In this document: positions 1-64,000 of the stretch, one piece after another
Layout of the letters: each line of letters begins with the position of its first letter
How positions within the stretch are numbered: the stretch's first letter is position 1
From: Vicinamibacteria bacterium
GTDB taxonomy: Bacteria; Acidobacteriota; Vicinamibacteria; Fen-336
Assembly: GCA_035570235.1 (NCBI GenBank)
Contig: DATMML010000012.1
Coordinates: forward strand, 62,001-126,000
Direction: 5' to 3'
Length of the DNA stretch: 64,000 nucleotides
The notes under the pieces: generated by a model
The model's input: the letters and a program-made list of their open reading frames with translations, nothing else
What the model was told of the DNA's origin: nothing
The model's database searches: none
Translations under genes and position numbers: made by a program

Positions 1-176
1 GCGCAGGCGATCTCGACCCCTCGCTCCGGCCGCACCGAGCCCGGGTCAGCGACGACCGCGGTCAAGGCCAAGGCGACGGCGGCGAAGGCCTCCGCCGGCG
101 TCTTCCCGCGACCCCGGACGCCGATGTCGGCGTCATGGGCGAAGTGCTCCCACTCTGCCTCGGGGGTCTGCCCCAC
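1..176 (-). CDS. Archease (RtcB activator), N-terminal part, cut by the window edge
   Basis: The minus strand reads from a GTG at 176 to the left edge without a stop, giving about 58 residues of an archease-family protein. The motif HFAHDADIGVRG near residues 11-22 is the family's metal-binding signature, followed by the usual EAF...ALALTAVV helix and a DPGSVRP turn. Archease helps the RNA ligase RtcB become guanylylated and turn over during tRNA splicing or RNA repair. A purine-rich ribosome site (AGGAAGGACAGGG) just before the GTG supports this start. The gene lies 81 bases after the aminotransferase on the same strand. The C-terminal two thirds are outside the window, where an rtcB gene would be a natural neighbour (inference). 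Confidence 0.82.
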   Translation of the reverse strand, partial: MGQTPEAEWEHFAHDADIGVRGRGKTPAEAFAAVALALTAVVADPGSVRPERGVEIAC

Positions 177-257
177 CCGCCCTGTCCTTCCTCGCCCGAC
201 GCCCGCCTCCGGCCGGGGAGACGACGGCGAATGGCTCCGGCCGCTCCCCCCCAAACG

Positions 258-1463
258 TCAGGAGTGGCCGGCTCGGATCGCGCGCGCCAGGCGGGCCACG
301 CCCTCGCGGATGCGCCCCTCCTCCTCCTTAGCGAAGGTGAGACGCAGGGTGTTGGCCCCGCTGCCGTCCACGAAGAAGGGCGCCCCGGCCACGTAAGCCA
401 CGCCCTCCTCGACCGCGCCGGGCAGGAGCTTCTCCGCGTCCATACCCTCCGGGAGGGTGGCCCACACGAACAACCCCCCCGCGGGGTGCGTCCAGGTGAC
501 GCCGGGCAGCCCCTCCTTCTTCAGGGCCTCCAGCATGGCGTCACGCTTGGCGCGGTAGTAGGGCCGGATCCGCACCTTCTGCTCCTCGATGAGCCCGCGG
601 CGCAGGCAGCTCAGCACGATCCGCTGGTCAAGGCTGCTCCCGCAAAGGTTGGCGGACTGCTTGGCGATCTCCACTTTGGCCAGGATCTCCTCCGGCCCCA
701 ACAGGAACGCGGTCCGCAGCCCGGGGGCGAGGATCTTGGAGAAGGAAGCGAGGTAGAGCACGCGGCCCTCCTCGTCCATGGACTTGAGGGTGGGGCGGGG
801 CTCGGCCTCGAAATAGAGGTCCCCGTAAGGATCGTCCTCCACGATCAACAGGTCCAGTTCCCGGGCCGTCCTCATGAGCTCCCGCCGGTTGGCCACGGGA
901 TGGCTGATCCCGGAAGGGTTCTGGAAGTTCGGGACCACGTAGAGGAGCTTCACCCTCCGGCCCGCGGCTCGCTCCTCCGCATGGCGCCGGCGAAGGTCCT
1001 CGAGGTCCAGGCCCTGCTCGTCCAGCTTTACCCCCACCATCCGGGCCTGGGCGGCTCGGAAGGCGGAAGTGGCCCCGATGTACGAGGGCAGCTCCACCAG
1101 GGCGACGTCTCCGGGGTCGAGGAGGGTCCGGCTGACGAGGTCCAGGCCCTGTTGGCTGCCGTCCGTGATCAGGGTTTGGTCGACCGTGGCCGCCATCCCT
1201 TTGGCCCGGGCGTACTCCGTCACGGCCTGGATGAGGGCGCCCACGCCGCGGGTGAGCACGTATTGGAAGGCCTGTGCGCTCTCCCGTTCCAGGATTTCGT
1301 TCACGATCTCGCGGAACTGGGTGACCGGGAAGGTCTCCGGGCTCGGCTGGCCGGGAGCGAAGGAAATGATTCCCGGCCGCTCGATGAGGGCGCTCATGCG
1401 GCGGATGGCGGAGAAGCGCATACCCCGAGCGGCGGCCGAGAAGAGGGCCTCGTGGGTGGACAT
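258..1463 (-). CDS. PLP-dependent class I/II aminotransferase (LysN / MocR-catalytic type)
   Basis: A 401-residue fold-type I aminotransferase. Recognisable features are the ISFAPGQPSPETFP entry segment (about 33-46), ITDGSQQGLDL (99-109), NFQNPSG (179-185), EDDPYGDLYF (209-218) and the Schiff-base lysine K243 in SFSKILAPGLR. This is the pattern of 2-aminoadipate/aromatic aminotransferases that resemble the catalytic half of MocR regulators; the DNA-binding half is absent. The exact amino donor cannot be read from sequence. The ATG at 1463 has no clear Shine-Dalgarno but lies 10 bases after a TATACT box. M15 (1421) is an alternative start that better matches the usual family N-terminus. The gene follows the HTH-TOBE gene by 69 bases. 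Confidence 0.88.
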   Translation of the reverse strand: MSTHEALFSAAARGMRFSAIRRMSALIERPGIISFAPGQPSPETFPVTQFREIVNEILERESAQAFQYVLTRGVGALIQAVTEYARAKGMAATVDQTLITDGSQQGLDLVSRTLLDPGDVALVELPSYIGATSAFRAAQARMVGVKLDEQGLDLEDLRRRHAEERAAGRRVKLLYVVPNFQNPSGISHPVANRRELMRTARELDLLIVEDDPYGDLYFEAEPRPTLKSMDEEGRVLYLASFSKILAPGLRTAFLLGPEEILAKVEIAKQSANLCGSSLDQRIVLSCLRRGLIEEQKVRIRPYYRAKRDAMLEALKKEGLPGVTWTHPAGGLFVWATLPEGMDAEKLLPGAVEEGVAYVAGAPFFVDGSGANTLRLTFAKEEEGRIREGVARLARAIRAGHS

Positions 1464-1473
1464 TGGGGCGTGC

Positions 1474-1502
1474 AGTATACCCTCGCTCGGAGGGCCTCTG
1501 CA
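1474..1502 (-). promoter_or_regulatory. Candidate promoter of the aminotransferase gene
   Basis: On the minus strand TGCAGA (1502-1497) and TATACT (1479-1474) are separated by 17 bases. The -10 box is close to consensus and the -35 box is weak. Only 10 bases separate TATACT from the ATG at 1463, so a transcript from here would have almost no leader. Confidence 0.42.
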
Positions 1503-1532
1503 TCAGGTGGCGCCCCGCGCCTGGGGAGGTTG

Positions 1533-1964
1533 CTAGTCCGGTCTGATGATCATGACCTCCGTGGACTTGATGAGTGCGGCCACGATTTGGCCCCGCTGGA
1601 GCCTCATTTCCCGGGCGGCGTCCGACGTGATGATGGAGTTGATGCGCTGGCCGGCAATCGAGATCGTCACTTGCGCCAGCAGCCCGTCGATTCGGATGTC
1701 CGTAATGCGTCCCAGGAGCTGATTGCGACCGCTAATCCTTCGGAAGTACTTGCGTCGTGTCTCGACACTGCCCTTTTCGGCCTTCCGGGGCAGAAGCCGA
1801 TCGATCTCCGACTCGGGGATGCGGTGGTGTCCCCCCGGCGTTTTCACGGTTCGGAGCTTCTTGGCGTAAATCCATTGCTTGAGGGTGGTGTAGCCCACCC
1901 GCAGAACCTCGGAAGCCTCTCGAGGCGTTAGGAGCTTGGGGGGCCGGACTCGCCTGTCTGCCAT
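1533..1964 (-). CDS. HTH (excisionase/MerR-like) - TOBE (molybdate-binding) regulator
   Basis: A protein of about 143 residues with two parts. Residues 9-55 form a helix-turn-helix of the excisionase/MerR-like type (LTPREASEVLRVGYTTLKQW followed by GGHHRIPESEI). Residues 80-140 look like a TOBE/Mop domain (GRNQLLGRITDIRIDGLLAQV, then SIITSDAAREMRLQRGQIV), the fold that binds molybdate or similar oxyanions in ModE and Mop proteins. The likely role is an oxyanion-responsive DNA-binding protein, but the ligand is inferred. I chose the ATG at 1964 because the domain starts just after it; an upstream ATG at 2006 would add a low-complexity leader. The gene lies between the receptor and the aminotransferase on the same strand. 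Confidence 0.78.
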   Translation of the reverse strand: MADRRVRPPKLLTPREASEVLRVGYTTLKQWIYAKKLRTVKTPGGHHRIPESEIDRLLPRKAEKGSVETRRKYFRRISGRNQLLGRITDIRIDGLLAQVTISIAGQRINSIITSDAAREMRLQRGQIVAALIKSTEVMIIRPD

Positions 1965-2103
1965 TATCCAACCGGCCGCTCGGCCGCGGTTCGGGAAGGG
2001 TAGCATCCCTCTGGGGCCTCACGGAAAGGAGCCAGAATCAGAACGGCAGGCATGCCAACACGATCCAGTTGCGGCTCCTACCGAGGCTAGCGGTTGCAGC
2101 TCG

Positions 2104-5100
2104 TTACCAGAGCAGCTTTAGCGCTAGCTGAATTTGCCTTGATGTCGTTGAGGTGCTTGTAACCTGTCCCGCCGTGGGTGATTGCACGGGGAAGGTCGCG
2201 TTCGGCGGGGCCTGCAACACATGGGTGATGAGGTTCGGGGTGTTGAAATTGGCCTGGTTCAAGAGATTGAAGACCTCCAGCCGGAACTGAAGGTTCACGT
2301 TCTCGCTTACGTGAGTATCCTTGAAAGCGGAAAAATCCCACGTCGCCAGCCCCGGACCCGTATAGGCATTCCTTCCCACATTGCCGTAGAAACCGCTGTT
2401 GCTCGGCGGCGCGATGAAAGCGTTGGGATTGAACCACTGATTCGGATTCCCCGTAACCACTGATCCCTTAAATGCGGGGTTCAAGAAGGGCCGGACCGGA
2501 TTGCGCGAATCGCCGTTGTTCGCGGGGTTGTAGGCGAGTTGTGGCGTAAGCGGGAATCCCGACTGCACGCTCACGACGGAGTTCAGCGTCCATCCGCTGA
2601 CGATGCCGTCGGCAATGCCGTGGAGGCCGCCCAGAAAGCGCCGTCCGTGGCCGAACGGCAGGGCATAAATGACGTTCACCGCGGCGGCGTGCCGGACGTC
2701 GTACGTCGCCGGCCCCCAGTCTGCGCTTTTGTTGTAGGGGTTCGAGAGTAGCGCTACCGCATTGCTCGCCGCAGTGGCATTGAGCGAATCCCCATCATCC
2801 AGCGCCTTGGACCAGGTATACACGGCGCGAAGCGAGAGCCCTCCACTGAAACGACGGTTCAGATCCACTTGCAGCGCATTGTACGAACTGTTGCCTTGGG
2901 AGACCCAGGTCCACGTATTCGCGAGCGCGGTGTTTGGCTTGACGTTAGTGGGATTGAAATACGTCCCCTTCGGCACGGGTTGCCCGGCTAACGCGCCAAA
3001 CACCGGCAGGCCGGTCACTGGGTCGAGCGTCGTGGGGAACGTAGCCGGGCAGGGCGACGCTGGACAGACAACAGGAGCGGGCGCATTGGCGTCGACCCCG
3101 ATGATCTCGTGATAGCCATGGCTTCCGACATAGCCCACGGTGAGGGACGTGCGGGGGAGGATTTCCCGCTCGATCCTGAACGAGTAGGAGATTAGGGTGG
3201 GCGTGTACATGTCGGGTTGAACTCCACCCGGCACCAAGAGAGCAAGTGGAGTTGTCGGCGGTGGTGCGCTGCGCTGGATGGGATTGCCTGCAGCGCCAAA
3301 AATATTCGTGAGGCTGGTGGCGCCGATCGTGTAGACCGGGTTCGAGGGCGCGTTCTGGTCCGCTCGATAGCCCAGCGCATCCTGGAGGTCGTTGTACACG
3401 CCGAAGCCCGCATGGATGACGGTCTCCTTGTCAAACGGACGCCACGCGATACTGATTCGCGGCTGCGGCAAGAATGTCGCGCGGTTGATCGTGAACAAAG
3501 AGTCCCCCACTCGCGGCAAACAAACGTTCTTGGCTGGTTGAGATGCGCACGCGATGGCCGAGCTGCCGAAGGTGTAGTTCGCAGCTCGCCCATGCGCCTC
3601 ATTCCAGCCGGTGCTGAACTCGTCGCGAAAGCCCAGGGACAGAGTCAGGTCCGAGCGTACGCGAACCTCATCTTGGGCGTACCAGGCGCCGAAAAGCGAC
3701 CGCCAGTTCATCTCCGTTGGCGCCGGGTCGTATAAAAAGCTCGCCGTGCCGGCCAAAAAGCTGGGGAGTCCAGTAAAGGTCACCTGTCCATACTGACTGA
3801 GCGCGATCACCTCGTTGGATTGGAACGGTTGCAACCACAAGCCGACCCGAAGCTGATGTCGTCCTTTGGTGAACGCCAGATCGTCTGCGACGGTGTACAA
3901 GTTGCGCGCGATGTGCAGATTGCTTCCGTTATTGCTCCCCGCCAAGCCCAACTGCGCCTGCGGATTGGAAGCCTGGCTGCCGCCAACCACCACCGCGCCG
4001 ACGGGAAGCCCGGCCAGGAAGCCCGGTACGCTCGCCGCCGGAGTGCCCGGCGTGGGCTCGCCGGTGAAGAAATATCGGGCACGGGAGAAGCCGATGCGGG
4101 CCGTATTGAGCAGCGTCGGCGAGAAGACATGCGTCTCCTGCACGCTCAGCACTTGCTCCTGCAGGCTCAGCAAATCGGTGCTGTAAGGATCGAACGGCGT
4201 TGCCGTGACGGAGCTGCTGTCGTCGAGGGTGTAGACCAAGCTCGCAGAATCTCTAGTCGAAAACACGTGATCCACTCGCACCGTGCCGAAATCCTCGCGG
4301 ATGGTCCGCAGAGGACTGCTGAGTACCTGGGCGACTCCGTCACCTTTGGCGTTGACCTTGAAATCGGGGGCGCCCGCCGGAGCTACCGGCCACAGGTTCA
4401 GGAGACCGAGGTTTTTGACGACGGGAGCGGCATCCAGCCGGGCCTGCGCGTCGGGAACGTAGGCCACGGAAGTTTGGTGCAGATTCTCGCGGAATCCCTC
4501 GTAGTTGACGAACAAGAAGGTCTTGTCCTTCTGGATGGGGCCTCCCGCCGAAGCGCCAAACTGATTCCTCTGAAATGGCGGAGCGGAAGGACCGGCATCG
4601 AAAAAGTTGCGGGCGTCTAGGGCGTTGTTACGCAGGAACTCAAAGATCGACCCGTGCCACTGATTCGTCCCGGATTGCGTCACGATGCTGACTTGGCCCC
4701 CCGGCTTCTTGCCGTACTCGGCGCCGTAGCTGTCCCGCAGAATGTTGAATTCCCTCACCGCGTCGATGCCCAGCAATTGCCCGCTGGCACCTCCGGGGGT
4801 CATGTTGTTTTCGGCCGCACCCGTGAACTCCACGCCATTCAGCAAAAAAAGGTTCTGTTGGGGCCGGTTTCCGGAAACAGAGAACATATTGGCGGTCGTT
4901 GAATTGGAGATTCCGATCCCTCCCGTCTTTTCCCAGGTGAAGTTCACGACGCCCGGATTAAGGAGAGTGAGCAAGTCGTAGCTCCGGCCGTTCAAAGGAA
5001 GGTTCTTGATCTGCTGCTCTCCCACCAAGCCGGAGATGTCCGCGGTCGTTGCGTTCACGGGTGAGATTTCCGCTATCACGGTGACCTGCTCCGTGACCGC

Positions 5101-5454
5101 TCCAACCTGCAGGCTGAAGTCAAGGCTCGCTTGCTGTCCCACGACTAGATGGATTCCGCCACGGACCGTCGTCTGAAAGCCATCCTTACCCACCGCCACC
5201 TCGTACGGGCCGACCGCGAGCGCAAGCAACCGATAGCGCCCGGCCGCATCGGTTGTGGTATTGCGAACGGTACTCGTTTCAAGACTCTTGGCGGCGACGG
5301 TGGCGGCGGATATCGTCGAGCCGGAGGAGTCGGTGACGACGCCGGAAATTGCCGCTGACACTTGAGCCGCAGCACGCGACGGATTCCCCACGAGCATGAG
5401 GAATGTAGCGCACAAGAGCGACCGCTTTATCAAACGACAACGAGCGACGCGCAT
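2104..5454 (-). CDS. TonB-dependent receptor, Oar-like, with carboxypeptidase-regulatory-like domain
   Basis: A 1116-residue outer-membrane protein. A signal peptide (about 1-30, ending SRAAAQ) is followed by a carboxypeptidase-regulatory-like beta-sandwich (ISGVVTDSSGSTISAATV to SLQVGAVTEQVTV, about 34-125). Next come a plug-like segment (about 140-260, LPLNGRSYDLLTLLNPGV and GAEYGKKPGGQVSIVTQSG) and a long beta-barrel ending QLALKLLW, with a terminal aromatic residue. Oar-type receptors are abundant in Acidobacteriota; the substrate is unknown and no TonB box is obvious. The DNA has visibly more A/T and a looser codon choice than the genes on either side, which may indicate transfer. Confidence 0.87.
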   Translation of the reverse strand: MRVARCRLIKRSLLCATFLMLVGNPSRAAAQVSAAISGVVTDSSGSTISAATVAAKSLETSTVRNTTTDAAGRYRLLALAVGPYEVAVGKDGFQTTVRGGIHLVVGQQASLDFSLQVGAVTEQVTVIAEISPVNATTADISGLVGEQQIKNLPLNGRSYDLLTLLNPGVVNFTWEKTGGIGISNSTTANMFSVSGNRPQQNLFLLNGVEFTGAAENNMTPGGASGQLLGIDAVREFNILRDSYGAEYGKKPGGQVSIVTQSGTNQWHGSIFEFLRNNALDARNFFDAGPSAPPFQRNQFGASAGGPIQKDKTFLFVNYEGFRENLHQTSVAYVPDAQARLDAAPVVKNLGLLNLWPVAPAGAPDFKVNAKGDGVAQVLSSPLRTIREDFGTVRVDHVFSTRDSASLVYTLDDSSSVTATPFDPYSTDLLSLQEQVLSVQETHVFSPTLLNTARIGFSRARYFFTGEPTPGTPAASVPGFLAGLPVGAVVVGGSQASNPQAQLGLAGSNNGSNLHIARNLYTVADDLAFTKGRHQLRVGLWLQPFQSNEVIALSQYGQVTFTGLPSFLAGTASFLYDPAPTEMNWRSLFGAWYAQDEVRVRSDLTLSLGFRDEFSTGWNEAHGRAANYTFGSSAIACASQPAKNVCLPRVGDSLFTINRATFLPQPRISIAWRPFDKETVIHAGFGVYNDLQDALGYRADQNAPSNPVYTIGATSLTNIFGAAGNPIQRSAPPPTTPLALLVPGGVQPDMYTPTLISYSFRIEREILPRTSLTVGYVGSHGYHEIIGVDANAPAPVVCPASPCPATFPTTLDPVTGLPVFGALAGQPVPKGTYFNPTNVKPNTALANTWTWVSQGNSSYNALQVDLNRRFSGGLSLRAVYTWSKALDDGDSLNATAASNAVALLSNPYNKSADWGPATYDVRHAAAVNVIYALPFGHGRRFLGGLHGIADGIVSGWTLNSVVSVQSGFPLTPQLAYNPANNGDSRNPVRPFLNPAFKGSVVTGNPNQWFNPNAFIAPPSNSGFYGNVGRNAYTGPGLATWDFSAFKDTHVSENVNLQFRLEVFNLLNQANFNTPNLITHVLQAPPNATFPVQSPTAGQVTSTSTTSRQIQLALKLLW

Positions 5455-5647
5455 TTGAGTCTCCTGGAAAGATTAGTCTTTTGGCCGCAGGTGCTCCCCA
5501 GCTCTCGCTTCCGGTGCTTCACACTCCGCGTTACGGTGGGGATCAGAGGCGCCTCGGTCGGGGCCACCAACCGGAAGGTCGCGAGCTGCCCGCACACAGT
5601 TCTACACCAAAGACGACCATAGTGACCGATTTCATTCGTTTACGAGT

Positions 5648-5682
5648 GTTATAATTGAGCATATCTGTGCTCTTGGTGTCAA
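5648..5682 (-). promoter_or_regulatory. Promoter-like elements and operator-like inverted repeat for the receptor gene
   Basis: On the minus strand TTGACA (5682-5677) is a perfect -35 hexamer and TATAAC (5653-5648) a good -10 hexamer, but the spacer is 23 bases instead of about 17. The spacer holds an inverted repeat, GAGCA-N6-TGCTC (5657-5672). Long spacers with a palindrome inside are typical of promoters that need an activator such as a MerR-type protein. The distance to the start codon at 5454 is about 190 bases. Function is inferred. Confidence 0.4.
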
Positions 5683-5787
5683 CTGCGGTCGTGGGCGGTG
5701 GGCGCGGTTGTGAGCCCCGTGGTCGGATCGGCCTCAGCCTCAGCGGGCTGGCAAGTCGTTCGCGTTGCGACCTGTCACCCGGCTCGA

Positions 5788-5803
5788 TCACCGGCGCCGG
5801 TGA
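5788..5803. repeat. Perfect 16-base palindrome TCACCGGC/GCCGGTGA
   Basis: The sequence equals its own reverse complement over 16 bases and lies about 70 bases upstream of the gene starting at 5875. It could be a dimeric regulator site. A GC-rich palindrome of this kind could also be neutral. Confidence 0.45.
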
Positions 5804-5874
5804 CCCGAGGGTCGTCCAACTCCGGATGAAGCTGATAGTCTGACCGCGCCGCGGATTTTTCAGGAGGTGGGACG

Positions 5875-6414
5875 ATGACCAGGGAGCAGGGTACAAGTCT
5901 GCGCGCCGCTACGTTGCTCTGGGTGCTGTGCTCCCTTGCCTCCCCTGGCCATAACTGGGCGCAGGAGCCGGTCGTTTCGCCCAGCACCGGCATCGTGCTG
6001 AGAATAGAGGGGCTGGTCGACAAGCCCCTGGGCCTGTCGGCCGCGGATCTGGCACGGATGCCGCGCCAGACCCTGGAGGCCAGAGACCGTGACGGGAAGC
6101 TCGTGCGCTTCGCGGGCGTCACGCTCACCGAGGTCCTTAGGGCGGCGGGAGGCCCGTTGGGCGAGAAGCTGCGCGGCACGCAGCTTTCTAAGTTCCTCCT
6201 GGTCGAAGCAGCAGATGGCTACCGGGTGGTGTTCGCGCTTCCGGAGTTGGACCCCGCATTTACGGATGAGAGCATCCTGATCGCCGATCGTCGGGACGGG
6301 CAGCCCCTCTCGGCTGCCGAGGGTCCGCTACGTCTAGTGGTGCTGCACGAGAAGCGACAGGCACGTTGGGTGCGACAAGTGACCACTCTGAGGGTGTTGC
6401 TGGCAAACCCCTGA
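5875..6414 (+). CDS. Secreted molybdopterin-oxidoreductase-domain protein lacking the Moco cysteine
   Basis: A 179-residue protein with a signal peptide (about 1-30, ending NWAQ). The rest matches the oxidoreductase molybdopterin-binding fold of the sulfite oxidase/YedY family, as seen in small one-domain members: VLRIEGLVDKPLGLSAADLARMP, VRFAGVTLTEVLRAAG, GYRVVFALPELDP and GPLRLVVLHEKRQARWVRQV. Full-size enzymes bind molybdenum through a conserved cysteine. Here the only cysteine is in the signal peptide, so a catalytic molybdenum centre is unlikely; a binding or accessory role is possible. A strong ribosome site (AGGAGG) sits 7 bases before the ATG. It converges on the porin gene. Confidence 0.78.
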   Translation: MTREQGTSLRAATLLWVLCSLASPGHNWAQEPVVSPSTGIVLRIEGLVDKPLGLSAADLARMPRQTLEARDRDGKLVRFAGVTLTEVLRAAGGPLGEKLRGTQLSKFLLVEAADGYRVVFALPELDPAFTDESILIADRRDGQPLSAAEGPLRLVVLHEKRQARWVRQVTTLRVLLANP

Positions 6415-6426
6415 GGGGCGTTACGA

Positions 6427-6456
6427 CCTTCCGGGGCCTTTGGGGGCCCCGGAAGG
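6427..6456. terminator. Bidirectional terminator hairpin between convergent genes
   Basis: A perfect 12-base-pair stem (CCTTCCGGGGCC and its complement) encloses a 6-base loop. It lies between the stop at 6414 and the porin stop at 6471, so it can serve both genes. There is no clear T tract on either side. Confidence 0.6.
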
Positions 6457-6470
6457 CACGTGTCGGCCTC

Positions 6471-7967
6471 TTAAGGAAGGGTGAAGCGAACGTCGACGTA
6501 CAGCATGTTCGTGCTGGCGCTGGTCGGCGCATTCACGGGAACCGACCAGGGCGTGCGCTTGAGGTAGGAGTACTGCGTGATGAGCCCGAGGGAGGTCTTC
6601 TTGTCCTTGTCCCTCCAGAACGTCGGGTTGACTCCGAAGGTGTACTCCTCGACCCGGTGGTTGGCGCTCGCGGCGCCCGTGGTCCCGAAACCGGCCTTGC
6701 CGTCCGAACTTAGAGTCTGGTCGATCCACAACCCGCTGTAGTACCCGTAGATCCAGACGTTCCCGACGTGCAGTTCGAGGCCATCGACCGTCGATGAGGA
6801 CTTCACCGTCTGGATCGTGCCGTCGGTGTTCACGATCAGGTCGGGAGCAAGGCCGAAGATGTATCTGCCGCCGCCCTTGCCCGTGAAGCCGTTCGCGATC
6901 AGGAAGAAGCCCTTGGCGAGCTCGAAGTTGACGCCCACGCTGCCCGCGGCGCCGGTGGCGGAACTGGACGACCCGCCGTTGGCGGGGTTGAAGGCCTTGA
7001 AGCTACGGACCACACCCGCCACCTCGAAATGGAAATGCTGTTCCTTCCCGCCGTCGAAGGCGAGCTTGGCCGTGAAGTCCGGGGCCTGGTTCGGGGTGCC
7101 GTTACCGGTCGTGTTGTTGTCGAACTGGGCGCCGTAGGTCGAGGCGAGCGCGCTCGGGAGGACGACGGCGGCCCCGATGAACTGCTGGGGGTTTTCCGCC
7201 GCCACCGCCAACGCCGCGTGGTCGTTGAAGTGAAAGCCCACTCGGACCTGGGGCTGCCGCGCCCAGACGAGGCCGGCAAGGTAGTTCGTGTCCATCTCCC
7301 TCCCGTAGAAGATGTCGTCCGTGTAGGGGGAGATGCCGTTCCGGTTGGGTGTCATGAGGCTCCAGGCCTGCCCCGCCACCAACTCCACGGAGTGACTCTG
7401 GATTTGCGCGAAGTAGTTCCGCATCCGGAAGGTGTAGCTGTTGCTCGTAACCTGAGAGTTGACGACCTGGAAGCCCAGGAAGTCACCCTCGAAGTAGCCT
7501 GCGTACTTTGTCTCGTTGATTTTTCCGGTGACCCTCAGTCCAAAGCGCGAGTTCTGGGGACTGAGCTTGACTTCGCTCAGGTTGCCCGCGACGGTGGGCA
7601 CGGAACCCGTGGCCGTGCCGGCGGACGCGAAGGGGATGCCTCCGAAGGAGGTACCAATCCCGCTGCCCACGTTCGTCGAGCGGTAGACTCCGGTGAGGTC
7701 GACGAAGCCGAAGGGGGCGAACTCGGTGCTTCCGATCTTGAAGGACAAGGGCGAGACCTTGTCCTCGTCGGCCGGGGCGGGGGCTTGGGCGGTGGCAGGC
7801 GCAGCGGGCGCAACCTTCACCGGCTCCGTGGCCGCAGACGTTGCAACGGGGTTGGGCTCTACTCGCGCGACCGGGGGATTCGCGTCTTGCTGCTCAACGG
7901 GGTCGGCGACTGCCGAGACACCGGCAATGATGCCGAGACCCAGCAGCCACGCAAAAGCAGACCGCAT
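6471..7967 (-). CDS. Outer-membrane porin (OprP/DcaP-like), candidate phosphate-starvation porin
   Basis: A 498-residue protein with a signal peptide (MRSAFAWLLGLGIIAGVSAVA). A Pro/Ala-rich linker (about 30-75) leads into a beta-barrel-like region with alternating residues: FAPFGFVDLTGVYR, SRFGLRVTGKINETKYAGYFEGDF, RMRNYFAQIQSHSVELVAGQ and closing strands near LYVDVRFTLP. The RMRNYFA and GQAWSLMTPN segments resemble trimeric porins such as DcaP and OprP. The start at 7967 is supported by a strong AAGGAGGAACGA site; an upstream ATG at 8033 would place extra residues before the signal peptide. A Pho box lies about 220 bases upstream, so phosphate or phospho-compound uptake is the likely role (inference). 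Confidence 0.75.
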   Translation of the reverse strand: MRSAFAWLLGLGIIAGVSAVADPVEQQDANPPVARVEPNPVATSAATEPVKVAPAAPATAQAPAPADEDKVSPLSFKIGSTEFAPFGFVDLTGVYRSTNVGSGIGTSFGGIPFASAGTATGSVPTVAGNLSEVKLSPQNSRFGLRVTGKINETKYAGYFEGDFLGFQVVNSQVTSNSYTFRMRNYFAQIQSHSVELVAGQAWSLMTPNRNGISPYTDDIFYGREMDTNYLAGLVWARQPQVRVGFHFNDHAALAVAAENPQQFIGAAVVLPSALASTYGAQFDNNTTGNGTPNQAPDFTAKLAFDGGKEQHFHFEVAGVVRSFKAFNPANGGSSSSATGAAGSVGVNFELAKGFFLIANGFTGKGGGRYIFGLAPDLIVNTDGTIQTVKSSSTVDGLELHVGNVWIYGYYSGLWIDQTLSSDGKAGFGTTGAASANHRVEEYTFGVNPTFWRDKDKKTSLGLITQYSYLKRTPWSVPVNAPTSASTNMLYVDVRFTLP

Positions 7968-8354
7968 TCGTTCCTCCTTGACAATCGTGACAGTCGTGAA
8001 TCGAGGCCGAGGCTGGACTCCAAACAATGACACAAAATTCTCTGAGACTTAGCACCGCTCGGTTCGAAAACCCGGACGGGAGGAAAGCCCGCCGCCTGCG
8101 GGCGCCGGCTCCCAACCCAGTCCCCCTTCCACTGGCGCCCTTGGCACGGCCCAGTGTGGTACCGAGGGGTTGAGTAGTAACAAGGGCAAATGACAGCCAT
8201 ATGACATTCTAGAGACGCTCTCGTGGTGGCCACGGGCAGGGTCGCTCGGCAAACGGTCCGGCGGGGACGCCTGACCGGTCGAAAGACCCCCGAAAGTGCC
8301 GTTTGGCGGAAGGGGAAGTGCCCTGTGGACCTTCGGTGAGGACGGGGCCGACCC
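7968..8354. other. Intergenic region upstream of the porin and downstream of the efflux operon
   Basis: These 387 bases hold no convincing gene. The part from about 8170 to 8207 contains the Pho box and a possible -10 box for the porin, leaving a leader of roughly 200 bases. The part from 8210 to 8354 follows the stop of the TolC-like gene and shows no clear terminator. Confidence 0.55.
8190..8207 (-). promoter_or_regulatory. Pho box upstream of the porin gene
   Basis: The minus strand reads ATGTCAT-ATGG-CTGTCAT, two heptamers separated by 4 bases. The PhoB consensus is CTGTCAT, A/T-rich four bases, CTGTCAT, so 13 of 14 heptamer positions match. A TACTAC box (8179-8174) begins 10 bases after the site, the usual place for a -10 element in PhoB-activated promoters, where the Pho box replaces the -35 box. 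Two PhoB-like regulators are encoded in this window. Confidence 0.7.
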
Positions 8355-9656
8355 TCAGCGGCCGGCGATCTGGTATTCGAGGGTGGCGAGCGCCAGCCGA
8401 TACTGGTACCCGGCCGCGACGTTGCTGATCTCCGCCTGGGTCTTCTGTAACTGGGCCTGGCTCAACTCCACGATCGAGCTCAGCCCCAGGTTGTAGCGTG
8501 TCTCCGCGAGGTCGAGGGCCAGGCTGGCCTGGGCCAGGAGTTGCCCGGTCACCTCGAGTCGGCGAAAGGCCGTGCTCGCGTCCAGCCAGCTCGTGCGGAC
8601 GTCGCGGCCCACCCGATTTTGCAGCTCGATGAGGCTCTGGTGAGCGGCTTCCGCCCGCAGATCCGCCTCCCGCGCCCGAGGGACGAAGAGGAAGTTGTTG
8701 AAGACCGGGATCTCGACGTTGACGCCGACAGCACCGAACCACTGCGAGAGGTGGTCGTTGCGGATGGGAGCCACGCCCACCGCACCCAGAGCCCTTACGC
8801 TCGGCAGGAGGAGGTCATGCTCGGCCTTGCGAAACTTCTCCGCGGACTCGTAAGCGAGTTCGAGGGCGGCGAGCTCCGGCCGTCGACCTAGGGCCTGGGC
8901 GACGAGGGGCTCGATGTCGGGCGGGGGGGGTGGCAAAGGCGAAGTATCCTCGACGAGCTCGAAGGTCTGTTGGGAGGGATAGCCGAGAACCTCGGACAGG
9001 CTGGCCCCGGCGGCGTCGACACCGTTCTGGGCGTCGAGGAGGAGAAGCTTGGCCTCCGCCAGATTGACCTTCGCGAAGCTCAGGTCCAGGGCGGATCGGA
9101 GCTTGCTGTTGGCCAGGGCCTCCACCTGATCGGCCACCGCCTGCCGCGCCGAGACCGTTTGCTCCGCCACCTTGAGGACGGCCTGGCTCTGGAGGGCGCG
9201 GAAGAATGCCTGGTCCGCGGCCAGGATGATTCGGGCCGAGATCGCCCGGCTGTTCTCTTCCTCGGCCTCGGCGCGCAGCTTCGCGCTCGAGAGCAGATTG
9301 GTCGAACGCCCGAAGTCGGTGATCAGCTGGCTGAGAATGGCCCCGGTGGCGACGCGTTCGTAGATGATCGGGTTGTTCAGGCCTCCCGCGCTGATGCGGC
9401 TATTCTCGTGGGCATCGACGGCGGTGGCATAGGCGGCGCCCGAGGGCAGGAGAGTGGAGCGAACCTCGCGGGTGACCTGGCCGGCGGCCAGGGCGTTCAG
9501 GCGGGCCACCGAGACCTGGGGGTTGTTGTGGAGGGCCAAGTCTTCGGCCGCCTTCAGGGAGAGCCGGGCGGGGGGCGGTGGCGCTCCCGCGGGGGCAGCT
9601 TGGAGAGAAGGGCGGGCGAGGAGAACGAACAAAGCCAGGGCAATGAGTCTTTTCAC
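8355..9656 (-). CDS. TolC-family outer-membrane efflux protein
   Basis: A 433-residue protein with a signal peptide (MKRLIALALFVLLARPSLQA) and two TolC/OEP repeats rich in long amphipathic helices. Examples are LSLKAAEDLALHNNPQVSVARLNALAA near 33-58 and FELVEDTSPLPPPPP near 227-241, which separates the two halves. It would form the outer-membrane exit duct of the tripartite pump encoded upstream. The GTG start at 9656 overlaps the stop of the RND gene by four bases (GTGA), indicating translational coupling. It is the last gene of the three-gene operon. Confidence 0.9.
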   Translation of the reverse strand: MKRLIALALFVLLARPSLQAAPAGAPPPPARLSLKAAEDLALHNNPQVSVARLNALAAGQVTREVRSTLLPSGAAYATAVDAHENSRISAGGLNNPIIYERVATGAILSQLITDFGRSTNLLSSAKLRAEAEEENSRAISARIILAADQAFFRALQSQAVLKVAEQTVSARQAVADQVEALANSKLRSALDLSFAKVNLAEAKLLLLDAQNGVDAAGASLSEVLGYPSQQTFELVEDTSPLPPPPPDIEPLVAQALGRRPELAALELAYESAEKFRKAEHDLLLPSVRALGAVGVAPIRNDHLSQWFGAVGVNVEIPVFNNFLFVPRAREADLRAEAAHQSLIELQNRVGRDVRTSWLDASTAFRRLEVTGQLLAQASLALDLAETRYNLGLSSIVELSQAQLQKTQAEISNVAAGYQYRLALATLEYQIAGR

Positions 9657-12600
9657 GCGCGAGCCCCCGGGGACGCCACCTCCTCCTTCCGGTGGAAGTC
9701 GAGGTAGGCGGCGGGGACGAGGTAGACCGTCACCACCACCGACACGAGCAGGCCGCCGATGATCGCGCGCGCCAGGGGCGCGTAGGCCTCGGCCCCGGTT
9801 CCGAGCTTCAGGGCCATGGGGAGGAGGCCGATGATGGTGGCCAGGGACGTCATGAGCACCGGCCGGAGTCGGATCCGGCAGGCGACGGCCACCGCTTTCG
9901 CCAGGGGTTCCCCCTCCCGGCGCAGGCTGCGGGCGAACTCCACGATCAGGATGCTGTTGGAGACGACGATGCCGACCATCATCACGACTCCCATCAAGGA
10001 CATGACATTCAGCGTGGTTCCCGTGCCCAGGAGGACGAGGAGGACCCCCGTGAGCCCCGGGGGGATGGCGAGCAGGATGATGAAGGGGTCGAGGAACGAC
10101 TCGAACTGAGCGACCAGAATCAAGTAAACAAGGAGCACCGCGAGGAGCAGCCCTCCGCCAAAGCTCCGGAAGGAGGCCCGCATGCCCTGCACGGAGCCGC
10201 GCACGTCCACCCGGATCCCCTCCGGGAGCCGAATGCGCCGCACGATCCGGTCGATGGACGCGCTCAGCCCGCCCAGGTCTTCGGAAGCGGGCGCCACGTA
10301 GACGTCGATGACGCGTCGGAGTTGGTAGTGGTCGACCTCGGTGGGGGACTGGATGGGCGCGATGCGGGTCACAGCGTCGAGCTGGGTGGGGATCGCGCTG
10401 CCCGCCGACCGTATCGGGATCTGCTTGAGGTCGCCCAGGGAACGGATCTTGTTCTCGGGGTACTGGACGGTCAAAAGGTAGTCGTTGCCGCTCTTGGGGT
10501 CGACCCAGAAGCTGGGGGCGATCATCTGGTTTGAGGTCAAGGCGGTGATGACGTTGTTGACGACCTCCTTCTGGGAGAGACCGAGCTGGCTCGCCCGCTC
10601 GCGGTCGATGTCGAGGCGGAGGGCGGGATAGTCGAGATCCTGGGGGATGAGGACGTCGCTCGCGCCCCCGAGCTTGCGCGCCTGGCTGGCCACGTCCAGG
10701 GCAACCTTGTAGGTCTTCTCCATGTCCAACCCGCTTACCTGGACGTCGATGGGGGCGGGAAGCCCCAGGTTGAGCACGGCGTCGGCCAGGCCCCCCGACT
10801 GAAAGTATGCGCTCACCTCGGGCATCTCCTGCCGTAGCTTTGCCCGCACGCGGTTCATGTATTCGTAGCTTCCGACCCGGTGGCCCTCCTCCAGGCTGAC
10901 CTGGACGAAGGCGGTGTGCTGAGCCGAGTTGGGCGTGTAGATGGCCGAGAAATCAGGGGTGACCCCGATGTTGGACACGATCATGCCCCGCTCCCCCGGG
11001 GGCACGACCTCGCGGATCTTCTCCTCCACGCGCGCCACATAGCGCTCGGTCAGCTCCAAGCGCGTCCCGGAAGGTGCCTTGAGATTGAGGACGAACTGCC
11101 CTGGATCGGTGCGGGGGTAGAAGGCCACGCCGAGCAAGGGGTAAGCGAACAGGCTGAGAAGGGAGACGCCGACGAGGACACTCACCGTAGCGCGCGGTCG
11201 GTGGAGGGCGCGGGCCAAGGTGTGGTCGTAGTGCCGAAGCAGCTTCTCGAAGTAGCGATTGAAGCCGGCCACGACCTCCCCAAAGCGGGACCGCGAAGAA
11301 GGCACCGCGTGCTCATGGACGAGGTGGGCACTCTTGATCAGGTTGGCGCAGAAGAGGGGGACCACGGTCAGGGCCACGAAATAGGAGGCGAGGAGGGAGA
11401 GCACCACCGCCGCCGCCAAGGCCACGAAGAGGAAGCGGCTCACTCCATACAGGAAGACCACGGGGAAGAACACAACCATGGTCGCGAGAGTCGCGGCCAG
11501 GACGGGGAGCGCCACCTCCTGGCCTCCCTTTTCCGCGGCCAGGCGCGGCTCAGTCTTCATCTCGAGGTGCCGGAAGATGTTCTCCAGCACGACCACCGAG
11601 TTGTCGATGAGGCGGGAAAAGGCAAGGGCAAGCCCACCCAGGGCCATGGTGTTAACGGTGCCCCCTCCGGCATCGATGGCGAGCAGGGCGGCCAGGGCGG
11701 AGAGTGGAATGGAAAGGAAGACGGCGGCGGTGGCACGCACGCTGCCCAAGAAGAGCAGGATCATGACCCCGGTGAGCACCAGGCCAATGGCGCCCTCGTG
11801 CAGCAGGTTCTCGATCGCCTTCTTGACGAAGACGGATTGATCGAACACCACCCTGGCCACCATTTGCTTGGGCACGTCGGTCAGGTTGCCGACCGCGCGC
11901 TGGATCCCGTCCACCACCGCGATGGTGTTGGTGTCTCCTCCCTGCTTCAGCACCGGTAGGTAGACGGACTTCTGACCGTCGATGCGGACGACGTTGGTCT
12001 GGATCTGCTCCGCGTCCTGCGCCCGGCCGACGTCCTGTACCAGTACGGAGGCCCCGTTCACCGTCTTGAGGGGGAGGCGGTTGATCTCCTCCGTGGTCGG
12101 GAGCTGGCTGTTAGTGTAGAGGTTGTAGTCGATGGCGCCTATGCGGACGTCCCCCGCGGGCAGGATGAGGTTGTTGTCGTTCACGGTGCGGACCACGTCC
12201 ATAACGCTCAGCTGGTGGGCATCGAGCTTCAAGGGATCCACGTAGACCATGATCTGGCGGTAGCGTCCGCCGAAGGGCTGGGGGACGGAGGCCCCATCAA
12301 CATTCGCCACCTGGTTGCGGACCGTGTACTGCCCGAGGTCGCGGAGCTGGGTCTCGTTGAGCCCTTCCCCCTTGAGGGTGATGAGGCAGACCGGGAGGCT
12401 GGAAGCATCGAACTTGAGGACCACGGGGGGGAGGGTGCCCGGGGGCAGCCGCCGCAGGTTGGCCATGGCGAGGTTGGCGATGATGCTCAGGGCGGCGTTG
12501 GCGTCGGTGCCGGGCTGGAAGTAAACCTTGATGAGGCTCACGCCGGGAAGAGATCTGGACTCGATGTGGTCGATTCCGCTCCCCAGGGTGAAGAAGCGCT

Positions 12601-12796
12601 CGAAACGTCCCGTTATGTCGGTCTCGATCTGCTCGGGCGGCATGCCCGAGTAAAAAGTGGCGACCACCACCACCGGAATGTTGATGGGGGGGAAGAGGTC
12701 CACGGGCATGCGCGCGACGGCGGTCGTCCCAACCACCGCCACCATGAGACAGACCACAACGACGAAATAGGGGTAGCGGATCGCGAAGCCCGACAC
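9653..12796 (-). CDS. RND efflux permease with altered proton-relay residues
   Basis: A 1047-residue inner-membrane transporter with the RND layout: a first membrane helix at about 9-28, a large periplasmic loop, six helices (about 335-540), a second loop and six C-terminal helices. Motifs include GVTPDFSAIYTPNSAQ, RLDIDRERASQLGLS and VSNSILIVEFARSLRREG. In AcrB the proton relay uses D407, D408 in helix 4 and K940 in helix 10. The equivalent positions here read LIDNSVVVLEN (D398, N399) and VVSNSILIVEF (S946), so one acid and the lysine are replaced. The substrate cannot be deduced. The start is GTG, and the MFP stop overlaps it by one base. Confidence 0.9.
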   Translation of the reverse strand: MSGFAIRYPYFVVVVCLMVAVVGTTAVARMPVDLFPPINIPVVVVATFYSGMPPEQIETDITGRFERFFTLGSGIDHIESRSLPGVSLIKVYFQPGTDANAALSIIANLAMANLRRLPPGTLPPVVLKFDASSLPVCLITLKGEGLNETQLRDLGQYTVRNQVANVDGASVPQPFGGRYRQIMVYVDPLKLDAHQLSVMDVVRTVNDNNLILPAGDVRIGAIDYNLYTNSQLPTTEEINRLPLKTVNGASVLVQDVGRAQDAEQIQTNVVRIDGQKSVYLPVLKQGGDTNTIAVVDGIQRAVGNLTDVPKQMVARVVFDQSVFVKKAIENLLHEGAIGLVLTGVMILLFLGSVRATAAVFLSIPLSALAALLAIDAGGGTVNTMALGGLALAFSRLIDNSVVVLENIFRHLEMKTEPRLAAEKGGQEVALPVLAATLATMVVFFPVVFLYGVSRFLFVALAAAVVLSLLASYFVALTVVPLFCANLIKSAHLVHEHAVPSSRSRFGEVVAGFNRYFEKLLRHYDHTLARALHRPRATVSVLVGVSLLSLFAYPLLGVAFYPRTDPGQFVLNLKAPSGTRLELTERYVARVEEKIREVVPPGERGMIVSNIGVTPDFSAIYTPNSAQHTAFVQVSLEEGHRVGSYEYMNRVRAKLRQEMPEVSAYFQSGGLADAVLNLGLPAPIDVQVSGLDMEKTYKVALDVASQARKLGGASDVLIPQDLDYPALRLDIDRERASQLGLSQKEVVNNVITALTSNQMIAPSFWVDPKSGNDYLLTVQYPENKIRSLGDLKQIPIRSAGSAIPTQLDAVTRIAPIQSPTEVDHYQLRRVIDVYVAPASEDLGGLSASIDRIVRRIRLPEGIRVDVRGSVQGMRASFRSFGGGLLLAVLLVYLILVAQFESFLDPFIILLAIPPGLTGVLLVLLGTGTTLNVMSLMGVVMMVGIVVSNSILIVEFARSLRREGEPLAKAVAVACRIRLRPVLMTSLATIIGLLPMALKLGTGAEAYAPLARAIIGGLLVSVVVTVYLVPAAYLDFHRKEEVASPGARA

Positions 12797-14040
12797 TAGG
12801 AGAAGCCCTCTCCGGTCTTCTCCGCTTCCGGGGAGAGCTCGTGCGGTGTGACCGGATCCCCGATCCGGAACTGGCTGCGGCTGCCGATGATCACCCGGTC
12901 ACCCTCTCGAAGTCCGGAGAGCACCTCGACTCGTTGGGGTCCCTCGAGGCCCAACTTCACCGACCGCTCCTCGACGACGTCCCCGGCTCCGATGACCAGC
13001 ACCCGGGCCTCGGAGCCGGTGCGGGCCACCGCCTGGAGGGGGACCGTGAGCACCCGGTCCCTCTGCGCCAGCACCAGGTCCGCCTCTGCGTACATGCCCA
13101 GAACGATCGACCCGTCAGGGTTGTCCACGTCGATCTCGGTGCGCATGGTACGGGTCTGCTCGTCCAAGGCGTCCGCGAACCGAGCCACCCGACCCTCGAA
13201 CGTGCGGCCCAGGGTGGGGACGCGGACCCGGACCACCGTTCCCAGGTGGACCTGGGGTACGACGGACTCCGGAGTGGGCAGCACCAGGCGCAGCTTCGTG
13301 GTGTCCGCGAGCCGAACCACGGGCATGGCCTGGGTGCTGGAGGCCGTGCCTGCCTGGATCAGGGCTCCCGGATCCGCGTAACGCTTGGTGATGACGCCGG
13401 CAAAGGGTGCGGTGATCCGGGCGTAGTCGGAAAGGGCCGTGACGCGCTGCGTCTCCGCCTTTGCCACCCATAGCTGGTTCCCGTTCTCGGAAAGCGCGGC
13501 GCGGGACACCTCGATCTGAGCCTCGGCCTGCTTGTCCCGGGCTTGGGCCTCGTCCAGCTCCTGCTCCGCGATCAGACCCGGCCGCGTCTGAGACGCCTCC
13601 TTCAGCCGCGCATAGGCAGAGTGGGTGGCGGCATGAAGCGACTCCGCCTTCTCGAGCTCGCTCTGGGCACGGCGAATGCTGTCTTCACTGCGTCTTGTCG
13701 ATGCTTCCGCCCCCAGGACCTGCGCACTGAGCTCCGGCACCTCCAGAACGGCCAGGACCTGCCCCGCCTTGACACGGTCTCCTACGTCCACGGAGATCTT
13801 GCGGATGTAGCCAGCCACTTTGGCGTGGAGGTCGGCCTCTTGGAAGGGGCGGAACTCACCGGATAGGGTGAGGACGCTTGAGAGGGGCGTGGGCACGACC
13901 CGTACGACCGCGGCGAGGGGGGACGCGCCTTTCGGGCTGCTGCCTGTGCTGGCCCGGCCTGAGAAGGCCAGGACCGCCGTCCCCACGATCAATACCGGCG
14001 CCGCGATTAGGAAGTGCTTGGTCTTAAACCTAAGCCCCAT
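12796..14040 (-). CDS. RND efflux periplasmic adaptor (membrane fusion protein, HlyD/AcrA type)
   Basis: A 414-residue adaptor. A membrane anchor (HFLIAAPVLIVGTAVLAF, about 8-25) is followed by a split biotinyl-lipoyl domain (ADLHAKVAGYIRKISVDVGDRVKAGQ and ARITAPFAGVITKRYADPGALIQAG), a helical hairpin between them, and beta-barrel and membrane-proximal domains ending near GDRVIIGSRSQFRIGD. I placed the start at the ATG at 14040, directly before the anchor. Reading further back to 14271 adds 77 Cys/Gly/Arg-rich residues that do not look like a protein. The ribosome site is poor (GGAG touching the ATG). It is the first gene of the efflux operon, divergent from pstS. Confidence 0.86.
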   Translation of the reverse strand: MGLRFKTKHFLIAAPVLIVGTAVLAFSGRASTGSSPKGASPLAAVVRVVPTPLSSVLTLSGEFRPFQEADLHAKVAGYIRKISVDVGDRVKAGQVLAVLEVPELSAQVLGAEASTRRSEDSIRRAQSELEKAESLHAATHSAYARLKEASQTRPGLIAEQELDEAQARDKQAEAQIEVSRAALSENGNQLWVAKAETQRVTALSDYARITAPFAGVITKRYADPGALIQAGTASSTQAMPVVRLADTTKLRLVLPTPESVVPQVHLGTVVRVRVPTLGRTFEGRVARFADALDEQTRTMRTEIDVDNPDGSIVLGMYAEADLVLAQRDRVLTVPLQAVARTGSEARVLVIGAGDVVEERSVKLGLEGPQRVEVLSGLREGDRVIIGSRSQFRIGDPVTPHELSPEAEKTGEGFS

Positions 14041-14684
14041 CTCCGGGACACGCTCTCCGATACAAGCCCTTCGAGGATCCCCTAGCCCGACGGAGCGCCT
14101 CTCTCCGGCTAGGAAGAGGACGTCGGAACTCCGGAAACCGGGGTTCGAGCCGCCGACCGAGCAGGCAGAATAGCATAGACGACCGGAGCACGCCCACGCG
14201 GGGGAGGCCGCCGCGTCGCCCACGCCCGTGGCTCTGCTGGATGTCACTGACCGGCCGCTGGTTGCGGGCAAGACTCACGCTCGCCGGTGGCCGCCGTCCT
14301 TCCCGTCGACCTCGGGAGAGTTAACAGTGTTGTTACACGTTCGTCACTCCGGCGCTTCCTGCCTCCGAGAGGCTGGATGACGGTGGTCTTGGCGAGGGAT
14401 CCCGAGAGTTCCCATCGCACTCACCTAAGGAACAGGCTGGGGTTGGAGGAGCTTCTCAACTCAAGGCTTTTTGAGTCGGCACGCAGTTACACGCGTGCTA
14501 TGGAGGTGGCGCTCGACGGCGTGAGGCGAGGCACTGCCAGCTCCTGTCCACCCCCTTCAAACCCTGAGAGGCACGCGATTTCACAGAGAATTAACCCGGA
14601 CGAAACGGCCTGTTTGCACGCGCTGGCTACGGTTAGCGGAGGCGTTGCGGGCCCACCGTCCGCTTGACCACGGAGGACAGCAAG
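14041..14684. other. Long divergent intergenic region between the efflux operon and pstS
   Basis: This 644-base region has no gene I can support. It holds an array of GTnA-type half sites at 14319-14348, with a palindrome inside it, and a small hairpin at 14460-14477 (ACTCAA-GGCTTT-TTGAGT). A clear ribosome site (GGAGGACAG) lies before pstS. No strong -35/-10 pair is evident for either operon. Confidence 0.5.
14319..14348. promoter_or_regulatory. Half-site array: possible PhoB site or palindromic operator
   Basis: On the plus strand AGTTAA, TGTTAC and CGTCAC follow one another with an 11-base period, the helical spacing of PhoB/OmpR-type tandem sites. The match to CTGTCAT is only moderate. 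The same bases contain a perfect palindrome TAACA-GTGT-TGTTA (14322-14335), the shape of a TetR-type operator, which could instead serve the divergent efflux operon. The sequence alone does not decide between these. Confidence 0.4.
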
Positions 14685-15698
14685 ATGAAGAGCTCCATTG
14701 GGTTCGCCGCTGCCGCCACGCTCCTCGCCGCTGCCGTATCGGCGGAGACGATCCAGATCGACGGGGCAGGGGCGACCTTCCCGTATCCCATCTACTCGAA
14801 GTGGTTCTCGGAATACAACAAGCTCCACCCCGAGGTCCAGATCAACTATCAGTCCATTGGTTCCGGGGGCGGGATCCGGCAGCTCACCAACCAGACCGTG
14901 TTCTTCGGGGCTAGCGATGGACCGATGACGGACGAGCAGCTCAAGGCTGCCCCCGCGCCAATCCTCCACTTCCCGACCGTGCTGGGGGCGGTGGTGCCGG
15001 TCTACAACATTCCGGGCGTGAGCGCGGAGCTCAAGTTCACCGGCCCCACCCTCGCCGATGTCTACCTCGGAAAGATCACGAAGTGGAACGACAAGGCGAT
15101 CGCCGCCGAAAACCCGGGCGTCAAACTGCCTGCAAGCGACATCGCGGTCGTCCACCGCTCCGACGGGTCGGGGACGACCTACATCTTCGTTGACTACCTC
15201 GCCAAGACCTCGCCAGAGTGGAAGACCAAGGTCGGCGTAGCCACGTCCGTGAACTGGCCGGTGGGAGTGGGGGGGAAGGGCAACGAAGGCGTCTCCGGGC
15301 TCGTGACCCAGACCCCGAACGCCATCGGCTACGTCGAGCTCATCTACGCCCTTCAGAACAAGATCGCCTTCGGCAGCGTGAAGAACCACGACGGCGAATG
15401 GGTCAAGGCGAGCCTCCAGTCCGTCACCGCCGCCGCCGCCGCCGTCGAGGGGAAGATGCCCGCCGACTTCCGTGTATCGATCACGGATGGCGCGGGTAAG
15501 GGTGTCTACCCGATCTCGTCCTTCACCTGGCTCCTCTTCTCCGAGAGCCCGAGCGACAAGGCCAAGGCAAAGATCATGGTGGACTTCACGAAATGGGCGC
15601 TCAGCGACGGACAGAAGTACTGCGCCGACCTGGGTTATGCGCCCCTTCCCGCGAGCGTTGTAAAGCTGGAGATCGTCGCCCTGGCAAAGATCAAGTAG
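14685..15698 (+). CDS. pstS: Phosphate ABC transporter substrate-binding protein PstS
   Basis: A 337-residue periplasmic phosphate-binding protein. A signal peptide (MKSSIGFAAAATLLAAAVSA) is followed by the phosphate-contact motifs GAGATFPYPIYSKW (about 26-39), QSIGSGGGIRQL (about 60-71) and HRSDGSGTTYIFVDYL (about 155-170), and the domain continues to GYAPLPASVV near the end. It captures phosphate for the PstCAB importer. The ATG at 14685 has a good GGAGGACAG ribosome site; an in-frame ATG at 14664 would put seven polar residues before the signal peptide. pstC starts 11 bases after the stop. Confidence 0.95.
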   Translation: MKSSIGFAAAATLLAAAVSAETIQIDGAGATFPYPIYSKWFSEYNKLHPEVQINYQSIGSGGGIRQLTNQTVFFGASDGPMTDEQLKAAPAPILHFPTVLGAVVPVYNIPGVSAELKFTGPTLADVYLGKITKWNDKAIAAENPGVKLPASDIAVVHRSDGSGTTYIFVDYLAKTSPEWKTKVGVATSVNWPVGVGGKGNEGVSGLVTQTPNAIGYVELIYALQNKIAFGSVKNHDGEWVKASLQSVTAAAAAVEGKMPADFRVSITDGAGKGVYPISSFTWLLFSESPSDKAKAKIMVDFTKWALSDGQKYCADLGYAPLPASVVKLEIVALAKIK

Positions 15699-15709
15699 GT
15701 AAGGCCCCT

Positions 15710-16675
15710 ATGTCCAAGCGCCCGTCCCGAACGGCGGCCCGCGGCGACCTGGGCTTCCGCCTGGGGACGGGCGCATTCGCGGTTTTCCTGTGCCTCATCG
15801 TGATTGGGATCGGGGTCATCCTCGCTAACCAGTCCTGGCTCTCGATCGACAAGTTCGGCCTCGGCTTCTGGCGGGGAACCACTTGGGACCCCGTGGCCGG
15901 CGAGTTTGGCGCCTTTCCCTTCATCTGGGGGACGCTCTACTCGTCCCTTCTTGCCCTCCTCATCTCCACCCCTATCGCCCTCGGAATCGCCGTGTTCCTG
16001 TCCGAGCTCTCGCCGCCCGTGCTCAAGCAGCCCCTCATCTTCCTGACCGAGCTCTTAGCGGCGGTTCCCTCAATCGTCTACGGGCTCTGGGCCATTTTCG
16101 CGCTCGTCCCCCTGGTTCGGCAGCTGGAGGTCCTCTGTCCCGAGTGGCTCCGGCGAGTGCCCCTCTTTAGCGGTCCGCCTCTCGGGGTGGGCATGCTCGC
16201 CGCGGGCCTCGTGCTGGCGGTGATGGTGATTCCCTTCATCGCCTCGGTGGCGCGAGAGATCCTGAAGGCGGTGCCCGTTACCCAACGGGAGGCCGCCTAT
16301 GCGCTCGGGGCCACACGCTGGGAGGCGATCCGGATGGCCCTCTACTATGGGCGCACCGGGATCATGGGTGCTGTCATGCTCGGGTTGGGACGGGCCTTGG
16401 GCGAGACTATGGCCGTGACCATGGTCATCGGTAACAATCCCCAGGTGTCCTCGTCTCTCTTCGCCCCCCAGTACACCATGGCGGCCGTGATCGCCAACGA
16501 GTTCACGGAGGCAGCGGGGGAGCTCTATCTCAGCGCCCTGGTCGAGATAGGGCTCGTGCTCTTCACCATCACCATCATCATCAACATCCTCTCTCAGCTC
16601 CTGATCTGGAGCGTCAGCGACCAGCGCGTGCCCCGGCGAGTCGTGCTCAAGCCGAAGCCGGCACTGGCGGCCTGA
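15710..16675 (+). CDS. pstC: Phosphate ABC transporter permease PstC
   Basis: A 321-residue membrane protein with about six helices, from GTGAFAVFLCLIVIGIGVILA (about 19-39) to IGLVLFTITIIINILSQLL near the end. The cytoplasmic ABC-contact loop is visible as AVPVTQREAAYALGATRWEAI (about 187-207), with the usual EAA...G arrangement. With PstA it forms the phosphate channel. The start at 15710 follows the pstS stop by 11 bases; a longer frame to the left only overlaps pstS. pstA begins 4 bases after the stop. Confidence 0.95.
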   Translation: MSKRPSRTAARGDLGFRLGTGAFAVFLCLIVIGIGVILANQSWLSIDKFGLGFWRGTTWDPVAGEFGAFPFIWGTLYSSLLALLISTPIALGIAVFLSELSPPVLKQPLIFLTELLAAVPSIVYGLWAIFALVPLVRQLEVLCPEWLRRVPLFSGPPLGVGMLAAGLVLAVMVIPFIASVAREILKAVPVTQREAAYALGATRWEAIRMALYYGRTGIMGAVMLGLGRALGETMAVTMVIGNNPQVSSSLFAPQYTMAAVIANEFTEAAGELYLSALVEIGLVLFTITIIINILSQLLIWSVSDQRVPRRVVLKPKPALAA

Positions 16676-16679
16676 GCCC

Positions 16680-17543
16680 ATGGCCATCCAGATCACAGCT
16701 CACGATCGGCGACGCAAGGTCCTCTCTCGTCTGGTGGAGGTCGCCTGCGCAGGGTCGGTGCTAGCCGCCCTCACCCCCCTCGCCCTCGTGCTTTACTTCG
16801 TGCTCAGCCAGGGCCTCCCCGCCCTCAGTCTTGGTTTTTTCACCAACATGCCCAAACCCGTGGGCGAGCCCGGCGGGGGAATGGCCAACGCGATGATCGG
16901 CACCCTGATCCTGCTTGGCCTGGCCGGGGCGCTCGCGGTGCCGGTGGGGATCGCGTGCGCTGTCTATCTAGCGGAGTACCCGAAGCGGCGTCTTGCCCAG
17001 GCGGCTACTTTCGCGGCTGACATCCTGAACGGTGTTCCCTCGATCGTGATTGGCATCTTCGCTTATGTGATTGCGGTCCTTCCCTTTCGGCGCTTCTCCG
17101 CCCTGGCCGGCGGGTTCGCTCTGGGTGTGATGATGATCCCGATCGTGGTCCGCACGACGGAGGAGCTGCTCGCTCTGGTGCCCCCGAGCCTGCGGGAGGG
17201 TGCGCTGGCCCTGGGGGCGACGCGTGGGCGGGCGACCTGGAGCGTGATCCTGCCCGCGGCCCTTCCCGGCATCGTGACCGGGGTCCTGGTGGCGCTTGCC
17301 CGCGTGGCCGGCGAGACCGCCCCCCTCCTCTTTACGTCCTTCAACAACCAGTTCTGGTCCGTCCGGCTGGACAAGCCGATCGCCTCCCTCACCGTGCAGA
17401 TCTTCACCTATGCCATCGCTCCTTACGAAGATTGGCATCGTCAGGCCTGGGCGGGGGCCGCCGTGCTCATCGGGGCGATGCTGGTCTTCTCGGTGCTGGC
17501 GCGGACGGTGACGCGCCGGCTGGAAAGGATGCACCGGCCTTGA
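16680..17543 (+). CDS. pstA: Phosphate ABC transporter permease PstA
   Basis: A 287-residue partner permease with six predicted helices, from [24 protein letters not shown] (about 17-40) to [15 protein letters not shown] near the end. The motif [23 protein letters not shown] (about 53-75) is typical of PstA, as is the contact loop [20 protein letters not shown] (about 162-181). It pairs with PstC in the inner membrane. It sits between pstC and pstB with very short gaps, consistent with a single transcript. Confidence 0.95.
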
Positions 17544-17560
17544 GTCCACCAGAGGTGTCC

Positions 17561-18400
17561 ATGTCCTCCGACGCTCCCGCCACCGCGGAGACGGGGATCC
17601 GGATCAGGACGGAAGTGAAGACCACCAGTGCCCCTGCCCCCGAGGCGTCGGTCGCGATCGAGATTCAGGGGGTAGGGATCGCGTACGGGGACAACCAAGT
17701 GGTCCACGACGTGACCATGGACATCTCCGAGCGGCAGGTCACCGCCTTCATCGGCCCCTCCGGCTGCGGGAAGTCGACCCTTCTCCGCTGCCTGAACCGG
17801 ATGAACGATCTCATCGACAGCGCCCGCGTGATGGGAAAGATTCGGGTCAAGGGCCAGGACATCTACGCACCCGGGACGGACGTCATCGACATAAGGCGCC
17901 GGATCGGCATGGTCTTCCAGAAGTCGAACCCCTTCCCGAAGTCGATCTTCGAGAACGTGGTCTACGGGCTGCGCATCGTGGGGGTACGGGACCGGGCCCG
18001 GCTCGACGAGGCCTGCGAGCGGAGCCTGCGGGGCGCCGCTCTCTGGGAAGAGGTCAAGGACCGGCTCAAGGACAGCGCCCTCAGCCTCTCCGGGGGTCAG
18101 CAGCAACGCGTCTGCATCGCGCGCGCGATCGCGGTGGAGCCCGAGATCCTGCTCATGGACGAGCCTTGCTCCGCCCTCGATCCCATTGCCACCGTCAAGA
18201 TCGAGGAGCTGATCTACGCCCTCAAGGAAAAATACACGATCGTGATCGTGACCCACAACCTCCAGCAGGCGGCACGGGTTTCGGACCGGACGGCTTTCTT
18301 CTGGCTGGGTCGGCTGGTGGAGTACGGCTCCACCTCCGACCTCTTCACCAAGCCGCGGGAGAAGCTCACCGAGGACTACATTACGGGCCGGTTCGGTTAG
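17561..18400 (+). CDS. pstB: Phosphate ABC transporter ATPase PstB
   Basis: A 279-residue ATPase. It has Walker A (GPSGCGKST), the PstB-specific [12 protein letters not shown] directly after it, the Q loop [17 protein letters not shown], the ABC signature LSGGQQQR, Walker [16 protein letters not shown], and the switch histidine in VTHNLQQA. It powers import through PstCA. The N-terminus carries about 30 extra residues ([19 protein letters not shown]...) before the domain begins. The ATG at 17561 has an AGAGG site 5 bases upstream; a GTG at 17555 is possible but less well placed. Confidence 0.95.
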
Positions 18401-18414
18401 AGACAGAGGCAGCC

Positions 18415-19089
18415 ATGGAACGCCATCATTTCGAGGAAGAGCTCCAGAGCCTGAAGAACCGCCTCCTGACCATGGGGGCGCTGGTGGAGGAGCGCGTCCA
18501 CCAGGCAGTAAGGGCCCTCATCGATCGCCAGCTGGAGGAGGCGGAGCAGGTCATCTGCTCCGACCAAGACGTCAACACGCTGCAGATCGAGATCGACGAC
18601 CGCTGTCTGAAGCTCCTGGCTCTCCAGCAACCCATCGCCACCGACCTCCGCCTCATCACCGCGGCCATGAAGATCAACGCCGATCTGGAGCGCATTGGTG
18701 ACCAGGCGGTGAACATCGCGGAGAACGTCATCAAGCTCCTTCCCCAAGCGCCCCTGAAGCCCCTGATCGACATCCCCCGCATGGCCGAGCTGGCGGAGAA
18801 GATGACCCGGGACGCCCTCGACGCCTTCGTGCGCAAGGACCCGGAGCTGGCCCGGAATGTGCTCCAGCGGGACGACGAAGTGGATAACCTGAAGGACCAG
18901 GTCTTCCGCGAGCTCCTTACCTACATGATGGCCGACCCCGGAACGATCCAGAGGGCCCTGGCCCTGATCCTCATCAGCCGCAACCTGGAGCGGATCGCCG
19001 ACCATGCCACCAACATCGCGGAGGACGTGATCTTCCTGGTCGAGGCCAAGGACGTGCGTCATCACCACCAAGAGGAGCAACCAAAGTGA
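18415..19089 (+). CDS. phoU: Phosphate-signalling regulator PhoU
   Basis: A 224-residue all-helical protein made of two PhoU three-helix repeats. Each repeat ends in a metal-binding motif (RIGDQAVNIAENV at about 93-105 and RIADHATNIAEDVIFL at about 194-209). PhoU binds PstB and PhoR and keeps the Pho response off when phosphate is plentiful. The ATG at 18415 is 14 bases after the pstB stop. Its stop overlaps the GTG of the following response regulator by four bases. Confidence 0.95.
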   Translation: MERHHFEEELQSLKNRLLTMGALVEERVHQAVRALIDRQLEEAEQVICSDQDVNTLQIEIDDRCLKLLALQQPIATDLRLITAAMKINADLERIGDQAVNIAENVIKLLPQAPLKPLIDIPRMAELAEKMTRDALDAFVRKDPELARNVLQRDDEVDNLKDQVFRELLTYMMADPGTIQRALALILISRNLERIADHATNIAEDVIFLVEAKDVRHHHQEEQPK

Positions 19090-19841
19090 AGGCAGAGCGA
19101 GCCAGCGAGCGGACAGGGGAACGGCCGGCCCGGGCTGTGCCCGCCTCCGGCCCCGCCGCGGACAGCCGTCCGCGCGTGCTCCTCATCGAGGACGACGGTG
19201 ACATCGCGGAGGCCATCGGCTACCAGCTCGAGAAGGTCGGCCTCCGCGTCAAGGTGGCACGCACGGGGGAGGAAGGCTTGGAGGGGGCGCGCCGGGGCGT
19301 GGACCTCGTGCTTTTGGACCTCAACCTGCCCGGCATGGACGGCCTCGAAGTCTGCCGAATGATCCGCCGCCAGACCACGACTGCCCACGTCCCCATCATC
19401 ATCGTGTCCGCGCGGGCAGAGGAAGTGGACCGGGTGCTGGGCCTGGAGATGGGGGCCGACGACTACGTGGTCAAGCCCTTCAGCCTCAAGGAGCTGGCCG
19501 CTCGCTGCCGGGTCGCCCTGCGCCGGGCGAGCGGAGGGGGCGAACCGCCCCAGGGCTACCGGGACGAAAACTTCGAGGTGGAGTTCGACGCCTACGTTTT
19601 GCGTTACCGCGGCCAGGAGATCCGGCTCACCCGCAAGGAGTTCGAGCTCTTCCGCTCCCTCTTGGAGAGGCCGGGCCGGGTGCTCACACGCGAGCGCTTG
19701 CTGGAGCGGGTGTGGGGCTACGAGAGCGACGTGGAGACCCGCAGCATCGACGCCCATATCCGCCGCCTGCGCCTGAAGCTGGGGCCCGCCCGAAACCACA
19801 TCGAGACCGTGGTGGGGCTGGGCTACCGGTTCGTCAAGTAG
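19086..19841 (+). CDS. phoB: PhoB-type response regulator of the pst operon
   Basis: A 251-residue OmpR-family regulator. Residues 1-29 are an unusual Arg/Ala/Pro-rich extension. The receiver (30-145) has the acidic pair in LLIEDDGD, the phospho-acceptor D78 in LLDLNLPGMDG, and KPFS with the switch lysine. The winged helix (about 158-250) includes RLTRKEFELFRSLLERPGRVLTRERLL and ETVVGLGYRFVK. Its place at the end of pstSCAB-phoU argues that it is PhoB. No histidine kinase accompanies it; the nearest PhoR is at 49172-50956. Translation starts at a GTG overlapping the phoU stop. Confidence 0.88.
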   Translation: MKAERASERTGERPARAVPASGPAADSRPRVLLIEDDGDIAEAIGYQLEKVGLRVKVARTGEEGLEGARRGVDLVLLDLNLPGMDGLEVCRMIRRQTTTAHVPIIIVSARAEEVDRVLGLEMGADDYVVKPFSLKELAARCRVALRRASGGGEPPQGYRDENFEVEFDAYVLRYRGQEIRLTRKEFELFRSLLERPGRVLTRERLLERVWGYESDVETRSIDAHIRRLRLKLGPARNHIETVVGLGYRFVK

Positions 19842-19877
19842 CCGAGAGCCGGGCGAAACCAATCCGCTGGATGCGGG

Positions 19878-19909
19878 GCTTGACCCTCGCTTGACCCCGG
19901 GATCATACT
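19878..19909 (+). promoter_or_regulatory. Promoter with 11-base direct repeat for the second Oar-like receptor
   Basis: TTGACC (19880-19885) and CATACT (19904-19909) are 18 bases apart and make a reasonable sigma-70 promoter. The nonamer GCTTGACCC occurs twice, at 19878-19886 and 19889-19897, with an 11-base period, overlapping the -35 box. That spacing suits a tandem response-regulator site. Confidence 0.45.
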
Positions 19910-19961
19910 CGGCGCGAGGCGGAGCGCTTGCCGCTCTGCCCTCTCCAAACAGGAGGCCAGA

Positions 19962-22853
19962 ATGAAGCCCACCCGCTTCAGCCTGGGCACGCTCGCTGCG
20001 GTTGCCCTCGCCTCGTCCCTCTTCGCCCAGTCGCAGGCCATGAACGGCACAATCGAAGGCGTCGTGCGCGACGCTACCGGCGCCGTCCTGGCGGGAGTCA
20101 CGGTCACCGTGACCAGTGTCGATACCGGCACCCAGCGGGCGCCCGTCACCGACGCCAGCGGCACCTACCGCGCCCTGCTCCTCCCCCTCGGGAGCTACCG
20201 GGTGAGGGCGGAGCTCGACGGGTTCAAAGCCCTGGAGCGGACGGGCATCTCCCTGAGCGCGGGCCAGACCGCGGTCATCGACTTCGCGCTCGAGGTGGGC
20301 GGGGTCAGCGAGGTGGTGTCCGTCTCCGCCGAGGCCCCTGTGGCCGAGCCGGGCAAGATCGACCTCGGCCGGGTGATCACGGAGAACGAGGTGAAGAACC
20401 TGCCCCTCGTTTCCCGCAACCCCTACAACTTCGCCTTCCTACAGGCCAACGTTACCGGCTACGAGAACACCGAGTTCGGCGTCCCCCGCATCAACGCCAA
20501 CGGGACGCAAATGCACACCAACTACCAGCTCGACGGGAACACCAACACCGAGAAGGACCGGGCGGGGCTGCGTCTGCTGCCCATCTCGGAGGTGGTGGTA
20601 CGCGAGGTCCAGGTCATCACGAGCGGGTTTGCCCCCGAGTTCGGCCAGACCACGGGCATGGTCTACAACGCAGTGACGCCGTCGGGGACCAACCGCACCG
20701 AGGGCTCCCTAGGCTACCGCTATCGGCGGGCCGGACTGACGAGCGTCCCCTTCTTTCTTGCCCCCACCGCCCACAAGCCGGATAACAACATCGACAACAT
20801 ATTCGCCACCCTGGGCGGACCGCTGGTGAAGGACAAGTGGCACTACTACCTGGGCTACGAGTACGTCAACCAGGACCTGCGCGACAACACCAAGGTCATC
20901 GCCCCCGTGACCGTGGCCAGCGCCCCCGCCCTGGGCCTTTCCCCCGCCGCCGTCGCCGACGGGATCATCCCCACCAAGCAGAATGTGAGCTTCTTCATCG
21001 CCAAGACCGACTACGACCTCGGTCCCGCGAACAAGCTGACCGGGCGCTATTTCTTCTTCAAGAACTATTCGCCCTTCAACATTGCGGGGGATCTCAACAC
21101 GTTGGAGCGTTCCACGGACTTCAACGACCGCATGGACTCGGCCGCCCTCCAACTCGTCTCCTCCATCGGCGCGGACCGACTCAACGAGCTCCGGTTCCAG
21201 TTCGCGCGCCGCCACCAGTTTCGGACGGCGAGCGCGGGGGCCGGGACCGGTCCCGCCGTGATCGTGAACGGAGTGGCCAACTTCGGGTCCCCCCTGGACG
21301 GGACCCAGAGCGCGGGCTTCGACTTCAGCCAGAGGATCTGGCAGCTCATCGACAACTTCACCTGGCTCAGGGGCCGCCACGGCTTCAAGGCCGGCTTCAA
21401 CCTTCAGTTCATCAACGACGATCGCGTCAATACTCTGCGGCAGATCTACACGTTCGCGACGGTCTCTACCTACCTGGCGGCCAAGAGCGGAAGCAACCCG
21501 TTCAGCTACCTGAGCTTCCAGCAGGACCTGGGTGATCCTTCCGTCTCCTACAAGTCCGGCTTCTACGGCTTCTTCGTCCAGGACGACTTCCGGATCAGCC
21601 CCTCCTTCAAGCTGCTCTACGGCCTGCGCTACGATTTCTTCAACGTCCCCGACTCGCGGCCTTACGCCCCCAATCCCCTCTCCCTCAGCTTCAAAAAGGA
21701 CAAGAACAACCTGGCCCCGCGGGCGGGCTTCGCCTGGACGCTCGACAAGGAGGCGAAGACGGTGCTGCGCGCTTCTTCCGGCATCATGTACGAGCCACCC
21801 CTGCTGAACTTCTACGAGGACTCCATCCTCCGAAACGGCGATCCCAAGTCCTTCACCACCACCCTGAGCCCGACTACCCCCGGCGCGCCTGGCTTCCCCG
21901 GCAATCTCGCCAACCAGCCGCCCGGCTTTAGGCTTCCAACCCAGAGCATCGTCGCCATGGACGCGGATTTCTCGACCCAGTACACCATTCTCACCAACGT
22001 CCAGATCGAGCGGGCGCTCACGAGCGACCTGGCGGTCAGCGTCGGCTACGTCAACTCCCTGGGCCGCAACCTGCCTGTGCTGATCAACACCAACCTGATC
22101 CCCACCGGAGCCACCCTCGGTGACGGCAGACCGATTTACTCCACGGCCGTCAACGCCCAGACCCGCGTGAACCCCGCCTTCAACCAGACCGACACCTTCC
22201 GCTCCATCGCCCGCGCCACCTACAACGCCCTCACCCTCATGCTGAACAAGCGCATGAGCCACGGCTTCCAGCTCCAAGCCTCCTACACGCTGGCCAAGGG
22301 AGAGGACAGCTCGCCCCTCACCGGCACCTATATCGTAGGGAGCAACGACGACCGGCTCTCCGACCCGTCGAACCTGGATCGCGACCTGGGACCGTCGCCC
22401 TTCAACCAGACCCACACCTTCATCCTGAGCTCGGTCATCGCTCCTCGGCGGGAGGGCCCCGGGCTGGGCAACGCGATCCTGAACAACAACCAACTCGCGA
22501 TCATCGTTCAAGCCAACAGCGGCCTGCCGTTCAACATTCGCGCCAACCGGGACCTAAACCAGGATGGGCTCTCGAACGACCGCCCCCTGGGGATCCCCCG
22601 CAACTCGGGGAATTTGGGCCGGGTCTTCAACGTGGACGGTCGCTACTCGCGCTTCCTGCCCTTCGGCCGGGTTCGGGCCGAGCTGTTCGCGGAGGCCAAG
22701 AACCTGCTCAACACCCTGAACGTAGCCACGGTGAACCGGGTGGTGGCGGTGGACGCCGCCGGCAACCTGCTGTCGTCTTTGCCCTCGCCTTTCCCCGGTA
22801 CCGGCGGCTACCAGCAGCGCCAGTTCCAGATCGGAGCGAAGGTCAGCTTCTGA
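19962..22853 (+). CDS. TonB-dependent receptor, Oar-like, with carboxypeptidase-regulatory-like domain
   Basis: A 963-residue outer-membrane protein with a signal peptide (about 1-25, ending SLFAQS). It has a carboxypeptidase-regulatory-like domain (GTIEGVVRDATGAVLAGVTV through IDFALEVGGVSEVVSV, about 28-118), a plug segment (ENEVKNLPLVSRNPYNFAFL and FAPEFGQTTGMVYNAVTPSG) and a barrel that closes with QRQFQIGAKVSF. It belongs to the same family as the receptor at 2104-5454 but shares only the general layout and has the genome's usual GC-rich codon use. It starts 120 bases after phoB behind its own candidate promoter. A ribosome site (ACAGGAGG) precedes the ATG. The substrate is unknown. Confidence 0.88.
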   Translation: MKPTRFSLGTLAAVALASSLFAQSQAMNGTIEGVVRDATGAVLAGVTVTVTSVDTGTQRAPVTDASGTYRALLLPLGSYRVRAELDGFKALERTGISLSAGQTAVIDFALEVGGVSEVVSVSAEAPVAEPGKIDLGRVITENEVKNLPLVSRNPYNFAFLQANVTGYENTEFGVPRINANGTQMHTNYQLDGNTNTEKDRAGLRLLPISEVVVREVQVITSGFAPEFGQTTGMVYNAVTPSGTNRTEGSLGYRYRRAGLTSVPFFLAPTAHKPDNNIDNIFATLGGPLVKDKWHYYLGYEYVNQDLRDNTKVIAPVTVASAPALGLSPAAVADGIIPTKQNVSFFIAKTDYDLGPANKLTGRYFFFKNYSPFNIAGDLNTLERSTDFNDRMDSAALQLVSSIGADRLNELRFQFARRHQFRTASAGAGTGPAVIVNGVANFGSPLDGTQSAGFDFSQRIWQLIDNFTWLRGRHGFKAGFNLQFINDDRVNTLRQIYTFATVSTYLAAKSGSNPFSYLSFQQDLGDPSVSYKSGFYGFFVQDDFRISPSFKLLYGLRYDFFNVPDSRPYAPNPLSLSFKKDKNNLAPRAGFAWTLDKEAKTVLRASSGIMYEPPLLNFYEDSILRNGDPKSFTTTLSPTTPGAPGFPGNLANQPPGFRLPTQSIVAMDADFSTQYTILTNVQIERALTSDLAVSVGYVNSLGRNLPVLINTNLIPTGATLGDGRPIYSTAVNAQTRVNPAFNQTDTFRSIARATYNALTLMLNKRMSHGFQLQASYTLAKGEDSSPLTGTYIVGSNDDRLSDPSNLDRDLGPSPFNQTHTFILSSVIAPRREGPGLGNAILNNNQLAIIVQANSGLPFNIRANRDLNQDGLSNDRPLGIPRNSGNLGRVFNVDGRYSRFLPFGRVRAELFAEAKNLLNTLNVATVNRVVAVDAAGNLLSSLPSPFPGTGGYQQRQFQIGAKVSF

Positions 22854-23036
22854 ACGCGTTCCGCTTGATCCAGAAACGACGCCGGGCTCTGGTTGGGGTT
22901 GCGGCGGTCGTGTATCGAAAGGGGTGCGACGGAGCCAGGAGGGCCGCCGGATATGCCTCGGGCGAGGAAGGCCTGGGGCAGTGGCGTGCCAACCCCTGCG
23001 CTGCTCCGTCCGTCTATTAGGTGGGGAAAGGTATCG

Positions 23037-23993
23037 ATGCGACTCCTATTTACCGCCCTGCTGCTCCCGATCGCCGCAACCGTCTGTGGCCAGGACAACA
23101 CCCACGCCTTTGACTATGACACCAAGGCCCCGCTCGACATTCGGGAAGTCGGCGTCGAGCATCGCGGCGACGTGGCCGTCCACGACCTTACCTACGCCAG
23201 CCCTAAGGGCGGCCGCGTTCCCGCCTACCTTGTGGTGCCCGATGGCAAGGGCCGATTCGCTACCGTCCTCTGGGGGCATTGGTATTGGCCAAACTCCGAC
23301 TTCTTCAACAGGAACGAATTTCTCGATGAAGCTGTGATTCTCGCCAAGGCGGGGGTCGTTTCTCTGCTCACCACAGGGCCCGGCGCCCGCCCAGGCCACG
23401 TTGACGACAAGACGCCGCTGAGCGAACAACAGGCGACCGATCTCATCCAAGCCGTGGTGGACATGCGCCGAGGCGCCGATCTCCTGCTGGAACGGCAAGA
23501 CGTCGATCCTCAGCGCCTAGCCTATGTGGGCCACAGCTATAACGCGGAAGTCGGCGGTTTCCTGAGCGGAATCGACAAGCGCTTCAAAGCCTTTGTTCTA
23601 ATGGCGGGCCCGCTTTCCGACGAAGTCAATGCGCAATCCGACGAGTACAAGCGATACCGTCAAAAGGTGGGCCCCGAGAAGTTCGATAGCTTTGCGGCTA
23701 GGTACGAGTGGCTTGACCCCGGCAAATTCGTTTCCCGGGCCGCGCCCGCCATCGTCTTCTTGCAGTACGCAACCAAAGAGGACTTCCTCACCCCGGCGCG
23801 CGCCAAGCAATACGCTGCCATCGTCAGCGAACCCAAGCGCTTCAAGATGTACGAGGCGCCCCATGCACTCAATGCCGAAGCGCGGCGCGACCGCATCGCT
23901 TTTCTCACCGATCAACTCCAACTAAAGCCCCTGTCCCCAGACCTGGTGGCCGCGGTCCCCGACCTGCCCCAGCCACCCAGCCCCAGGCCCTAG
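23037..23993 (+). CDS. Secreted alpha/beta hydrolase (dienelactone-hydrolase-like)
   Basis: A 318-residue protein with a signal peptide (MRLLFTALLLPIAATVCG) and an alpha/beta-hydrolase domain. The nucleophile elbow is GHSYN with S167, the histidine is probably H276 in YEAPHALNAEA, and D249 in YATKEDF is a candidate acid. The oxyanion region reads VLWGHWYWP. The reaction is not clear; carboxylesterase or peptidase activity on a small substrate is likely. The start at 23037 has a GGTGGGGAAAGG site; an upstream start at 22893 would add a long charged segment before the signal peptide. Codon use is less GC-biased than in its neighbours. Confidence 0.75.
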   Translation: MRLLFTALLLPIAATVCGQDNTHAFDYDTKAPLDIREVGVEHRGDVAVHDLTYASPKGGRVPAYLVVPDGKGRFATVLWGHWYWPNSDFFNRNEFLDEAVILAKAGVVSLLTTGPGARPGHVDDKTPLSEQQATDLIQAVVDMRRGADLLLERQDVDPQRLAYVGHSYNAEVGGFLSGIDKRFKAFVLMAGPLSDEVNAQSDEYKRYRQKVGPEKFDSFAARYEWLDPGKFVSRAAPAIVFLQYATKEDFLTPARAKQYAAIVSEPKRFKMYEAPHALNAEARRDRIAFLTDQLQLKPLSPDLVAAVPDLPQPPSPRP

Positions 23994-24120
23994 CGGCCTC
24001 CCCCCTGCGCCGCGCGCCCTCCAAATCGTGGACTTGGACGGTGCCCGCGCATTTGTAGGCTCAAATCCGGGACTGACTTCACACTCCGGCCCCTAGATCT
24101 GGGACGGGCCCGCGCCCACG

Positions 24121-25473
24121 TCAGCGCCTCCGGCGGTGGGCAGCCAGGACCTCGTCCACGAAGTGGCCGGCGAGGCCGAGCGAGTTCCGGTACTCGAGGG
24201 CGGAGGCCAAGCGGCGGGGGGAGAGGTGACGGCGCACTTCCGGGTCTGCGCCCGCGGCCTCCCGGAAGGCCACCTTCTTCGCTCGGGCCTGCCGCGAAAT
24301 CTGGAGGACGAGGGCGTGCGCGCGGTCGCGCCCGATCCTTTCCGCCAGGGCCATCATGACTGCTTCCGAGAGCACGACCCCCCCGCTGCGCTCCAGGTTG
24401 CGGCGCATGTTCTCGGGCTTCACCACCAGGGTAGCCAAGAGCCGCTGGCTGAGCTCGAGCTGGGCCCCCATGAGCAGGCAGATCTCGGGGGCGAAGGACC
24501 AAGCCGTCTCCCCCTGACGATGGTCGTCCTCCCCCTCGGAGTGGACGTAGTCCAGCACGACGCCTGCCCGCGCACGCAGCAGGCGTCCCAGGAGCACCAC
24601 CGACCCCGAGGCCACCGGGTTCAGCTTGTGGGGCATGGCGGAGCTGCCCAGCTTACCCTCCGCGAACTCCGTCGCCTCGTCGATCTCGGTCTGCTGGAGG
24701 TTGTAGATGTTCTGGGCGATCTTGCCCAGGGTCGCGGAGAGCATGGCGAGCAGAAGGAAGAACTCCGCGAACCGGTCGCCCGCGGTTTTGGCCGGGATGC
24801 GGGGGACGCCCAGGCCCAGGCGCTTCAGCAAGCGGCTCTGCACGTAGAGGCCTTTTCGCCCGAGCGAGGCCATGGTGCCTACCGCTCCCCCGAACTCGCC
24901 CACCAGCACCCGGGGCCGGCTGGCCAGGAGCCGCTCTCGCTGGCGGATGATCTCGTCCAGCCAGACCGCGGCCTTGAACCCGAAGGTCAGGGGTAGCGCG
25001 TGCTGGCCGTGGGTACGGCCGGCCATCAAGGTGCCCCGATGGCGGTGGGCCAGGCCGGCCAAGAGGTTGGCCACCACGTCGAGGCCGGCCAGAACCACCG
25101 CGTAGGAGTCCTTGATCTGGAGGGCGGTCCCCGTGTCCATGATGTTCTTGCTGGTGGCGCCCCAGTGCACCCAGCGCGCGCTCTTGGGGGAAAGCACTCG
25201 GCGGAGCGCGTTCACCAGCGGCATCACAGGGTTCCAGGTGGTGTCGAACTCCCGCTTCATGGCCCGAAGGTCGAGCCGCTCGACCCGCGCCGCCCGGGCT
25301 ATGGCCCGGGCGGCGGCCTTGGGCACAAGGCCCAGCTCCGCCTCCACCGCGGCCAGGGCCGCCTCCACGTCCAGCCATCGCTGGATCATGGCCCGATCGT
25401 CCCAGATGGCGCGCATGGCCGGGGAGCCGTAGCGGTCCTTCAGGTAGAAGGAGTCGAAAGCAGTGGAGGGCAT
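24121..25473 (-). CDS. Aspartase/fumarase-superfamily lyase (adenylosuccinate lyase or CMLE-like)
   Basis: A 450-residue helical lyase carrying the superfamily signature GSSAMPHKLNP with its catalytic serine loop, plus TSKNIMDT and GRTHGQHALP, the substrate-contact regions. The N-terminus (FDSFYLKDRYGSPAMRAIW) resembles PurB and 3-carboxymuconate cycloisomerase-like members. Enzymes of this fold release fumarate or a similar product from a succinyl compound. Housekeeping purine synthesis is one possibility. However, the gene is preceded by and overlaps a symporter gene, which suggests a catabolic lyase acting on an imported acid (inference). Its ATG overlaps the symporter stop codon by one base. 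Confidence 0.78.
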   Translation of the reverse strand: MPSTAFDSFYLKDRYGSPAMRAIWDDRAMIQRWLDVEAALAAVEAELGLVPKAAARAIARAARVERLDLRAMKREFDTTWNPVMPLVNALRRVLSPKSARWVHWGATSKNIMDTGTALQIKDSYAVVLAGLDVVANLLAGLAHRHRGTLMAGRTHGQHALPLTFGFKAAVWLDEIIRQRERLLASRPRVLVGEFGGAVGTMASLGRKGLYVQSRLLKRLGLGVPRIPAKTAGDRFAEFFLLLAMLSATLGKIAQNIYNLQQTEIDEATEFAEGKLGSSAMPHKLNPVASGSVVLLGRLLRARAGVVLDYVHSEGEDDHRQGETAWSFAPEICLLMGAQLELSQRLLATLVVKPENMRRNLERSGGVVLSEAVMMALAERIGRDRAHALVLQISRQARAKKVAFREAAGADPEVRRHLSPRRLASALEYRNSLGLAGHFVDEVLAAHRRRR

Positions 25474-27155
25474 TAGGCGCGGGCCTCGGAGGCGGGAAAG
25501 AGGGCCGTGATCAGAAGCCCGGCCGCGAAGACGCTCGTCGCCCCCACCACGTTGTACCAGAGAAAGTGGATGGGCGTCAGCCCCGCGACCAGGGCCACCG
25601 TAGCCATGCCGGCGAGGAGGCCGAAGAACGCGCCCCGCGCGGAGGCCCGAGGGGCGAGGACGGCGAGGGCGAAGACGCCCAGGATCGAGCCGTAGAAATA
25701 GGAGCCGAACCGGTTCACGACCTCGATCGCGGAGCCGAACCTACCTGCCTGGGACGCGATGAGGCAGGCGAAGCCGCCCCAGAAGGCGGTCATCAAACGC
25801 GAGGCCAGGAGATCCTGGGCGTCGGTCCCCGCCCGCCCCAAGAGCCTCTTGTAGAAGTCCACCATGCTCGCGGTGGCCAGGGAGTTGAGCTCGCCGGAGA
25901 GGGCGGACATGGCGGCGGCGAAGATGACCGCGATCACGAGGCCGGCCAGCCCGCGGGGCAGGTTAGCGAGGACGTAGGACGGGAATATGTAGTTGGTGTC
26001 GTTGTAGCGAGCCCCCCCGTTGAGCCTCTCCACGAGGCCCCGGGCCTCTCCCCGCGCCGCCTCAAGCTCGCGGTTGGCGGCGAGGTAGGCCTCGGGGGCG
26101 GCCGTTTGCGCCCGGTGGCGGGCCTCCGCGAGGGCCTCCGCCGCCGCCCGCCGGGCCGCCTGCGCCCGCTCGAACCGCTCCTTGACCACCGCCACCTCCC
26201 GGGGCGCCTCCCGCTCCAACCGCGCCAGGGCCACGTTGTTCCAGAGCAGGGGCGAGGCGTGGAAGTGGTAGAAGACGAAGACCAGCACCCCCGTGAGCAG
26301 GATAAGGAATTGCATGGGGACCTTGAGGAAGGCGTTGAAGAGCAGGGAGAGGCGGCTCTGGGTGAGGCTGCTTCCGGATAGGTAGCGCTGGACCTGGCTC
26401 TGGTCGCAGCCGAAATAGGAAAGCATCAGGAAGAGGCCGCCGATGAGGCCGCCCCAGAGGGTGTAGGGCGTGGTCAAGCTGGGGCTCGTGTCCATGATCT
26501 TCAGCCGGCCTGCGGTCTGGGCCAGGGCCAGGGCGTCGCGCAGGCCCACGTCGCCGGGGAGCTGGGCGATCGCCACCCCCACGCAAAGCAAGATCCCGAA
26601 CCAGATCACGCCCATCTGCACCACGTCCGTCCAGATGACCGACTTGTTCCCCCCGTACAGCACATAGGCCACGGTGGAGCCCCCCATGAACAAGATGGTG
26701 GCCCCCTCGCTCCAGCCCAAGATGACGGAGAGAACGAGCGAGGGAGCGTAGAGCGTCACCCCCACGGCCAGGCCCCGCGACAGGAGGAACAGCAGGCTGG
26801 TCAGGGTACGGGTGCGGAGGTCGAAGCGCCGCTCCAGGTACTCGTAGGCGGTGAAGACCCGGGCCCGATAGAAGAAGGGCACCAACGTGAGGCAGAGGAT
26901 CACCATCGCGAAGGGGAGCGCGAAGTAGACGACCAGGAAGCGCATGCCGTCGGTGTAGGCCTGACCGGTGGTGCCCACGAACGTGATAGCGCTGATCTGG
27001 GTGGCCATCACGGACAGGCCCACCGCCCACCACCGCATCCGCCGGCCGGCCAGGAAGAAGTCGTCGATCTTCCGGGTGCCCCGGCCCATGAACACGCCGA
27101 AGGTCACGATGCCGAGGACGTAACCCACGAGGACGACCCAGTCGATGGGGGTCAC
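25473..27155 (-). CDS. Sodium:solute symporter (SSS family)
   Basis: A 560-residue membrane protein with about 13 predicted helices and the LeuT-like fold of SSS transporters. Diagnostic segments are FFLAGRRMRWWAVGLSVMAT (about 33-52, helix 1 with the sodium site), YLERRFDLRTRTL, and SALSGELNSLATASMVDFYKR in the second half. A charged cytoplasmic insert of coiled-coil type (about 305-380) contains heptad-like stretches such as VAVVKERFERAQAARRAAAE. The substrate is unknown. Translation begins at a GTG two bases after the stop of a 50-residue membrane protein, so the two are probably coupled. Confidence 0.86.
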   Translation of the reverse strand: MTPIDWVVLVGYVLGIVTFGVFMGRGTRKIDDFFLAGRRMRWWAVGLSVMATQISAITFVGTTGQAYTDGMRFLVVYFALPFAMVILCLTLVPFFYRARVFTAYEYLERRFDLRTRTLTSLLFLLSRGLAVGVTLYAPSLVLSVILGWSEGATILFMGGSTVAYVLYGGNKSVIWTDVVQMGVIWFGILLCVGVAIAQLPGDVGLRDALALAQTAGRLKIMDTSPSLTTPYTLWGGLIGGLFLMLSYFGCDQSQVQRYLSGSSLTQSRLSLLFNAFLKVPMQFLILLTGVLVFVFYHFHASPLLWNNVALARLEREAPREVAVVKERFERAQAARRAAAEALAEARHRAQTAAPEAYLAANRELEAARGEARGLVERLNGGARYNDTNYIFPSYVLANLPRGLAGLVIAVIFAAAMSALSGELNSLATASMVDFYKRLLGRAGTDAQDLLASRLMTAFWGGFACLIASQAGRFGSAIEVVNRFGSYFYGSILGVFALAVLAPRASARGAFFGLLAGMATVALVAGLTPIHFLWYNVVGATSVFAAGLLITALFPASEARA

Positions 27156-27157
27156 CC

Positions 27158-27310
27158 TCAGTATTTCCAGGATGAGAAGAGGGCGAGGAGACCCATTACG
27201 GACAGGGCGCAGAGGATGACCGCGGTGTAGATCCGGCGCCAGGTGCCGAAGACGGGCACCGGATCCTGGTCGTCGCCGGCCGGCGGGCTCCCGGGCGGGA
27301 GGGGTTCCAT
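27158..27310 (-). CDS. Small single-pass membrane protein preceding the symporter (50 residues)
   Basis: An ATG at 27310 opens a 50-codon frame ending in TGA at 27158, two bases before the GTG of the symporter. The first 20 or so residues are Pro/Asp-rich and polar (MEPLPPGSPPAGDDQD). Then TWRRIY leads into one hydrophobic helix (TAVILCALSVMGLLALF), and the protein ends SSWKY. The positive residues before the helix predict a cytoplasmic N-terminus. Small single-helix partners that stabilise transporters are well known. The coding frame is clean, and its position and spacing support a real gene, although the ribosome site is weak. Confidence 0.68.
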   Translation of the reverse strand: MEPLPPGSPPAGDDQDPVPVFGTWRRIYTAVILCALSVMGLLALFSSWKY

Positions 27311-27322
27311 GCCTGAGGTCTC

Positions 27323-27343
27323 GCCCGCCGCGAAGCGGCGGGC
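27323..27343. other. GC-rich hairpin upstream of the symporter operon
   Basis: A perfect 9-base-pair stem (GCCCGCCGC and its complement) with a 3-base loop lies 13 bases before the ATG of the small membrane protein. In the minus-strand transcript it would sit next to the ribosome site and could limit initiation. Confidence 0.4.
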
Positions 27344-27351
27344 CTAGAGCG

Positions 27352-27381
27352 AGGATACAGTAACCTGCCGCCCAGCGTCAC
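27352..27381 (-). promoter_or_regulatory. Candidate promoter of the symporter operon
   Basis: On the minus strand GTGACG (27381-27376) and TATCCT (27357-27352) are 18 bases apart, about 40 bases upstream of the ATG at 27310. Both boxes match consensus at four of six positions. Confidence 0.35.
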
Positions 27382-27483
27382 CCGCGTTGGGCGGAAACCC
27401 GCCCTTGGTGGCGGCGCGGAGGGCCCGCATCCCCCACCTTCACCGCCCGTCCCCCGGGCTGAAGTGGTAGCATCCCCGCGGCC

Positions 27484-29214
27484 ATGACGGGCGGAGATCT
27501 CATTGCCGACGTCCTGAAGCAGCAGGGCGTGAGCTGGCTCTTCACCCTGTGCGGTGGGCATATCTCGCCCATCCTGGTCTCCGCCAAGGCACGGGGCCTC
27601 CGCGTGGTGGACGTCCGGCACGAAGCGAACGCCGTCTTCGCGGCCGACGCCGTGGCCCGTCTGACCGGCGTTCCCGGGGTGGCCGCGGTCACCGCCGGTC
27701 CCGGCGCCACTAACACCGTGACCGCGGTCAAGAACGCGCAACTCGCGCAATCGCCGGTGGTGGTGCTAGGGGGAGCCACCGCCACTCTTCTCAAGGGCCG
27801 GGGCTCGCTCCAAGACATCGACCAGATGGCCCTCATGCGCCCCCACGTGAAGTGGGCCACCACCGTGGACCGGGTCTCCGACCTGGGCTCGACCCTGGAG
27901 AGGGCCTTTCTGACCGCCCGCTCCGGCGTACCGGGGCCGGTGTTCGTGGAGTGCCCGGTGGACCTGCTCTACGATCCCGCCCTCGTGCGGCAGTGGTACG
28001 TGGCCAAGACGGGCGACAAGGCGAGGAGCCTCCGCGACCTGGCCCTTCAGTGGTACATCCGTCGACACCTGCGCAAGGTGTTCGGGGAGGGAGGGGAAGC
28101 GCCCCGGGCGCCCCGCCGCGTGGCCCCGCGGGCCCCGAGTCCGGGCGGGGTCCGGCGGGCGGCCGACTACCTTGCTGCCTCCCAGCGGCCCGTTCTCCTG
28201 ATCGGCAGCCAGGCTCTGCTCTCGCCTTTGGAGGTGGATGCGCTGGCGGAGGCGGTGGGTGCCCTCGGCCTTCCCGTCTATCTCTCCGGCATGGCCCGCG
28301 GCTTGCTCGGCCCCGACCACCCCCGGCAGCTCCGGCACCATCGGAAGCAAGCCCTACGGGAAGCCGACCTCGTGATCCTGGCTGGGACGCCCTGCGATTT
28401 CCGCCTCGACTACGGCGATCACATCAACCGGGGGGCCGTGCTCATCTCCGCCAACCTCAGCCGGGTGGATCTGCGCAAGAACCGCCGCCCCGACCTGGGC
28501 GTGCTGGGTGCACCCGACCTCTTCCTCCGCGCCCTGGCCCGGGAAGCCAAGGGAGAGCCGGCCCGGGCGGCCTGGATGGAGACCCTCCGCGCCCGGGATG
28601 CCCAGCGGGAGGCGGAGATCGAGACCCTCTCAGAGGCCCCCTCCGCGGGGGGGATGAACCCGCTCCGGCTCTGCCGCGAGATCGATCGGGCCCTCGACCC
28701 GGACAGCGTGATCGTGGCCGACGGCGGCGACTTCGTCTCGTCCGCGGCCTACATCACGCGCCCACGCGGCCCTCTCTCCTGGCTCGACCCCGGCGCCTTC
28801 GGTACCCTGGGCGTGGGAGCGGGCTTCGCCCTGGGGGCCAAGCTCGTCCGGCCGAGCGCGGAGGTCTGGATCCTCTACGGGGACGGCTCCGCCGGGTACA
28901 GCCTGGCCGAGGCCGACACTTTCGTGCGCCACCGCATCCCCGTCATCGCGGTAGTGGGCAACGACGCCGCCTGGACCCAGATCGCGCGCGAACAGGTGGA
29001 GTTGCTCAAGGACGACGTGGGCACCGTCCTCGCCCCCACCGACTACCACCGGGTGGCGGAAGGCTTCGGGGCCAAAGGCTTCGCGATCGGGGCGGCGGAA
29101 GACGCCCCCGCCGTTCTGGCCGCGGCCAAGGCGGCGGCCCGGGCCGGCCACCCGGTCTTCGTCAACGCCATCATCGGCAAGACAGACTTCCGCAAGGGCT
29201 CGATCTCGATGTGA
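27484..29214 (+). CDS. ThDP-dependent enzyme orthologous to ILVBL/HACL2 (2-hydroxyacyl-CoA lyase-like)
   Basis: A 576-residue member of the acetolactate-synthase superfamily. The N-terminal pyrimidine-binding domain includes [14 protein letters not shown] and the activating glutamate in [13 protein letters not shown] (E47). The central domain has [14 protein letters not shown]. The C-terminal domain has [40 protein letters not shown] and the ThDP-magnesium motif GDGSAGYSL. From memory, these segments match animal ILVBL/HACL2, which cleaves 2-hydroxyacyl-CoAs in fatty-acid alpha-oxidation, better than true acetolactate synthases; the ending [12 protein letters not shown] is also shared. No Shine-Dalgarno precedes the ATG, and a TAGCAT box lies 10 bases upstream of it. 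Confidence 0.82.
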
Positions 29215-29329
29215 TCATGGCCGCCGGCAACCTTATCTATGGAGGTAGCGGCGGGGGGCCCTTCAGCGCCGGCACGGCGACGGCCCGGTGGGCCGCCGCG
29301 ACACTTGGCGAGGCAGGGAGGCCTCAGCC

Positions 29330-31906
29330 GTGAACAGGGGCGGGACTTCTGGCCTTTCCATCCTGGGCCTGCTGGCCGCCCTCCCCGCGACCGCCCAGCG
29401 CGAGCCGGTTCTGAAGCAAATCGCCCTCCCGCACCGGTACTACTACCGCGAGATGTACCTGCCCCAGGCCACAAGTGGACCGAGCGCTGTGGCTTGGTCC
29501 CCCGATGGAGGAGAGCTCGTGATCTCCATGCAGGGCTCGCTCTGGCGTCTCGTCCCCGGCTCGGGGGTGGCCCGGCAGGTAACGGACGGCCCCGGCTACG
29601 ACTATCAGCCCGACTGGTCTCCCGACGGCCGTTTCATCGCCTATGCCTCCTACCGGGACGACGCGGTCGACCTTTGGGAGCTGGAGACGGCCACGGGCCG
29701 GACCCGCCCCCTCCTCCGCAACCGGGCCGTGAACCTCGAGCCGCGCTTCTCCCCCGACGGCACCCGCCTGGCCTTTGTCTCCACTGTCTACAACCGGCGC
29801 TTCCACATCCATACCCTGGACTTGGAGAACGGGGTCGCCAGTGCCCTCGCCCGCCTCACCGAGGACCACGACAGCGGCCTGCCCCGTTACTACTACGACC
29901 GCTACGATCACTACCTGTCCCCGACCTGGTCGCCGGACGGGAGGGAGATTCTCTACGTCTCCAACCGCGGTCACGTCTACGGCAGCGGCGGCCTCTGGCG
30001 CATGAGGGCGAGCCCCGGCTCCCCCGGCCGGGAGATCCACTACGAGGAAACGTCCTGGAAAGCGCGCCCCGACTGGTCACCTGACGGCAAGCGGGTCGTG
30101 TACACCTCGTACCTGGGCCGTTCCTGGCACCAGCTCTTTCTCCTGCCCGCGGAAGGGGGCGATCCCTTCCCCATCGGCTACGGCGAGTTCGACGCCACCG
30201 CACCGCGCTGGTCGCGGGACGGCCGGCGCATCGCCTACATCTCTAATGAGGGAGGGGACCTGTCGCTCTGGATCCAGGAGATCCCCGGCGGCCGGCGGCA
30301 GAAGGTGGAGATCTCCGAGCGGCGGCATCTCGGAGAGGTGGGGCGCCTGCGCGTCGAGGTCTTGGCGACGGCGGGAGGGCCGCTCACACCCGTCCGCCTG
30401 AGCGTCACCGGCCCCGACGGCCGCAGCTTCGCCCCCGATGACGCCTGGCGGCACGCCGACGACGCCTTCGACCGCTCGGAGCGGAAGATGGAGTACGGCT
30501 ACTTTCACAGCCCGGGCGCATCAGAGCTGACCCTGCCCGCGGGAGAGGTGACGGTCGAGGTCTCCCACGGGCCCGAGTACCGGGTTCAGAAGCAGAGGCT
30601 CATCGTGGAGGCGGGAGGGAAGAGCACCCTCCGCCTGGTGCTCGAGCGCTTGGCGGACATGCCGGCCCGCGGGTGGTACAGCGGCGACCTCCACGTGCAC
30701 ATGAACTATGGCGGGGCCTACCGCGCCGATCCCCGCCACCTGGCCTTCCAGGCCGGCGCCGAGGACGTGCACGTGGTGGAGAACCTGATCGTCAACAAGG
30801 AGCAGCGTTTCCCCGACATCGTCTCTTTCACGGGCCGGCCGGACCCTGTTTCCGGCGCGAACTTGCTCCTCGTCCACGACCAGGAGTACCACACCTCTTC
30901 CTGGGGCCACCTGGGGCTCCTGGGCCTCACTGACCACGTGCTCCTCCCCGGGTACGCGGACTACGTCAACACCGCCGCCGCCAGCCTCTTTCCCCCCAAC
31001 GCCTTGGTCACCGATCTGGCCCGCGCCCAGGGTGCGATCAGCGGCTACGTGCACCCCCTGGACGAGGACCCCCGAGCGGAGCAGGCGGAAGCCTCGCTTG
31101 TTGCGGGCCTGCCCGTCGACGCCGCGCTCGGCCGGGTCGACTATTGCGAGGTCGTCGGGTTCAGCGACCACCTGGCCACGAACCGGTTCTGGTATCGGCT
31201 CCTCAACTGCGGCTTCCGAATTCCGGCGGGGGCGGGCACGGATGCCATGACCAACTACGCTTCCCTGCGCGGGCCGGTGGGCATGAACCGGGTGTTCGCA
31301 CGGTCCAATGGCCTGGACCACCGCCGCTTCTTGGAGGCGATCAAGGCCGGGCGCACCATGGCAACCAACGGACCCCTCGTGGAGCTGGAGCTGCGGCCGG
31401 CCCACCCGGACCTCCCGTGGGCGGAGGTGGGGGGCGAGATCATGCTGTCCACGGGGCCCCAGCCGCTCGAGGCCCGGGTGCGCCTCAAGTCCTTCGTGGC
31501 CGTGGACCGGCTCGAGGTCGTGGGCAACGGGGAGGTGGTGGCTACGGTTCCGCTCGCCCCTGACGGAATGGCCGCGGAGGCGACGGTGAGGCTGCCCGCG
31601 GCCCCGGGGTCCGCCTGGTATCTGGCGCGGGCCTGGAGTGACCACGCCCGCTACCCCGTCCTCGACGCCTACCCCTTCGGCACCACGAGCCCGATCTACG
31701 TGACGGTGGAGGGTGAGCCGGTGCGCTCGCGGGCCGACGCCCTCTATTTCGGGGCCTGGGTGGACCGGCTGACAACCTGGGCCGGCCGCCACCCCGGCTG
31801 GAACACGGCGGGGGAGAAGGAGGCGGTGCTCAAGATGCTCGCGGAGGCGGGCGCCGTCTATCGCGAGCGCGCGACGGGACCCTCCGGGGCCCGCCCCCGA
31901 CCGTGA
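29330..31906 (+). CDS. Secreted TolB-like beta-propeller fused to a CehA/McbA-type PHP metallohydrolase
   Basis: An 858-residue exported protein. After a signal peptide (about 1-23, ending ATAQ), residues 45-340 contain at least five PD40/WD-like blades marked by WSPDGGELV, DWSPDGRFIAY, RFSPDGTRLAF, TWSPDGREILY and DWSPDGKRVVY. A linker beta-domain (about 340-450) leads to a CehA/McbA-like metallohydrolase with GDLHVHMNYGG, HDQEYHTSSWGHLGLLGL and GAGTDAMTNY, supplying metal-binding His and Asp residues. It probably hydrolyses an ester or phosphoester bond outside the cytoplasm; the substrate is unknown. The GTG at 29330 has a GGGAGG ribosome site and starts the signal peptide. The next gene overlaps its stop by four bases. 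Confidence 0.82.
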   Translation: MNRGGTSGLSILGLLAALPATAQREPVLKQIALPHRYYYREMYLPQATSGPSAVAWSPDGGELVISMQGSLWRLVPGSGVARQVTDGPGYDYQPDWSPDGRFIAYASYRDDAVDLWELETATGRTRPLLRNRAVNLEPRFSPDGTRLAFVSTVYNRRFHIHTLDLENGVASALARLTEDHDSGLPRYYYDRYDHYLSPTWSPDGREILYVSNRGHVYGSGGLWRMRASPGSPGREIHYEETSWKARPDWSPDGKRVVYTSYLGRSWHQLFLLPAEGGDPFPIGYGEFDATAPRWSRDGRRIAYISNEGGDLSLWIQEIPGGRRQKVEISERRHLGEVGRLRVEVLATAGGPLTPVRLSVTGPDGRSFAPDDAWRHADDAFDRSERKMEYGYFHSPGASELTLPAGEVTVEVSHGPEYRVQKQRLIVEAGGKSTLRLVLERLADMPARGWYSGDLHVHMNYGGAYRADPRHLAFQAGAEDVHVVENLIVNKEQRFPDIVSFTGRPDPVSGANLLLVHDQEYHTSSWGHLGLLGLTDHVLLPGYADYVNTAAASLFPPNALVTDLARAQGAISGYVHPLDEDPRAEQAEASLVAGLPVDAALGRVDYCEVVGFSDHLATNRFWYRLLNCGFRIPAGAGTDAMTNYASLRGPVGMNRVFARSNGLDHRRFLEAIKAGRTMATNGPLVELELRPAHPDLPWAEVGGEIMLSTGPQPLEARVRLKSFVAVDRLEVVGNGEVVATVPLAPDGMAAEATVRLPAAPGSAWYLARAWSDHARYPVLDAYPFGTTSPIYVTVEGEPVRSRADALYFGAWVDRLTTWAGRHPGWNTAGEKEAVLKMLAEAGAVYRERATGPSGARPRP

Positions 31907-33489
31907 GCTCCTCCCTTCAGTCGCCCGGGGGCCAGGACCGCCCGGTCGCCCGCGGGCTCCTGGCCGGAGCCCTGCTCGTGGGGATGGCGGCGCTCCTCGT
32001 CCTGAGCAGCCTCCACAAGAAGCTCTCCTACGACGAGTACGACAACCTGGCCTACGGACAGCAGGTGCTCTCGCGGGGCCCCACGCCGCCACCCAACGGC
32101 CAGCGCATGCCCATCCTGGCCCTGAACGCGCTCGCCTGCCGGGCGGAGGGCTGCCGGGAGAGGGAGGTGGACGCGACGGAGGCCGGCCGCCTCCTCGTCC
32201 GCCTCCCCACCATGCTCTTCGCCCTCCTGCTGGGGGCGGCGGTATTCGGCTGGGCCTCCGAGATGTTCGGCGCGTCGGCCGGCCTGCTGGCCCTCGCCCT
32301 CTACGTGTTCAACCCCTCGTTTCTCGCCCACGGCAAGCAGGTCACGAGCGACGTGGCGGCTGCCTTTTTCGTCGTGCCCTGCTTGTGGACGGCTTGGCGG
32401 CTCGGTCGGGGCCGGGGTCCCGCCGGGCCCAACCTCCTGGCCTGCGCCTTGGCCGCCGTGGGCGCCCTTCTCTCGAAGTACACGAGCCTGCTCATCCTGC
32501 CCGTCCTGGGCGTGCTCCTGGCCTGGACCCTTTTGGACCGCCGCCGCCGCGGAGAGCGCCTCGCCCCGCCCCTCCTCGCGGCCGCCGCCTTCTCCGTCCT
32601 CCTGCTCTTCTTCCTGAACGCGGCCTATCTCTTCCGGGGAACGATGGAGCGGAGCGACCACTACGCCTGGAAGAGCGAGCGGCTGCAGCCCCTGGGGCGG
32701 CTGCCCCTGCCCCTGCCCCTGCCGCGGGTCTTCGTCCTCGGGCTCGATTTCTCCTACTACGTGCAGGAGCACCCCGACGTGGGCCGCGGCAACAACTACG
32801 TCCTGGGACGGCTGAACACGGAGGGCACGGCCTACGCCTTTCCCCTCATGTTCCTCTTGAAGACCCCGCTCGCCTTCTTCCTCCTCCTGCTGCTTGCGGC
32901 GCGGTCGCCCGGCTCCGGAGAGTCCCCCCCCGACGCGGCCTTCCTGCTCGTGCCCTTCGTCCTCATCACCGCCTTCTTCAGCCTGCTCGTCGCGCCCCAG
33001 CTCGGCATCCGCTATCTCCTGCCCGCCCTCGTCTGCCTCATCGTGTATGCGGGGCGCGCGGGGCGGGCGGTGGGCCGCCGCGGGGCCGGCCTCGTCCTCG
33101 TCCTCACCGCCTGGCACGCGGGCTCGACCCTCTCCTACCACCCACACTACATGTCCTACTTCAACGAGCTCATCGGGCGCCGGGTCAACGCCTACCGCTT
33201 CCTGGCCGACTCCAACCTGGACTGGGAAGACCGGTCCTGGGACATCGCCCGCTACCAGGAGCGGCATCCCGAGGCCCCCCTCGTGATCGAGCCCGCCCTG
33301 CCCCAGCCCGGCCTTCTCCTGGTGGGAGCCAACAAGCTCGTGGGCGTCTATGAGCCCGAGCGCTACCGCTGGCTGCGGGAGAACTTCACGCCCATAGGCC
33401 ACATCGGGTACAGCTATCTGCTCTTTCGGGTCACGCCGGACCGACTGCGCGAGGTTCTCTCCAAAACCGGAGCAGGACCGCCCCGCTGA
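31903..33489 (+). CDS. GT39-like membrane glycosyltransferase (ArnT/PMT fold)
   Basis: A 528-residue protein with about 10 hydrophobic helices. The acidic motif YDEYDN (D44, E45) lies in the first periplasmic loop, where GT-C enzymes of the ArnT/PMT family bind the lipid-linked sugar. A luminal C-terminal portion holds SYHPHYMSYFNELIG and ADSNLDWEDRSWDIARY. It would transfer a sugar from a polyprenyl-phosphate donor to lipid or protein. The GTG start overlaps the previous stop (GTGA). The last 59 bases overlap, tail to tail, the end of the YfhO-like gene on the other strand. Confidence 0.78.
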   Translation: MSSSLQSPGGQDRPVARGLLAGALLVGMAALLVLSSLHKKLSYDEYDNLAYGQQVLSRGPTPPPNGQRMPILALNALACRAEGCREREVDATEAGRLLVRLPTMLFALLLGAAVFGWASEMFGASAGLLALALYVFNPSFLAHGKQVTSDVAAAFFVVPCLWTAWRLGRGRGPAGPNLLACALAAVGALLSKYTSLLILPVLGVLLAWTLLDRRRRGERLAPPLLAAAAFSVLLLFFLNAAYLFRGTMERSDHYAWKSERLQPLGRLPLPLPLPRVFVLGLDFSYYVQEHPDVGRGNNYVLGRLNTEGTAYAFPLMFLLKTPLAFFLLLLLAARSPGSGESPPDAAFLLVPFVLITAFFSLLVAPQLGIRYLLPALVCLIVYAGRAGRAVGRRGAGLVLVLTAWHAGSTLSYHPHYMSYFNELIGRRVNAYRFLADSNLDWEDRSWDIARYQERHPEAPLVIEPALPQPGLLLVGANKLVGVYEPERYRWLRENFTPIGHIGYSYLLFRVTPDRLREVLSKTGAGPPR

Positions 33490-35668
33490 GGCCGAGGGCC
33501 AGGAGGGCACCCCCCGCGGCCACCGGACGGCTGGACCACCCGATCTCGACCCGATGGGCGCCGGCGGGGACGGGGACGCCGAGAAGATGGCCGTCCGCGA
33601 GGACGGTGGGGGCGGGCCGCCCGTCCACGGCGGCCCGCCAGGCCGAGAAAAATGTCCGCGACCAGACGAGCACCCCCGGCGCGGGGGCATCCACGCGCAC
33701 GTTGAGGAAGTCCTCGGTCTGCCGCACGACCTCCACCTGCGCAGGCCGGGCCTCGCCCACCACGGAGGCCGGCCCCGGGAGCACCACGTCGGTGTCGGGG
33801 TCGAAGCCGGGGCTCCGGTGGTGGTCCATCCCCTCCTGGAGCGAGGGCCTCTGGATGATGCGGGTGGCGAAGCGCACCGCGGCCGCGGGCCCTTCGAGGG
33901 CATAGAGGCGGACGCCCTCCGCCGCGTTCAGGACCGTTAGCGCACGGTAGGGCGCGGGCAGCGGCTCATCGGAGAGAACCCGGTCCACGCCGGCCAGGCG
34001 CAGCTCGGCGGCGCGGTCCGGCCAGGGGAGGGCCTCCAGGGCCTTGCGCACCGCGCGGTCGTCGTCGGCGTAGGCCCCGTCGGGGTCGGCGTCGAAGGCG
34101 TAGCCGGCGCCGCTCTGGGCCGCGGTCAGCGGCCACAGCTCGGGGTTCGCGCGACGATAGAAATCGCGGACTCGTCCCTCCTCCACTCCGAGGGCGTGCG
34201 CCTCAAGGGTGAGGCGGGCGTAGATCCGGCCGTTGGTGACGCGGGGCGGAGAGGGGGGCGGGCGATCGAGGAGGGCGAAGAGCAGGGGAAGGGCAGAGAG
34301 GAGCAGGGGCAAAACGATGGCGAGGGCCAGCGCGGAGGGAGCTCGGGGCCCCGCCCGTCGGGCCTCCACGATGAGGGCCGCGGCCGCCGCGATCGACACC
34401 CAGGGTCCGAGGAGGGCCAGGGGCGTCAAAGCCGCGCGGGAGAGGATCAGGACGCACCCCCCCAGGAGGAGGAGAGCCGCTCCCCACCGCCCCCGCGACG
34501 CCCGCTCGCCCTCCCCAAGCCGCGCCGCCGCCCATCCCACCAGCGGCACCACGGCCAGGGCCACCACATACCACCACTTCACCGGGAAGCGGATGCGACC
34601 CCCGAGGGACAGGAGCGGGTACAGGCTCTTGGCCCCCGGCAAGTACCTCCCGAACGAGAGAAGTGCCGAGCCCGCCGCCGCCATCCAGAAGAGCCGCTCC
34701 TCGGGGGCCCGCGGCCGGCCGAAGAGCAGGAGGAGGGCGAGCGTCGGGAGCCCGATGTGGAGGGTCCAGAGATAGGGAGGATGGTTGTCGAAGAATTCGT
34801 GGCCGGCGAAGCCCAGGGGCCCCCTGAGATCGGGCCGCCCGTAGGGGAAGGGCACCACCTGCTCGAGCAAACGGATGGGATGAACGGAGGTCCCGGTGGC
34901 GATAACGAATGGGAAGGGCTTTCGCTCCCGGCTGGAGTCCGGGAAGATCTGCGCGGTCGCTGCCAGCTGGGGTGCGGCCACGAGCCCGGCCAGGAGCGCC
35001 CCCGCCGCGAGGCCAGCGAACGCGCGGCGCCGCCCACCCTGGGGGGGGAAGGACCCCTTGAGGCCGACCAGGGCTCGGGTGCCGGCCAGGACGGCGGTGA
35101 GCAGCGCCACCACCGGCTCCCCGGCCAGGACCTCGAGGCCACCCCAGAGGCCGAGCTCGGCGGCGGCGCACCGAACTCCCGCCCGCTCTCCCGCCCGCGC
35201 CCGTCGCCCGAGCTTGACCACCGCGCCGAGCACCCAGGGGGCCACGGAGAGGGCGAGACCGCTGTTATAGAAGCGCCAGGTGGACAGGAATACGCCGGAG
35301 AACACGAAGGCCAGGGCGGCCGTCTCCGCGCCCGGGGGCGGGATCCCCTCCGCGCGCGCCCAACGACGCGCGCCCAGGAAGGCGAGGACCAGGGGGAGGG
35401 CGAAGCGGAGGCCGAAGGCCACGGGCAGGGGTAAAACGAAGAGGAGCAGGGTCTCGGGGAAGAAGAGGCCGAAGTTCGGGTTCCCGGCCAGGGGCTCCCC
35501 GCCGGAGGCGCCGGGGTGCAGGAAGGGGAAGGTACCTCCCCGGAGCTGCTCGGCCATCACGGCTCGGGCGGGCATGTGGGTCAGGCTCGCGTCCTGATAC
35601 GTGACCACCACCGCGCCCGTGGCCAGGGGCAGGACGGCGAGGAGGAGGAGGAGGCGAAGCAGCTTCAC
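33431..35668 (-). CDS. YfhO-family large membrane protein
   Basis: A 745-residue protein with 12 or more helices in the first 490 residues. Its C-terminal soluble part ends in the typical YfhO beta-domain (DFLNVRVDAPAPGVLVWSRTFFSAWRAAVDGRPAP and GAHRVEIGWSSRP) plus one last helix. Segments such as HPGASGGEPLAGNPNFGLFFP resemble the first extracytoplasmic loop of GT-C glycosyltransferases. YfhO proteins are thought to glycosylate cell-surface polymers, although few have been tested. The gene starts at 35668, overlapping the stop of the GT87-like gene by four bases, and ends inside the 3' end of the convergent GT39 gene. Confidence 0.76.
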   Translation of the reverse strand: MKLLRLLLLLAVLPLATGAVVVTYQDASLTHMPARAVMAEQLRGGTFPFLHPGASGGEPLAGNPNFGLFFPETLLLFVLPLPVAFGLRFALPLVLAFLGARRWARAEGIPPPGAETAALAFVFSGVFLSTWRFYNSGLALSVAPWVLGAVVKLGRRARAGERAGVRCAAAELGLWGGLEVLAGEPVVALLTAVLAGTRALVGLKGSFPPQGGRRRAFAGLAAGALLAGLVAAPQLAATAQIFPDSSRERKPFPFVIATGTSVHPIRLLEQVVPFPYGRPDLRGPLGFAGHEFFDNHPPYLWTLHIGLPTLALLLLFGRPRAPEERLFWMAAAGSALLSFGRYLPGAKSLYPLLSLGGRIRFPVKWWYVVALAVVPLVGWAAARLGEGERASRGRWGAALLLLGGCVLILSRAALTPLALLGPWVSIAAAAALIVEARRAGPRAPSALALAIVLPLLLSALPLLFALLDRPPPSPPRVTNGRIYARLTLEAHALGVEEGRVRDFYRRANPELWPLTAAQSGAGYAFDADPDGAYADDDRAVRKALEALPWPDRAAELRLAGVDRVLSDEPLPAPYRALTVLNAAEGVRLYALEGPAAAVRFATRIIQRPSLQEGMDHHRSPGFDPDTDVVLPGPASVVGEARPAQVEVVRQTEDFLNVRVDAPAPGVLVWSRTFFSAWRAAVDGRPAPTVLADGHLLGVPVPAGAHRVEIGWSSRPVAAGGALLALGLSGAVLLRFWREPRAVGPA

Positions 35669-36966
35669 GGACCCGCGTCGGCGAGGGCGGGCGCGGCGGG
35701 GCCGGCCCGGACGACTTCCCGCCAGAAGGCCCAGGTGGCGAAGGCGAAGAGGGCGACGTTCAGAAGCGCGATCCCCGCCCCCAGGTCCCGGGCGGTGCGC
35801 GTGGCCAGGGGAAGGTCCGCGGTTGTGAGCGCGCCCGCGATGGCGGCCTCCGCGGGCAGCGCCCGCACGAGGTCGAGGCCCTGGTTGAGGGTAGCGGTGA
35901 CGGTGACGCCCAGGAAGAGGACGAGGGCGCGCGGGGAGAGGGGGGCGAGGACGGCCAGGAACGCGACCGCAGGGACGATGTAGCGCTGGTGGACCTGGGT
36001 GGGCAGCATGAAGAAGGCGAAGAGCTGCAGGCCCAAGGTCCAGAGAAGGACGGAGGGCGTGGGGCGCCGGGCCAGGACCGCGAGCAGGAGGGCGGTGTAG
36101 GCGCCGTACGCGAGGAGCCCCAGGTGGTGGTACGTGAGGGGGCCGAGCGCGGGCCGATCGTCCCGCCGGGCCAGCGGCGGGCTCAGGCCCCGCACGAGCA
36201 CGTCGTAGCGGTCGAGCACGTACCAGGTGTTGTAGGCCTCGGCGGTGCGGTAGGGGTAGTAGTTCACGGCCCCCGTGTAGGCCGCGACGACGCCACGGCC
36301 GGCGCCTCCCAGCACGTGGGGGAGGGTTAGAACGAGGACGACGACGACGCCGGCGCCCACCCAGGCGGCCAGCCTCTTGAAGCCGAAGCGAAGCCCCACG
36401 TACAGCCCCATGAGGGGCACGACCACGATGGCCAGGAGTTTGGTGGCCAGGGCCAGGCCCAGGGCCGCGCCCCCCGCCCAGACTCCGCCCCGCAGGAGCG
36501 CGACCAGGGCGGCGAGAAGGAACAACGCCAGGAGCACGTCAAACTGGCCCCAGGCCGCGCTGTTCACGAAGAGCGCCGGGCAAGCGGCCAGGAGCGCGGC
36601 GGCTCGGACCGAGGGAGCCTTTCCGAGCGGACCACGCAGGCCGAGGCCGGCGAGCGGAGCCGCCGCGAGATGGGCTAGGAGGCCGGGCAGCTTCAGGAGC
36701 AGCACCGAGGTCGCGCTGACCGCGGCCGCGCCCAAAACCCGTCGTCCCGCTTCGGCCAAAGTGAGGAGGTAGGGAACGAGGGCGGGATAGTCGCAGTTGT
36801 CCGCCCCCGCCCCCGGGGTGTAGACGCCCCACGGCCGCGCGCCTGCCGAGGCCCGGGCCCAGGCCAGAAAGCAATCCACGACGTCGTACTGATGGTAGAC
36901 GCGGGGGGCTACGAGCAGGCCCAGCACGAAGACCACCGCGACCACGAGGCAGAGGCGCCGGGTCAT
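35665..36966 (-). CDS. GT87/DUF2029-type membrane glycosyltransferase
   Basis: A 433-residue protein with about 10 helices. The first loop holds the acidic motif YDVVDCFLAWA and NCDYPALVPYLL, and a second loop has SAAWGQFDVLLALFLL. This Gln-Phe-Asp pattern is characteristic of DUF2029/GT87 and PIG-M-like mannosyltransferases, which use polyprenyl-phosphate sugars. The likely product is a surface glycolipid or polysaccharide. The ATG at 36966 has no clear ribosome site, but a TAGACT box lies 8 bases upstream. The gene is the first of a two-gene operon with the YfhO-like gene. Confidence 0.78.
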   Translation of the reverse strand: MTRRLCLVVAVVFVLGLLVAPRVYHQYDVVDCFLAWARASAGARPWGVYTPGAGADNCDYPALVPYLLTLAEAGRRVLGAAAVSATSVLLLKLPGLLAHLAAAPLAGLGLRGPLGKAPSVRAAALLAACPALFVNSAAWGQFDVLLALFLLAALVALLRGGVWAGGAALGLALATKLLAIVVVPLMGLYVGLRFGFKRLAAWVGAGVVVVLVLTLPHVLGGAGRGVVAAYTGAVNYYPYRTAEAYNTWYVLDRYDVLVRGLSPPLARRDDRPALGPLTYHHLGLLAYGAYTALLLAVLARRPTPSVLLWTLGLQLFAFFMLPTQVHQRYIVPAVAFLAVLAPLSPRALVLFLGVTVTATLNQGLDLVRALPAEAAIAGALTTADLPLATRTARDLGAGIALLNVALFAFATWAFWREVVRAGPAAPALADAGP

Positions 36967-36996
36967 GCGCGGCTAGTCTAACCCGCGCCACCGCGT

Positions 36997-37026
36997 TTGA
37001 CGGGCCCCGCCTTCTCGGCGTAACGT
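36997..37026 (+). promoter_or_regulatory. Candidate promoter of the DinB gene
   Basis: TTGACG (36997-37002) and TAACGT (37021-37026) are 18 bases apart, and only 8 bases separate the -10 box from the ATG at 37035. A transcript from here would be leaderless or nearly so. Confidence 0.4.
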
Positions 37027-37034
37027 CCGGGCCC

Positions 37035-37541
37035 ATGCGGGACACCCACCCCCCGGACAAGCACGCCGCCCACCTCGCCCTCGTGGAGCGGCTGGCGCGG
37101 CAGGCGGAGGACGTGCGCCGGTTGACCTCCGGTCTGGATGACACCCAGCTGGCCACGCGTACCATCCCCGAGAAGTGGTCGCTCCAGGAGCTGGTCTGCC
37201 ACATGTGGCGGGTGCAGCAGGTCTTCGAGGGCCGGCTCAAGGCCATGCTGGCCGAGGAGGAGCCCGCCTTGGCCGCCTACAGTCCGGACAACGACGTGGA
37301 GTTTGAAAAGATGGCGGCCCGTCCCGCCTCCGAGGTTCGGGCCGCTTTCCTCCGCGATCGCGACCATTTCAACGCACGCCTAGGGGAGCTGTCGCCCGCG
37401 GAGTGGCACCGCCGGGGCCGCCACCCCACGTATCCGCACTACGACGTTCACTTCCTCGTCGAATACCTGGCTCACCACGAGGCCCACCACATCTACCAGC
37501 TGCTCGAACGCCGAGCCCCGCTCGGACCTCTCCCGCACTGA
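37035..37541 (+). CDS. DinB-family metal-binding protein
   Basis: A 168-residue four-helix bundle of the DinB/YfiT type. The expected metal-ligand histidines are present: one in SLQELVCHMWRVQ (H57) and the others in YLAHHEAHHIYQLL near the C-terminus. Family members include thiol-dependent transferases that use bacillithiol or mycothiol and many uncharacterised stress proteins; the activity here is not known. No Shine-Dalgarno precedes the ATG, in line with the candidate leaderless promoter. The next gene begins 74 bases later. Confidence 0.8.
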   Translation: MRDTHPPDKHAAHLALVERLARQAEDVRRLTSGLDDTQLATRTIPEKWSLQELVCHMWRVQQVFEGRLKAMLAEEEPALAAYSPDNDVEFEKMAARPASEVRAAFLRDRDHFNARLGELSPAEWHRRGRHPTYPHYDVHFLVEYLAHHEAHHIYQLLERRAPLGPLPH

Positions 37542-37551
37542 CCGCCTCCCC

Positions 37552-37580
37552 TTGACGGGGCGGCCCGTTTTCCGTAATTT
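37552..37580 (+). promoter_or_regulatory. Promoter of the spermidine-synthase-like gene
   Basis: TTGACG (37552-37557) and TAATTT (37575-37580) are exactly 17 bases apart, ending 35 bases before the ATG at 37616. The -35 box matches consensus at five of six positions. Confidence 0.5.
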
Positions 37581-37615
37581 GCCGCGGCTTCGCCAAGGAG
37601 GCACACCCCCTAGAT

Positions 37616-39826
37616 ATGACCCTCTACCTCGGCATGTTCCTCATCAGCCTGTCCGGTCTCATGTTCGAGATTGGGCTCACCCGCATTTTCTCGGCCACCA
37701 TCTGGTACCACTTCACGTTCGTGGCCATCTCGGTGGCCCTCCTGGGCTGGGGCCTGGGTGGTTTCGCGGTCCACCTGCTCCGGAAGCGGATCGCCTTCTC
37801 CCTCCAGAAGACCGCACTCCTCACCCTCCTTTACGCGGCCGCCATCCCCTTGGGGCTCTGGTTGATCGTGCGCCTCCCCTTCCACCCCGATCGCCTGCTC
37901 TTCTACTTCCTCGTCTCCCTGGGCCCGTTCTTTCTCGCCGGCATGGCCCTCTCCATGGCCTTCGATCTCCGGCGCGATATCGCGGGCAACCTCTACTTTG
38001 CGGATCTCCTGGGGGCCTCGGTGGGGGCGCTCACCATTACCTTCCTCCTCTCCGCATTGGGTGGGGAGACCGCCGTGTTGGCGGTGGCCCTTTTCCCCCT
38101 CGTGGCCGCCGCCTGCTTCTCGCGGCGAGTGCTGCCCGCCGCCGCGGTCGGCGCGATCTTGCTCGTCACCGGGGTGGCCCTGAACGAGCGGACCGGGCTC
38201 TTCAAGATCCGGAGCGCTCCCACCAAGGGGATGTACCAGCACCTGGCCGCCACCCCCGAGGCCCGGGTCGCCCTCACGGGCTGGAACGCCTACTCTCGCA
38301 TCGACGCCGTGACCGGCTTTCCCCCTCCCTACCTGGCCCGCCTCTACATCGACTCCGACGCCTGGACCAACATCCTCTCCTGGGACGGACGACCGGAGAG
38401 CGTGACCGGTCTGCGCGACTGGTATCGTGCCCTGCCCTTCAAGCTCGCTCCTCCCCACCCCCGGACCCTGGTCATCGGGCCGGGGGGAGGGTCGGATGTG
38501 CTGGTGGCGCTGGCCGCGGGCAGCGAGGTGGTTACGGCGGCGGAGATGAACCCCCTGATGCTGCGCTTCGTGCGGCACTTCGGGGCGGATGCGGGCAACC
38601 TCTACGACCAGCCCCGGGTCAAGGCCGTGCTCAGCGAAGGGCGCACCTTCATCAGCCGCAGCGAGGAGAAGTTCGACGTGATCCTGCTCGGCTTCGTGGA
38701 CTCCTGGGCGGCGGTTGCCTCGGGCGGGCTCAGCCTCTCCGAGAACCACCTCTACACGACGGAGGCGTTCCGGGCCTACTACGACCACTTGACCCCGGAG
38801 GGGATGCTCGTGATCTTGCGTTGGGACGTGGATATCCCGCGCTTGGTCTCGAACTCGGTGGCCCTGCTGGGGAGGGAGGACGCGGGACCGCGCATCGTGG
38901 CCATGCTGGAGAGGGCGCCGCCCACGCCCGACCCGCCGCAGATGATCTTCATGCTGCGCCGGCGGCCCTTCGGCGAGGGCGAGACCGCGCAGATCCAGGC
39001 CTGGAAGGTGGCCCGGCCGGTCATCCTCCCCGGCCGGGAAGTGGCGGAGCCCTACGCGGACCTCTTCTCGGGCCGCAAGACCCTAGCCGAGTATGTGGCC
39101 GAGGCCCCGGTGCGCGTGGACCCGGTCTTCGACGACCGGCCCTTCTTCTTCGCGCGCGAGAAGCCGTGGGGCCTGCCCCCGGCCATGAGCCAAGGGTTCC
39201 TGCGGATCCTGATTCTGGTCGGCCTGCTCTGCTTGGCCTTCGTGGCCTTTGGCAAGCCGAGGGGCGAGAGCACTGGCGCTTACGCCGCCTCCCTCGTTTA
39301 CTTCTCCGGGCTGGGCCTTGGGTTCATCGCGGTGGAGCTGGCCCTCCTGCAGAACTTGACCCTCCTCCTGGGCCATCCCATCTTCACCCTGTCCATCCTC
39401 CTCTTCACCCTCTTGGCCACGGGGGGCCTGGGCGCTCGCGCGAGTGGCGCCTTTGCCGCCGCCCCCGCGTGCCTGGCCGCCGCTGGCCTCGGCCTCGCCT
39501 ACGCCTTCGCGCTCCCGGAGATCGTCCCCCGCCTGCTGCCTTTGCCCCTGCCCGCTCGTATCGCGGTCGCGATCCTCTTGGTGGCGCCGCTCGGCTTCGC
39601 GATGGGGATTCCCTTCCCGCGCGGCCTCCAGAGGACCGGCCGGGGGCCCTTCCCCGCCCCCGCCTTCTATTGGGGGCTGAACGGAATCTTCTCCGTGGTG
39701 GGGTCGCTGGCCACGATGGTGGTGGCGGTCTCCCTGGGCTTCCGGGTCGCGATGGCCCTCGGGTGCGCCTGCTACCTGCTGGCCGCGGCCGCCAGCCGGG
39801 CCCTGGGGGAGAGTCGGCCGGCCTAA
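37616..39826 (+). CDS. Membrane-bound spermidine-synthase-like fused protein
   Basis: A 736-residue protein with three parts: about six N-terminal helices (1-205), a Rossmann methyltransferase/aminopropyltransferase-like domain (about 270-430; VIGPGGGSDVLVALAAG, TAAEMNPLMLRFV) and about six further helices (520-725). The part that in true spermidine synthases reads DxxDP is here LLGFVDSWAAVASGG followed by SLSENHLYTTEAF. That pattern belongs to a membrane-fused subfamily of unproven function, so polyamine synthesis should not be assumed. An AAGGAGG site is present but lies 14 bases before the ATG, which is long. The stop codon overlaps the end of sixA by four bases. Confidence 0.78.
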   Translation: MTLYLGMFLISLSGLMFEIGLTRIFSATIWYHFTFVAISVALLGWGLGGFAVHLLRKRIAFSLQKTALLTLLYAAAIPLGLWLIVRLPFHPDRLLFYFLVSLGPFFLAGMALSMAFDLRRDIAGNLYFADLLGASVGALTITFLLSALGGETAVLAVALFPLVAAACFSRRVLPAAAVGAILLVTGVALNERTGLFKIRSAPTKGMYQHLAATPEARVALTGWNAYSRIDAVTGFPPPYLARLYIDSDAWTNILSWDGRPESVTGLRDWYRALPFKLAPPHPRTLVIGPGGGSDVLVALAAGSEVVTAAEMNPLMLRFVRHFGADAGNLYDQPRVKAVLSEGRTFISRSEEKFDVILLGFVDSWAAVASGGLSLSENHLYTTEAFRAYYDHLTPEGMLVILRWDVDIPRLVSNSVALLGREDAGPRIVAMLERAPPTPDPPQMIFMLRRRPFGEGETAQIQAWKVARPVILPGREVAEPYADLFSGRKTLAEYVAEAPVRVDPVFDDRPFFFAREKPWGLPPAMSQGFLRILILVGLLCLAFVAFGKPRGESTGAYAASLVYFSGLGLGFIAVELALLQNLTLLLGHPIFTLSILLFTLLATGGLGARASGAFAAAPACLAAAGLGLAYAFALPEIVPRLLPLPLPARIAVAILLVAPLGFAMGIPFPRGLQRTGRGPFPAPAFYWGLNGIFSVVGSLATMVVAVSLGFRVAMALGCACYLLAAAASRALGESRPA

Positions 39827-40314
39827 GCCCCCAGCTCCCGCAGGATCTTGGGGGGCAGGTACCATACGAGTTGCCCGCCCTCCTCCAGCCCTCCGGGCAG
39901 CTCGAGAAGGGCGGCCCCGCCCTTGCGGAAGGTCAGCCGGTCGTCGTGGGTCGTGCCCAGCAGCTTGGCCAGGAGGGCCGAGAGGTGCGGTTCGTGGCCG
40001 ACGAGCGCGACCGTGGAAGAGGGGGAGTGATCGGCGAGAGCGGCGGCCAGGTCCTCGAAACTGCCGCCGGCCAGGGCGGGCGTCTTGGTGGGCATGATAC
40101 GGCCCCAGGCCTCGGCGGCGATCTCCGCCGTCTGCAGAGCTCGCCGCCAAGGGCTCGTGAGCAGCGCGTCGGGCCGCTTCCGGATGCGGGCCAGGCCGCG
40201 CGCGGCCTGCCGGAACTTCTTCTCCCCTTCCGGGGTCAGGGCGCGATCCGCGTCGGGGATGCCGGGCGTTCCCCGGGGGACGGCGATGGCGTGGCGGATG
40301 ATCAGCAGGTGCAT
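39823..40314 (-). CDS. sixA: SixA-type histidine phosphatase
   Basis: A 163-residue protein of the histidine-phosphatase superfamily. The catalytic motif IIRHAIA is at residues 5-11 (H8 would be phosphorylated), followed by SPWRRALQTAEIA and the second catalytic histidine in VALVGHEPHLSALLAKLLG. SixA removes phosphate from histidine phosphotransfer domains; relatives act on small phosphoesters. It lies 40 bases downstream of the CHAD gene on the same strand, in the polyphosphate cluster, an arrangement seen in many bacteria. The start at 40314 is the only one that begins right at the domain. Confidence 0.85.
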   Translation of the reverse strand: MHLLIIRHAIAVPRGTPGIPDADRALTPEGEKKFRQAARGLARIRKRPDALLTSPWRRALQTAEIAAEAWGRIMPTKTPALAGGSFEDLAAALADHSPSSTVALVGHEPHLSALLAKLLGTTHDDRLTFRKGGAALLELPGGLEEGGQLVWYLPPKILRELGA

Positions 40315-40354
40315 GGCGGTCGCCGGAAAGTCACGTAACCGTCCCCGCGCGCCT

Positions 40355-41260
40355 CTAGCCTGCCAGCATGGGTGATGTCGCAACGCGCGGGCGTCCCATG
40401 GCTTCCAGGGCGCGCGTGGCCACCTCCGCGGGCCGGCGCCCCAGGAGGGCCCGGTGGAGGGCGCTCCCGAGGTCCAAGACCGCGGCCTGCTCCGTCCGGG
40501 CCAGGGCCGCGAGCGCCTCCTGGCCCCGGGCCGCGGCCGCCCGCGCTTGCCCTCCGAGCCAGGCGGCGAGCACATCGTGATCGTGGATAGACCCAATCTC
40601 ATCCTGCAGGCTCTTCCAGAGTGCGGGGGCCTCCGACTCCTCGCCCCGGAGCAGGTCGCCCAGCTCGGCCACGTAACGGAGCCGGCGGGCCCGCCGCCGC
40701 AGCCGGTGCAGGCCCACGGGGTCGAAACGGTCCCCGAGCTCCTCAAAACCCGCGAGCAGGATCTGACCCTGAAAGTCACGAGCCTCGCGCAGTCGAGAGA
40801 GGACCGTGAACACATCCTCTGCCCTTTGGCTGACGATGGTCCTTAGGTCCCGCCGCAGGCGGGCGATCTCCAGGTCCATGAGGGCCTCCGCCATGCGGGT
40901 ACGGCTTCGACGACGGGCCGCGCGCAACCGGCGCTGCAAGAGGGAGTGCTCCGGGCTCGGGCCCTGGGCGCGCAGGCGGGCTTGCAGGAGGTCTACGCTC
41001 ACGTCCAGGTCCCGGCTGGTGCCTGCGGCGCGGGTGAGCTGGCGCAGGATCCGGAGCGCCCGCCGGACGCGCTTCCCCGAGGGCTTGCGGGCCAGAAGGG
41101 GCAGCGCAACCCGGAGGCGCCGTCCCGCCACCCGCATCTGATGGAGCGACTCCTCGTTCCCGGCTAGGCCCTTGGGCAGGTGGCGGAAAACCCCCCGGAT
41201 CCGCTGCCTCAGGAGCGGGGAGGCGCGGTCGGACTGGGAAGGTGGGCTCGCCGGGGGCAT
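40355..41260 (-). CDS. CHAD-domain protein (polyphosphate-binding)
   Basis: A 301-residue helical protein made of two CHAD repeats rich in conserved Arg, Lys and His. Examples are SLHQMRVAGRRLRVALPLL (about 38-56), AGTSRDLDVSVDLLQARL, GLHRLRRRARRLRYVAEL and GSIHDHDVLAAWLGG. CHAD domains bind polyphosphate through this basic surface. It faces the ppx-ppk operon head to head, which supports a role in polyphosphate granules. The ATG at 41260 has a GAGGA site; a longer frame to 41524 overlaps the divergent ppx gene and looks non-coding. TTGTGG and TATGTT, 17 bases apart, lie just upstream. Confidence 0.87.
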   Translation of the reverse strand: MPPASPPSQSDRASPLLRQRIRGVFRHLPKGLAGNEESLHQMRVAGRRLRVALPLLARKPSGKRVRRALRILRQLTRAAGTSRDLDVSVDLLQARLRAQGPSPEHSLLQRRLRAARRRSRTRMAEALMDLEIARLRRDLRTIVSQRAEDVFTVLSRLREARDFQGQILLAGFEELGDRFDPVGLHRLRRRARRLRYVAELGDLLRGEESEAPALWKSLQDEIGSIHDHDVLAAWLGGQARAAAARGQEALAALARTEQAAVLDLGSALHRALLGRRPAEVATRALEAMGRPRVATSPMLAG

Positions 41261-41284
41261 TGGTCCTCGCAGAGTTGAACGGCG

Positions 41285-41313
41285 AACATAGCACGGCCAC
41301 CCCCGGGCCACAA
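41285..41313 (-). promoter_or_regulatory. Promoter of the CHAD-sixA operon
   Basis: On the minus strand TTGTGG (41313-41308) and TATGTT (41290-41285) are separated by exactly 17 bases, with the -10 box 24 bases before the ATG at 41260. Confidence 0.5.
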
Positions 41314-41435
41314 TCCCGCGCGCGGGAAGGAGGAGGGGGGTCGCGGGTACAATGTGGGGTGCTCCGGTCGCCCTTCCGGCGCCGGACTCGGCCGCTATCC
41401 TGTGAACCCGATGCCGATGAACGAGGAGGCCTGAA

Positions 41436-43040
41436 TTGGCGGGGCCCCGCAAAAGGACCCTCAGCCGCAAGAGTGCCGCCCCGCCCCCCCCGGAGCCCGT
41501 GCGGCCGCTGGCGGTGGTGGACATGGGCGCGAGCGCGATCCGCTTGCTGGTGGCGGAAGCCCTGCCCGGTCAGCCCGTTCGCGTCCTCGAAGAGGCCTCG
41601 CGCGGCGTCCTCCTCGGGAAGGACACCTTCACCCACGGCCGCCTGGGGGCGGCCACGGTGGAGGCGACCCTCAAGGCCTTGGAGGGGTTCCGGCGGATCA
41701 TGGATACGTATGGAGTCGTGCGCTACCGTGCGGTCGCCACGAGCGCGGTGCGCGAGGCCCAAAACCGCGAGACGTTCCTGGACCGCGTGCGGCTACGCAC
41801 AGGGATCGACGTGGAGGTCATCGACGGATCGGAGGAGAACCGCCTGTCCTACCTGGCCGTGCGCGAGAGGTTGCGCGACCACGAGGCCCTCACCGGCGGC
41901 GACGCCCTCCTGGTGGCGGTGGGGGGGGGCAGCGCGGACCTCTCCTTCCTGTCCAAGGGTGAACCGACCCATTCCGGAACCTACGCCTTGGGCTCCATTC
42001 GCATGCGACAGAACCTGGCTTCCTGGCATGGGAGTCACGAGCAGCGCATGAGGCTGCTCCGGCGACACATCCACAACGTAGTGGAGGACATCCGGCGCGA
42101 GATGCCGCTGCGCGAGGCGCGGCACTTCATCGCCCCCGGAGGCGACGTGCGGTTTGCGGCCTCCCAGATCCTGGGGGAGGAAGTCGCGGCGGTGGGGGTG
42201 CCCGCCTTGCCCAAGGAGCCGTTTCTGGCCTTCTGCGACCAGGTGGCGGCCGACGACGTGGACCAGCTCGTGGAGCGCTACCGGCTCCCCCTGGCGGAGG
42301 CGGAGACGCTCGTCCCCGCCCTCCTGGCCTGCCGCGAGCTGCTGCTGGAGACGCAGGCCGACCAGATCTTGGCCCCCGATGCATCCCTGCGGGCCGGCCT
42401 GCTCCTGGACATGGTGCGCGGGGAGGAGGGGCATGGCATCGAGGACTTCAGCCGCCAGGTCCTGGCCAGCGCGGCGGCCCTGGGGGAGCGCTATCGCTAC
42501 GACGCACCCCACGCCCACAACGTAGCCCACCTGGCCGCCCGCCTCTTTGACGAGCTCAAGGCCGAGCACGGCTTGGGCAGCCGGGACCGGCTCCTCTTGA
42601 AAGTTGCGGCGCTCTTGCACGACATCGGGATCTACGTGAACCTGCGCGGCCACCACAAGCACTCGCAGTACCTGCTCTCCGTCTCCGAGATCTTCGGCCT
42701 CTCCCGCGACGACATGGCGGTGGTCTCGAATGTGGCCCGTTACCACCGGCGGGCCGCGCCCCAGAGGTCCCACCTGCCCTACATGTCCCTGGACAGCGAC
42801 GCGCGCGTGGTCGTGAACAAGCTGGCTGCCCTCCTGCGTGTGGCCAACGCCCTGGACGCCGACCACCTCCAGAAAGTGAAGGACGTGCACGTGCTGCCCG
42901 AGGATGGGGGCTGGGTCCTGGAGGTGGAGGGGGCGGGGGACTTGACCATGGAGCGCCTGGCCGCGCTCTCCCGGGCCGACCAACTGACCGAGGTCTTCGG
43001 CCGTCGGCTGACCTTCCGGGAGGCTGGGGTGCGGTTGTGA
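41436..43040 (+). CDS. ppx: Exopolyphosphatase / GppA-type phosphatase with HD domain
   Basis: A 534-residue protein. The N-terminal actin-like Ppx/GppA module (about 25-325) shows LAVVDMGASAIRLLV, AVATSAVREAQNRE, IDGSEENRLSYLAV and the phosphate-binding VAVGGGSADLSFL. The C-terminal HD module (about 340-490) shows HAHNVAHLAARLFDEL, ALLHDIGIYVNLRGHHKHSQY and the closing metal ligands. It should remove terminal phosphates from polyphosphate, and possibly the 5' phosphate of pppGpp. The start is a TTG at 41436 with a strong AGGAGG site. Its stop overlaps the GTG of ppk by four bases. Confidence 0.93.
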   Translation: MAGPRKRTLSRKSAAPPPPEPVRPLAVVDMGASAIRLLVAEALPGQPVRVLEEASRGVLLGKDTFTHGRLGAATVEATLKALEGFRRIMDTYGVVRYRAVATSAVREAQNRETFLDRVRLRTGIDVEVIDGSEENRLSYLAVRERLRDHEALTGGDALLVAVGGGSADLSFLSKGEPTHSGTYALGSIRMRQNLASWHGSHEQRMRLLRRHIHNVVEDIRREMPLREARHFIAPGGDVRFAASQILGEEVAAVGVPALPKEPFLAFCDQVAADDVDQLVERYRLPLAEAETLVPALLACRELLLETQADQILAPDASLRAGLLLDMVRGEEGHGIEDFSRQVLASAAALGERYRYDAPHAHNVAHLAARLFDELKAEHGLGSRDRLLLKVAALLHDIGIYVNLRGHHKHSQYLLSVSEIFGLSRDDMAVVSNVARYHRRAAPQRSHLPYMSLDSDARVVVNKLAALLRVANALDADHLQKVKDVHVLPEDGGWVLEVEGAGDLTMERLAALSRADQLTEVFGRRLTFREAGVRL

Positions 43041-45169
43041 AGGGCCCGTCCAAAGACCGCAAGCGCGAACCGGAGCTGTTCCTGAACCGCGAGCTCTCCT
43101 GGCTCGAGTTCAACGGCCGCGTCCTGGAGGAGGCCACCGACCCCAACAACCCCCTCCTGGAGCGGCTGAAGTTCGCCACCATCGTGGCCGGAAACCTGGA
43201 CGAGTTCTTCATGGTGCGGGTGGGCGCCCTCAAGAACGCGGTCCGGGAGGGGGACACGGGAGCGGACCTGGCCGGGCTCACCCCCAGCCAGCAGCTCCAA
43301 CAGATCTCGGAGCGGGCCCACGCCATGGTGGACCGGCTCTACGAAGCCTTGACGGGCGAGATTCTGCCGGGGCTGGGGGGGCGGGGGATCCGCATCCTGC
43401 CCCTCGAGGCCCTGGAGCCCGGATCCCGGGCGGCCGTCGCCCGCTACTTCCACGACGAGGTGCTGCCCGCCCTCACGCCCCTGGCCATCGACTCCTCCCG
43501 CCCCTTTCCCATGCTGGCCAGCCTGAGCCTGAACTTGGCCCTGCTCCTCGCCCCCGAGGAGGGGGAGGAACACACGCGGCTGGCCGTGGTCCAGGTGCCG
43601 GCCCGACTCCCGCGGCTGGTGCGGCTGCCCGGGGGGGACGGCACCACCTACCTCCTCCTGGAAGAGATCCTCCGCGGCGAGCTGCCCGCCCTCTTCCCCG
43701 GCCAGCAGGTCCGGGAGACCGCGGTGTTCCGCATCGCTCGGGACTCCGAGCTGGACCTGGACGACGAGGGCGGGCGCGACTTCCTCCGGGTCGTGGAGGA
43801 GGAGCTCCGCCACCGGCGCCAGAGCGGCATCGTGCGGCTGGAGGTGGAGGCGGGGGTGGGGGAGGCCCTCCTCGGCGTCCTCGCCGAACGCCTGGGACTG
43901 GAGGCCCAGGACGTCTATCGCGTGCGGGGGCCCCTGGACATCCGGGCCCTCTTCCCCCTCGTGGACCTGCCCGCCCTCGAGGACCTGCGCGACCCCCCGT
44001 TGAGGCCGCTGGCCGCCATAGAGCCCGCCCCCGCGGACCTCTTTGCCCTCCTCGACCAGCGGGACCTCCTCCTCCACCACCCCTACGAGTCCTTCGACCC
44101 CGTGATCTCCTTCGTGACGCGGGCGGCGGAGGATCCCGACGTGCTCGCGATCAAGCAGACCCTCTACCGCACGAGCGGTGACTCGCCGGTGGTGCGGGCC
44201 CTGGCCCGCGCGGCCGAAAACGGTAAGCAGGTCACGGTTTTGGTGGAGCTCACCGCCCGCTTCGACGAGCAATCCAACATCCGCTGGGCCAAGAGCCTGG
44301 AGGAGGCAGGGGCGCACGTGATCTACGGGATCCGTGGCTACAAGACCCACGCCAAGATCTGCCTGGTCGTGCGCCGGGGCCAGAGAGGGATCAGCCGCTA
44401 CGTGCATTTGGGCACCGGCAACTACAACGACCGCACGGCCCGCCTCTACACGGACTTCGGGCTCATGACCTCCGAGAGCGAGATCGGCGAGGACGCGTCC
44501 GCCTTCTTCAACGCCATCACCGGCTACTCCGACCCCCCCCACATGAAGAAGCTGACCATGGCCCCCACCCAGCTCCGAGAGCGGATCCTGAAGCTGATCG
44601 AGAGGGAGCGGCAACGGGCGGACGCCGGCCAAGCGGCGGAGATCGGGGCCAAGATGAACGCCCTCGTCGATGAGGACATCATTCGCGCCCTCTACGGGGC
44701 GGCGCGGGCGGGGGTAAAGATCCGTCTGAATGTCCGCGGCATCTGCTGCCTGCGACCGGGGGTCAAGGGCGTGAGCGAGACGATCGAGGTGGTCTCCATC
44801 GTGGACCGCTTCCTGGAACACGCCCGCATCTTCTACTTCCGGAACGGCGGCGACGACGAGGTCTATCTCTCGAGTGCGGACTGGATGCCCCGGAATCTGG
44901 ACCGGCGGATCGAGCTGCTCTTCCCCGTGGAATCCCCGGAGGCGCGGCAAAAGGTGCTCTCCGCCCTGGAGGCGATGTTCCAGGACAACGTCAAGACCCG
45001 GCGGCTGCAGCCAGACGGCAGCTACAAGCGGCGCCGGCCGGCCAAGGGCGAGGAGCCCTTCCGGGCCCAGATCCAGCTCTATCGCGAGGCCCAACGGACC
45101 CTGGAGCGAGCCCGCGTGGTCTCGGGCGTGACCCTCGAGCCCTTGGTCACCCCCGCCGGCAAGCCCTAG
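43037..45169 (+). CDS. ppk1: Polyphosphate kinase Ppk1
   Basis: A 710-residue enzyme that builds polyphosphate from ATP. The N-terminal domain begins with FLNRELSWLEFNGRVLEEA. The catalytic core has the two essential histidines, H438 in GYKTHAKICLV and H457 in YVHLGTGNYND, with the same 19-residue spacing as E. coli H435 and H454. Also visible are QTLYRTSGDSPVVRAL and DWMPRNLDRRIELLFPV near the end. Full length is typical for the family. Its GTG start is coupled to the ppx stop, so synthesis and breakdown enzymes share one transcript. Confidence 0.97.
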   Translation: MKGPSKDRKREPELFLNRELSWLEFNGRVLEEATDPNNPLLERLKFATIVAGNLDEFFMVRVGALKNAVREGDTGADLAGLTPSQQLQQISERAHAMVDRLYEALTGEILPGLGGRGIRILPLEALEPGSRAAVARYFHDEVLPALTPLAIDSSRPFPMLASLSLNLALLLAPEEGEEHTRLAVVQVPARLPRLVRLPGGDGTTYLLLEEILRGELPALFPGQQVRETAVFRIARDSELDLDDEGGRDFLRVVEEELRHRRQSGIVRLEVEAGVGEALLGVLAERLGLEAQDVYRVRGPLDIRALFPLVDLPALEDLRDPPLRPLAAIEPAPADLFALLDQRDLLLHHPYESFDPVISFVTRAAEDPDVLAIKQTLYRTSGDSPVVRALARAAENGKQVTVLVELTARFDEQSNIRWAKSLEEAGAHVIYGIRGYKTHAKICLVVRRGQRGISRYVHLGTGNYNDRTARLYTDFGLMTSESEIGEDASAFFNAITGYSDPPHMKKLTMAPTQLRERILKLIERERQRADAGQAAEIGAKMNALVDEDIIRALYGAARAGVKIRLNVRGICCLRPGVKGVSETIEVVSIVDRFLEHARIFYFRNGGDDEVYLSSADWMPRNLDRRIELLFPVESPEARQKVLSALEAMFQDNVKTRRLQPDGSYKRRRPAKGEEPFRAQIQLYREAQRTLERARVVSGVTLEPLVTPAGKP

Positions 45170-45170
45170 C

Positions 45171-45569
45171 GTGGAGGGCGGCCCTCCGGAACCGCGGCTC
45201 AGCGAGGAGGAGCGTCTCAGTCTCGAGAAGGGGATGGCCCAGTTCAACGACGGCTACTTTTTCGAGTGCCACGACACCCTGGAAGACTTGTGGATGGGGA
45301 TCCGCGGTCCCTCCCGCGACTTCTTCCAAGGCCTCATCCAAGTGGCGGTGGGTTTCTACCACCTGGGCAACGGGAACCGGGGCGGCGCCCTGACCCTGCT
45401 CCAACGTGGTCTTAAGCGGCTAGAGAAGTACAGCGACAGGTACTGCGGTCTCGAGCTCAGGGAGTTGCGCGACGACCTTCGATCCTGGCTGGCCCGGATC
45501 GAGGCCGGCCAGGGCTTTCCGGATGGGCTGGGCGGCCTTCCCAAGTACCGAAGCTCCGGACCGGCCTGA
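45171..45569 (+). CDS. DUF309 family protein
   Basis: A 132-residue helical protein with the DUF309 signature FNDGYFFECHDTLEDLWM (about 25-42), followed by DFFQGLIQVAVGFYHLGNGN and a Leu/Arg-rich tail. The Glu, His and Asp of the signature suggest a metal or ligand site, but no DUF309 member has a known reaction that I can cite. It starts with a GTG one base after the ppk stop, so it is almost certainly part of the polyphosphate operon. Confidence 0.85.
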   Translation: MEGGPPEPRLSEEERLSLEKGMAQFNDGYFFECHDTLEDLWMGIRGPSRDFFQGLIQVAVGFYHLGNGNRGGALTLLQRGLKRLEKYSDRYCGLELRELRDDLRSWLARIEAGQGFPDGLGGLPKYRSSGPA

Positions 45570-45957
45570 CCTTGCTCCGCTGCCTCTGAACCTGTGTCGC
45601 GCTCCTGTAACTAGCCCCGATCTGGCGAGGGAGGCGATGATGCAAGGAACCCCTGAGCGCGCGGGCACCTACTGGCGTTGGTGGTTACGCTCTGCGGAGG
45701 CTGCGGCCTGAGTTTCCGGGACCTGAATCCCGAATTCGTCGCCGGGATTGCAGACCTCGGCCGAGCGGTTACCAGTGTTCGGCGCGAACGGCGAGATCGG
45801 AGACCGGCTCTTGGCGGAGGCCCTCGGCCAAGGCCACGAGGTCACGGCGTTCGCGCACCGGCGGGGCCCCCGGGGACGATCCAAGGGAGGGGGCGCTTGA
45901 TCGCGCTCTTTGGAGCACGGGATGACCGCGGGCGGGCAGACGCGCTCCATCCCGTCT
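45570..45957. other. Intergenic region after the polyphosphate operon, containing a gene remnant
   Basis: These 388 bases separate convergent operons. A 24-codon frame (45637-45711) has a GGGAGG ribosome site but no recognisable content. A Rossmann-fold remnant occupies 45775-45900. No clear terminator hairpin is visible. Confidence 0.5.
45775..45900 (+). pseudogene. N-terminal remnant of an NAD(P)-binding Rossmann (NmrA/SDR-like) gene
   Basis: A 41-codon frame reads VFGANGEIGDRLLAEALG, then QGHEVTAFAHRRGP, and stops. This is the first strand-helix-strand unit of an NmrA-like or atypical SDR protein, with the dinucleotide-binding pattern GxxGxxG nearly intact (GANGEIG). The start Met, a ribosome site and everything after the second strand are missing. 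It is therefore a decayed or truncated fragment. Confidence 0.5.
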
Positions 45958-47370
<1,413 letters not shown>

Positions 47371-47405
47371 TGCTCCCAAGGATAAACCCACCATTACCGG
47401 CGGGG

Positions 47406-48401
47406 CTACCAGAACAAAAGAAGAGCGCGGTAGGAGAGCGCAGACATGGCCGCGGAAAGGGGGATGGTGAGAACCCAGGCCCAGACAATGCGCTGGGCGA
47501 CCCCCCACTTCACGGCCGAGAGCCGGCGGGTGGCGCCAACGCCAATGATCGCGCCGGTGATGGTGTGGGTCGTGGAGACCGGAATGCCGCTCAGGGTTGC
47601 TCCCATGAGGGTTAGGGCGCCCGAGGCCTCGGCGCAGAACCCTCCGAAGGGCTGGAGCTTCGTGATCCTGGTCCCCATCGTCTTCACGATCCGCCAGCCC
47701 CCGAACATCGTCCCCAAGGCAATCGCGGCGTGAGAGATGAGCACGACCCACAGCGGGACCTCGAAGGTCTTCAAGCGCCCAGCGGTCACGAGCAGGCCAG
47801 TGACGATCCCCATGGTCTTCTGGGCGTCGTTGCCCCCATGGCCGAGGCTGTAAAGGCCGGCGGAAACGAGCTGCAACCGGCGGAAGAGCTGGTCCAGCTG
47901 GAAAGGGCGCCAGCGCCGGAAGATCCAGGTCATGGAGACCATCAAAAGAAAGGCCAAGAACATACCGATGAGCGGCGCTAAGATGATGAATATGAGCGTC
48001 TTCGTCCAGCCCCCGGGCAGGATGGCGATGAATCCGGCCTTCGCCACCGCCGCCCCCGCGTAGCCGCCGATCAGCGCGTGAGACGACGAGACGGGAAGGC
48101 CGTAGTACCAGGTGATGAGGTTCCAGGCGATAGCCCCCAGTAGGCCGGCCAGGATCACCTCCTCGGTCACGATGCTCAAGTCGATCATTCCTTTGCCCAT
48201 GGTCTTGGCCACCCCTGTTCCGAGCACGAAAGCGGCCACGAAGTTGAAGAAGGCCGCCCACAGCACGGCCCTCTGGGGGGAGAGGACCCGGGTCGAGACC
48301 ACGGTCGCGATGGAGTTGGCAGCGTCGTGGAAGCCGTTGAGGAAGTCGAAGGTAAGGGCGACCAAGATGATGAAGACGAGAACCCAGGTTTCGGGAAGCA
48401 T
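47406..48401 (-). CDS. pit: PiT-family inorganic phosphate transporter
   Basis: A 331-residue membrane protein with about ten helices and the two PiT signature repeats: FDFLNGFHDAANSIATVVSTRVLSP near the N-terminus and a second copy containing SLGHGGNDAQKTMGIVTGLL in the C-terminal half. It imports phosphate with a cation at low affinity. The DUF47 gene ends 15 bases upstream, the usual pairing. The protein is shorter than E. coli PitA, which has a large internal loop, but typical for bacterial PiT proteins. Confidence 0.94.
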   Translation of the reverse strand: MLPETWVLVFIILVALTFDFLNGFHDAANSIATVVSTRVLSPQRAVLWAAFFNFVAAFVLGTGVAKTMGKGMIDLSIVTEEVILAGLLGAIAWNLITWYYGLPVSSSHALIGGYAGAAVAKAGFIAILPGGWTKTLIFIILAPLIGMFLAFLLMVSMTWIFRRWRPFQLDQLFRRLQLVSAGLYSLGHGGNDAQKTMGIVTGLLVTAGRLKTFEVPLWVVLISHAAIALGTMFGGWRIVKTMGTRITKLQPFGGFCAEASGALTLMGATLSGIPVSTTHTITGAIIGVGATRRLSAVKWGVAQRIVWAWVLTIPLSAAMSALSYRALLLFW

Positions 48402-48416
48402 GAGACCAGTCTTGGT

Positions 48417-49067
48417 TCAGGTGCTCTTAATGACGACGTTGCCGAGGACGTGTGTGTAGTCCTTGCAGGCGTCGCAGGCCTCCTCCAGCCCGTCGTAGAC
48501 CTCCTTCCATTTCAAGATCTTGATGGAGTCCCGGCCGCCCGTCTTAAAGAGGTCCGCGATCACTGTTCCGTAGAGGGCGTCCCCCTGGTTTTCAAGCTCC
48601 GAGATGCGCACGATGGATTCATGGATTTTTCGTTCGTTGTTTAGGTCCCAGACCATGGTCGTGGCCCGGTCGATCTCGACCGTCATCCCTACGATGATGT
48701 CCGCGAACTGGCGGAGGGCCTCCGGGGACTCCTCCAGCTCGAAGAGCACGAGGTATTGGGCCACGCTCTCCAAGTAGTCGAGTATGTCGTCAAGATCTTT
48801 GGCCAGGGAGCGGATGTCCTCGCGGTCGAGGGGCGTTATGAACGTGGAGTTCAAGGCCTCAAAGATCTGGCGCGTGGTCTGGTCGCCTTCGTGCTCTAGA
48901 GCCTTGAGCTGGACGGTCTTGACGCGGCGCTCCTCCAGACTGGCTGCGTTGGAGATCTCCGAGAAAAGACGGGCCGCCCGCAGCAGGGTCTGAGTGTCCT
49001 TGGCGAGGAGTTCGTGAAATCGTTCCTCCTTGGGCATGAACCAGCGGATCACTTGGTCAGCCTTCAT
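48417..49067 (-). CDS. DUF47 (PhoU-like) accessory protein of PiT
   Basis: A 216-residue helical protein related to PhoU (DUF47/TIGR00153 type). It starts MKADQVIRWFMPKEERFHELLAKD and has HEGDQTTRQIFEALNSTFITPLDREDI (about 75-101), the metal-binding segment of this family, and LENQGDALYGTVIADLF near the end. It is thought to control the neighbouring PiT transporter. A good AGGAGGGG ribosome site precedes the ATG. It lies 104 bases after phoR on the same strand. Confidence 0.9.
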   Translation of the reverse strand: MKADQVIRWFMPKEERFHELLAKDTQTLLRAARLFSEISNAASLEERRVKTVQLKALEHEGDQTTRQIFEALNSTFITPLDREDIRSLAKDLDDILDYLESVAQYLVLFELEESPEALRQFADIIVGMTVEIDRATTMVWDLNNERKIHESIVRISELENQGDALYGTVIADLFKTGGRDSIKILKWKEVYDGLEEACDACKDYTHVLGNVVIKST

Positions 49068-49171
49068 GGCACAACCCCTCCTGGCCCCGGAGAACTCTGG
49101 AAGCTACGGTGATGATCGGGTAAACGCGGCGGGATGCTACCACGGGGGAGTGTCGATGGGCGGGGTCGGGC

Positions 49172-50956
49172 TCAGGTCGCGGTGTGCTCCTCACCGGAGG
49201 GTACGGTGACCGTGAAACGCGCGCCCTTGCCGGGTGCGCTCTCCACCCTCACCGTGGCTCCCATGCCTTCCGCGAGGTGCTTCACGATGGCTAGGCCGAG
49301 GCCGGTCCCCCCCAGCTCGCGGCTGCGGGCTTTGTCAACCCGGTAGAAGCGCTCGAAGATCCGGGGAAGATGCTCGGCCGCGATGCCGGGGCCGTCATCG
49401 CGGACCTCCAGAACCGCGCTTCCGTCGGGGCCGGGCGCGCTCGTGACCTCGACTTCCCCCCCTTCGGGTGTGTACTTGACCGCGTTCTCCACTAGGTTCT
49501 CGAGGATGCGCCGGAGGCGATCGGCATCGGTCATGATGACGGGGGCGGAATGGTCAACGCGACGGAGCGAGAGTTCCTTGCGCCCGGCCAGGCTCGCGAA
49601 CGAGGCCACCACGTCCTCCACCACTTCCGCGGGCGCCACTTCCTCCCAGCGCGGGGGCCGTTCCCCGGACTCCAGCCGGGAGAGCTCGAGCAGGTCCTCG
49701 ACGAGGGCGGCCATCCGGTCGGCGTGGGTCCGGATCTTGCCCAAGAAGCGCTGGGAGGTGGGCGGGTCCAGGGCCGCCCCGTCCTCCAGCGCCTCCACGA
49801 AACCGCGGATGGAGGTTAACGGTGTGCGCAGCTCGTGAGAGGCGTTGGCTACGAAGTCGCGGCGCACCTGATCCAAACGCCTGCGCTCGGTGGCGTCGTG
49901 GAAGGTGAGGACGGCGCCGTGGGGCGTCCCTTCCGCTCCCGGGAAAGGGACCCCGGTCATGGCGTACACGCGTCGCGGGTGGCGGAACTCCACCTCCACC
50001 GCCCGGCGGGCACCCGTGCGCAGCACTCCTTCCAGGATCTCGCCCACCTCCCGCTGCCGCACGACCTCCACATAGTGCCGCCCAACGGGTTCGCGCAGCT
50101 CCAACCCCCGACGAAGCGCGTTGTTGGCCAGGATCACGTTGCCTCGATGGTCCACCACCAGCACCCCGTCCTCCATCGCGGAAAGGATGGCGTCCTGTCG
50201 GGCCTGATCACGGGCGATCTCAGACAGGCGATCCTGGAGTTGGTCCGCAGAGCGATTGAGGATTTGGGCCAGCTCGCCTAGCTCGTCGTGACGGCGCACC
50301 CGAGTGCGGGCCGAGAGATCGCCGGCCGCGAACCGGCGGGCCGCGTCCATGACCTCCTGCAGGGGACCGGCCAGGGAGGAAGAGAGGGCCAAGGACAGAA
50401 TGGCGGTTATGCCAAACGCCATGAGGAGGGCCAGCCCCACCGCCCGCTGGAGGGCCCCCACTTGGTCGTCGACCGCTTCCAAGGTCAGGGCCACCCGCGA
50501 CACGCCGACCACCTTTCCTTCATGGTAGACGGGCACCGCGGCGTAGAGCAGGTCCCGGTCCACGGTCGCGCTGTGGCGCATGGATAGGCCCACTCCCGTG
50601 GCTAGGGCGGCCTGTACCTCCGGCCGGTACTTGTGGTTCTCGAGCGCGAGCAACTCAGGACCGGAAACCGCGGTGTCCGCGACAACCCGTCCGTCCAGGG
50701 CCACGATCGTGACCCTGGCCCGGACCTCGCGTGCCGCCTGGTCCACCAAGGGGTCCAGCTCCTCGGGGGGGGCTCCGCGGGCCAGGCCCTCCTCCACCAC
50801 CCGCGCCATGAGACGGGCTTCCGCGAGTAGGCTGTCCCGGGCCTGGTCCAAGGCCCGCTGCCTCAAGCCGGGCCCGGCCAAGAGGAGCACGACGAGCAGA
50901 GCGGCGCTGGAGGCCGCGAGCGCGGTCACCACCATGCGCCCGCGGAGGGTCTTCAT
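49172..50956 (-). CDS. phoR: PhoR-type sensor histidine kinase
   Basis: A 594-residue membrane kinase. There are two membrane helices (about 9-29 and 173-195) around a periplasmic or extracytoplasmic sensor domain, then HAMP (196-248) and PAS (about 253-355). HisKA follows with the phospho-acceptor H374 in NASHELRTPLTSI, then HATPase (NLVENAVKYTPEGG, DDGPGIAAEHLPRIFERFYR, GGTGLGLAIVKHL). E. coli PhoR has only a very short periplasmic part, so the sensor domain here is a difference. The ATG at 50956 overlaps the phoB stop (ATGA). The upstream extension to 51094 lies inside phoB and is non-coding in this frame. Confidence 0.9.
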   Translation of the reverse strand: MKTLRGRMVVTALAASSAALLVVLLLAGPGLRQRALDQARDSLLAEARLMARVVEEGLARGAPPEELDPLVDQAAREVRARVTIVALDGRVVADTAVSGPELLALENHKYRPEVQAALATGVGLSMRHSATVDRDLLYAAVPVYHEGKVVGVSRVALTLEAVDDQVGALQRAVGLALLMAFGITAILSLALSSSLAGPLQEVMDAARRFAAGDLSARTRVRRHDELGELAQILNRSADQLQDRLSEIARDQARQDAILSAMEDGVLVVDHRGNVILANNALRRGLELREPVGRHYVEVVRQREVGEILEGVLRTGARRAVEVEFRHPRRVYAMTGVPFPGAEGTPHGAVLTFHDATERRRLDQVRRDFVANASHELRTPLTSIRGFVEALEDGAALDPPTSQRFLGKIRTHADRMAALVEDLLELSRLESGERPPRWEEVAPAEVVEDVVASFASLAGRKELSLRRVDHSAPVIMTDADRLRRILENLVENAVKYTPEGGEVEVTSAPGPDGSAVLEVRDDGPGIAAEHLPRIFERFYRVDKARSRELGGTGLGLAIVKHLAEGMGATVRVESAPGKGARFTVTVPSGEEHTAT

Positions 50957-51642
50957 CCCTCTGCCTCCGTGGCCAGGCGGTAGCCCAGCGACTTGACGGT
51001 GACGATTGAAGGGGCGAGAGCGGGGATCTTCTCGCGCAGGCGCCGCACGTGCACATCCACCGTCCGTGTCCCCTCTACGTAGGAGTAGCCCCACACGTTC
51101 TCCAGCAAAGCTTGCCGAGAGAGGACCCGGCCGTGGGCCTCCAAGAGGGCGACGAGGAGGGCGAACTCCTTGGCCGTGAGGTGGACGGGACGCCCCTCCC
51201 AGCGCACGGTGTGGCGCGTGCGGTCCACCTCGAGGGCACCGAGGGTGAGGGGCGCCTCCGCTTCGTCCATCCGCTCCAGGCGCCGGAATAGAGCCCGCAC
51301 CCGCGCCACTACTTCCTTCGGACTGAAGGGCTTCACCACGTAGTCGTCGGCCCCCATCTCCAGGCCCACGATGCGGTCCGCCTCGTCCCCCCGGGCCGTG
51401 AGCATGAGCACCGGGATTCCCCGTGTGCGCTTGTCACGCCGGACCTCGACGCAGAGGGAGAGACCGTCCCAGCCCGGGAGCTGGAGGTCGAGGACGAGCA
51501 GCTGGTAGCTCTCGGCCCGGATCCGCTCCAGGGCCCGCTTGCCGTCGTCCGTAGAATCCACCGCCCAGCCGTCGCCCTTCAGGTAGTGGGCCAGCAACTC
51601 CACGATGTCGGGATCGTCTTCAACGATCAGGACCCGCCGCAT
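50953..51642 (-). CDS. phoB: PhoB-type response regulator paired with PhoR
   Basis: A 229-residue OmpR-family regulator. The receiver has VLIVEDDPDI, the phospho-acceptor D52 in LVLDLQLPGWDG, and KPFSPKEVVARVRALFRR. The winged helix has LTAKEFALLVALLEAHGRVLS, ENVWGYSYVEGTRTVDVHVRRLREKI and TVKSLGYRLA. It is a typical partner for the overlapping PhoR kinase and leads the operon phoB-phoR-DUF47-PiT. It differs from the pst-linked regulator at 19086-19841 in lacking an N-terminal extension, so the two may have different targets. Confidence 0.9.
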   Translation of the reverse strand: MRRVLIVEDDPDIVELLAHYLKGDGWAVDSTDDGKRALERIRAESYQLLVLDLQLPGWDGLSLCVEVRRDKRTRGIPVLMLTARGDEADRIVGLEMGADDYVVKPFSPKEVVARVRALFRRLERMDEAEAPLTLGALEVDRTRHTVRWEGRPVHLTAKEFALLVALLEAHGRVLSRQALLENVWGYSYVEGTRTVDVHVRRLREKIPALAPSIVTVKSLGYRLATEAEG

Positions 51643-51686
51643 CCGAGATCAAGGATACTCCCGCTCCTGTGACGCCGCCGTGGCGG

Positions 51687-51715
51687 TTGGCAACGGGAGC
51701 GGTCCGTCGTATAAG
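51687..51715 (+). promoter_or_regulatory. Promoter of the SDR-ispH genes
   Basis: TTGGCA (51687-51692) and TATAAG (51710-51715) are exactly 17 bases apart. This is the best sigma-70 promoter I see in the window, 27 bases before the ATG at 51743, with a GGGAGG ribosome site in between. Confidence 0.65.
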
Positions 51716-51742
51716 TCACGGGAACAGCTGAGGGAGGCACCC

Positions 51743-52642
51743 ATGCGCATTGTGGTCACGGGGGGTACCGGTTTCATCGGCGGGGAGGTGGTCGACCGAT
51801 TGCGGGAGACGCCCGGCGACGAGATCGTGGTCACGAGCCGGGACCCTGAGCGCCGCGATCGCTGGGGCGGCCGGGTCACGATGGTGCAAGCCTTCGCCGG
51901 GGACCCCATTTCGCTGGGCCGGGCCTTCACGGGAGCCGAGGTCGTGGTCCATGCCATCCAGTTCCCCAACCATCCGGTGGAGGACCCCGCCCGGGGACGT
52001 ACCTACCTGGAGGTGGACGGGAAGGGAACCCGGGTGGCAGCCACAGTGGCCAAGAACTTGGGCGTGCGCCGCTTCGTCTACCTATCGGGAGCGGGGGCAG
52101 GGCAGGGCCGGCCCCAGCCCTGGTTCCGGGCCAAAGACATGGCGGAGACGGCCATCAAGGAGACAGGGATGGAGTATGCCCTGCTCCGTCCGTCCTGGAT
52201 TTACGGGCGGGGCGACCGCAGCATGAACCGGTTCTTGTTTTTCTGCCGTTACCTGCCGGTGGTGCCCGTGATCGGGGATGGCAAGACGACCGTCCGCCCC
52301 GTCTCCGTGACGGATGTGGCCCGCTGCGTGGCGGATGCGGTCCGGCGGGAGGATGCCAAGGACAAGGCCCTGGAGCTGGGAGGATCCGAGCGCCTCAGCA
52401 TGGACGAGATCATTCGCACCCTGCAGAAAGTCCTCGGCCGGCGCCGGCCGCTTCTCCATCATCCCGCCCCCCTCATGAAGCTCCTGGTGCGGCCGATGGC
52501 CCTGCTTCCCGAACCCATGCTCTCTCCCACCGCCATCGACTTCATCCTCCAGGAGGTCGACTTCGACCCCCGTCCCGCCATGGAGTACTTCGGCTTCGCC
52601 TTCCGCCGGTTGGAGGATGGCCTGCGCGAGTACGTCCGCTAG
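51743..52642 (+). CDS. NAD(P)-binding atypical SDR (complex I NDUFA9-like)
   Basis: A 299-residue protein with the Rossmann motif VTGGTGFIGGEVVDRL at residues 5-20 and the atypical SDR layout: VVHAIQFPNHPVEDPARGRTYLEVD, then RRFVYLSGAGAG and YALLRPSWIYGRGDRSMNRFL. It belongs to the NDUFA9-like group of NAD(P)-binding proteins. The active-site tyrosine of classical SDRs is not obvious, so it may bind nucleotide without catalysis. The start at 51743 has a GGGAGG site and its own promoter. ispH begins 40 bases after its stop. Confidence 0.82.
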   Translation: MRIVVTGGTGFIGGEVVDRLRETPGDEIVVTSRDPERRDRWGGRVTMVQAFAGDPISLGRAFTGAEVVVHAIQFPNHPVEDPARGRTYLEVDGKGTRVAATVAKNLGVRRFVYLSGAGAGQGRPQPWFRAKDMAETAIKETGMEYALLRPSWIYGRGDRSMNRFLFFCRYLPVVPVIGDGKTTVRPVSVTDVARCVADAVRREDAKDKALELGGSERLSMDEIIRTLQKVLGRRRPLLHHPAPLMKLLVRPMALLPEPMLSPTAIDFILQEVDFDPRPAMEYFGFAFRRLEDGLREYVR

Positions 52643-52682
52643 ACTCACGGTCAGGTCCCGGCCTGGGTTATGCTGGAGCCTG

Positions 52683-53888
52683 ATGAGTCAGACCTACTTC
52701 CAGAAGGGCTTCAACCTGAAGGCGGTGGTGGGGCCAGTCCTGGCCCAGAACTACCACAGCCGCGTCGTGGATCGACTCAAGCAGCTCGACCACGCGGCCC
52801 GGGCCGGCAACCTCGTGCTGCGACTGGCCCGGGAGTTCGGGTTCTGCTACGGCGTGGACCGCGCGGTGGAGTACGCCTACGAGACGCGGGAGAAGTTCCC
52901 GGAGCGACGGATCTTCCTTTCCGGCGAGATCATCCACAACCCGGACGTGAACCTCCGCATCGAGCGCCTGGGCATCCGCATCCTCCCCGAGAGGGAGGAT
53001 GCCCCCACCCGCTACGAGGAGGTCCGGGCGGAGGATGTCGTGCTGCTTCCTGCCTTCGGGGTCACGGTGGCGGAGATGGAGCTCTTGCGGGCCCGGGGCT
53101 GCGTGCTCGTGGACACCACCTGTGGCAGCGTGCTCAACGTCTGGAAGAACGTTCACCAGTATGCTCGGGACGGCTTCACGGCCGTCATCCACGGCAAGCA
53201 CTACCACGAGGAGACCAAGGCCACCGCTTCCCAGGCCCTCACTCATCCGGGCGGGCAATACCTCTGCGTGCGGGACCGGGAGGAGGCGGGGGCGGTGTGC
53301 GCCTTCATCCGGGGAGAGGAGGGGCGGGAAGAGATGCTCGCGCGGTTCCGGCACGCCGCCAGCCCGGGCTTCGACCCCGACCGCGACCTCGCCCGCATCG
53401 GCCTCGCCAACCAGACCACCATGCTTATGAGCGAGAGCCTGGATATACAGGAGATGCTGCGCCTGGCCGTGCGCGACCGCTACGGCGAGGCCGAGCTCGC
53501 GGTCCGCTTCCGAGCCTTCGACACCATCTGCTCCGCCACCCAGGACCGCCAGGACGCCGTCCTTCGGATGCTGGGGACGGGGGGCCTCGATCTCATGGTC
53601 GTGATCGGGGGCTACAACAGCAGCAACACCCAAGCCCTGGCCAAGATCTGCGCGGAGCGATTGCCCACCTATCACATCAGCGGGCCCGAGGGCGTGCAGG
53701 GAGACGGCATCCGCCATCGGCCGGTGGGCTCGAAGCATGATGCGATCAGCTCCGCTTGGCTGCCTGCGGGGGCGGTGACGGTGGGCCTGACCGCGGGGGC
53801 CTCGACCCCCAACAACGTCGTGGGCGACGTGGTGGAGCGGATCCTGTCCCTGCGGGGCCACACTGTGGAGGACCTGGAGCGGGCCTGA
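52683..53888 (+). CDS. ispH: 4-hydroxy-3-methylbut-2-enyl diphosphate reductase IspH, long form
   Basis: A 401-residue iron-sulfur enzyme that makes IPP and DMAPP in the last step of the MEP pathway. The three cluster cysteines are C55 in FGFCYGVDRA, C147 in VDTTCGSV and C283 in FDTICSATQDRQ. GYNSSNT supplies diphosphate contacts. It has an N-terminal extension of about 45 residues (SQTYFQKGFNLKAVVGPVL...), and the total length resembles the cyanobacterial and plant form rather than the E. coli form of about 316 residues. It supplies the isoprenoid units that the UbiA and lipid-carrier genes downstream depend on. A GGAG site precedes the ATG. Confidence 0.95.
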   Translation: MSQTYFQKGFNLKAVVGPVLAQNYHSRVVDRLKQLDHAARAGNLVLRLAREFGFCYGVDRAVEYAYETREKFPERRIFLSGEIIHNPDVNLRIERLGIRILPEREDAPTRYEEVRAEDVVLLPAFGVTVAEMELLRARGCVLVDTTCGSVLNVWKNVHQYARDGFTAVIHGKHYHEETKATASQALTHPGGQYLCVRDREEAGAVCAFIRGEEGREEMLARFRHAASPGFDPDRDLARIGLANQTTMLMSESLDIQEMLRLAVRDRYGEAELAVRFRAFDTICSATQDRQDAVLRMLGTGGLDLMVVIGGYNSSNTQALAKICAERLPTYHISGPEGVQGDGIRHRPVGSKHDAISSAWLPAGAVTVGLTAGASTPNNVVGDVVERILSLRGHTVEDLERA

Positions 53889-53905
53889 GCCGCCCCCCCT
53901 TCCCC

Positions 53906-54895
53906 TTACAACTCGCGGTTCAGGACGCGCCGCAGGGTCTCCCGGTCGATGTTGGCTCCCGAGAGCACGAGGCCCACGGCCTTGCCGGCCAGGCTCGGGC
54001 GTAGTTTCAGGAGCCCGGCCACCCCCGCCGCTCCCGCCCCCTCTACCAGGCTGTGGGTGCTGCGCAGGATCAGGCGCACCGCCTCCGCGAGTGCGGCCTC
54101 GCTCACGGCCACGAAGCCGCTCAGGCCCGCGCGGAGGGCGGCGAACGTGAGGGGGTAGGTGGTGCGGGTGGCTAGGCCGTCGGCAAAGGTCTCCGCCTTT
54201 GGCGTCGACATAGGCTTGCCCGCGTGCCAGGAGTCGTGGATGGCGGAGGCGCCCTCCGCTTGCACGGCGTAGACTTGGACCTGCGGGCGGAGGGCCCGGG
54301 CCACCGTCATCCCGCCTACCGCCTGCGAGCCCCCCCCCACCGCGAATACCAGGGCCTCCAGGTCGGGCTGCTCCTCCAGCATCTCCAGGGAGACAGTGGC
54401 CGCGCCCGCGATCGCGGCGGGGTCGTTTGTGGCGTGCACGATGTGGAGGCCGTTCTGTTCAGAGAGCCGCTCCGCCGTCGCCACCGCCTCGTCGTAGTCC
54501 CCGCCCTCCTCCACCAGGCTCGCGCCCAGGCCGCGCAGGGCCTCGTTCTTTTCGGGGTTGTTGCCGTGCGGGACGCACACGGTGACGGGGATCCCCAGCC
54601 GGGCCCCCGCCCAGGCCAGGCCCAGGCCGTGGTTCCCCCGGCTCGCCGCGACCACTCCCCGCCGTCGCTCAACCTCCGGGAGCGCGGTGAGGGCCGCCAG
54701 CGCGTTGCGCACCTTGAACGCGCCCGTGGGGTTGAAGTTCTCGTGCTTCACGAAGACGCGGATGCCCGCGCCCGCCTCGTGGTCCAGCGAGGGGTAGGAG
54801 CGCAGGGGGGTGGGGGTCAAGTGGGGTCGTAGGCGGGCGGCCGCCTCCTTGACGTCGTCGATGCTGATGGGCCAGGGGCTCGTCATGGTCTCCAA
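53906..54895 (-). CDS. PLP-dependent threonine dehydratase / serine racemase-like enzyme
   Basis: A 329-residue fold-type II PLP enzyme. The Schiff-base lysine is K61 in NPTGAFKVRNAL. SRGNHGLGLAWAG binds the substrate carboxylate, VGGGSQAVGGM forms the PLP-phosphate loop, and LVLSGANIDRETL lies at the end. It has no C-terminal regulatory ACT domain, so it resembles catabolic threonine dehydratase or serine racemase rather than biosynthetic IlvA. The substrate could be threonine, serine or a 3-hydroxyaspartate. A TTGGAG ribosome site precedes the ATG. It is divergent from fabI. Confidence 0.85.
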   Translation of the reverse strand: METMTSPWPISIDDVKEAAARLRPHLTPTPLRSYPSLDHEAGAGIRVFVKHENFNPTGAFKVRNALAALTALPEVERRRGVVAASRGNHGLGLAWAGARLGIPVTVCVPHGNNPEKNEALRGLGASLVEEGGDYDEAVATAERLSEQNGLHIVHATNDPAAIAGAATVSLEMLEEQPDLEALVFAVGGGSQAVGGMTVARALRPQVQVYAVQAEGASAIHDSWHAGKPMSTPKAETFADGLATRTTYPLTFAALRAGLSGFVAVSEAALAEAVRLILRSTHSLVEGAGAAGVAGLLKLRPSLAGKAVGLVLSGANIDRETLRRVLNREL

Positions 54896-54941
54896 CCCCG
54901 CATGCTAGCCTGGGCCGCCGTCCCGAGTCCACGGCCGCCGG

Positions 54942-54950
54942 TGATATAGT
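54942..54950 (+). promoter_or_regulatory. Extended -10 promoter of fabI
   Basis: TGATATAGT has the extended -10 form TG-N-TATAGT and lies 19 bases before the fabI ATG, with a GGAGGG ribosome site in between. No -35 box is recognisable, which is acceptable for extended -10 promoters. Confidence 0.5.
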
Positions 54951-54969
54951 CGCTGCTTTCGGAGGGACC

Positions 54970-55746
54970 ATGCTGCTGGAAGGAGAGAGGGGCCTCGTCC
55001 TCGGCATCGCCAACAAGCGCTCCATCGCCTGGGGCATCGCCCGCGCCGTCGCGCGCGAGGGGGCGCGGCTGGCCGTCACCTATCAGGGGGAGAGGCTGGA
55101 AGAGAACGTGCGCGAGCTGGCCGCGGAGCTGAAGGATCCCCTAATCCTCCCCTGCGACGTGAGCCGGGACGAGGACCTCCAGGCCCTGGCCGCCTCTGTG
55201 AAGAAGGAGTTCGGCTCCCTGGACTTCGTGGTCCACGCGGTGGCCTACGCCCTGCGCGAAGAGCTGGACGGGGAGTTCCTGAACACCTCCCGGGAGGGTT
55301 ACCGGGTGGCCCAGGACATCTCGGCTTACTCCTTGACCGCGCTCGCCCGGCACACTGCGCCCCTCATGCCGGAGGGGCGGGGGAGCATCGTGACCCTCAC
55401 TTACCTGGGGGGGGAACGGGTAGTGCCCCACTACAACGTGATGGGGGTGGCGAAGGCCGCCCTCGAGATGTCCGTCCGCTACCTCGCTGCCGACCTGGGC
55501 CCCCGCGGCATCCGGGTCAACGCCCTCTCCGCCGGTCCCATCAAGACCCTGGCCGCGTCCGGCGTCCATGGCATCTCCAAGATGCTCGAGTATCACCGCA
55601 CCCACGCCCCCCTCCGCCGAAACACCGAGCAGGAGGAGGTGGGGGACGCGGCCCTCTTCCTGGTCTCACGCCTCTCGCGCGGCATCACGGGCGAGGTCAT
55701 CCACGTGGACGGCGGCTTCCACGTCATGGGTATGTCCGCGCTCTGA
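54970..55746 (+). CDS. fabI: Enoyl-[acyl-carrier-protein] reductase FabI
   Basis: A 258-residue SDR-fold reductase that completes each cycle of fatty-acid elongation. The N-terminal nucleotide site has the FabI-type GLVLGIANKRSIAWGIA (8-24). The active site has Y145, Y155 and K162 (TLTYLGGERVVPHYNVMGVAKAAL), the same spacing as E. coli Y146, Y156 and K163. The substrate loop ALSAGPIKTLAASGV and the ending HVDGGFHVMGM are also typical. It has its own extended -10 promoter and lies 44 bases before lptD. Confidence 0.96.
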   Translation: MLLEGERGLVLGIANKRSIAWGIARAVAREGARLAVTYQGERLEENVRELAAELKDPLILPCDVSRDEDLQALAASVKKEFGSLDFVVHAVAYALREELDGEFLNTSREGYRVAQDISAYSLTALARHTAPLMPEGRGSIVTLTYLGGERVVPHYNVMGVAKAALEMSVRYLAADLGPRGIRVNALSAGPIKTLAASGVHGISKMLEYHRTHAPLRRNTEQEEVGDAALFLVSRLSRGITGEVIHVDGGFHVMGMSAL

Positions 55747-55790
55747 AGTCCCGGCCTTCGCGGCCTCCGTGGTACTCTGACTTCGGACCC

Positions 55791-58079
55791 GTGCGATCCC
55801 TCTTCATCATCCCCGCCCTGGTCGCCTCGCTGGTTCCCGTCGTTTGCGCGGTCGCGGCCGAGCCCACCGACCCGCAGATCGGGCCCGCCCCGAAGAAGGC
55901 CAAGCCCAAGCGGCCGCCGCCCGAGCCCGGCGAGGGTCTCCCCCCCGGCGAGTTCCGCCTGCGCGCGGACACCCAAGAGGAGGTCTCCAAGGGGCACTAC
56001 CAGGCCCGCGGCTTCGTGGACCTCCGCACCAGCGACGCGCGCCTCCAGGCCGATCGCCTCGACCTCTACGAGACAGAGAACGCCGACGGCACCAAGAGCC
56101 GGCGGGCGGTCGCGGAGGGGAACGTGGTCTTCATGCGGGGAGAAGAACGCATCGCGGGGGACCGCCTGGAGATGGATATGGACTCGGGGGAGGGGACGTT
56201 CGAGAACGCCCTCGGGTTCGTCGAGCCGGGAGTCTTCGTGGAGGGACGGAAGATCTTTCGCCTGGACGCCAAGACCTACCGGGTGGAGGATGGAAAGTTC
56301 ACCTCCTGCGCCCAGCCCAATCCGCGCTGGATGTTCTCCGCCTCCTCCGCCCGCATCGAGGTGAACGACAAGATCGTGGCCACCAACGCGATCTTCAGGG
56401 TGAAGTCCTTCCCCGCCTTCTACCTGCCCGTCATCGTCTATCCCATCCGCCAGGACCAGCGATCGACCGGCTTCCTCCTCCCCCACTTCGGATACTCCAC
56501 CTTTCGCGGCTTCAACGTGGGGGACGGCTTCTTCTGGGCCATGGGTCGCAGCGCCGACCAGACCTTCTCTTTCGACAACTACTCGAGCTACGGGAAGGGC
56601 TTCGGCCATGAGTTCCGCTACCTGGAGGACGCCCCCTCCCGGGGCACCCTCCATTCCTACTTCTTCCTTCCCCAGGGAAGCACGCAGTGGGACTACAACC
56701 TCGACTGGAACGCCCTGCAAATGCTCCCCGGGAAGTTCCAGGCCACCCTTTCTCTCCAGGTCTACAGCAGCCAGGCGTTCCAGGAGCAATCTCAGGACAA
56801 CTTCAACCTGGCCACCTCCCGCAGCACGCACCGCGCCCTCACCCTGCAGCGGAACTTCGGCTCCACGGTGTTCCTGGTCTCCGCGGACACCACCGACACC
56901 TTCTTCGGCGACACCGCGGTCGTGAACCGCCACCTGCCCGGGATCAGCCTGCGCCGCCTCCCCCAGCAGATCGGCGGCGGCTTCATCTTCGGGTACGAGG
57001 CCCGTGCGGACGGGCTGGGCTACGGCAACGACCAGACGGTGGACAGCTACTTCCGTTTCGACCTCGCCCCCGAGGTCTCCCGCCCTCTTTCCCTGAGCTT
57101 CCTCCAGGTCACGCCCACCGCCCGCTTCCGCTTCACCCGCTATTCCGCCACCCTCGCCTCCTCCGATAGCACCGGAACCGGCCCCACCGCCATCACCGGC
57201 CCCGCCCGCGACCGGCCCCTATTCGAGGGCACGGTGGACCTGCGGGGGCCCACCTTCTCGCGGGTCTTCGGCGATGTCTCCGACCCCGGGCGTTTCAAAC
57301 ACGTGATCGGACCGGAGATCACCTGGACCTACCGGACCCCCGTCACCGACTTCAACTCGATTCCAAAGTTCGACGGCGCCGACTATCTCCTCGGCACTGA
57401 CCAGATCACCTACGCGCTGGTTCAACGCATCCTGACCAAGCGCCCGGGCCCCACGGGCAAGCTCGTGTCCAACGAGTTCTTCTCCTGGCGGCTCGCCCAA
57501 ACCTACTATGTACAGATCGCGGAGGGGCAGAACAACTTCGACCCCAACTACTCCTCCTCCGCCTTCGGGCCGGGCTTCCAGCCCGAGCACCTCTCCCCCT
57601 TGCTCTCCCGCATGCGCATCCGTCCGAACCCCAACCTCTCCGGAGACTTCAACCTGGAATACGACGTGAACTTCAAGCAGCTTCGGACCATCGGGCTCAC
57701 GAGCTCCGTCGGCGGTGCGTGGGGGAACCTCCAGGCCGGCTGGTCCCGCTCGGTGCGGTTGTCGGATAACCCCGCGGACCGGGTGGTGGCCGCAGACTGG
57801 CTGCGCGGCGGGATCCACCTCGAGCCGGTGGCCCGCATCGGGGTGGACGCCTCCGCCAACTACGACCTGGTCCAGAACGTCTGGGTGCAGCTCTTGGGCC
57901 GCGTGCGGTACGAGGTCCAGTGCTGCGGTTTCGTGGCCGAGTACCTCAAGTACAACTACAACTCGCGCGTCGACAGCCAGTTCCGCTTCCAGATCGAGCT
58001 CGCCAACGTGGGCTCCATCGGAAATTTCAACGGCGACGACGTGGCGGCGCGGCGGGCGGGTCTGGCGGGATACCGTTGA
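55791..58079 (+). CDS. lptD: LPS-assembly outer-membrane protein LptD (OstA)
   Basis: A 762-residue protein with a signal peptide (about 1-23, ending CAVAA). It has an OstA/LptA-like beta-jellyroll (about 55-190, ARGFVDLRTSDARLQADRLDL and AVAEGNVVFMRGEERIAGDRL) and a large beta-barrel. The barrel entrance matches LptD at FRVKSFPAFYLPVIVYPIRQDQRSTGFLLP. Cysteines near SCAQPNPRWMF and the C-terminal QCCGF could form the disulfides LptD needs. It inserts lipopolysaccharide or a similar glycolipid into the outer leaflet, evidence for a diderm envelope. The start is a GTG without a clear ribosome site; TACTCT lies 12 bases upstream. The next gene overlaps its stop (TTGA). Confidence 0.9.
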   Translation: MRSLFIIPALVASLVPVVCAVAAEPTDPQIGPAPKKAKPKRPPPEPGEGLPPGEFRLRADTQEEVSKGHYQARGFVDLRTSDARLQADRLDLYETENADGTKSRRAVAEGNVVFMRGEERIAGDRLEMDMDSGEGTFENALGFVEPGVFVEGRKIFRLDAKTYRVEDGKFTSCAQPNPRWMFSASSARIEVNDKIVATNAIFRVKSFPAFYLPVIVYPIRQDQRSTGFLLPHFGYSTFRGFNVGDGFFWAMGRSADQTFSFDNYSSYGKGFGHEFRYLEDAPSRGTLHSYFFLPQGSTQWDYNLDWNALQMLPGKFQATLSLQVYSSQAFQEQSQDNFNLATSRSTHRALTLQRNFGSTVFLVSADTTDTFFGDTAVVNRHLPGISLRRLPQQIGGGFIFGYEARADGLGYGNDQTVDSYFRFDLAPEVSRPLSLSFLQVTPTARFRFTRYSATLASSDSTGTGPTAITGPARDRPLFEGTVDLRGPTFSRVFGDVSDPGRFKHVIGPEITWTYRTPVTDFNSIPKFDGADYLLGTDQITYALVQRILTKRPGPTGKLVSNEFFSWRLAQTYYVQIAEGQNNFDPNYSSSAFGPGFQPEHLSPLLSRMRIRPNPNLSGDFNLEYDVNFKQLRTIGLTSSVGGAWGNLQAGWSRSVRLSDNPADRVVAADWLRGGIHLEPVARIGVDASANYDLVQNVWVQLLGRVRYEVQCCGFVAEYLKYNYNSRVDSQFRFQIELANVGSIGNFNGDDVAARRAGLAGYR

Positions 58080-59056
58080 AGCTCCTCGTCACCGGGGTGG
58101 CCGGCTTCGTCGGCGGGCACCTCGTGCGCTTCCTCCGGGAGGAGCAGCCGGGGGTCGAGGTCTTCGGGCTCGTGCGTCCCCACGGGAGCGCCCCCCCCGC
58201 CCTGGCCGGCCTCCACATCGTGGAGGCCGACCTCAACGACCCCTCCTCCGTGGAGGCGGCCCTGGACACCGTGCACCCCGACCGCATCGTCCACCTGGCC
58301 GGGCAGTCGAGCGTGCACCAGTCTTGGCTGGACCCCGGAGGGACGCTGCGCACGAACGTGCTCGGCCTCGTTCACCTGCTGGACGCGGTGCGGGGGCGCG
58401 GCCTGCGGCCGGCGGTACTGGTGGTAGGGAGCGCGGAGGAGTACGGGATGGTGGCGGACAGCGAGCTTCCCGTCAACGAGGAGGCGCCCCTGAGGCCGCG
58501 CTCCCCCTACGCGGTGAGCAAGGTGGCCCAGGGCTTCCTCGCCCTGCAGTACGGCCCCGCGGGCGGGATGAGGATCGTGCGTACCCGGACCTTCCCCCAC
58601 ACCGGCCCCGGGCGGGGGGAGACCTTCGCCGAGAGCTCCTTCGCGCGGCAGATTGTGGAGATCGAAACGGGGCGCCGCCCCCCCGTGCTTCACACCGGGA
58701 ACCTGGAGGCGGTGCGGGACTACACGGACGTCCGGGACGTGGTGCGCGCCTATTGGGCCCTGCTTGAGCGGGGGGAGGCGGGCGGGGTCTACAACGTCTG
58801 CAGCGGAAGGGGCCGACGCATCCGGGAGCTGGTGGACGCCCTGGTCGCGGCTGCGGGGACTAAGGTGGAGGTGGCGGTGGATGTCGAGCGCCTGCGCCCC
58901 GCGGACGTGCCCGCCCAGGTGGGGGATCCGCGCCGGCTTCGCGAGGCCACGGGCTGGGAGCCGCGCGTGCCGCTGGAGCAGACCCTGCGCGACCTCCTCC
59001 AGGACTGGCGGGAGCGCTTGGGGTCGGAAGCCCGGGCTCCCTTGGGCGGGCGGTGA
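58076..59056 (+). CDS. NDP-sugar epimerase/dehydratase (GDP-mannose 4,6-dehydratase-like SDR)
   Basis: A 326-residue extended SDR. The nucleotide motif VTGVAGFVGGHLVRFL sits at residues 5-20. VHLAGQSSVHQSWLDPGGTLRTNVLGLVHLLDAV and the catalytic YAVSK follow, then RTFPHTGPGRGETFAESSFARQI, as in GDP-mannose 4,6-dehydratase and related sugar-nucleotide enzymes. It probably makes a deoxysugar or epimer for the envelope. Translation starts at a TTG that overlaps the lptD stop (TTGA); a longer frame to the left overlaps lptD and is not protein-like. The stop overlaps the next GTG. Confidence 0.85.
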   Translation: MKLLVTGVAGFVGGHLVRFLREEQPGVEVFGLVRPHGSAPPALAGLHIVEADLNDPSSVEAALDTVHPDRIVHLAGQSSVHQSWLDPGGTLRTNVLGLVHLLDAVRGRGLRPAVLVVGSAEEYGMVADSELPVNEEAPLRPRSPYAVSKVAQGFLALQYGPAGGMRIVRTRTFPHTGPGRGETFAESSFARQIVEIETGRRPPVLHTGNLEAVRDYTDVRDVVRAYWALLERGEAGGVYNVCSGRGRRIRELVDALVAAAGTKVEVAVDVERLRPADVPAQVGDPRRLREATGWEPRVPLEQTLRDLLQDWRERLGSEARAPLGGR

Positions 59057-60039
59057 AGATCCTCCTCACCGGGGGCACCGGCTTCCTGGGCAAGAACGTG
59101 GCCCGGCGCCTGGCCGCCCATGGTCATACGCTTCGCGTCCTGGTCCGCGAGGGCAGCAACCTCGACGGCCTACCCCCCGGGGCGGAGACCGTGCGGGGAG
59201 ATGTGACGCAGGGGGACTCGCTCCGGCGTGCGGCCGCGGGGTGCGAGGCGGTCGTGCATCTGGCCGCCCTCGTCAAGAGCTGGGTGCCGGACCCCGCGCG
59301 TTTCGAGGCCGTGAACGTGGGTGGCCTCAAAAACGCCCTGGGCGCGGCCCGGGAAGCCGGGGCGCGCCTCGTCTACACCTCCTCCTTCATCGCCGTGGGC
59401 CCGGCGGGGCCCCTTCCCGCGGACGAGACCCGGGTGCATCCGGGTGGGGTCTTCCGGAACGCCTACGAACGGACGAAGGCCCAGGCCGACGGCGTGGCGC
59501 GGGAGGCGGCGGCGGGGGGGGAGGACGTGGTCATGCTCTACCCGGGGGTGGTCTACGGCCCGGGAGAGATGACGGATGGGAATCTGGTGGCGAAGATGGT
59601 GGCCGATCACCTCCGGGGACGGTTTCCCGGGCTCATCGGTCCCGGAGACCGCCTCTGGTCCTATGCCTTCGTGGAGGATGTGGCGGAGGGGCACGCCCTC
59701 GCCCTGGAGCACGCTGGTCGGGGCGAGCGCTACTTCCTCGGGGGGGACAACGTCTCCATGAACGGCTTTTTTGCACTCCTCCAGGAGGTGGCCGGCGTGC
59801 CCCCCCCCCGCCGCCACATCCCCTACGGCGTGGCCTCCCTGCTCGGCCGCGGGCTCGTGCTCTGGGCGGAGGTGACCGGCCACCCCCCGCTTCTGACCCA
59901 CGAGGTCGTGAACGTGTTCCGCGAGCACTGGGCCTACTCGAGCACAAAGGCGGAGCGCGAGCTGGGCTACCGGCTCACGCCCCTCCGCGAGGGCCTGCGG
60001 CGGACGGTGGACTGGCTGCGGACCCAAGGGATCGCCTGA
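59053..60039 (+). CDS. NAD-dependent epimerase/reductase (HpnA / dihydroflavonol-reductase-like SDR)
   Basis: A 328-residue extended SDR with TGGTGFLGKNVARRLAAHGH (6-25), VHLAALVKSW, LVYTSSFIAVG, the catalytic pair in NAYERTKAQAD, and VMLYPGVVYGPGEMTDGNLV. The pattern fits the dihydroflavonol-4-reductase, 3-beta-hydroxysteroid dehydrogenase and hopanoid-associated HpnA group, which often act on isoprenoid or sterol-like alcohols. Its place directly before the prenol-kinase fusion makes an isoprenoid substrate attractive but unproven. The GTG start overlaps the previous stop (GTGA). Confidence 0.82.
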   Translation: MKILLTGGTGFLGKNVARRLAAHGHTLRVLVREGSNLDGLPPGAETVRGDVTQGDSLRRAAAGCEAVVHLAALVKSWVPDPARFEAVNVGGLKNALGAAREAGARLVYTSSFIAVGPAGPLPADETRVHPGGVFRNAYERTKAQADGVAREAAAGGEDVVMLYPGVVYGPGEMTDGNLVAKMVADHLRGRFPGLIGPGDRLWSYAFVEDVAEGHALALEHAGRGERYFLGGDNVSMNGFFALLQEVAGVPPPRRHIPYGVASLLGRGLVLWAEVTGHPPLLTHEVVNVFREHWAYSSTKAERELGYRLTPLREGLRRTVDWLRTQGIA

Positions 60040-60041
60040 GC

Positions 60042-61409
60042 GTGGCCGTTCCCCGGAGCGAGCTCGGCCGCAAGGTGATCCACATCGGGTGCGTGGGGTT
60101 CGCCTTCCTCCTTCGGGACATGACCCCCGGGGAAGCGGCCCTGATGGCGGTGGCAGCCTTCCTCTTCAACTGGCAGGTGCTGCCCCGCATCGGCGGGAAG
60201 AGCCTCTGGCGGGATGCGGACCGCGAACGCGGTTACCCGGGGGGCATCCTTCTTTATCCGCTCGCGGTTCTGGGTCTCATCCTCTGGTTCTGGCATTCCC
60301 TCCCCCTCGCCGCCGCCGCCTGGGGCATCCTGGCCTTGGGCGACGGCATGGCCTCTCTGGTCGGCCAGGCCCTGGGCGGACCGCGCCTGCCTTGGAACCC
60401 CGCGAAGGGATGGGCGGGCTCCTTCGCCTTCGTAGTCTTCGGCACCCTGGCCGCGGCCGTGCTCCTGGCTTGGACGGCCCGCCTTCCCCTGGACCTCCAC
60501 GCCTGGCACGCGGGGCGGACGCTTGGGGTGAGCCTCGCCGCCGCCCTTTTGTGCGCTCTCGTGGAGTCCGTGCCCACGACCCTCGACGACAACCTGACCG
60601 TGCCCCTGGCCGCGGCTCTCGCCCTTCCCCTCTTCGCCACCGCGGACCCCTCCCTGCTTCTGGGCGACCCCGACCTGCTGCCCCGTGCCCTCCTCGGCCT
60701 TGGCCTGAACGGAGCCTTGGCCCTCGTCTCCTTCTGGGCGCGCGCCATCGACATCCCTGGGGCCGTGTCGGGGCTCGTGATCGGAACCACCATCACCACC
60801 GCGCTGGGCCTGCCCTTCTTGGCCTTGTTGGTGGTCTTCTTCCTCCTGGGGAGCGCGGCCACCCGCCTGGGCTACGCGCGCAAGGCGGGGCGGGGGATCG
60901 CGCAGGAGCGGGGCGGGGTGCGGGGCTGGCGGCACGCCTGGGCCAACGGGGGGGTCCCCGCGTTTCTGGCCCTCATGGCCGGGCTCGCCCCGGGGGGTCT
61001 GCGCGACCTGCTCATCCTGGCCTACGCCGCCGCCGTGGCCACCGCCGCCGCCGACACCTGCTCATCCGAGGTGGGCAAGGCCTACGGCCGGCGCACGTTC
61101 CTTATGACGACCCTTCGCCCGGTGCCCCCCGGCACGGAGGGGGCGGTGAGCATGGAGGGGACGCTGGGTGGGTTGGGGGGGGCCATGATCGTGGCCGGGG
61201 TGGGGGTGGCCCTGGGCCTCTACGGCTGGGCCTCCGCTGGTCTCGTGTGCCTGGCAGGCGCGCTTGGGAACCTCGCCGAGAGCCTGATCGGCTCCGCGGG
61301 CGTGCGCCGGGGCTGGATGGGGAACGATCTCCTGAACGCCGTCAACACCGCGATCGGAGCGGGCCTGGCCGTTCTCTTCGTGGCCGCCGCGTCCTGGGCA
61401 AAGCTCTAA
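60042..61409 (+). CDS. Fusion of VTE5/SEC59-like polyprenol kinase and DUF92 (VTE6-like) polyprenyl-phosphate kinase
   Basis: A 455-residue membrane protein with two kinase folds. Residues 1-215 match the phytol/dolichol/DGK1-type CTP-dependent kinase family: SELGRKVIHIGCVGF (6-20), LGDGMASLVGQALGG with NPAKGWAGSFAF (99-130), and ESVPTTLDDNLTVPL (175-189). Residues 225-455 match DUF92: SAATRLGYARKAG (271-283), WANGGVPAFLAL, AAADTCSSEVGKAYG (336-349), GTEGAVSMEGTLGG and GNLAESLIGSAG to NDLLNAVNTAIGAG (409-441). In plants VTE5 makes phytyl-phosphate and VTE6 (DUF92) makes phytyl-diphosphate. This protein may do both steps on a bacterial prenol (inference). The GTG start is two bases after the previous stop. 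Confidence 0.84.
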   Translation: MAVPRSELGRKVIHIGCVGFAFLLRDMTPGEAALMAVAAFLFNWQVLPRIGGKSLWRDADRERGYPGGILLYPLAVLGLILWFWHSLPLAAAAWGILALGDGMASLVGQALGGPRLPWNPAKGWAGSFAFVVFGTLAAAVLLAWTARLPLDLHAWHAGRTLGVSLAAALLCALVESVPTTLDDNLTVPLAAALALPLFATADPSLLLGDPDLLPRALLGLGLNGALALVSFWARAIDIPGAVSGLVIGTTITTALGLPFLALLVVFFLLGSAATRLGYARKAGRGIAQERGGVRGWRHAWANGGVPAFLALMAGLAPGGLRDLLILAYAAAVATAAADTCSSEVGKAYGRRTFLMTTLRPVPPGTEGAVSMEGTLGGLGGAMIVAGVGVALGLYGWASAGLVCLAGALGNLAESLIGSAGVRRGWMGNDLLNAVNTAIGAGLAVLFVAAASWAKL

Positions 61410-61420
61410 GCGGGGCCTCG

Positions 61421-62332
61421 ATGAGCAAGGTCAAGGCCTACCTCGACCTCGCCCGCCCCTTCACCCTCCTGCCCCCGGCCCTGGGTGTCCTGAGCGGGGC
61501 GGTGACGGCCTGGGGCGCGGGCGGGACTCGGCCCCCTCTCACCCTCTCCCTGATACAGCCCGTCCTCTACGGCACCCTCATGGCCGCGGTCCTCAACACG
61601 GCCAGCAACGCCATCAACCAGATCTACGACCTCAACATCGACCGGGTGAACAAGCCGAAGCGGCCGCTGCCCAGCGGCACCCTCACCACGAGCGAAGCCT
61701 GGGGCCTGACCCTCGCCTCCTTCGCGGTGGCCTGGGTGCTGGCCTGGCTCGCCGCTCCGCAAGGGCGCCACGAGTGCTTCTACATCGTTCTCTTCACGAG
61801 CGTCCTGGTCTGGGCTTATTCCGCTCCCCCCCTGAGGACCAAGCGCCACGGGGTCTGGGCCAACGTCACCATTGCGATTCCGCGGGGGTTGCTCCTCAAA
61901 GTGGCGGGCTGGTCCACGGTGAAGACCATCCTAGGCGTGGAGCCGTGGTACATCGGGGCCATCTTCGGCCTCTTCGTCCTGGGCGCTTCCTCCACCAAAG
62001 ACTTTGCGGACATCGAAGGGGACCGGGCGGACGGCTGCCAGACCCTCCCCATCCTCTACGGGGTGAAGAAGGCGGCCTGGATGATCACGCCGTTCTTCGT
62101 CTTTCCCTTCCTGCTCATTCCCATCGGGGTGTGGCGGGGGATCCTCACCGGGGACCCGTCGCTCCTCCTGATCCTGGGCCCCGCCCTCGTCGGCTACGGG
62201 ATCTACACGAGCTACTTGCTGGTGCGCAAGCCGGAGGAGCTCGCCTTCACCGAGAACCACCCGTCCTGGACGCACATGTATCTAATGATGATGGTGGCCC
62301 AGCTGGGGTTCGCCTTGGCTTATATTTTCTAG
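61421..62332 (+). CDS. UbiA-superfamily prenyltransferase
   Basis: A 303-residue enzyme with about nine helices. The first Asp-rich motif is NQIYDLNIDRVNKP (N66, D70, D74) and the second is KDFADIEGDRADG (D194, D197, D201). Both hold magnesium and the prenyl diphosphate. The motifs resemble homogentisate prenyltransferase, chlorophyll synthase and digeranylgeranylglyceryl-phosphate synthase more than UbiA or MenA themselves; the acceptor cannot be read from sequence. It starts 11 bases after the kinase fusion, which could supply its diphosphate substrate. A hairpin follows its stop. Confidence 0.86.
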   Translation: MSKVKAYLDLARPFTLLPPALGVLSGAVTAWGAGGTRPPLTLSLIQPVLYGTLMAAVLNTASNAINQIYDLNIDRVNKPKRPLPSGTLTTSEAWGLTLASFAVAWVLAWLAAPQGRHECFYIVLFTSVLVWAYSAPPLRTKRHGVWANVTIAIPRGLLLKVAGWSTVKTILGVEPWYIGAIFGLFVLGASSTKDFADIEGDRADGCQTLPILYGVKKAAWMITPFFVFPFLLIPIGVWRGILTGDPSLLLILGPALVGYGIYTSYLLVRKPEELAFTENHPSWTHMYLMMMVAQLGFALAYIF

Positions 62333-62333
62333 C

Positions 62334-62356
62334 CGCCCTCGCTGCAGGGGAGGGCG
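62334..62356 (+). terminator. Hairpin after the lptD-ubiA operon
   Basis: A perfect 7-base-pair stem, CGCCCTC and GAGGGCG, with a 9-base loop begins one base after the UbiA stop codon. There is no T tract, so termination is plausible rather than certain. Confidence 0.4.
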
Positions 62357-62375
62357 CGAGACAGGGGGGCCGCTG

Positions 62376-63170
62376 GTGTCCATAACGTATGGACTGGACC
62401 AAAGCTGGTACGGCGAACGGGATCGGCTCCGATCCCTATCCGTGCTCTTCGACCCGACCACCCTGGAGTTCTGCGGGCGCTCCGGGCTGCGCGAAGGCGC
62501 GCACGTGCTGGAACTCGGCGCAGGTGCCGGCAGCGTTGCCGAAGCAATGGCGGACCGAGTTGGGTCTAGCGGCCGCGTCGTGGCCGTCGACCGCGACACC
62601 CGGTTCCTCAGAGACCTCGCCGACCGCGTCGAGGTGCGGGAGATGGACTTGCTGCGCGAGCCGCTGCCCTCCGGTCCCTTCGATCTCGTCCACGCCCGGC
62701 TGCTCCTCGGACACCTCGGTGATCCCCTGCCCGTGCTCAAGCGATGGGTCGGAGTGCTGAGGCCTGGCAGCTGGCTCGTCGTGGAGGATCTCGATACCGC
62801 CGGTTGCGACGAGTCGATCCCTCCGGCCGCGGGCTTTTCGGTTGTGGCCAGAGCGCTGTTCGACGAGCTGGCCCGCCGTGGCTTCGATCAGCGCCTCGGC
62901 CTTCGCTTGCCCGCGCTGCTCTCCGACGCGGGGCTCGAGGCCGTTGAGGCAATCACCATTCGGCCGCGGAAGCGAGGGGATGTCGCGAACGGCCTGCCCG
63001 CCTGGGATCTCTTCGGCGCCCAGGTGGCGCCGGCGCTCCTTGCCGGGGGGCGAGTCACGCCGGAGGAGCATGCCGAGTTCACGCGGGTCACGCACGATCC
63101 CGCTACGTGGCTCGGAATGCCTGCGCTCACGACCGCGCGCGGTCGGCGACCGACCGTGGCTTCGTCGTAA
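62376..63170 (+). CDS. Class I SAM-dependent methyltransferase
   Basis: A 264-residue methyltransferase. The SAM-binding motif I is VLELGAGAGSVAEAM (about 44-58), motif II is VVAVDRDTRFL, and the later motifs are FDLVHARLLLGHL and VLRPGSWLVVEDLD. The C-terminal part has no specific signature; related proteins methylate quinones, lipids or antibiotics. A role in modifying the product of the UbiA enzyme is possible but rests only on neighbourhood. The GTG at 62376 has a poor ribosome site, so translation could start further in. Confidence 0.8.
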   Translation: MSITYGLDQSWYGERDRLRSLSVLFDPTTLEFCGRSGLREGAHVLELGAGAGSVAEAMADRVGSSGRVVAVDRDTRFLRDLADRVEVREMDLLREPLPSGPFDLVHARLLLGHLGDPLPVLKRWVGVLRPGSWLVVEDLDTAGCDESIPPAAGFSVVARALFDELARRGFDQRLGLRLPALLSDAGLEAVEAITIRPRKRGDVANGLPAWDLFGAQVAPALLAGGRVTPEEHAEFTRVTHDPATWLGMPALTTARGRRPTVASS

Positions 63171-63171
63171 A

Positions 63172-63198
63172 CCCTTCCCCAGGGGCGAGGAACGGGTC
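63172..63198. terminator. Imperfect hairpin between convergent methyltransferase and grpE
   Basis: ACCCTTCC and GGAACGGGT pair over eight bases with a one-base bulge and lie between the two stop codons (63170 and 63200), where a shared terminator is expected. Confidence 0.35.
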
Positions 63199-63199
63199 G

Positions 63200-63994
63200 C
63201 TAGCGCTTCTTCTCGGGCTTCGCGGGTGGGGGGGCGGCAAAGAGGCTCCGGAGCATCTCCTCGTCGAGAGGTGTGGTCTCCGCCGCCGGCTCGGCGGGGA
63301 GGCCCGCACGAGCCTGCGCCTCTCGCTCCGTGCGCTCGATGATCTCTTCCAAAGAGCGCTCGGAGTCCAGCTCCGGCGCCTGCAGGGGGGTGGCCTCGGG
63401 GGCCGCGATCTCCGCCTCCCCGATGAGGGCGCCCGCGGGTGTTTCCGCCTCGGTCGCCGCGCCTCCATATTCCCCCACTATCACCCGCGAGACCCGGGCG
63501 ACCTTGCCGTTCAGGCGGTAGCCGCGCAAGAGCTCCTTCACCACCAGGTGATGGTGCTCGGGCTCGGTCACCTTGCGGGTCTCGACCGCCTCGCTGTAGT
63601 TGGGGTCGTAGGGGAGGCCGATCACGGGGATGCGCTCCAGGCCCTCGTCCTGCAGCGTCTGCAGAAGCTCGGTCCGGACCAGGATGAGCCCCTCGATGAG
63701 GGGGTTCCCGGCGTAGGTCTGCTCTGCGGCCGCTAGCGCGCGGTCCATGTTGTCGAGGATGTTGATGAACTTCAGCAGCAGGCGCTCGCGCCGCTGGTCG
63801 AAGCGCCGCTCGAGGTTTCGGGTGATCCGGTCCCGGTACCCCTCATTGTCGGTCTTGACCTGGCGGTAGGCGGCCAGGACCTCGGCCAGACGGTCTTCGG
63901 CCAGCTTGGCCCGGCGAAAGTAAGCCTGGACCGCCTCCGGATCGGCGGACAATTCCTCGGCGGGGGCCAGGTGCCCGGCCTTGCCTCCCGACAC
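63200..63994 (-). CDS. grpE: GrpE nucleotide exchange factor with C-terminal extension (5' end near the window edge)
   Basis: A protein of at least 264 residues. Residues 20-75 form the long coiled coil typical of GrpE, followed by the GrpE core (LLLKFINILDNMDRALAAAE to GLPYDPNYSEAVETRKV and VKELLRGYRLNGKVARVSRVIVGEY, about 73-175). GrpE makes DnaK release ADP. The last 85 residues are an acidic, Glu/Ala/Pro-rich tail absent from standard GrpE (SLEEIIERTEREAQARAG, LDEEMLRSLF) and may mediate extra contacts. The GTG at 63994 is a possible start, but the frame stays open to the window edge, so the true start may lie outside. Confidence 0.86.
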   Translation of the reverse strand: MSGGKAGHLAPAEELSADPEAVQAYFRRAKLAEDRLAEVLAAYRQVKTDNEGYRDRITRNLERRFDQRRERLLLKFINILDNMDRALAAAEQTYAGNPLIEGLILVRTELLQTLQDEGLERIPVIGLPYDPNYSEAVETRKVTEPEHHHLVVKELLRGYRLNGKVARVSRVIVGEYGGAATEAETPAGALIGEAEIAAPEATPLQAPELDSERSLEEIIERTEREAQARAGLPAEPAAETTPLDEEMLRSLFAAPPPAKPEKKR

Positions 63995-64000
63995 CCCGAC

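What the first reader, a model, noticed from the sequence alone, without database searches (positions are those of the whole stretch)
60042..62332. Single-protein prenol-to-prenyl-diphosphate salvage kinase next to a UbiA prenyltransferase
One frame joins a VTE5/SEC59-like alcohol kinase and a DUF92 (VTE6-like) phosphate kinase, each with its conserved motifs (seen). In plants these two activities act in sequence on phytol and feed tocopherol synthesis through a UbiA-family enzyme (established). Here the fusion lies 11 bases before a UbiA enzyme whose motifs resemble homogentisate prenyltransferase or chlorophyll synthase. The simplest reading is a bacterial module that turns a free prenol, its own or scavenged, into a diphosphate and transfers it to an acceptor (inference). 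An alternative is recycling of undecaprenol or dolichol for the linked envelope genes.
Basis: partly seen in the sequence, partly recalled or inferred. Interest (0 to 1): 0.82.

Follow-up and report, generated by a model that had tools for sequence, protein, structure and literature searches.

The report
Fused prenol kinase feeding a UbiA enzyme
Many soil and water bacteria that do not appear to photosynthesise carry one membrane protein made of two lipid-alcohol kinases, set beside a prenyl-attaching enzyme, which looks like a bacterial version of the plant phytol-recycling route and offers testable genes for a bacterial prenol salvage pathway whose genes are largely unassigned.

Summary
One GTG-started frame (60042-61409, 455 aa) joins a VTE5/SEC59-like half to a DUF92 (VTE6-type) half and ends 11 bp before a UbiA gene (61421-62332). 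It is not chance. In 297 genomes of the phylum, all 83 that carry this UbiA subfamily also carry the fusion (15 of the other 214 do); 54 have UbiA directly 3' of it. Catalytic positions are 95-100% conserved in 90 fusions. In Planctomycetota the halves often occur as separate adjacent genes in operons with the same UbiA and an HpnA-like SDR, so kinase 1, kinase 2, UbiA and SDR form one module.

Best reading: prenol to monophosphate to diphosphate, passed to UbiA, the counterpart of plant (FLDH-)VTE5/FOLK-VTE6-UbiA. Substrate and acceptor are unproven. The tocopherol version is disfavoured (no 4-hydroxyphenylpyruvate dioxygenase here). UbiA is nearest to archaeal DGGGP synthase and chlorophyll synthase but below every curated cut-off; separate UbiA enzymes serve quinone and heme O. 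Undecaprenol recycling fits less well, because that carrier is used as a monophosphate.

The SEC59-DUF92 fusion was already reported in Methanosarcina (PMC5898192); the conserved bacterial module with a new UbiA subfamily is what is new.

The parts
60042..61409 (+). Fusion protein, 455 aa, GTG start: VTE5/SEC59-like prenol kinase half plus DUF92 prenyl-phosphate kinase half
60042..60674 (+). N half (residues 1-211), VTE5/SEC59/PolK-like; conserved R10-K11-x-x-H14 clamp, G100-D101, W118, K122, G126, E175, D183-N184
   Evidence: clamp residues compared with PMC10849223; PF01148 only weakly in homologues
60714..61358 (+). DUF92 domain (PF01940, residues 225-439); conserved K281, R294, D338-T339, E343, G345, S370, G373-T374, N432
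   Evidence: (1.3e-50)
61421..62332 (+). UbiA-family prenyltransferase, 303 aa, unclassified subfamily
61607..61642 (+). First Asp-rich motif of UbiA (N63..D70..D74)
   Evidence: invariant in 18 homologues
62000..62023 (+). Second Asp-rich motif of UbiA (D194FADIEGD201)
   Evidence: D194, D197 and D201 invariant
59053..60039 (+). Extended SDR, HpnA/3-beta-HSD-like with TGxxGFxG and YxxxK; stop 2 bases before the fusion; recurs with the kinases in Acidobacteriota, Planctomycetota, Krumholzibacteriota and Fischerbacteria
   Evidence: (TIGR03466 239 bits, below its 367.65 cut-off)
57920..59056 (+). GDP-6-deoxy-mannose reductase (RMD)-like SDR; the homologous part begins near 58076. Conserved neighbour, probably a separate GDP-rhamnose role
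   Evidence: (2pk3, 2e-94)
55791..58079 (+). LptD-like outer-membrane protein, conserved upstream neighbour in Acidobacteriota

Best explanation
The 455-aa protein is a tandem of two related CTP-dependent-type lipid kinases. The N half phosphorylates a free prenol (most likely C15-C20) to the monophosphate and the C half phosphorylates that to the diphosphate. The diphosphate is then used by the neighbouring UbiA enzyme, which attaches the prenyl chain to a still unknown acceptor. The SDR encoded just before it may deliver the prenol by reducing a prenal, as farnesol dehydrogenase FLDH does in plants. The cells can also make isoprenoids de novo, so this is a recycling or salvage branch dedicated to the UbiA product. 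Shown here: sequence, conservation, tandem fold relation, operon structure and co-occurrence. Inferred: both phosphorylation steps (from VTE5/FOLK/PolK and VTE6), donor chain length and hand-over to UbiA. Guessed: the SDR role.
For: DUF92 half 1.3e-50. RKxxH clamp as in PfPolK (PMC10849223), with R10, H14, D101, K122, E175, D183, N184, D338, E343, S370 and N432 conserved at 98-100% in 90 fusions. Phylum survey: 83 of 83 genomes with this UbiA carry the fusion and 15 of 214 without it do; 54 directly adjacent, 51 on the same strand; none of 27 DUF92-only genomes has this UbiA. Starting from UbiA instead, 47 of 80 loci have the fusion 15-229 bp upstream, and 27 of the 33 other genomes carry DUF92 elsewhere or a few genes away. 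In Planctomycetota the halves are separate adjacent genes in operons N-C-UbiA, often followed by the HpnA-like SDR, or C-UbiA-N; 45 of 61 UbiA genomes have the kinases against 12 of 185 without it. Fusion and UbiA distances correlate, Mantel r 0.81 over 55 loci. UbiA is nearest to the GGPP/phytyl-PP-using DGGGP synthase and ChlG. VTE5 and VTE6 accept geranylgeraniol and its phosphate (PMC13415981). A two-kinase product, a diphosphate, is what UbiA enzymes use.
Against: No activity was measured. The N half misses the Pfam cut-off for its superfamily. Sixteen Planctomycetota genomes have a UbiA of this profile without a detectable kinase pair, and 15 Acidobacteriota genomes have the fusion without this UbiA, so the dependence is not absolute. 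In Acidobacteriota the SDR slot is filled about half the time by a GDP-6-deoxy-mannose-reductase-like protein, which points to sugar chemistry rather than prenal reduction. The source of the prenol is unknown. Genomes are phylogenetically related, so Fisher p values overstate independence; Mantel r also reflects shared ancestry.
Confidence: 0.7

Rival explanations
1. Recycling of a long-chain polyprenol (undecaprenol, dolichol-like) for envelope glycan assembly; UbiA is a neighbour or uses a polyprenyl carrier.
For: LptD, RMD, RmlA and RmlD genes sit in the same acidobacterial clusters; exopolysaccharide genes flank the Krumholzibacteriota copy; archaeal DUF92 is linked to uppS (PMC5898192); the N half is SEC59-related.
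Against: Glycan carriers work as monophosphates, so a second kinase making the diphosphate would be pointless for direct recycling (established knowledge). The sugar genes and LptD drop out in Planctomycetota while UbiA, both kinases and the SDR stay together. The UbiA is not a DPPR synthase; that enzyme is encoded elsewhere in this genome.
Confidence: 0.13
2. The halves are not kinases but cytidylyltransferases (CdsA-like) that make CDP-activated lipids for a UbiA-linked phospholipid.
For: Both halves fall near the CTP_transf_1/CdsA superfamily by weak profile similarity and published HHpred (PMC5898192).
Against: The DUF92 family contains VTE6, genetically assigned as phytyl-phosphate kinase, and the RKxxH clamp in the N half is that of prenol kinases (PMC10849223, PMC9782597). 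UbiA enzymes use prenyl diphosphates, not CDP-lipids.
Confidence: 0.08
3. Tocopherol or plastoquinone-like route: the prenyl diphosphate goes to homogentisate.
For: Plant precedent; UbiA has some similarity to homogentisate phytyltransferase (89 bits).
Against: That score is far below the 226-bit cut-off. No HPPD in this genome, and none above the cut-off in 11 of 14 UbiA-bearing genomes tested. Geranylgeranyl reductase is not consistently present: G010 and G125 have UbiA and the fusion but only fragmentary matches.
Confidence: 0.03
4. The fusion is a general salvage enzyme and the tie to UbiA is only neighbourhood, with no shared substrate.
For: Fifteen Acidobacteriota genomes have the fusion without this UbiA; fusion and UbiA lie on different contigs in 25 of 83 genomes.
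Against: Presence in all 83 UbiA genomes even when unlinked, and repeated re-assembly of N, C and UbiA in different gene orders in another phylum.
Confidence: 0.06

Closest known systems
Plant/cyanobacterial VTE5 (phytol kinase) and VTE6 (phytyl-phosphate kinase, DUF92) feeding UbiA enzymes such as HPT
   Same: Same two-kinase logic, DUF92 second kinase, UbiA acceptor enzyme; RKxxH clamp in the first kinase
   Different: Fused in one protein; bacteria with no HPPD; UbiA of another, unclassified subfamily; co-encoded SDR
SEC59-DUF92 fusion Mbar_A3310 of Methanosarcina barkeri (arCOG02245; Makarova et al. 2015, PMC5898192)
   Same: Same domain order, SEC59-like N-terminal domain plus DUF92
   Different: Archaeal; context there is uppS; function only predicted; no UbiA or SDR module described in that paper
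Farnesol recycling in plants: FLDH (SDR) and FOLK (PMC13415981, PMC9782597)
   Same: SDR plus prenol kinase acting on C15/C20 prenal and prenol
   Different: Genes not clustered or fused; cytosolic second kinase unknown; relation of the bacterial SDR to FLDH not tested here
Archaeal DGGGP synthase (6m31/7bpu) and chlorophyll synthase (9sau)
   Same: Closest solved relatives of the UbiA partner by sequence and fold
   Different: About 25% identity over the fold match; below all curated cut-offs; no GGGP synthase in this genome
[quoted passage not shown]
   Same: Two sequential prenol phosphorylations in a prokaryote
   Different: The papers consulted give the activities; no gene assignment was found in them

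Membership tests
DUF92 / VTE6 (PF01940) | Match to the Pfam profile above its curated cut-off | tested here: met
   172.5 bits against 27.5
DUF92 / VTE6 (TIGR00297) | Match above the NCBIfam equivalog-type cut-off | tested here: not met
   172.6 bits against 205.85
VTE5/FOLK/PolK prenol kinase | Arg-Lys-x-x-His clamp near the N terminus | tested here: met
   R10 and H14 at 98% in 90 fusions; position 11 is K, or R or Q in a few; motif from PMC10849223
VTE5/FOLK/PolK prenol kinase | Conserved hinge glutamate | tested here: inconclusive
   E175 is 100% conserved, but its equivalence to PfPolK Glu179 was not aligned
CTP_transf_1 superfamily (PF01148) | Profile match of the N half | tested here: inconclusive
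   None in the window protein; 7.4e-5 in one of 28; 2.5e-4 and below cut-off in a stand-alone N half
VTE5/VTE6 kinases | CTP-dependent phosphorylation of prenol and prenyl phosphate | not testable with these tools
   needs an enzyme assay
UbiA superfamily (PF01040) | Profile match and two Asp-rich motifs | tested here: met
   128.7 bits against 34.2; D70, D74, D194, D197, D201 invariant; fold match
Homogentisate phytyltransferase | NCBIfam equivalog cut-off, and HPPD in the genome | tested here: not met
   89.3 against 226 bits; no HPPD
Chlorophyll synthase ChlG/BchG | NCBIfam cut-off | tested here: not met
   122.2 against 313 and 111.9 against 212.3 bits
DGGGP synthase | NCBIfam cut-off, and GGGP synthase in the genome | tested here: not met
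   98.4 against 296 bits; no PcrB/GGGPS
HpnA hopanoid-associated epimerase | TIGR03466 cut-off | tested here: not met
   239.3 against 367.65 bits
Plant farnesol dehydrogenase FLDH | Orthology to At4g33360 and NADH-dependent farnesal reduction | not tested

The most novel reading that the evidence does not exclude
The module makes an undescribed class of prenylated envelope lipid (UbiA attaching a recycled prenyl chain to a polar lipid or sugar-linked acceptor), found across parts of Acidobacteriota and Planctomycetota with representatives in several other phyla, and recycled through its own SDR and dual kinase.
Probability: 0.35. Interest if true: 0.82.

Novelty: new variant of a known kind. 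Interest (0 to 1): 0.64.

Why it matters
[quoted passage not shown] Here is a compact, repeatedly conserved gene set from non-model bacteria, with both kinases in one polypeptide whose steps can be separated by mutation. It also defines a UbiA subfamily with no assigned product in organisms whose membrane lipids are poorly known, and offers a single-gene tool for making farnesyl or geranylgeranyl diphosphate from fed alcohols.

Tried and rejected
Foldseek of the fusion model against the PDB gave no match, and sequence searches of the PDB with the protein and its alignment gave none, so no solved template exists for either half by these methods. The genome-collection scan with the fusion alignment could not be seeded; the UbiA alignment was used instead. 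A tblastn of plasmids found one DUF92 fragment only. Tocopherol route rejected (HPPD absent). Archaeal-type ether lipids rejected for this genome (no GGGP synthase). A constant need for geranylgeranyl reductase rejected. A dedicated third prenyl diphosphate synthase was followed up: it adjoins UbiA in only two genomes, too few to build on. Other neighbours (radical SAM, M48 peptidase, NYN, ClpA, DUF2157) vary by lineage and were set aside. VTE5, FOLK and FLDH sequences could not be fetched, so direct alignment to them was not done. One pairwise comparison of the halves with 28 sequences was weak; with 90 sequences it was E 7.7e-5 to 5.6e-4 with hhalign probability only 30-62%, against 0.04-0.34 for UbiA controls, so homology of the two halves is suggestive here and rests also on PMC5898192.

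Full report
What is there. The window is part of a 5.7-Mb draft genome. Its UbiA is 84% identical to one in a Vicinamibacteria MAG, so the source is most likely an acidobacterium of that class (inference). Reading along the + strand: LptD-like gene 55791-58079, a GDP-6-deoxy-mannose reductase-like SDR ending 59056, an HpnA-like extended SDR 59053-60039, the fusion 60042-61409 and UbiA 61421-62332. The SDR stop and the fusion start are two bases apart, and the fusion stop and UbiA start are 11 bases apart. All run in one direction.

The fusion. Residues 225-439 match DUF92 at 1.3e-50. The N half matches nothing in Pfam, although one homologue and one stand-alone N half reach PF01148 weakly. Ninety full-length homologues keep R10, H14, D101, K122, E175, D183, N184 in the N half and K281, R294, D338, T339, E343, S370, N432 in the C half at 98-100%. 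The N-terminal R-K-x-x-H matches the charged clamp Arg29-Lys30-His33 described for the Plasmodium prenol kinase (PMC10849223). Profile comparison of the two halves aligns their core motifs in order (GD..A...G with DT.SSE.G; E....DN with ES.....DN) at E 7.7e-5 to 5.6e-4, against 0.04-0.34 for UbiA controls; hhalign's probability is only 30-62%. Makarova and colleagues found by HHpred that DUF92 is related to cytidylyltransferases, and described a Methanosarcina protein with an N-terminal SEC59 domain and the two aspartates kept (PMC5898192). So the picture is two related kinase domains in tandem. AlphaFold2 predicts both halves with high confidence and a confident relative placement (pLDDT 93.4, pTM 0.91). 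No solved structure resembles it.

Link to UbiA. A search of 297 genomes of the phylum found the fusion or an N-half-bearing form in 98 and the UbiA subfamily in 83. All 83 are among the 98. In 54 the UbiA gene lies directly 3' of the fusion, 51 on the same strand; 25 have them on different contigs. None of 27 genomes with DUF92 alone has this UbiA. Starting from UbiA in a named genome collection gave 80 loci: 47 have the fusion 15-229 bp upstream. Of the 33 others, 27 genomes have DUF92 elsewhere or a few genes away, mostly in frames of 440-500 aa. Distances in the two proteins correlate (Mantel r 0.81, 55 loci), which partly reflects shared descent.

A second phylum gives the strongest evidence. 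In Planctomycetota (246 genomes) the halves occur fused in some genomes and as two neighbouring genes in others. The split genes lie in the order N-C-UbiA, in several cases followed by the HpnA-like SDR and preceded by an alkaline-phosphatase-superfamily phosphodiesterase (L192, L194, L196, L210, L211; without the SDR L193, L197, L198), or C-UbiA-N (L201-L204). Fused, split and permuted arrangements that keep the same members argue for one pathway. Across that phylum 45 of 61 UbiA genomes have the kinases against 12 of 185 others. Krumholzibacteriota have UbiA, the SDR and a DUF92 gene within a few genes (L086, L095). The LptD and rhamnose genes, by contrast, are regular neighbours only in the acidobacterial-type clusters and in Fischerbacteria, so they are probably not core.

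The UbiA partner. Both Asp-rich motifs are invariant. It scores below every NCBIfam cut-off. Nearest solved relatives by profile and by fold are archaeal DGGGP synthase and, by sequence, chlorophyll synthase, which use C20 prenyl diphosphates. The same genome has four other UbiA proteins: a TIGR01475-type polyprenyltransferase likely for the quinone (288 against 180.8 bits), heme O synthase, decaprenyl-phosphate phosphoribosyltransferase, and one unassigned. So this one is not needed for those roles. HPPD is absent here and GGGP synthase is absent, which disfavours homogentisate and archaeal-type acceptors.

Mechanism. From VTE5/FOLK/PolK and VTE6 (PMC9782597, PMC10849223, PMC13415981), the inference is prenol to prenyl phosphate to prenyl diphosphate, which UbiA then uses. 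A diphosphate is the donor form for UbiA but the wrong form for a glycan carrier, which is why undecaprenol recycling ranks lower. The SDR would fit a prenal/prenol oxidoreductase such as plant FLDH, but in about half of the acidobacterial loci its place is taken by an RMD-like protein, so that step is a guess. Four prenyl diphosphate synthases and IspH in the window show that the cell also makes its own chains.

Novelty. The domain fusion itself was reported in an archaeon in 2015, and the VTE6 function was first predicted by comparative genomics (PMC3223725). What I did not find described in the papers searched is the bacterial module with its own UbiA subfamily and SDR, its fused and split forms, and its breadth. 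I rate it a new variant of a known kind. The acceptor, and hence the product, remains the open question.

Noticed in passing
52617-53888 (+): IspH of the PRK13371 (NF009911) type, which from general knowledge is the plant/cyanobacterial kind; it passes the equivalog cut-off (506 against 440 bits).
   Followed up: no
L192, L194, L196-L198, L200, L210, L211 and L073, L090, L091, L098: A 700-820 aa alkaline-phosphatase-superfamily phosphodiesterase (PF01663) with predicted membrane segments accompanies the UbiA or kinases in Planctomycetota; it could release or trim the prenyl product.
   Followed up: partly
L170 (G015:C40) and L171 (G198:C58): A short-chain prenyl diphosphate synthase lies next to the UbiA gene in two genomes; most UbiA-bearing genomes sampled have three or four such synthases, those without it two.
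   Followed up: partly
L092, L097, L145, L160: RmlA, RmlD and RMD-like genes form a deoxysugar-nucleotide cassette just upstream of the fusion in some relatives.
   Followed up: partly
62376-63170 (+): A class I methyltransferase follows UbiA in this genome but not in relatives' clusters.
   Followed up: partly
L086 and L095: Krumholzibacteriota carry UbiA, SDR and a stand-alone DUF92 inside an exopolysaccharide cluster, with no N-half gene seen next to it.
   Followed up: no
G330, G351, G397, G415, G418 and 11 other Planctomycetota genomes: UbiA of this profile without a detectable kinase pair; either diverged kinases or another donor source.
   Followed up: no
47406-51642 (-): Phosphate transport and regulation block (PiT-like permease, PhoU-like protein, PhoR/PhoB-like pair) read from the ORF translations only.
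   Followed up: no
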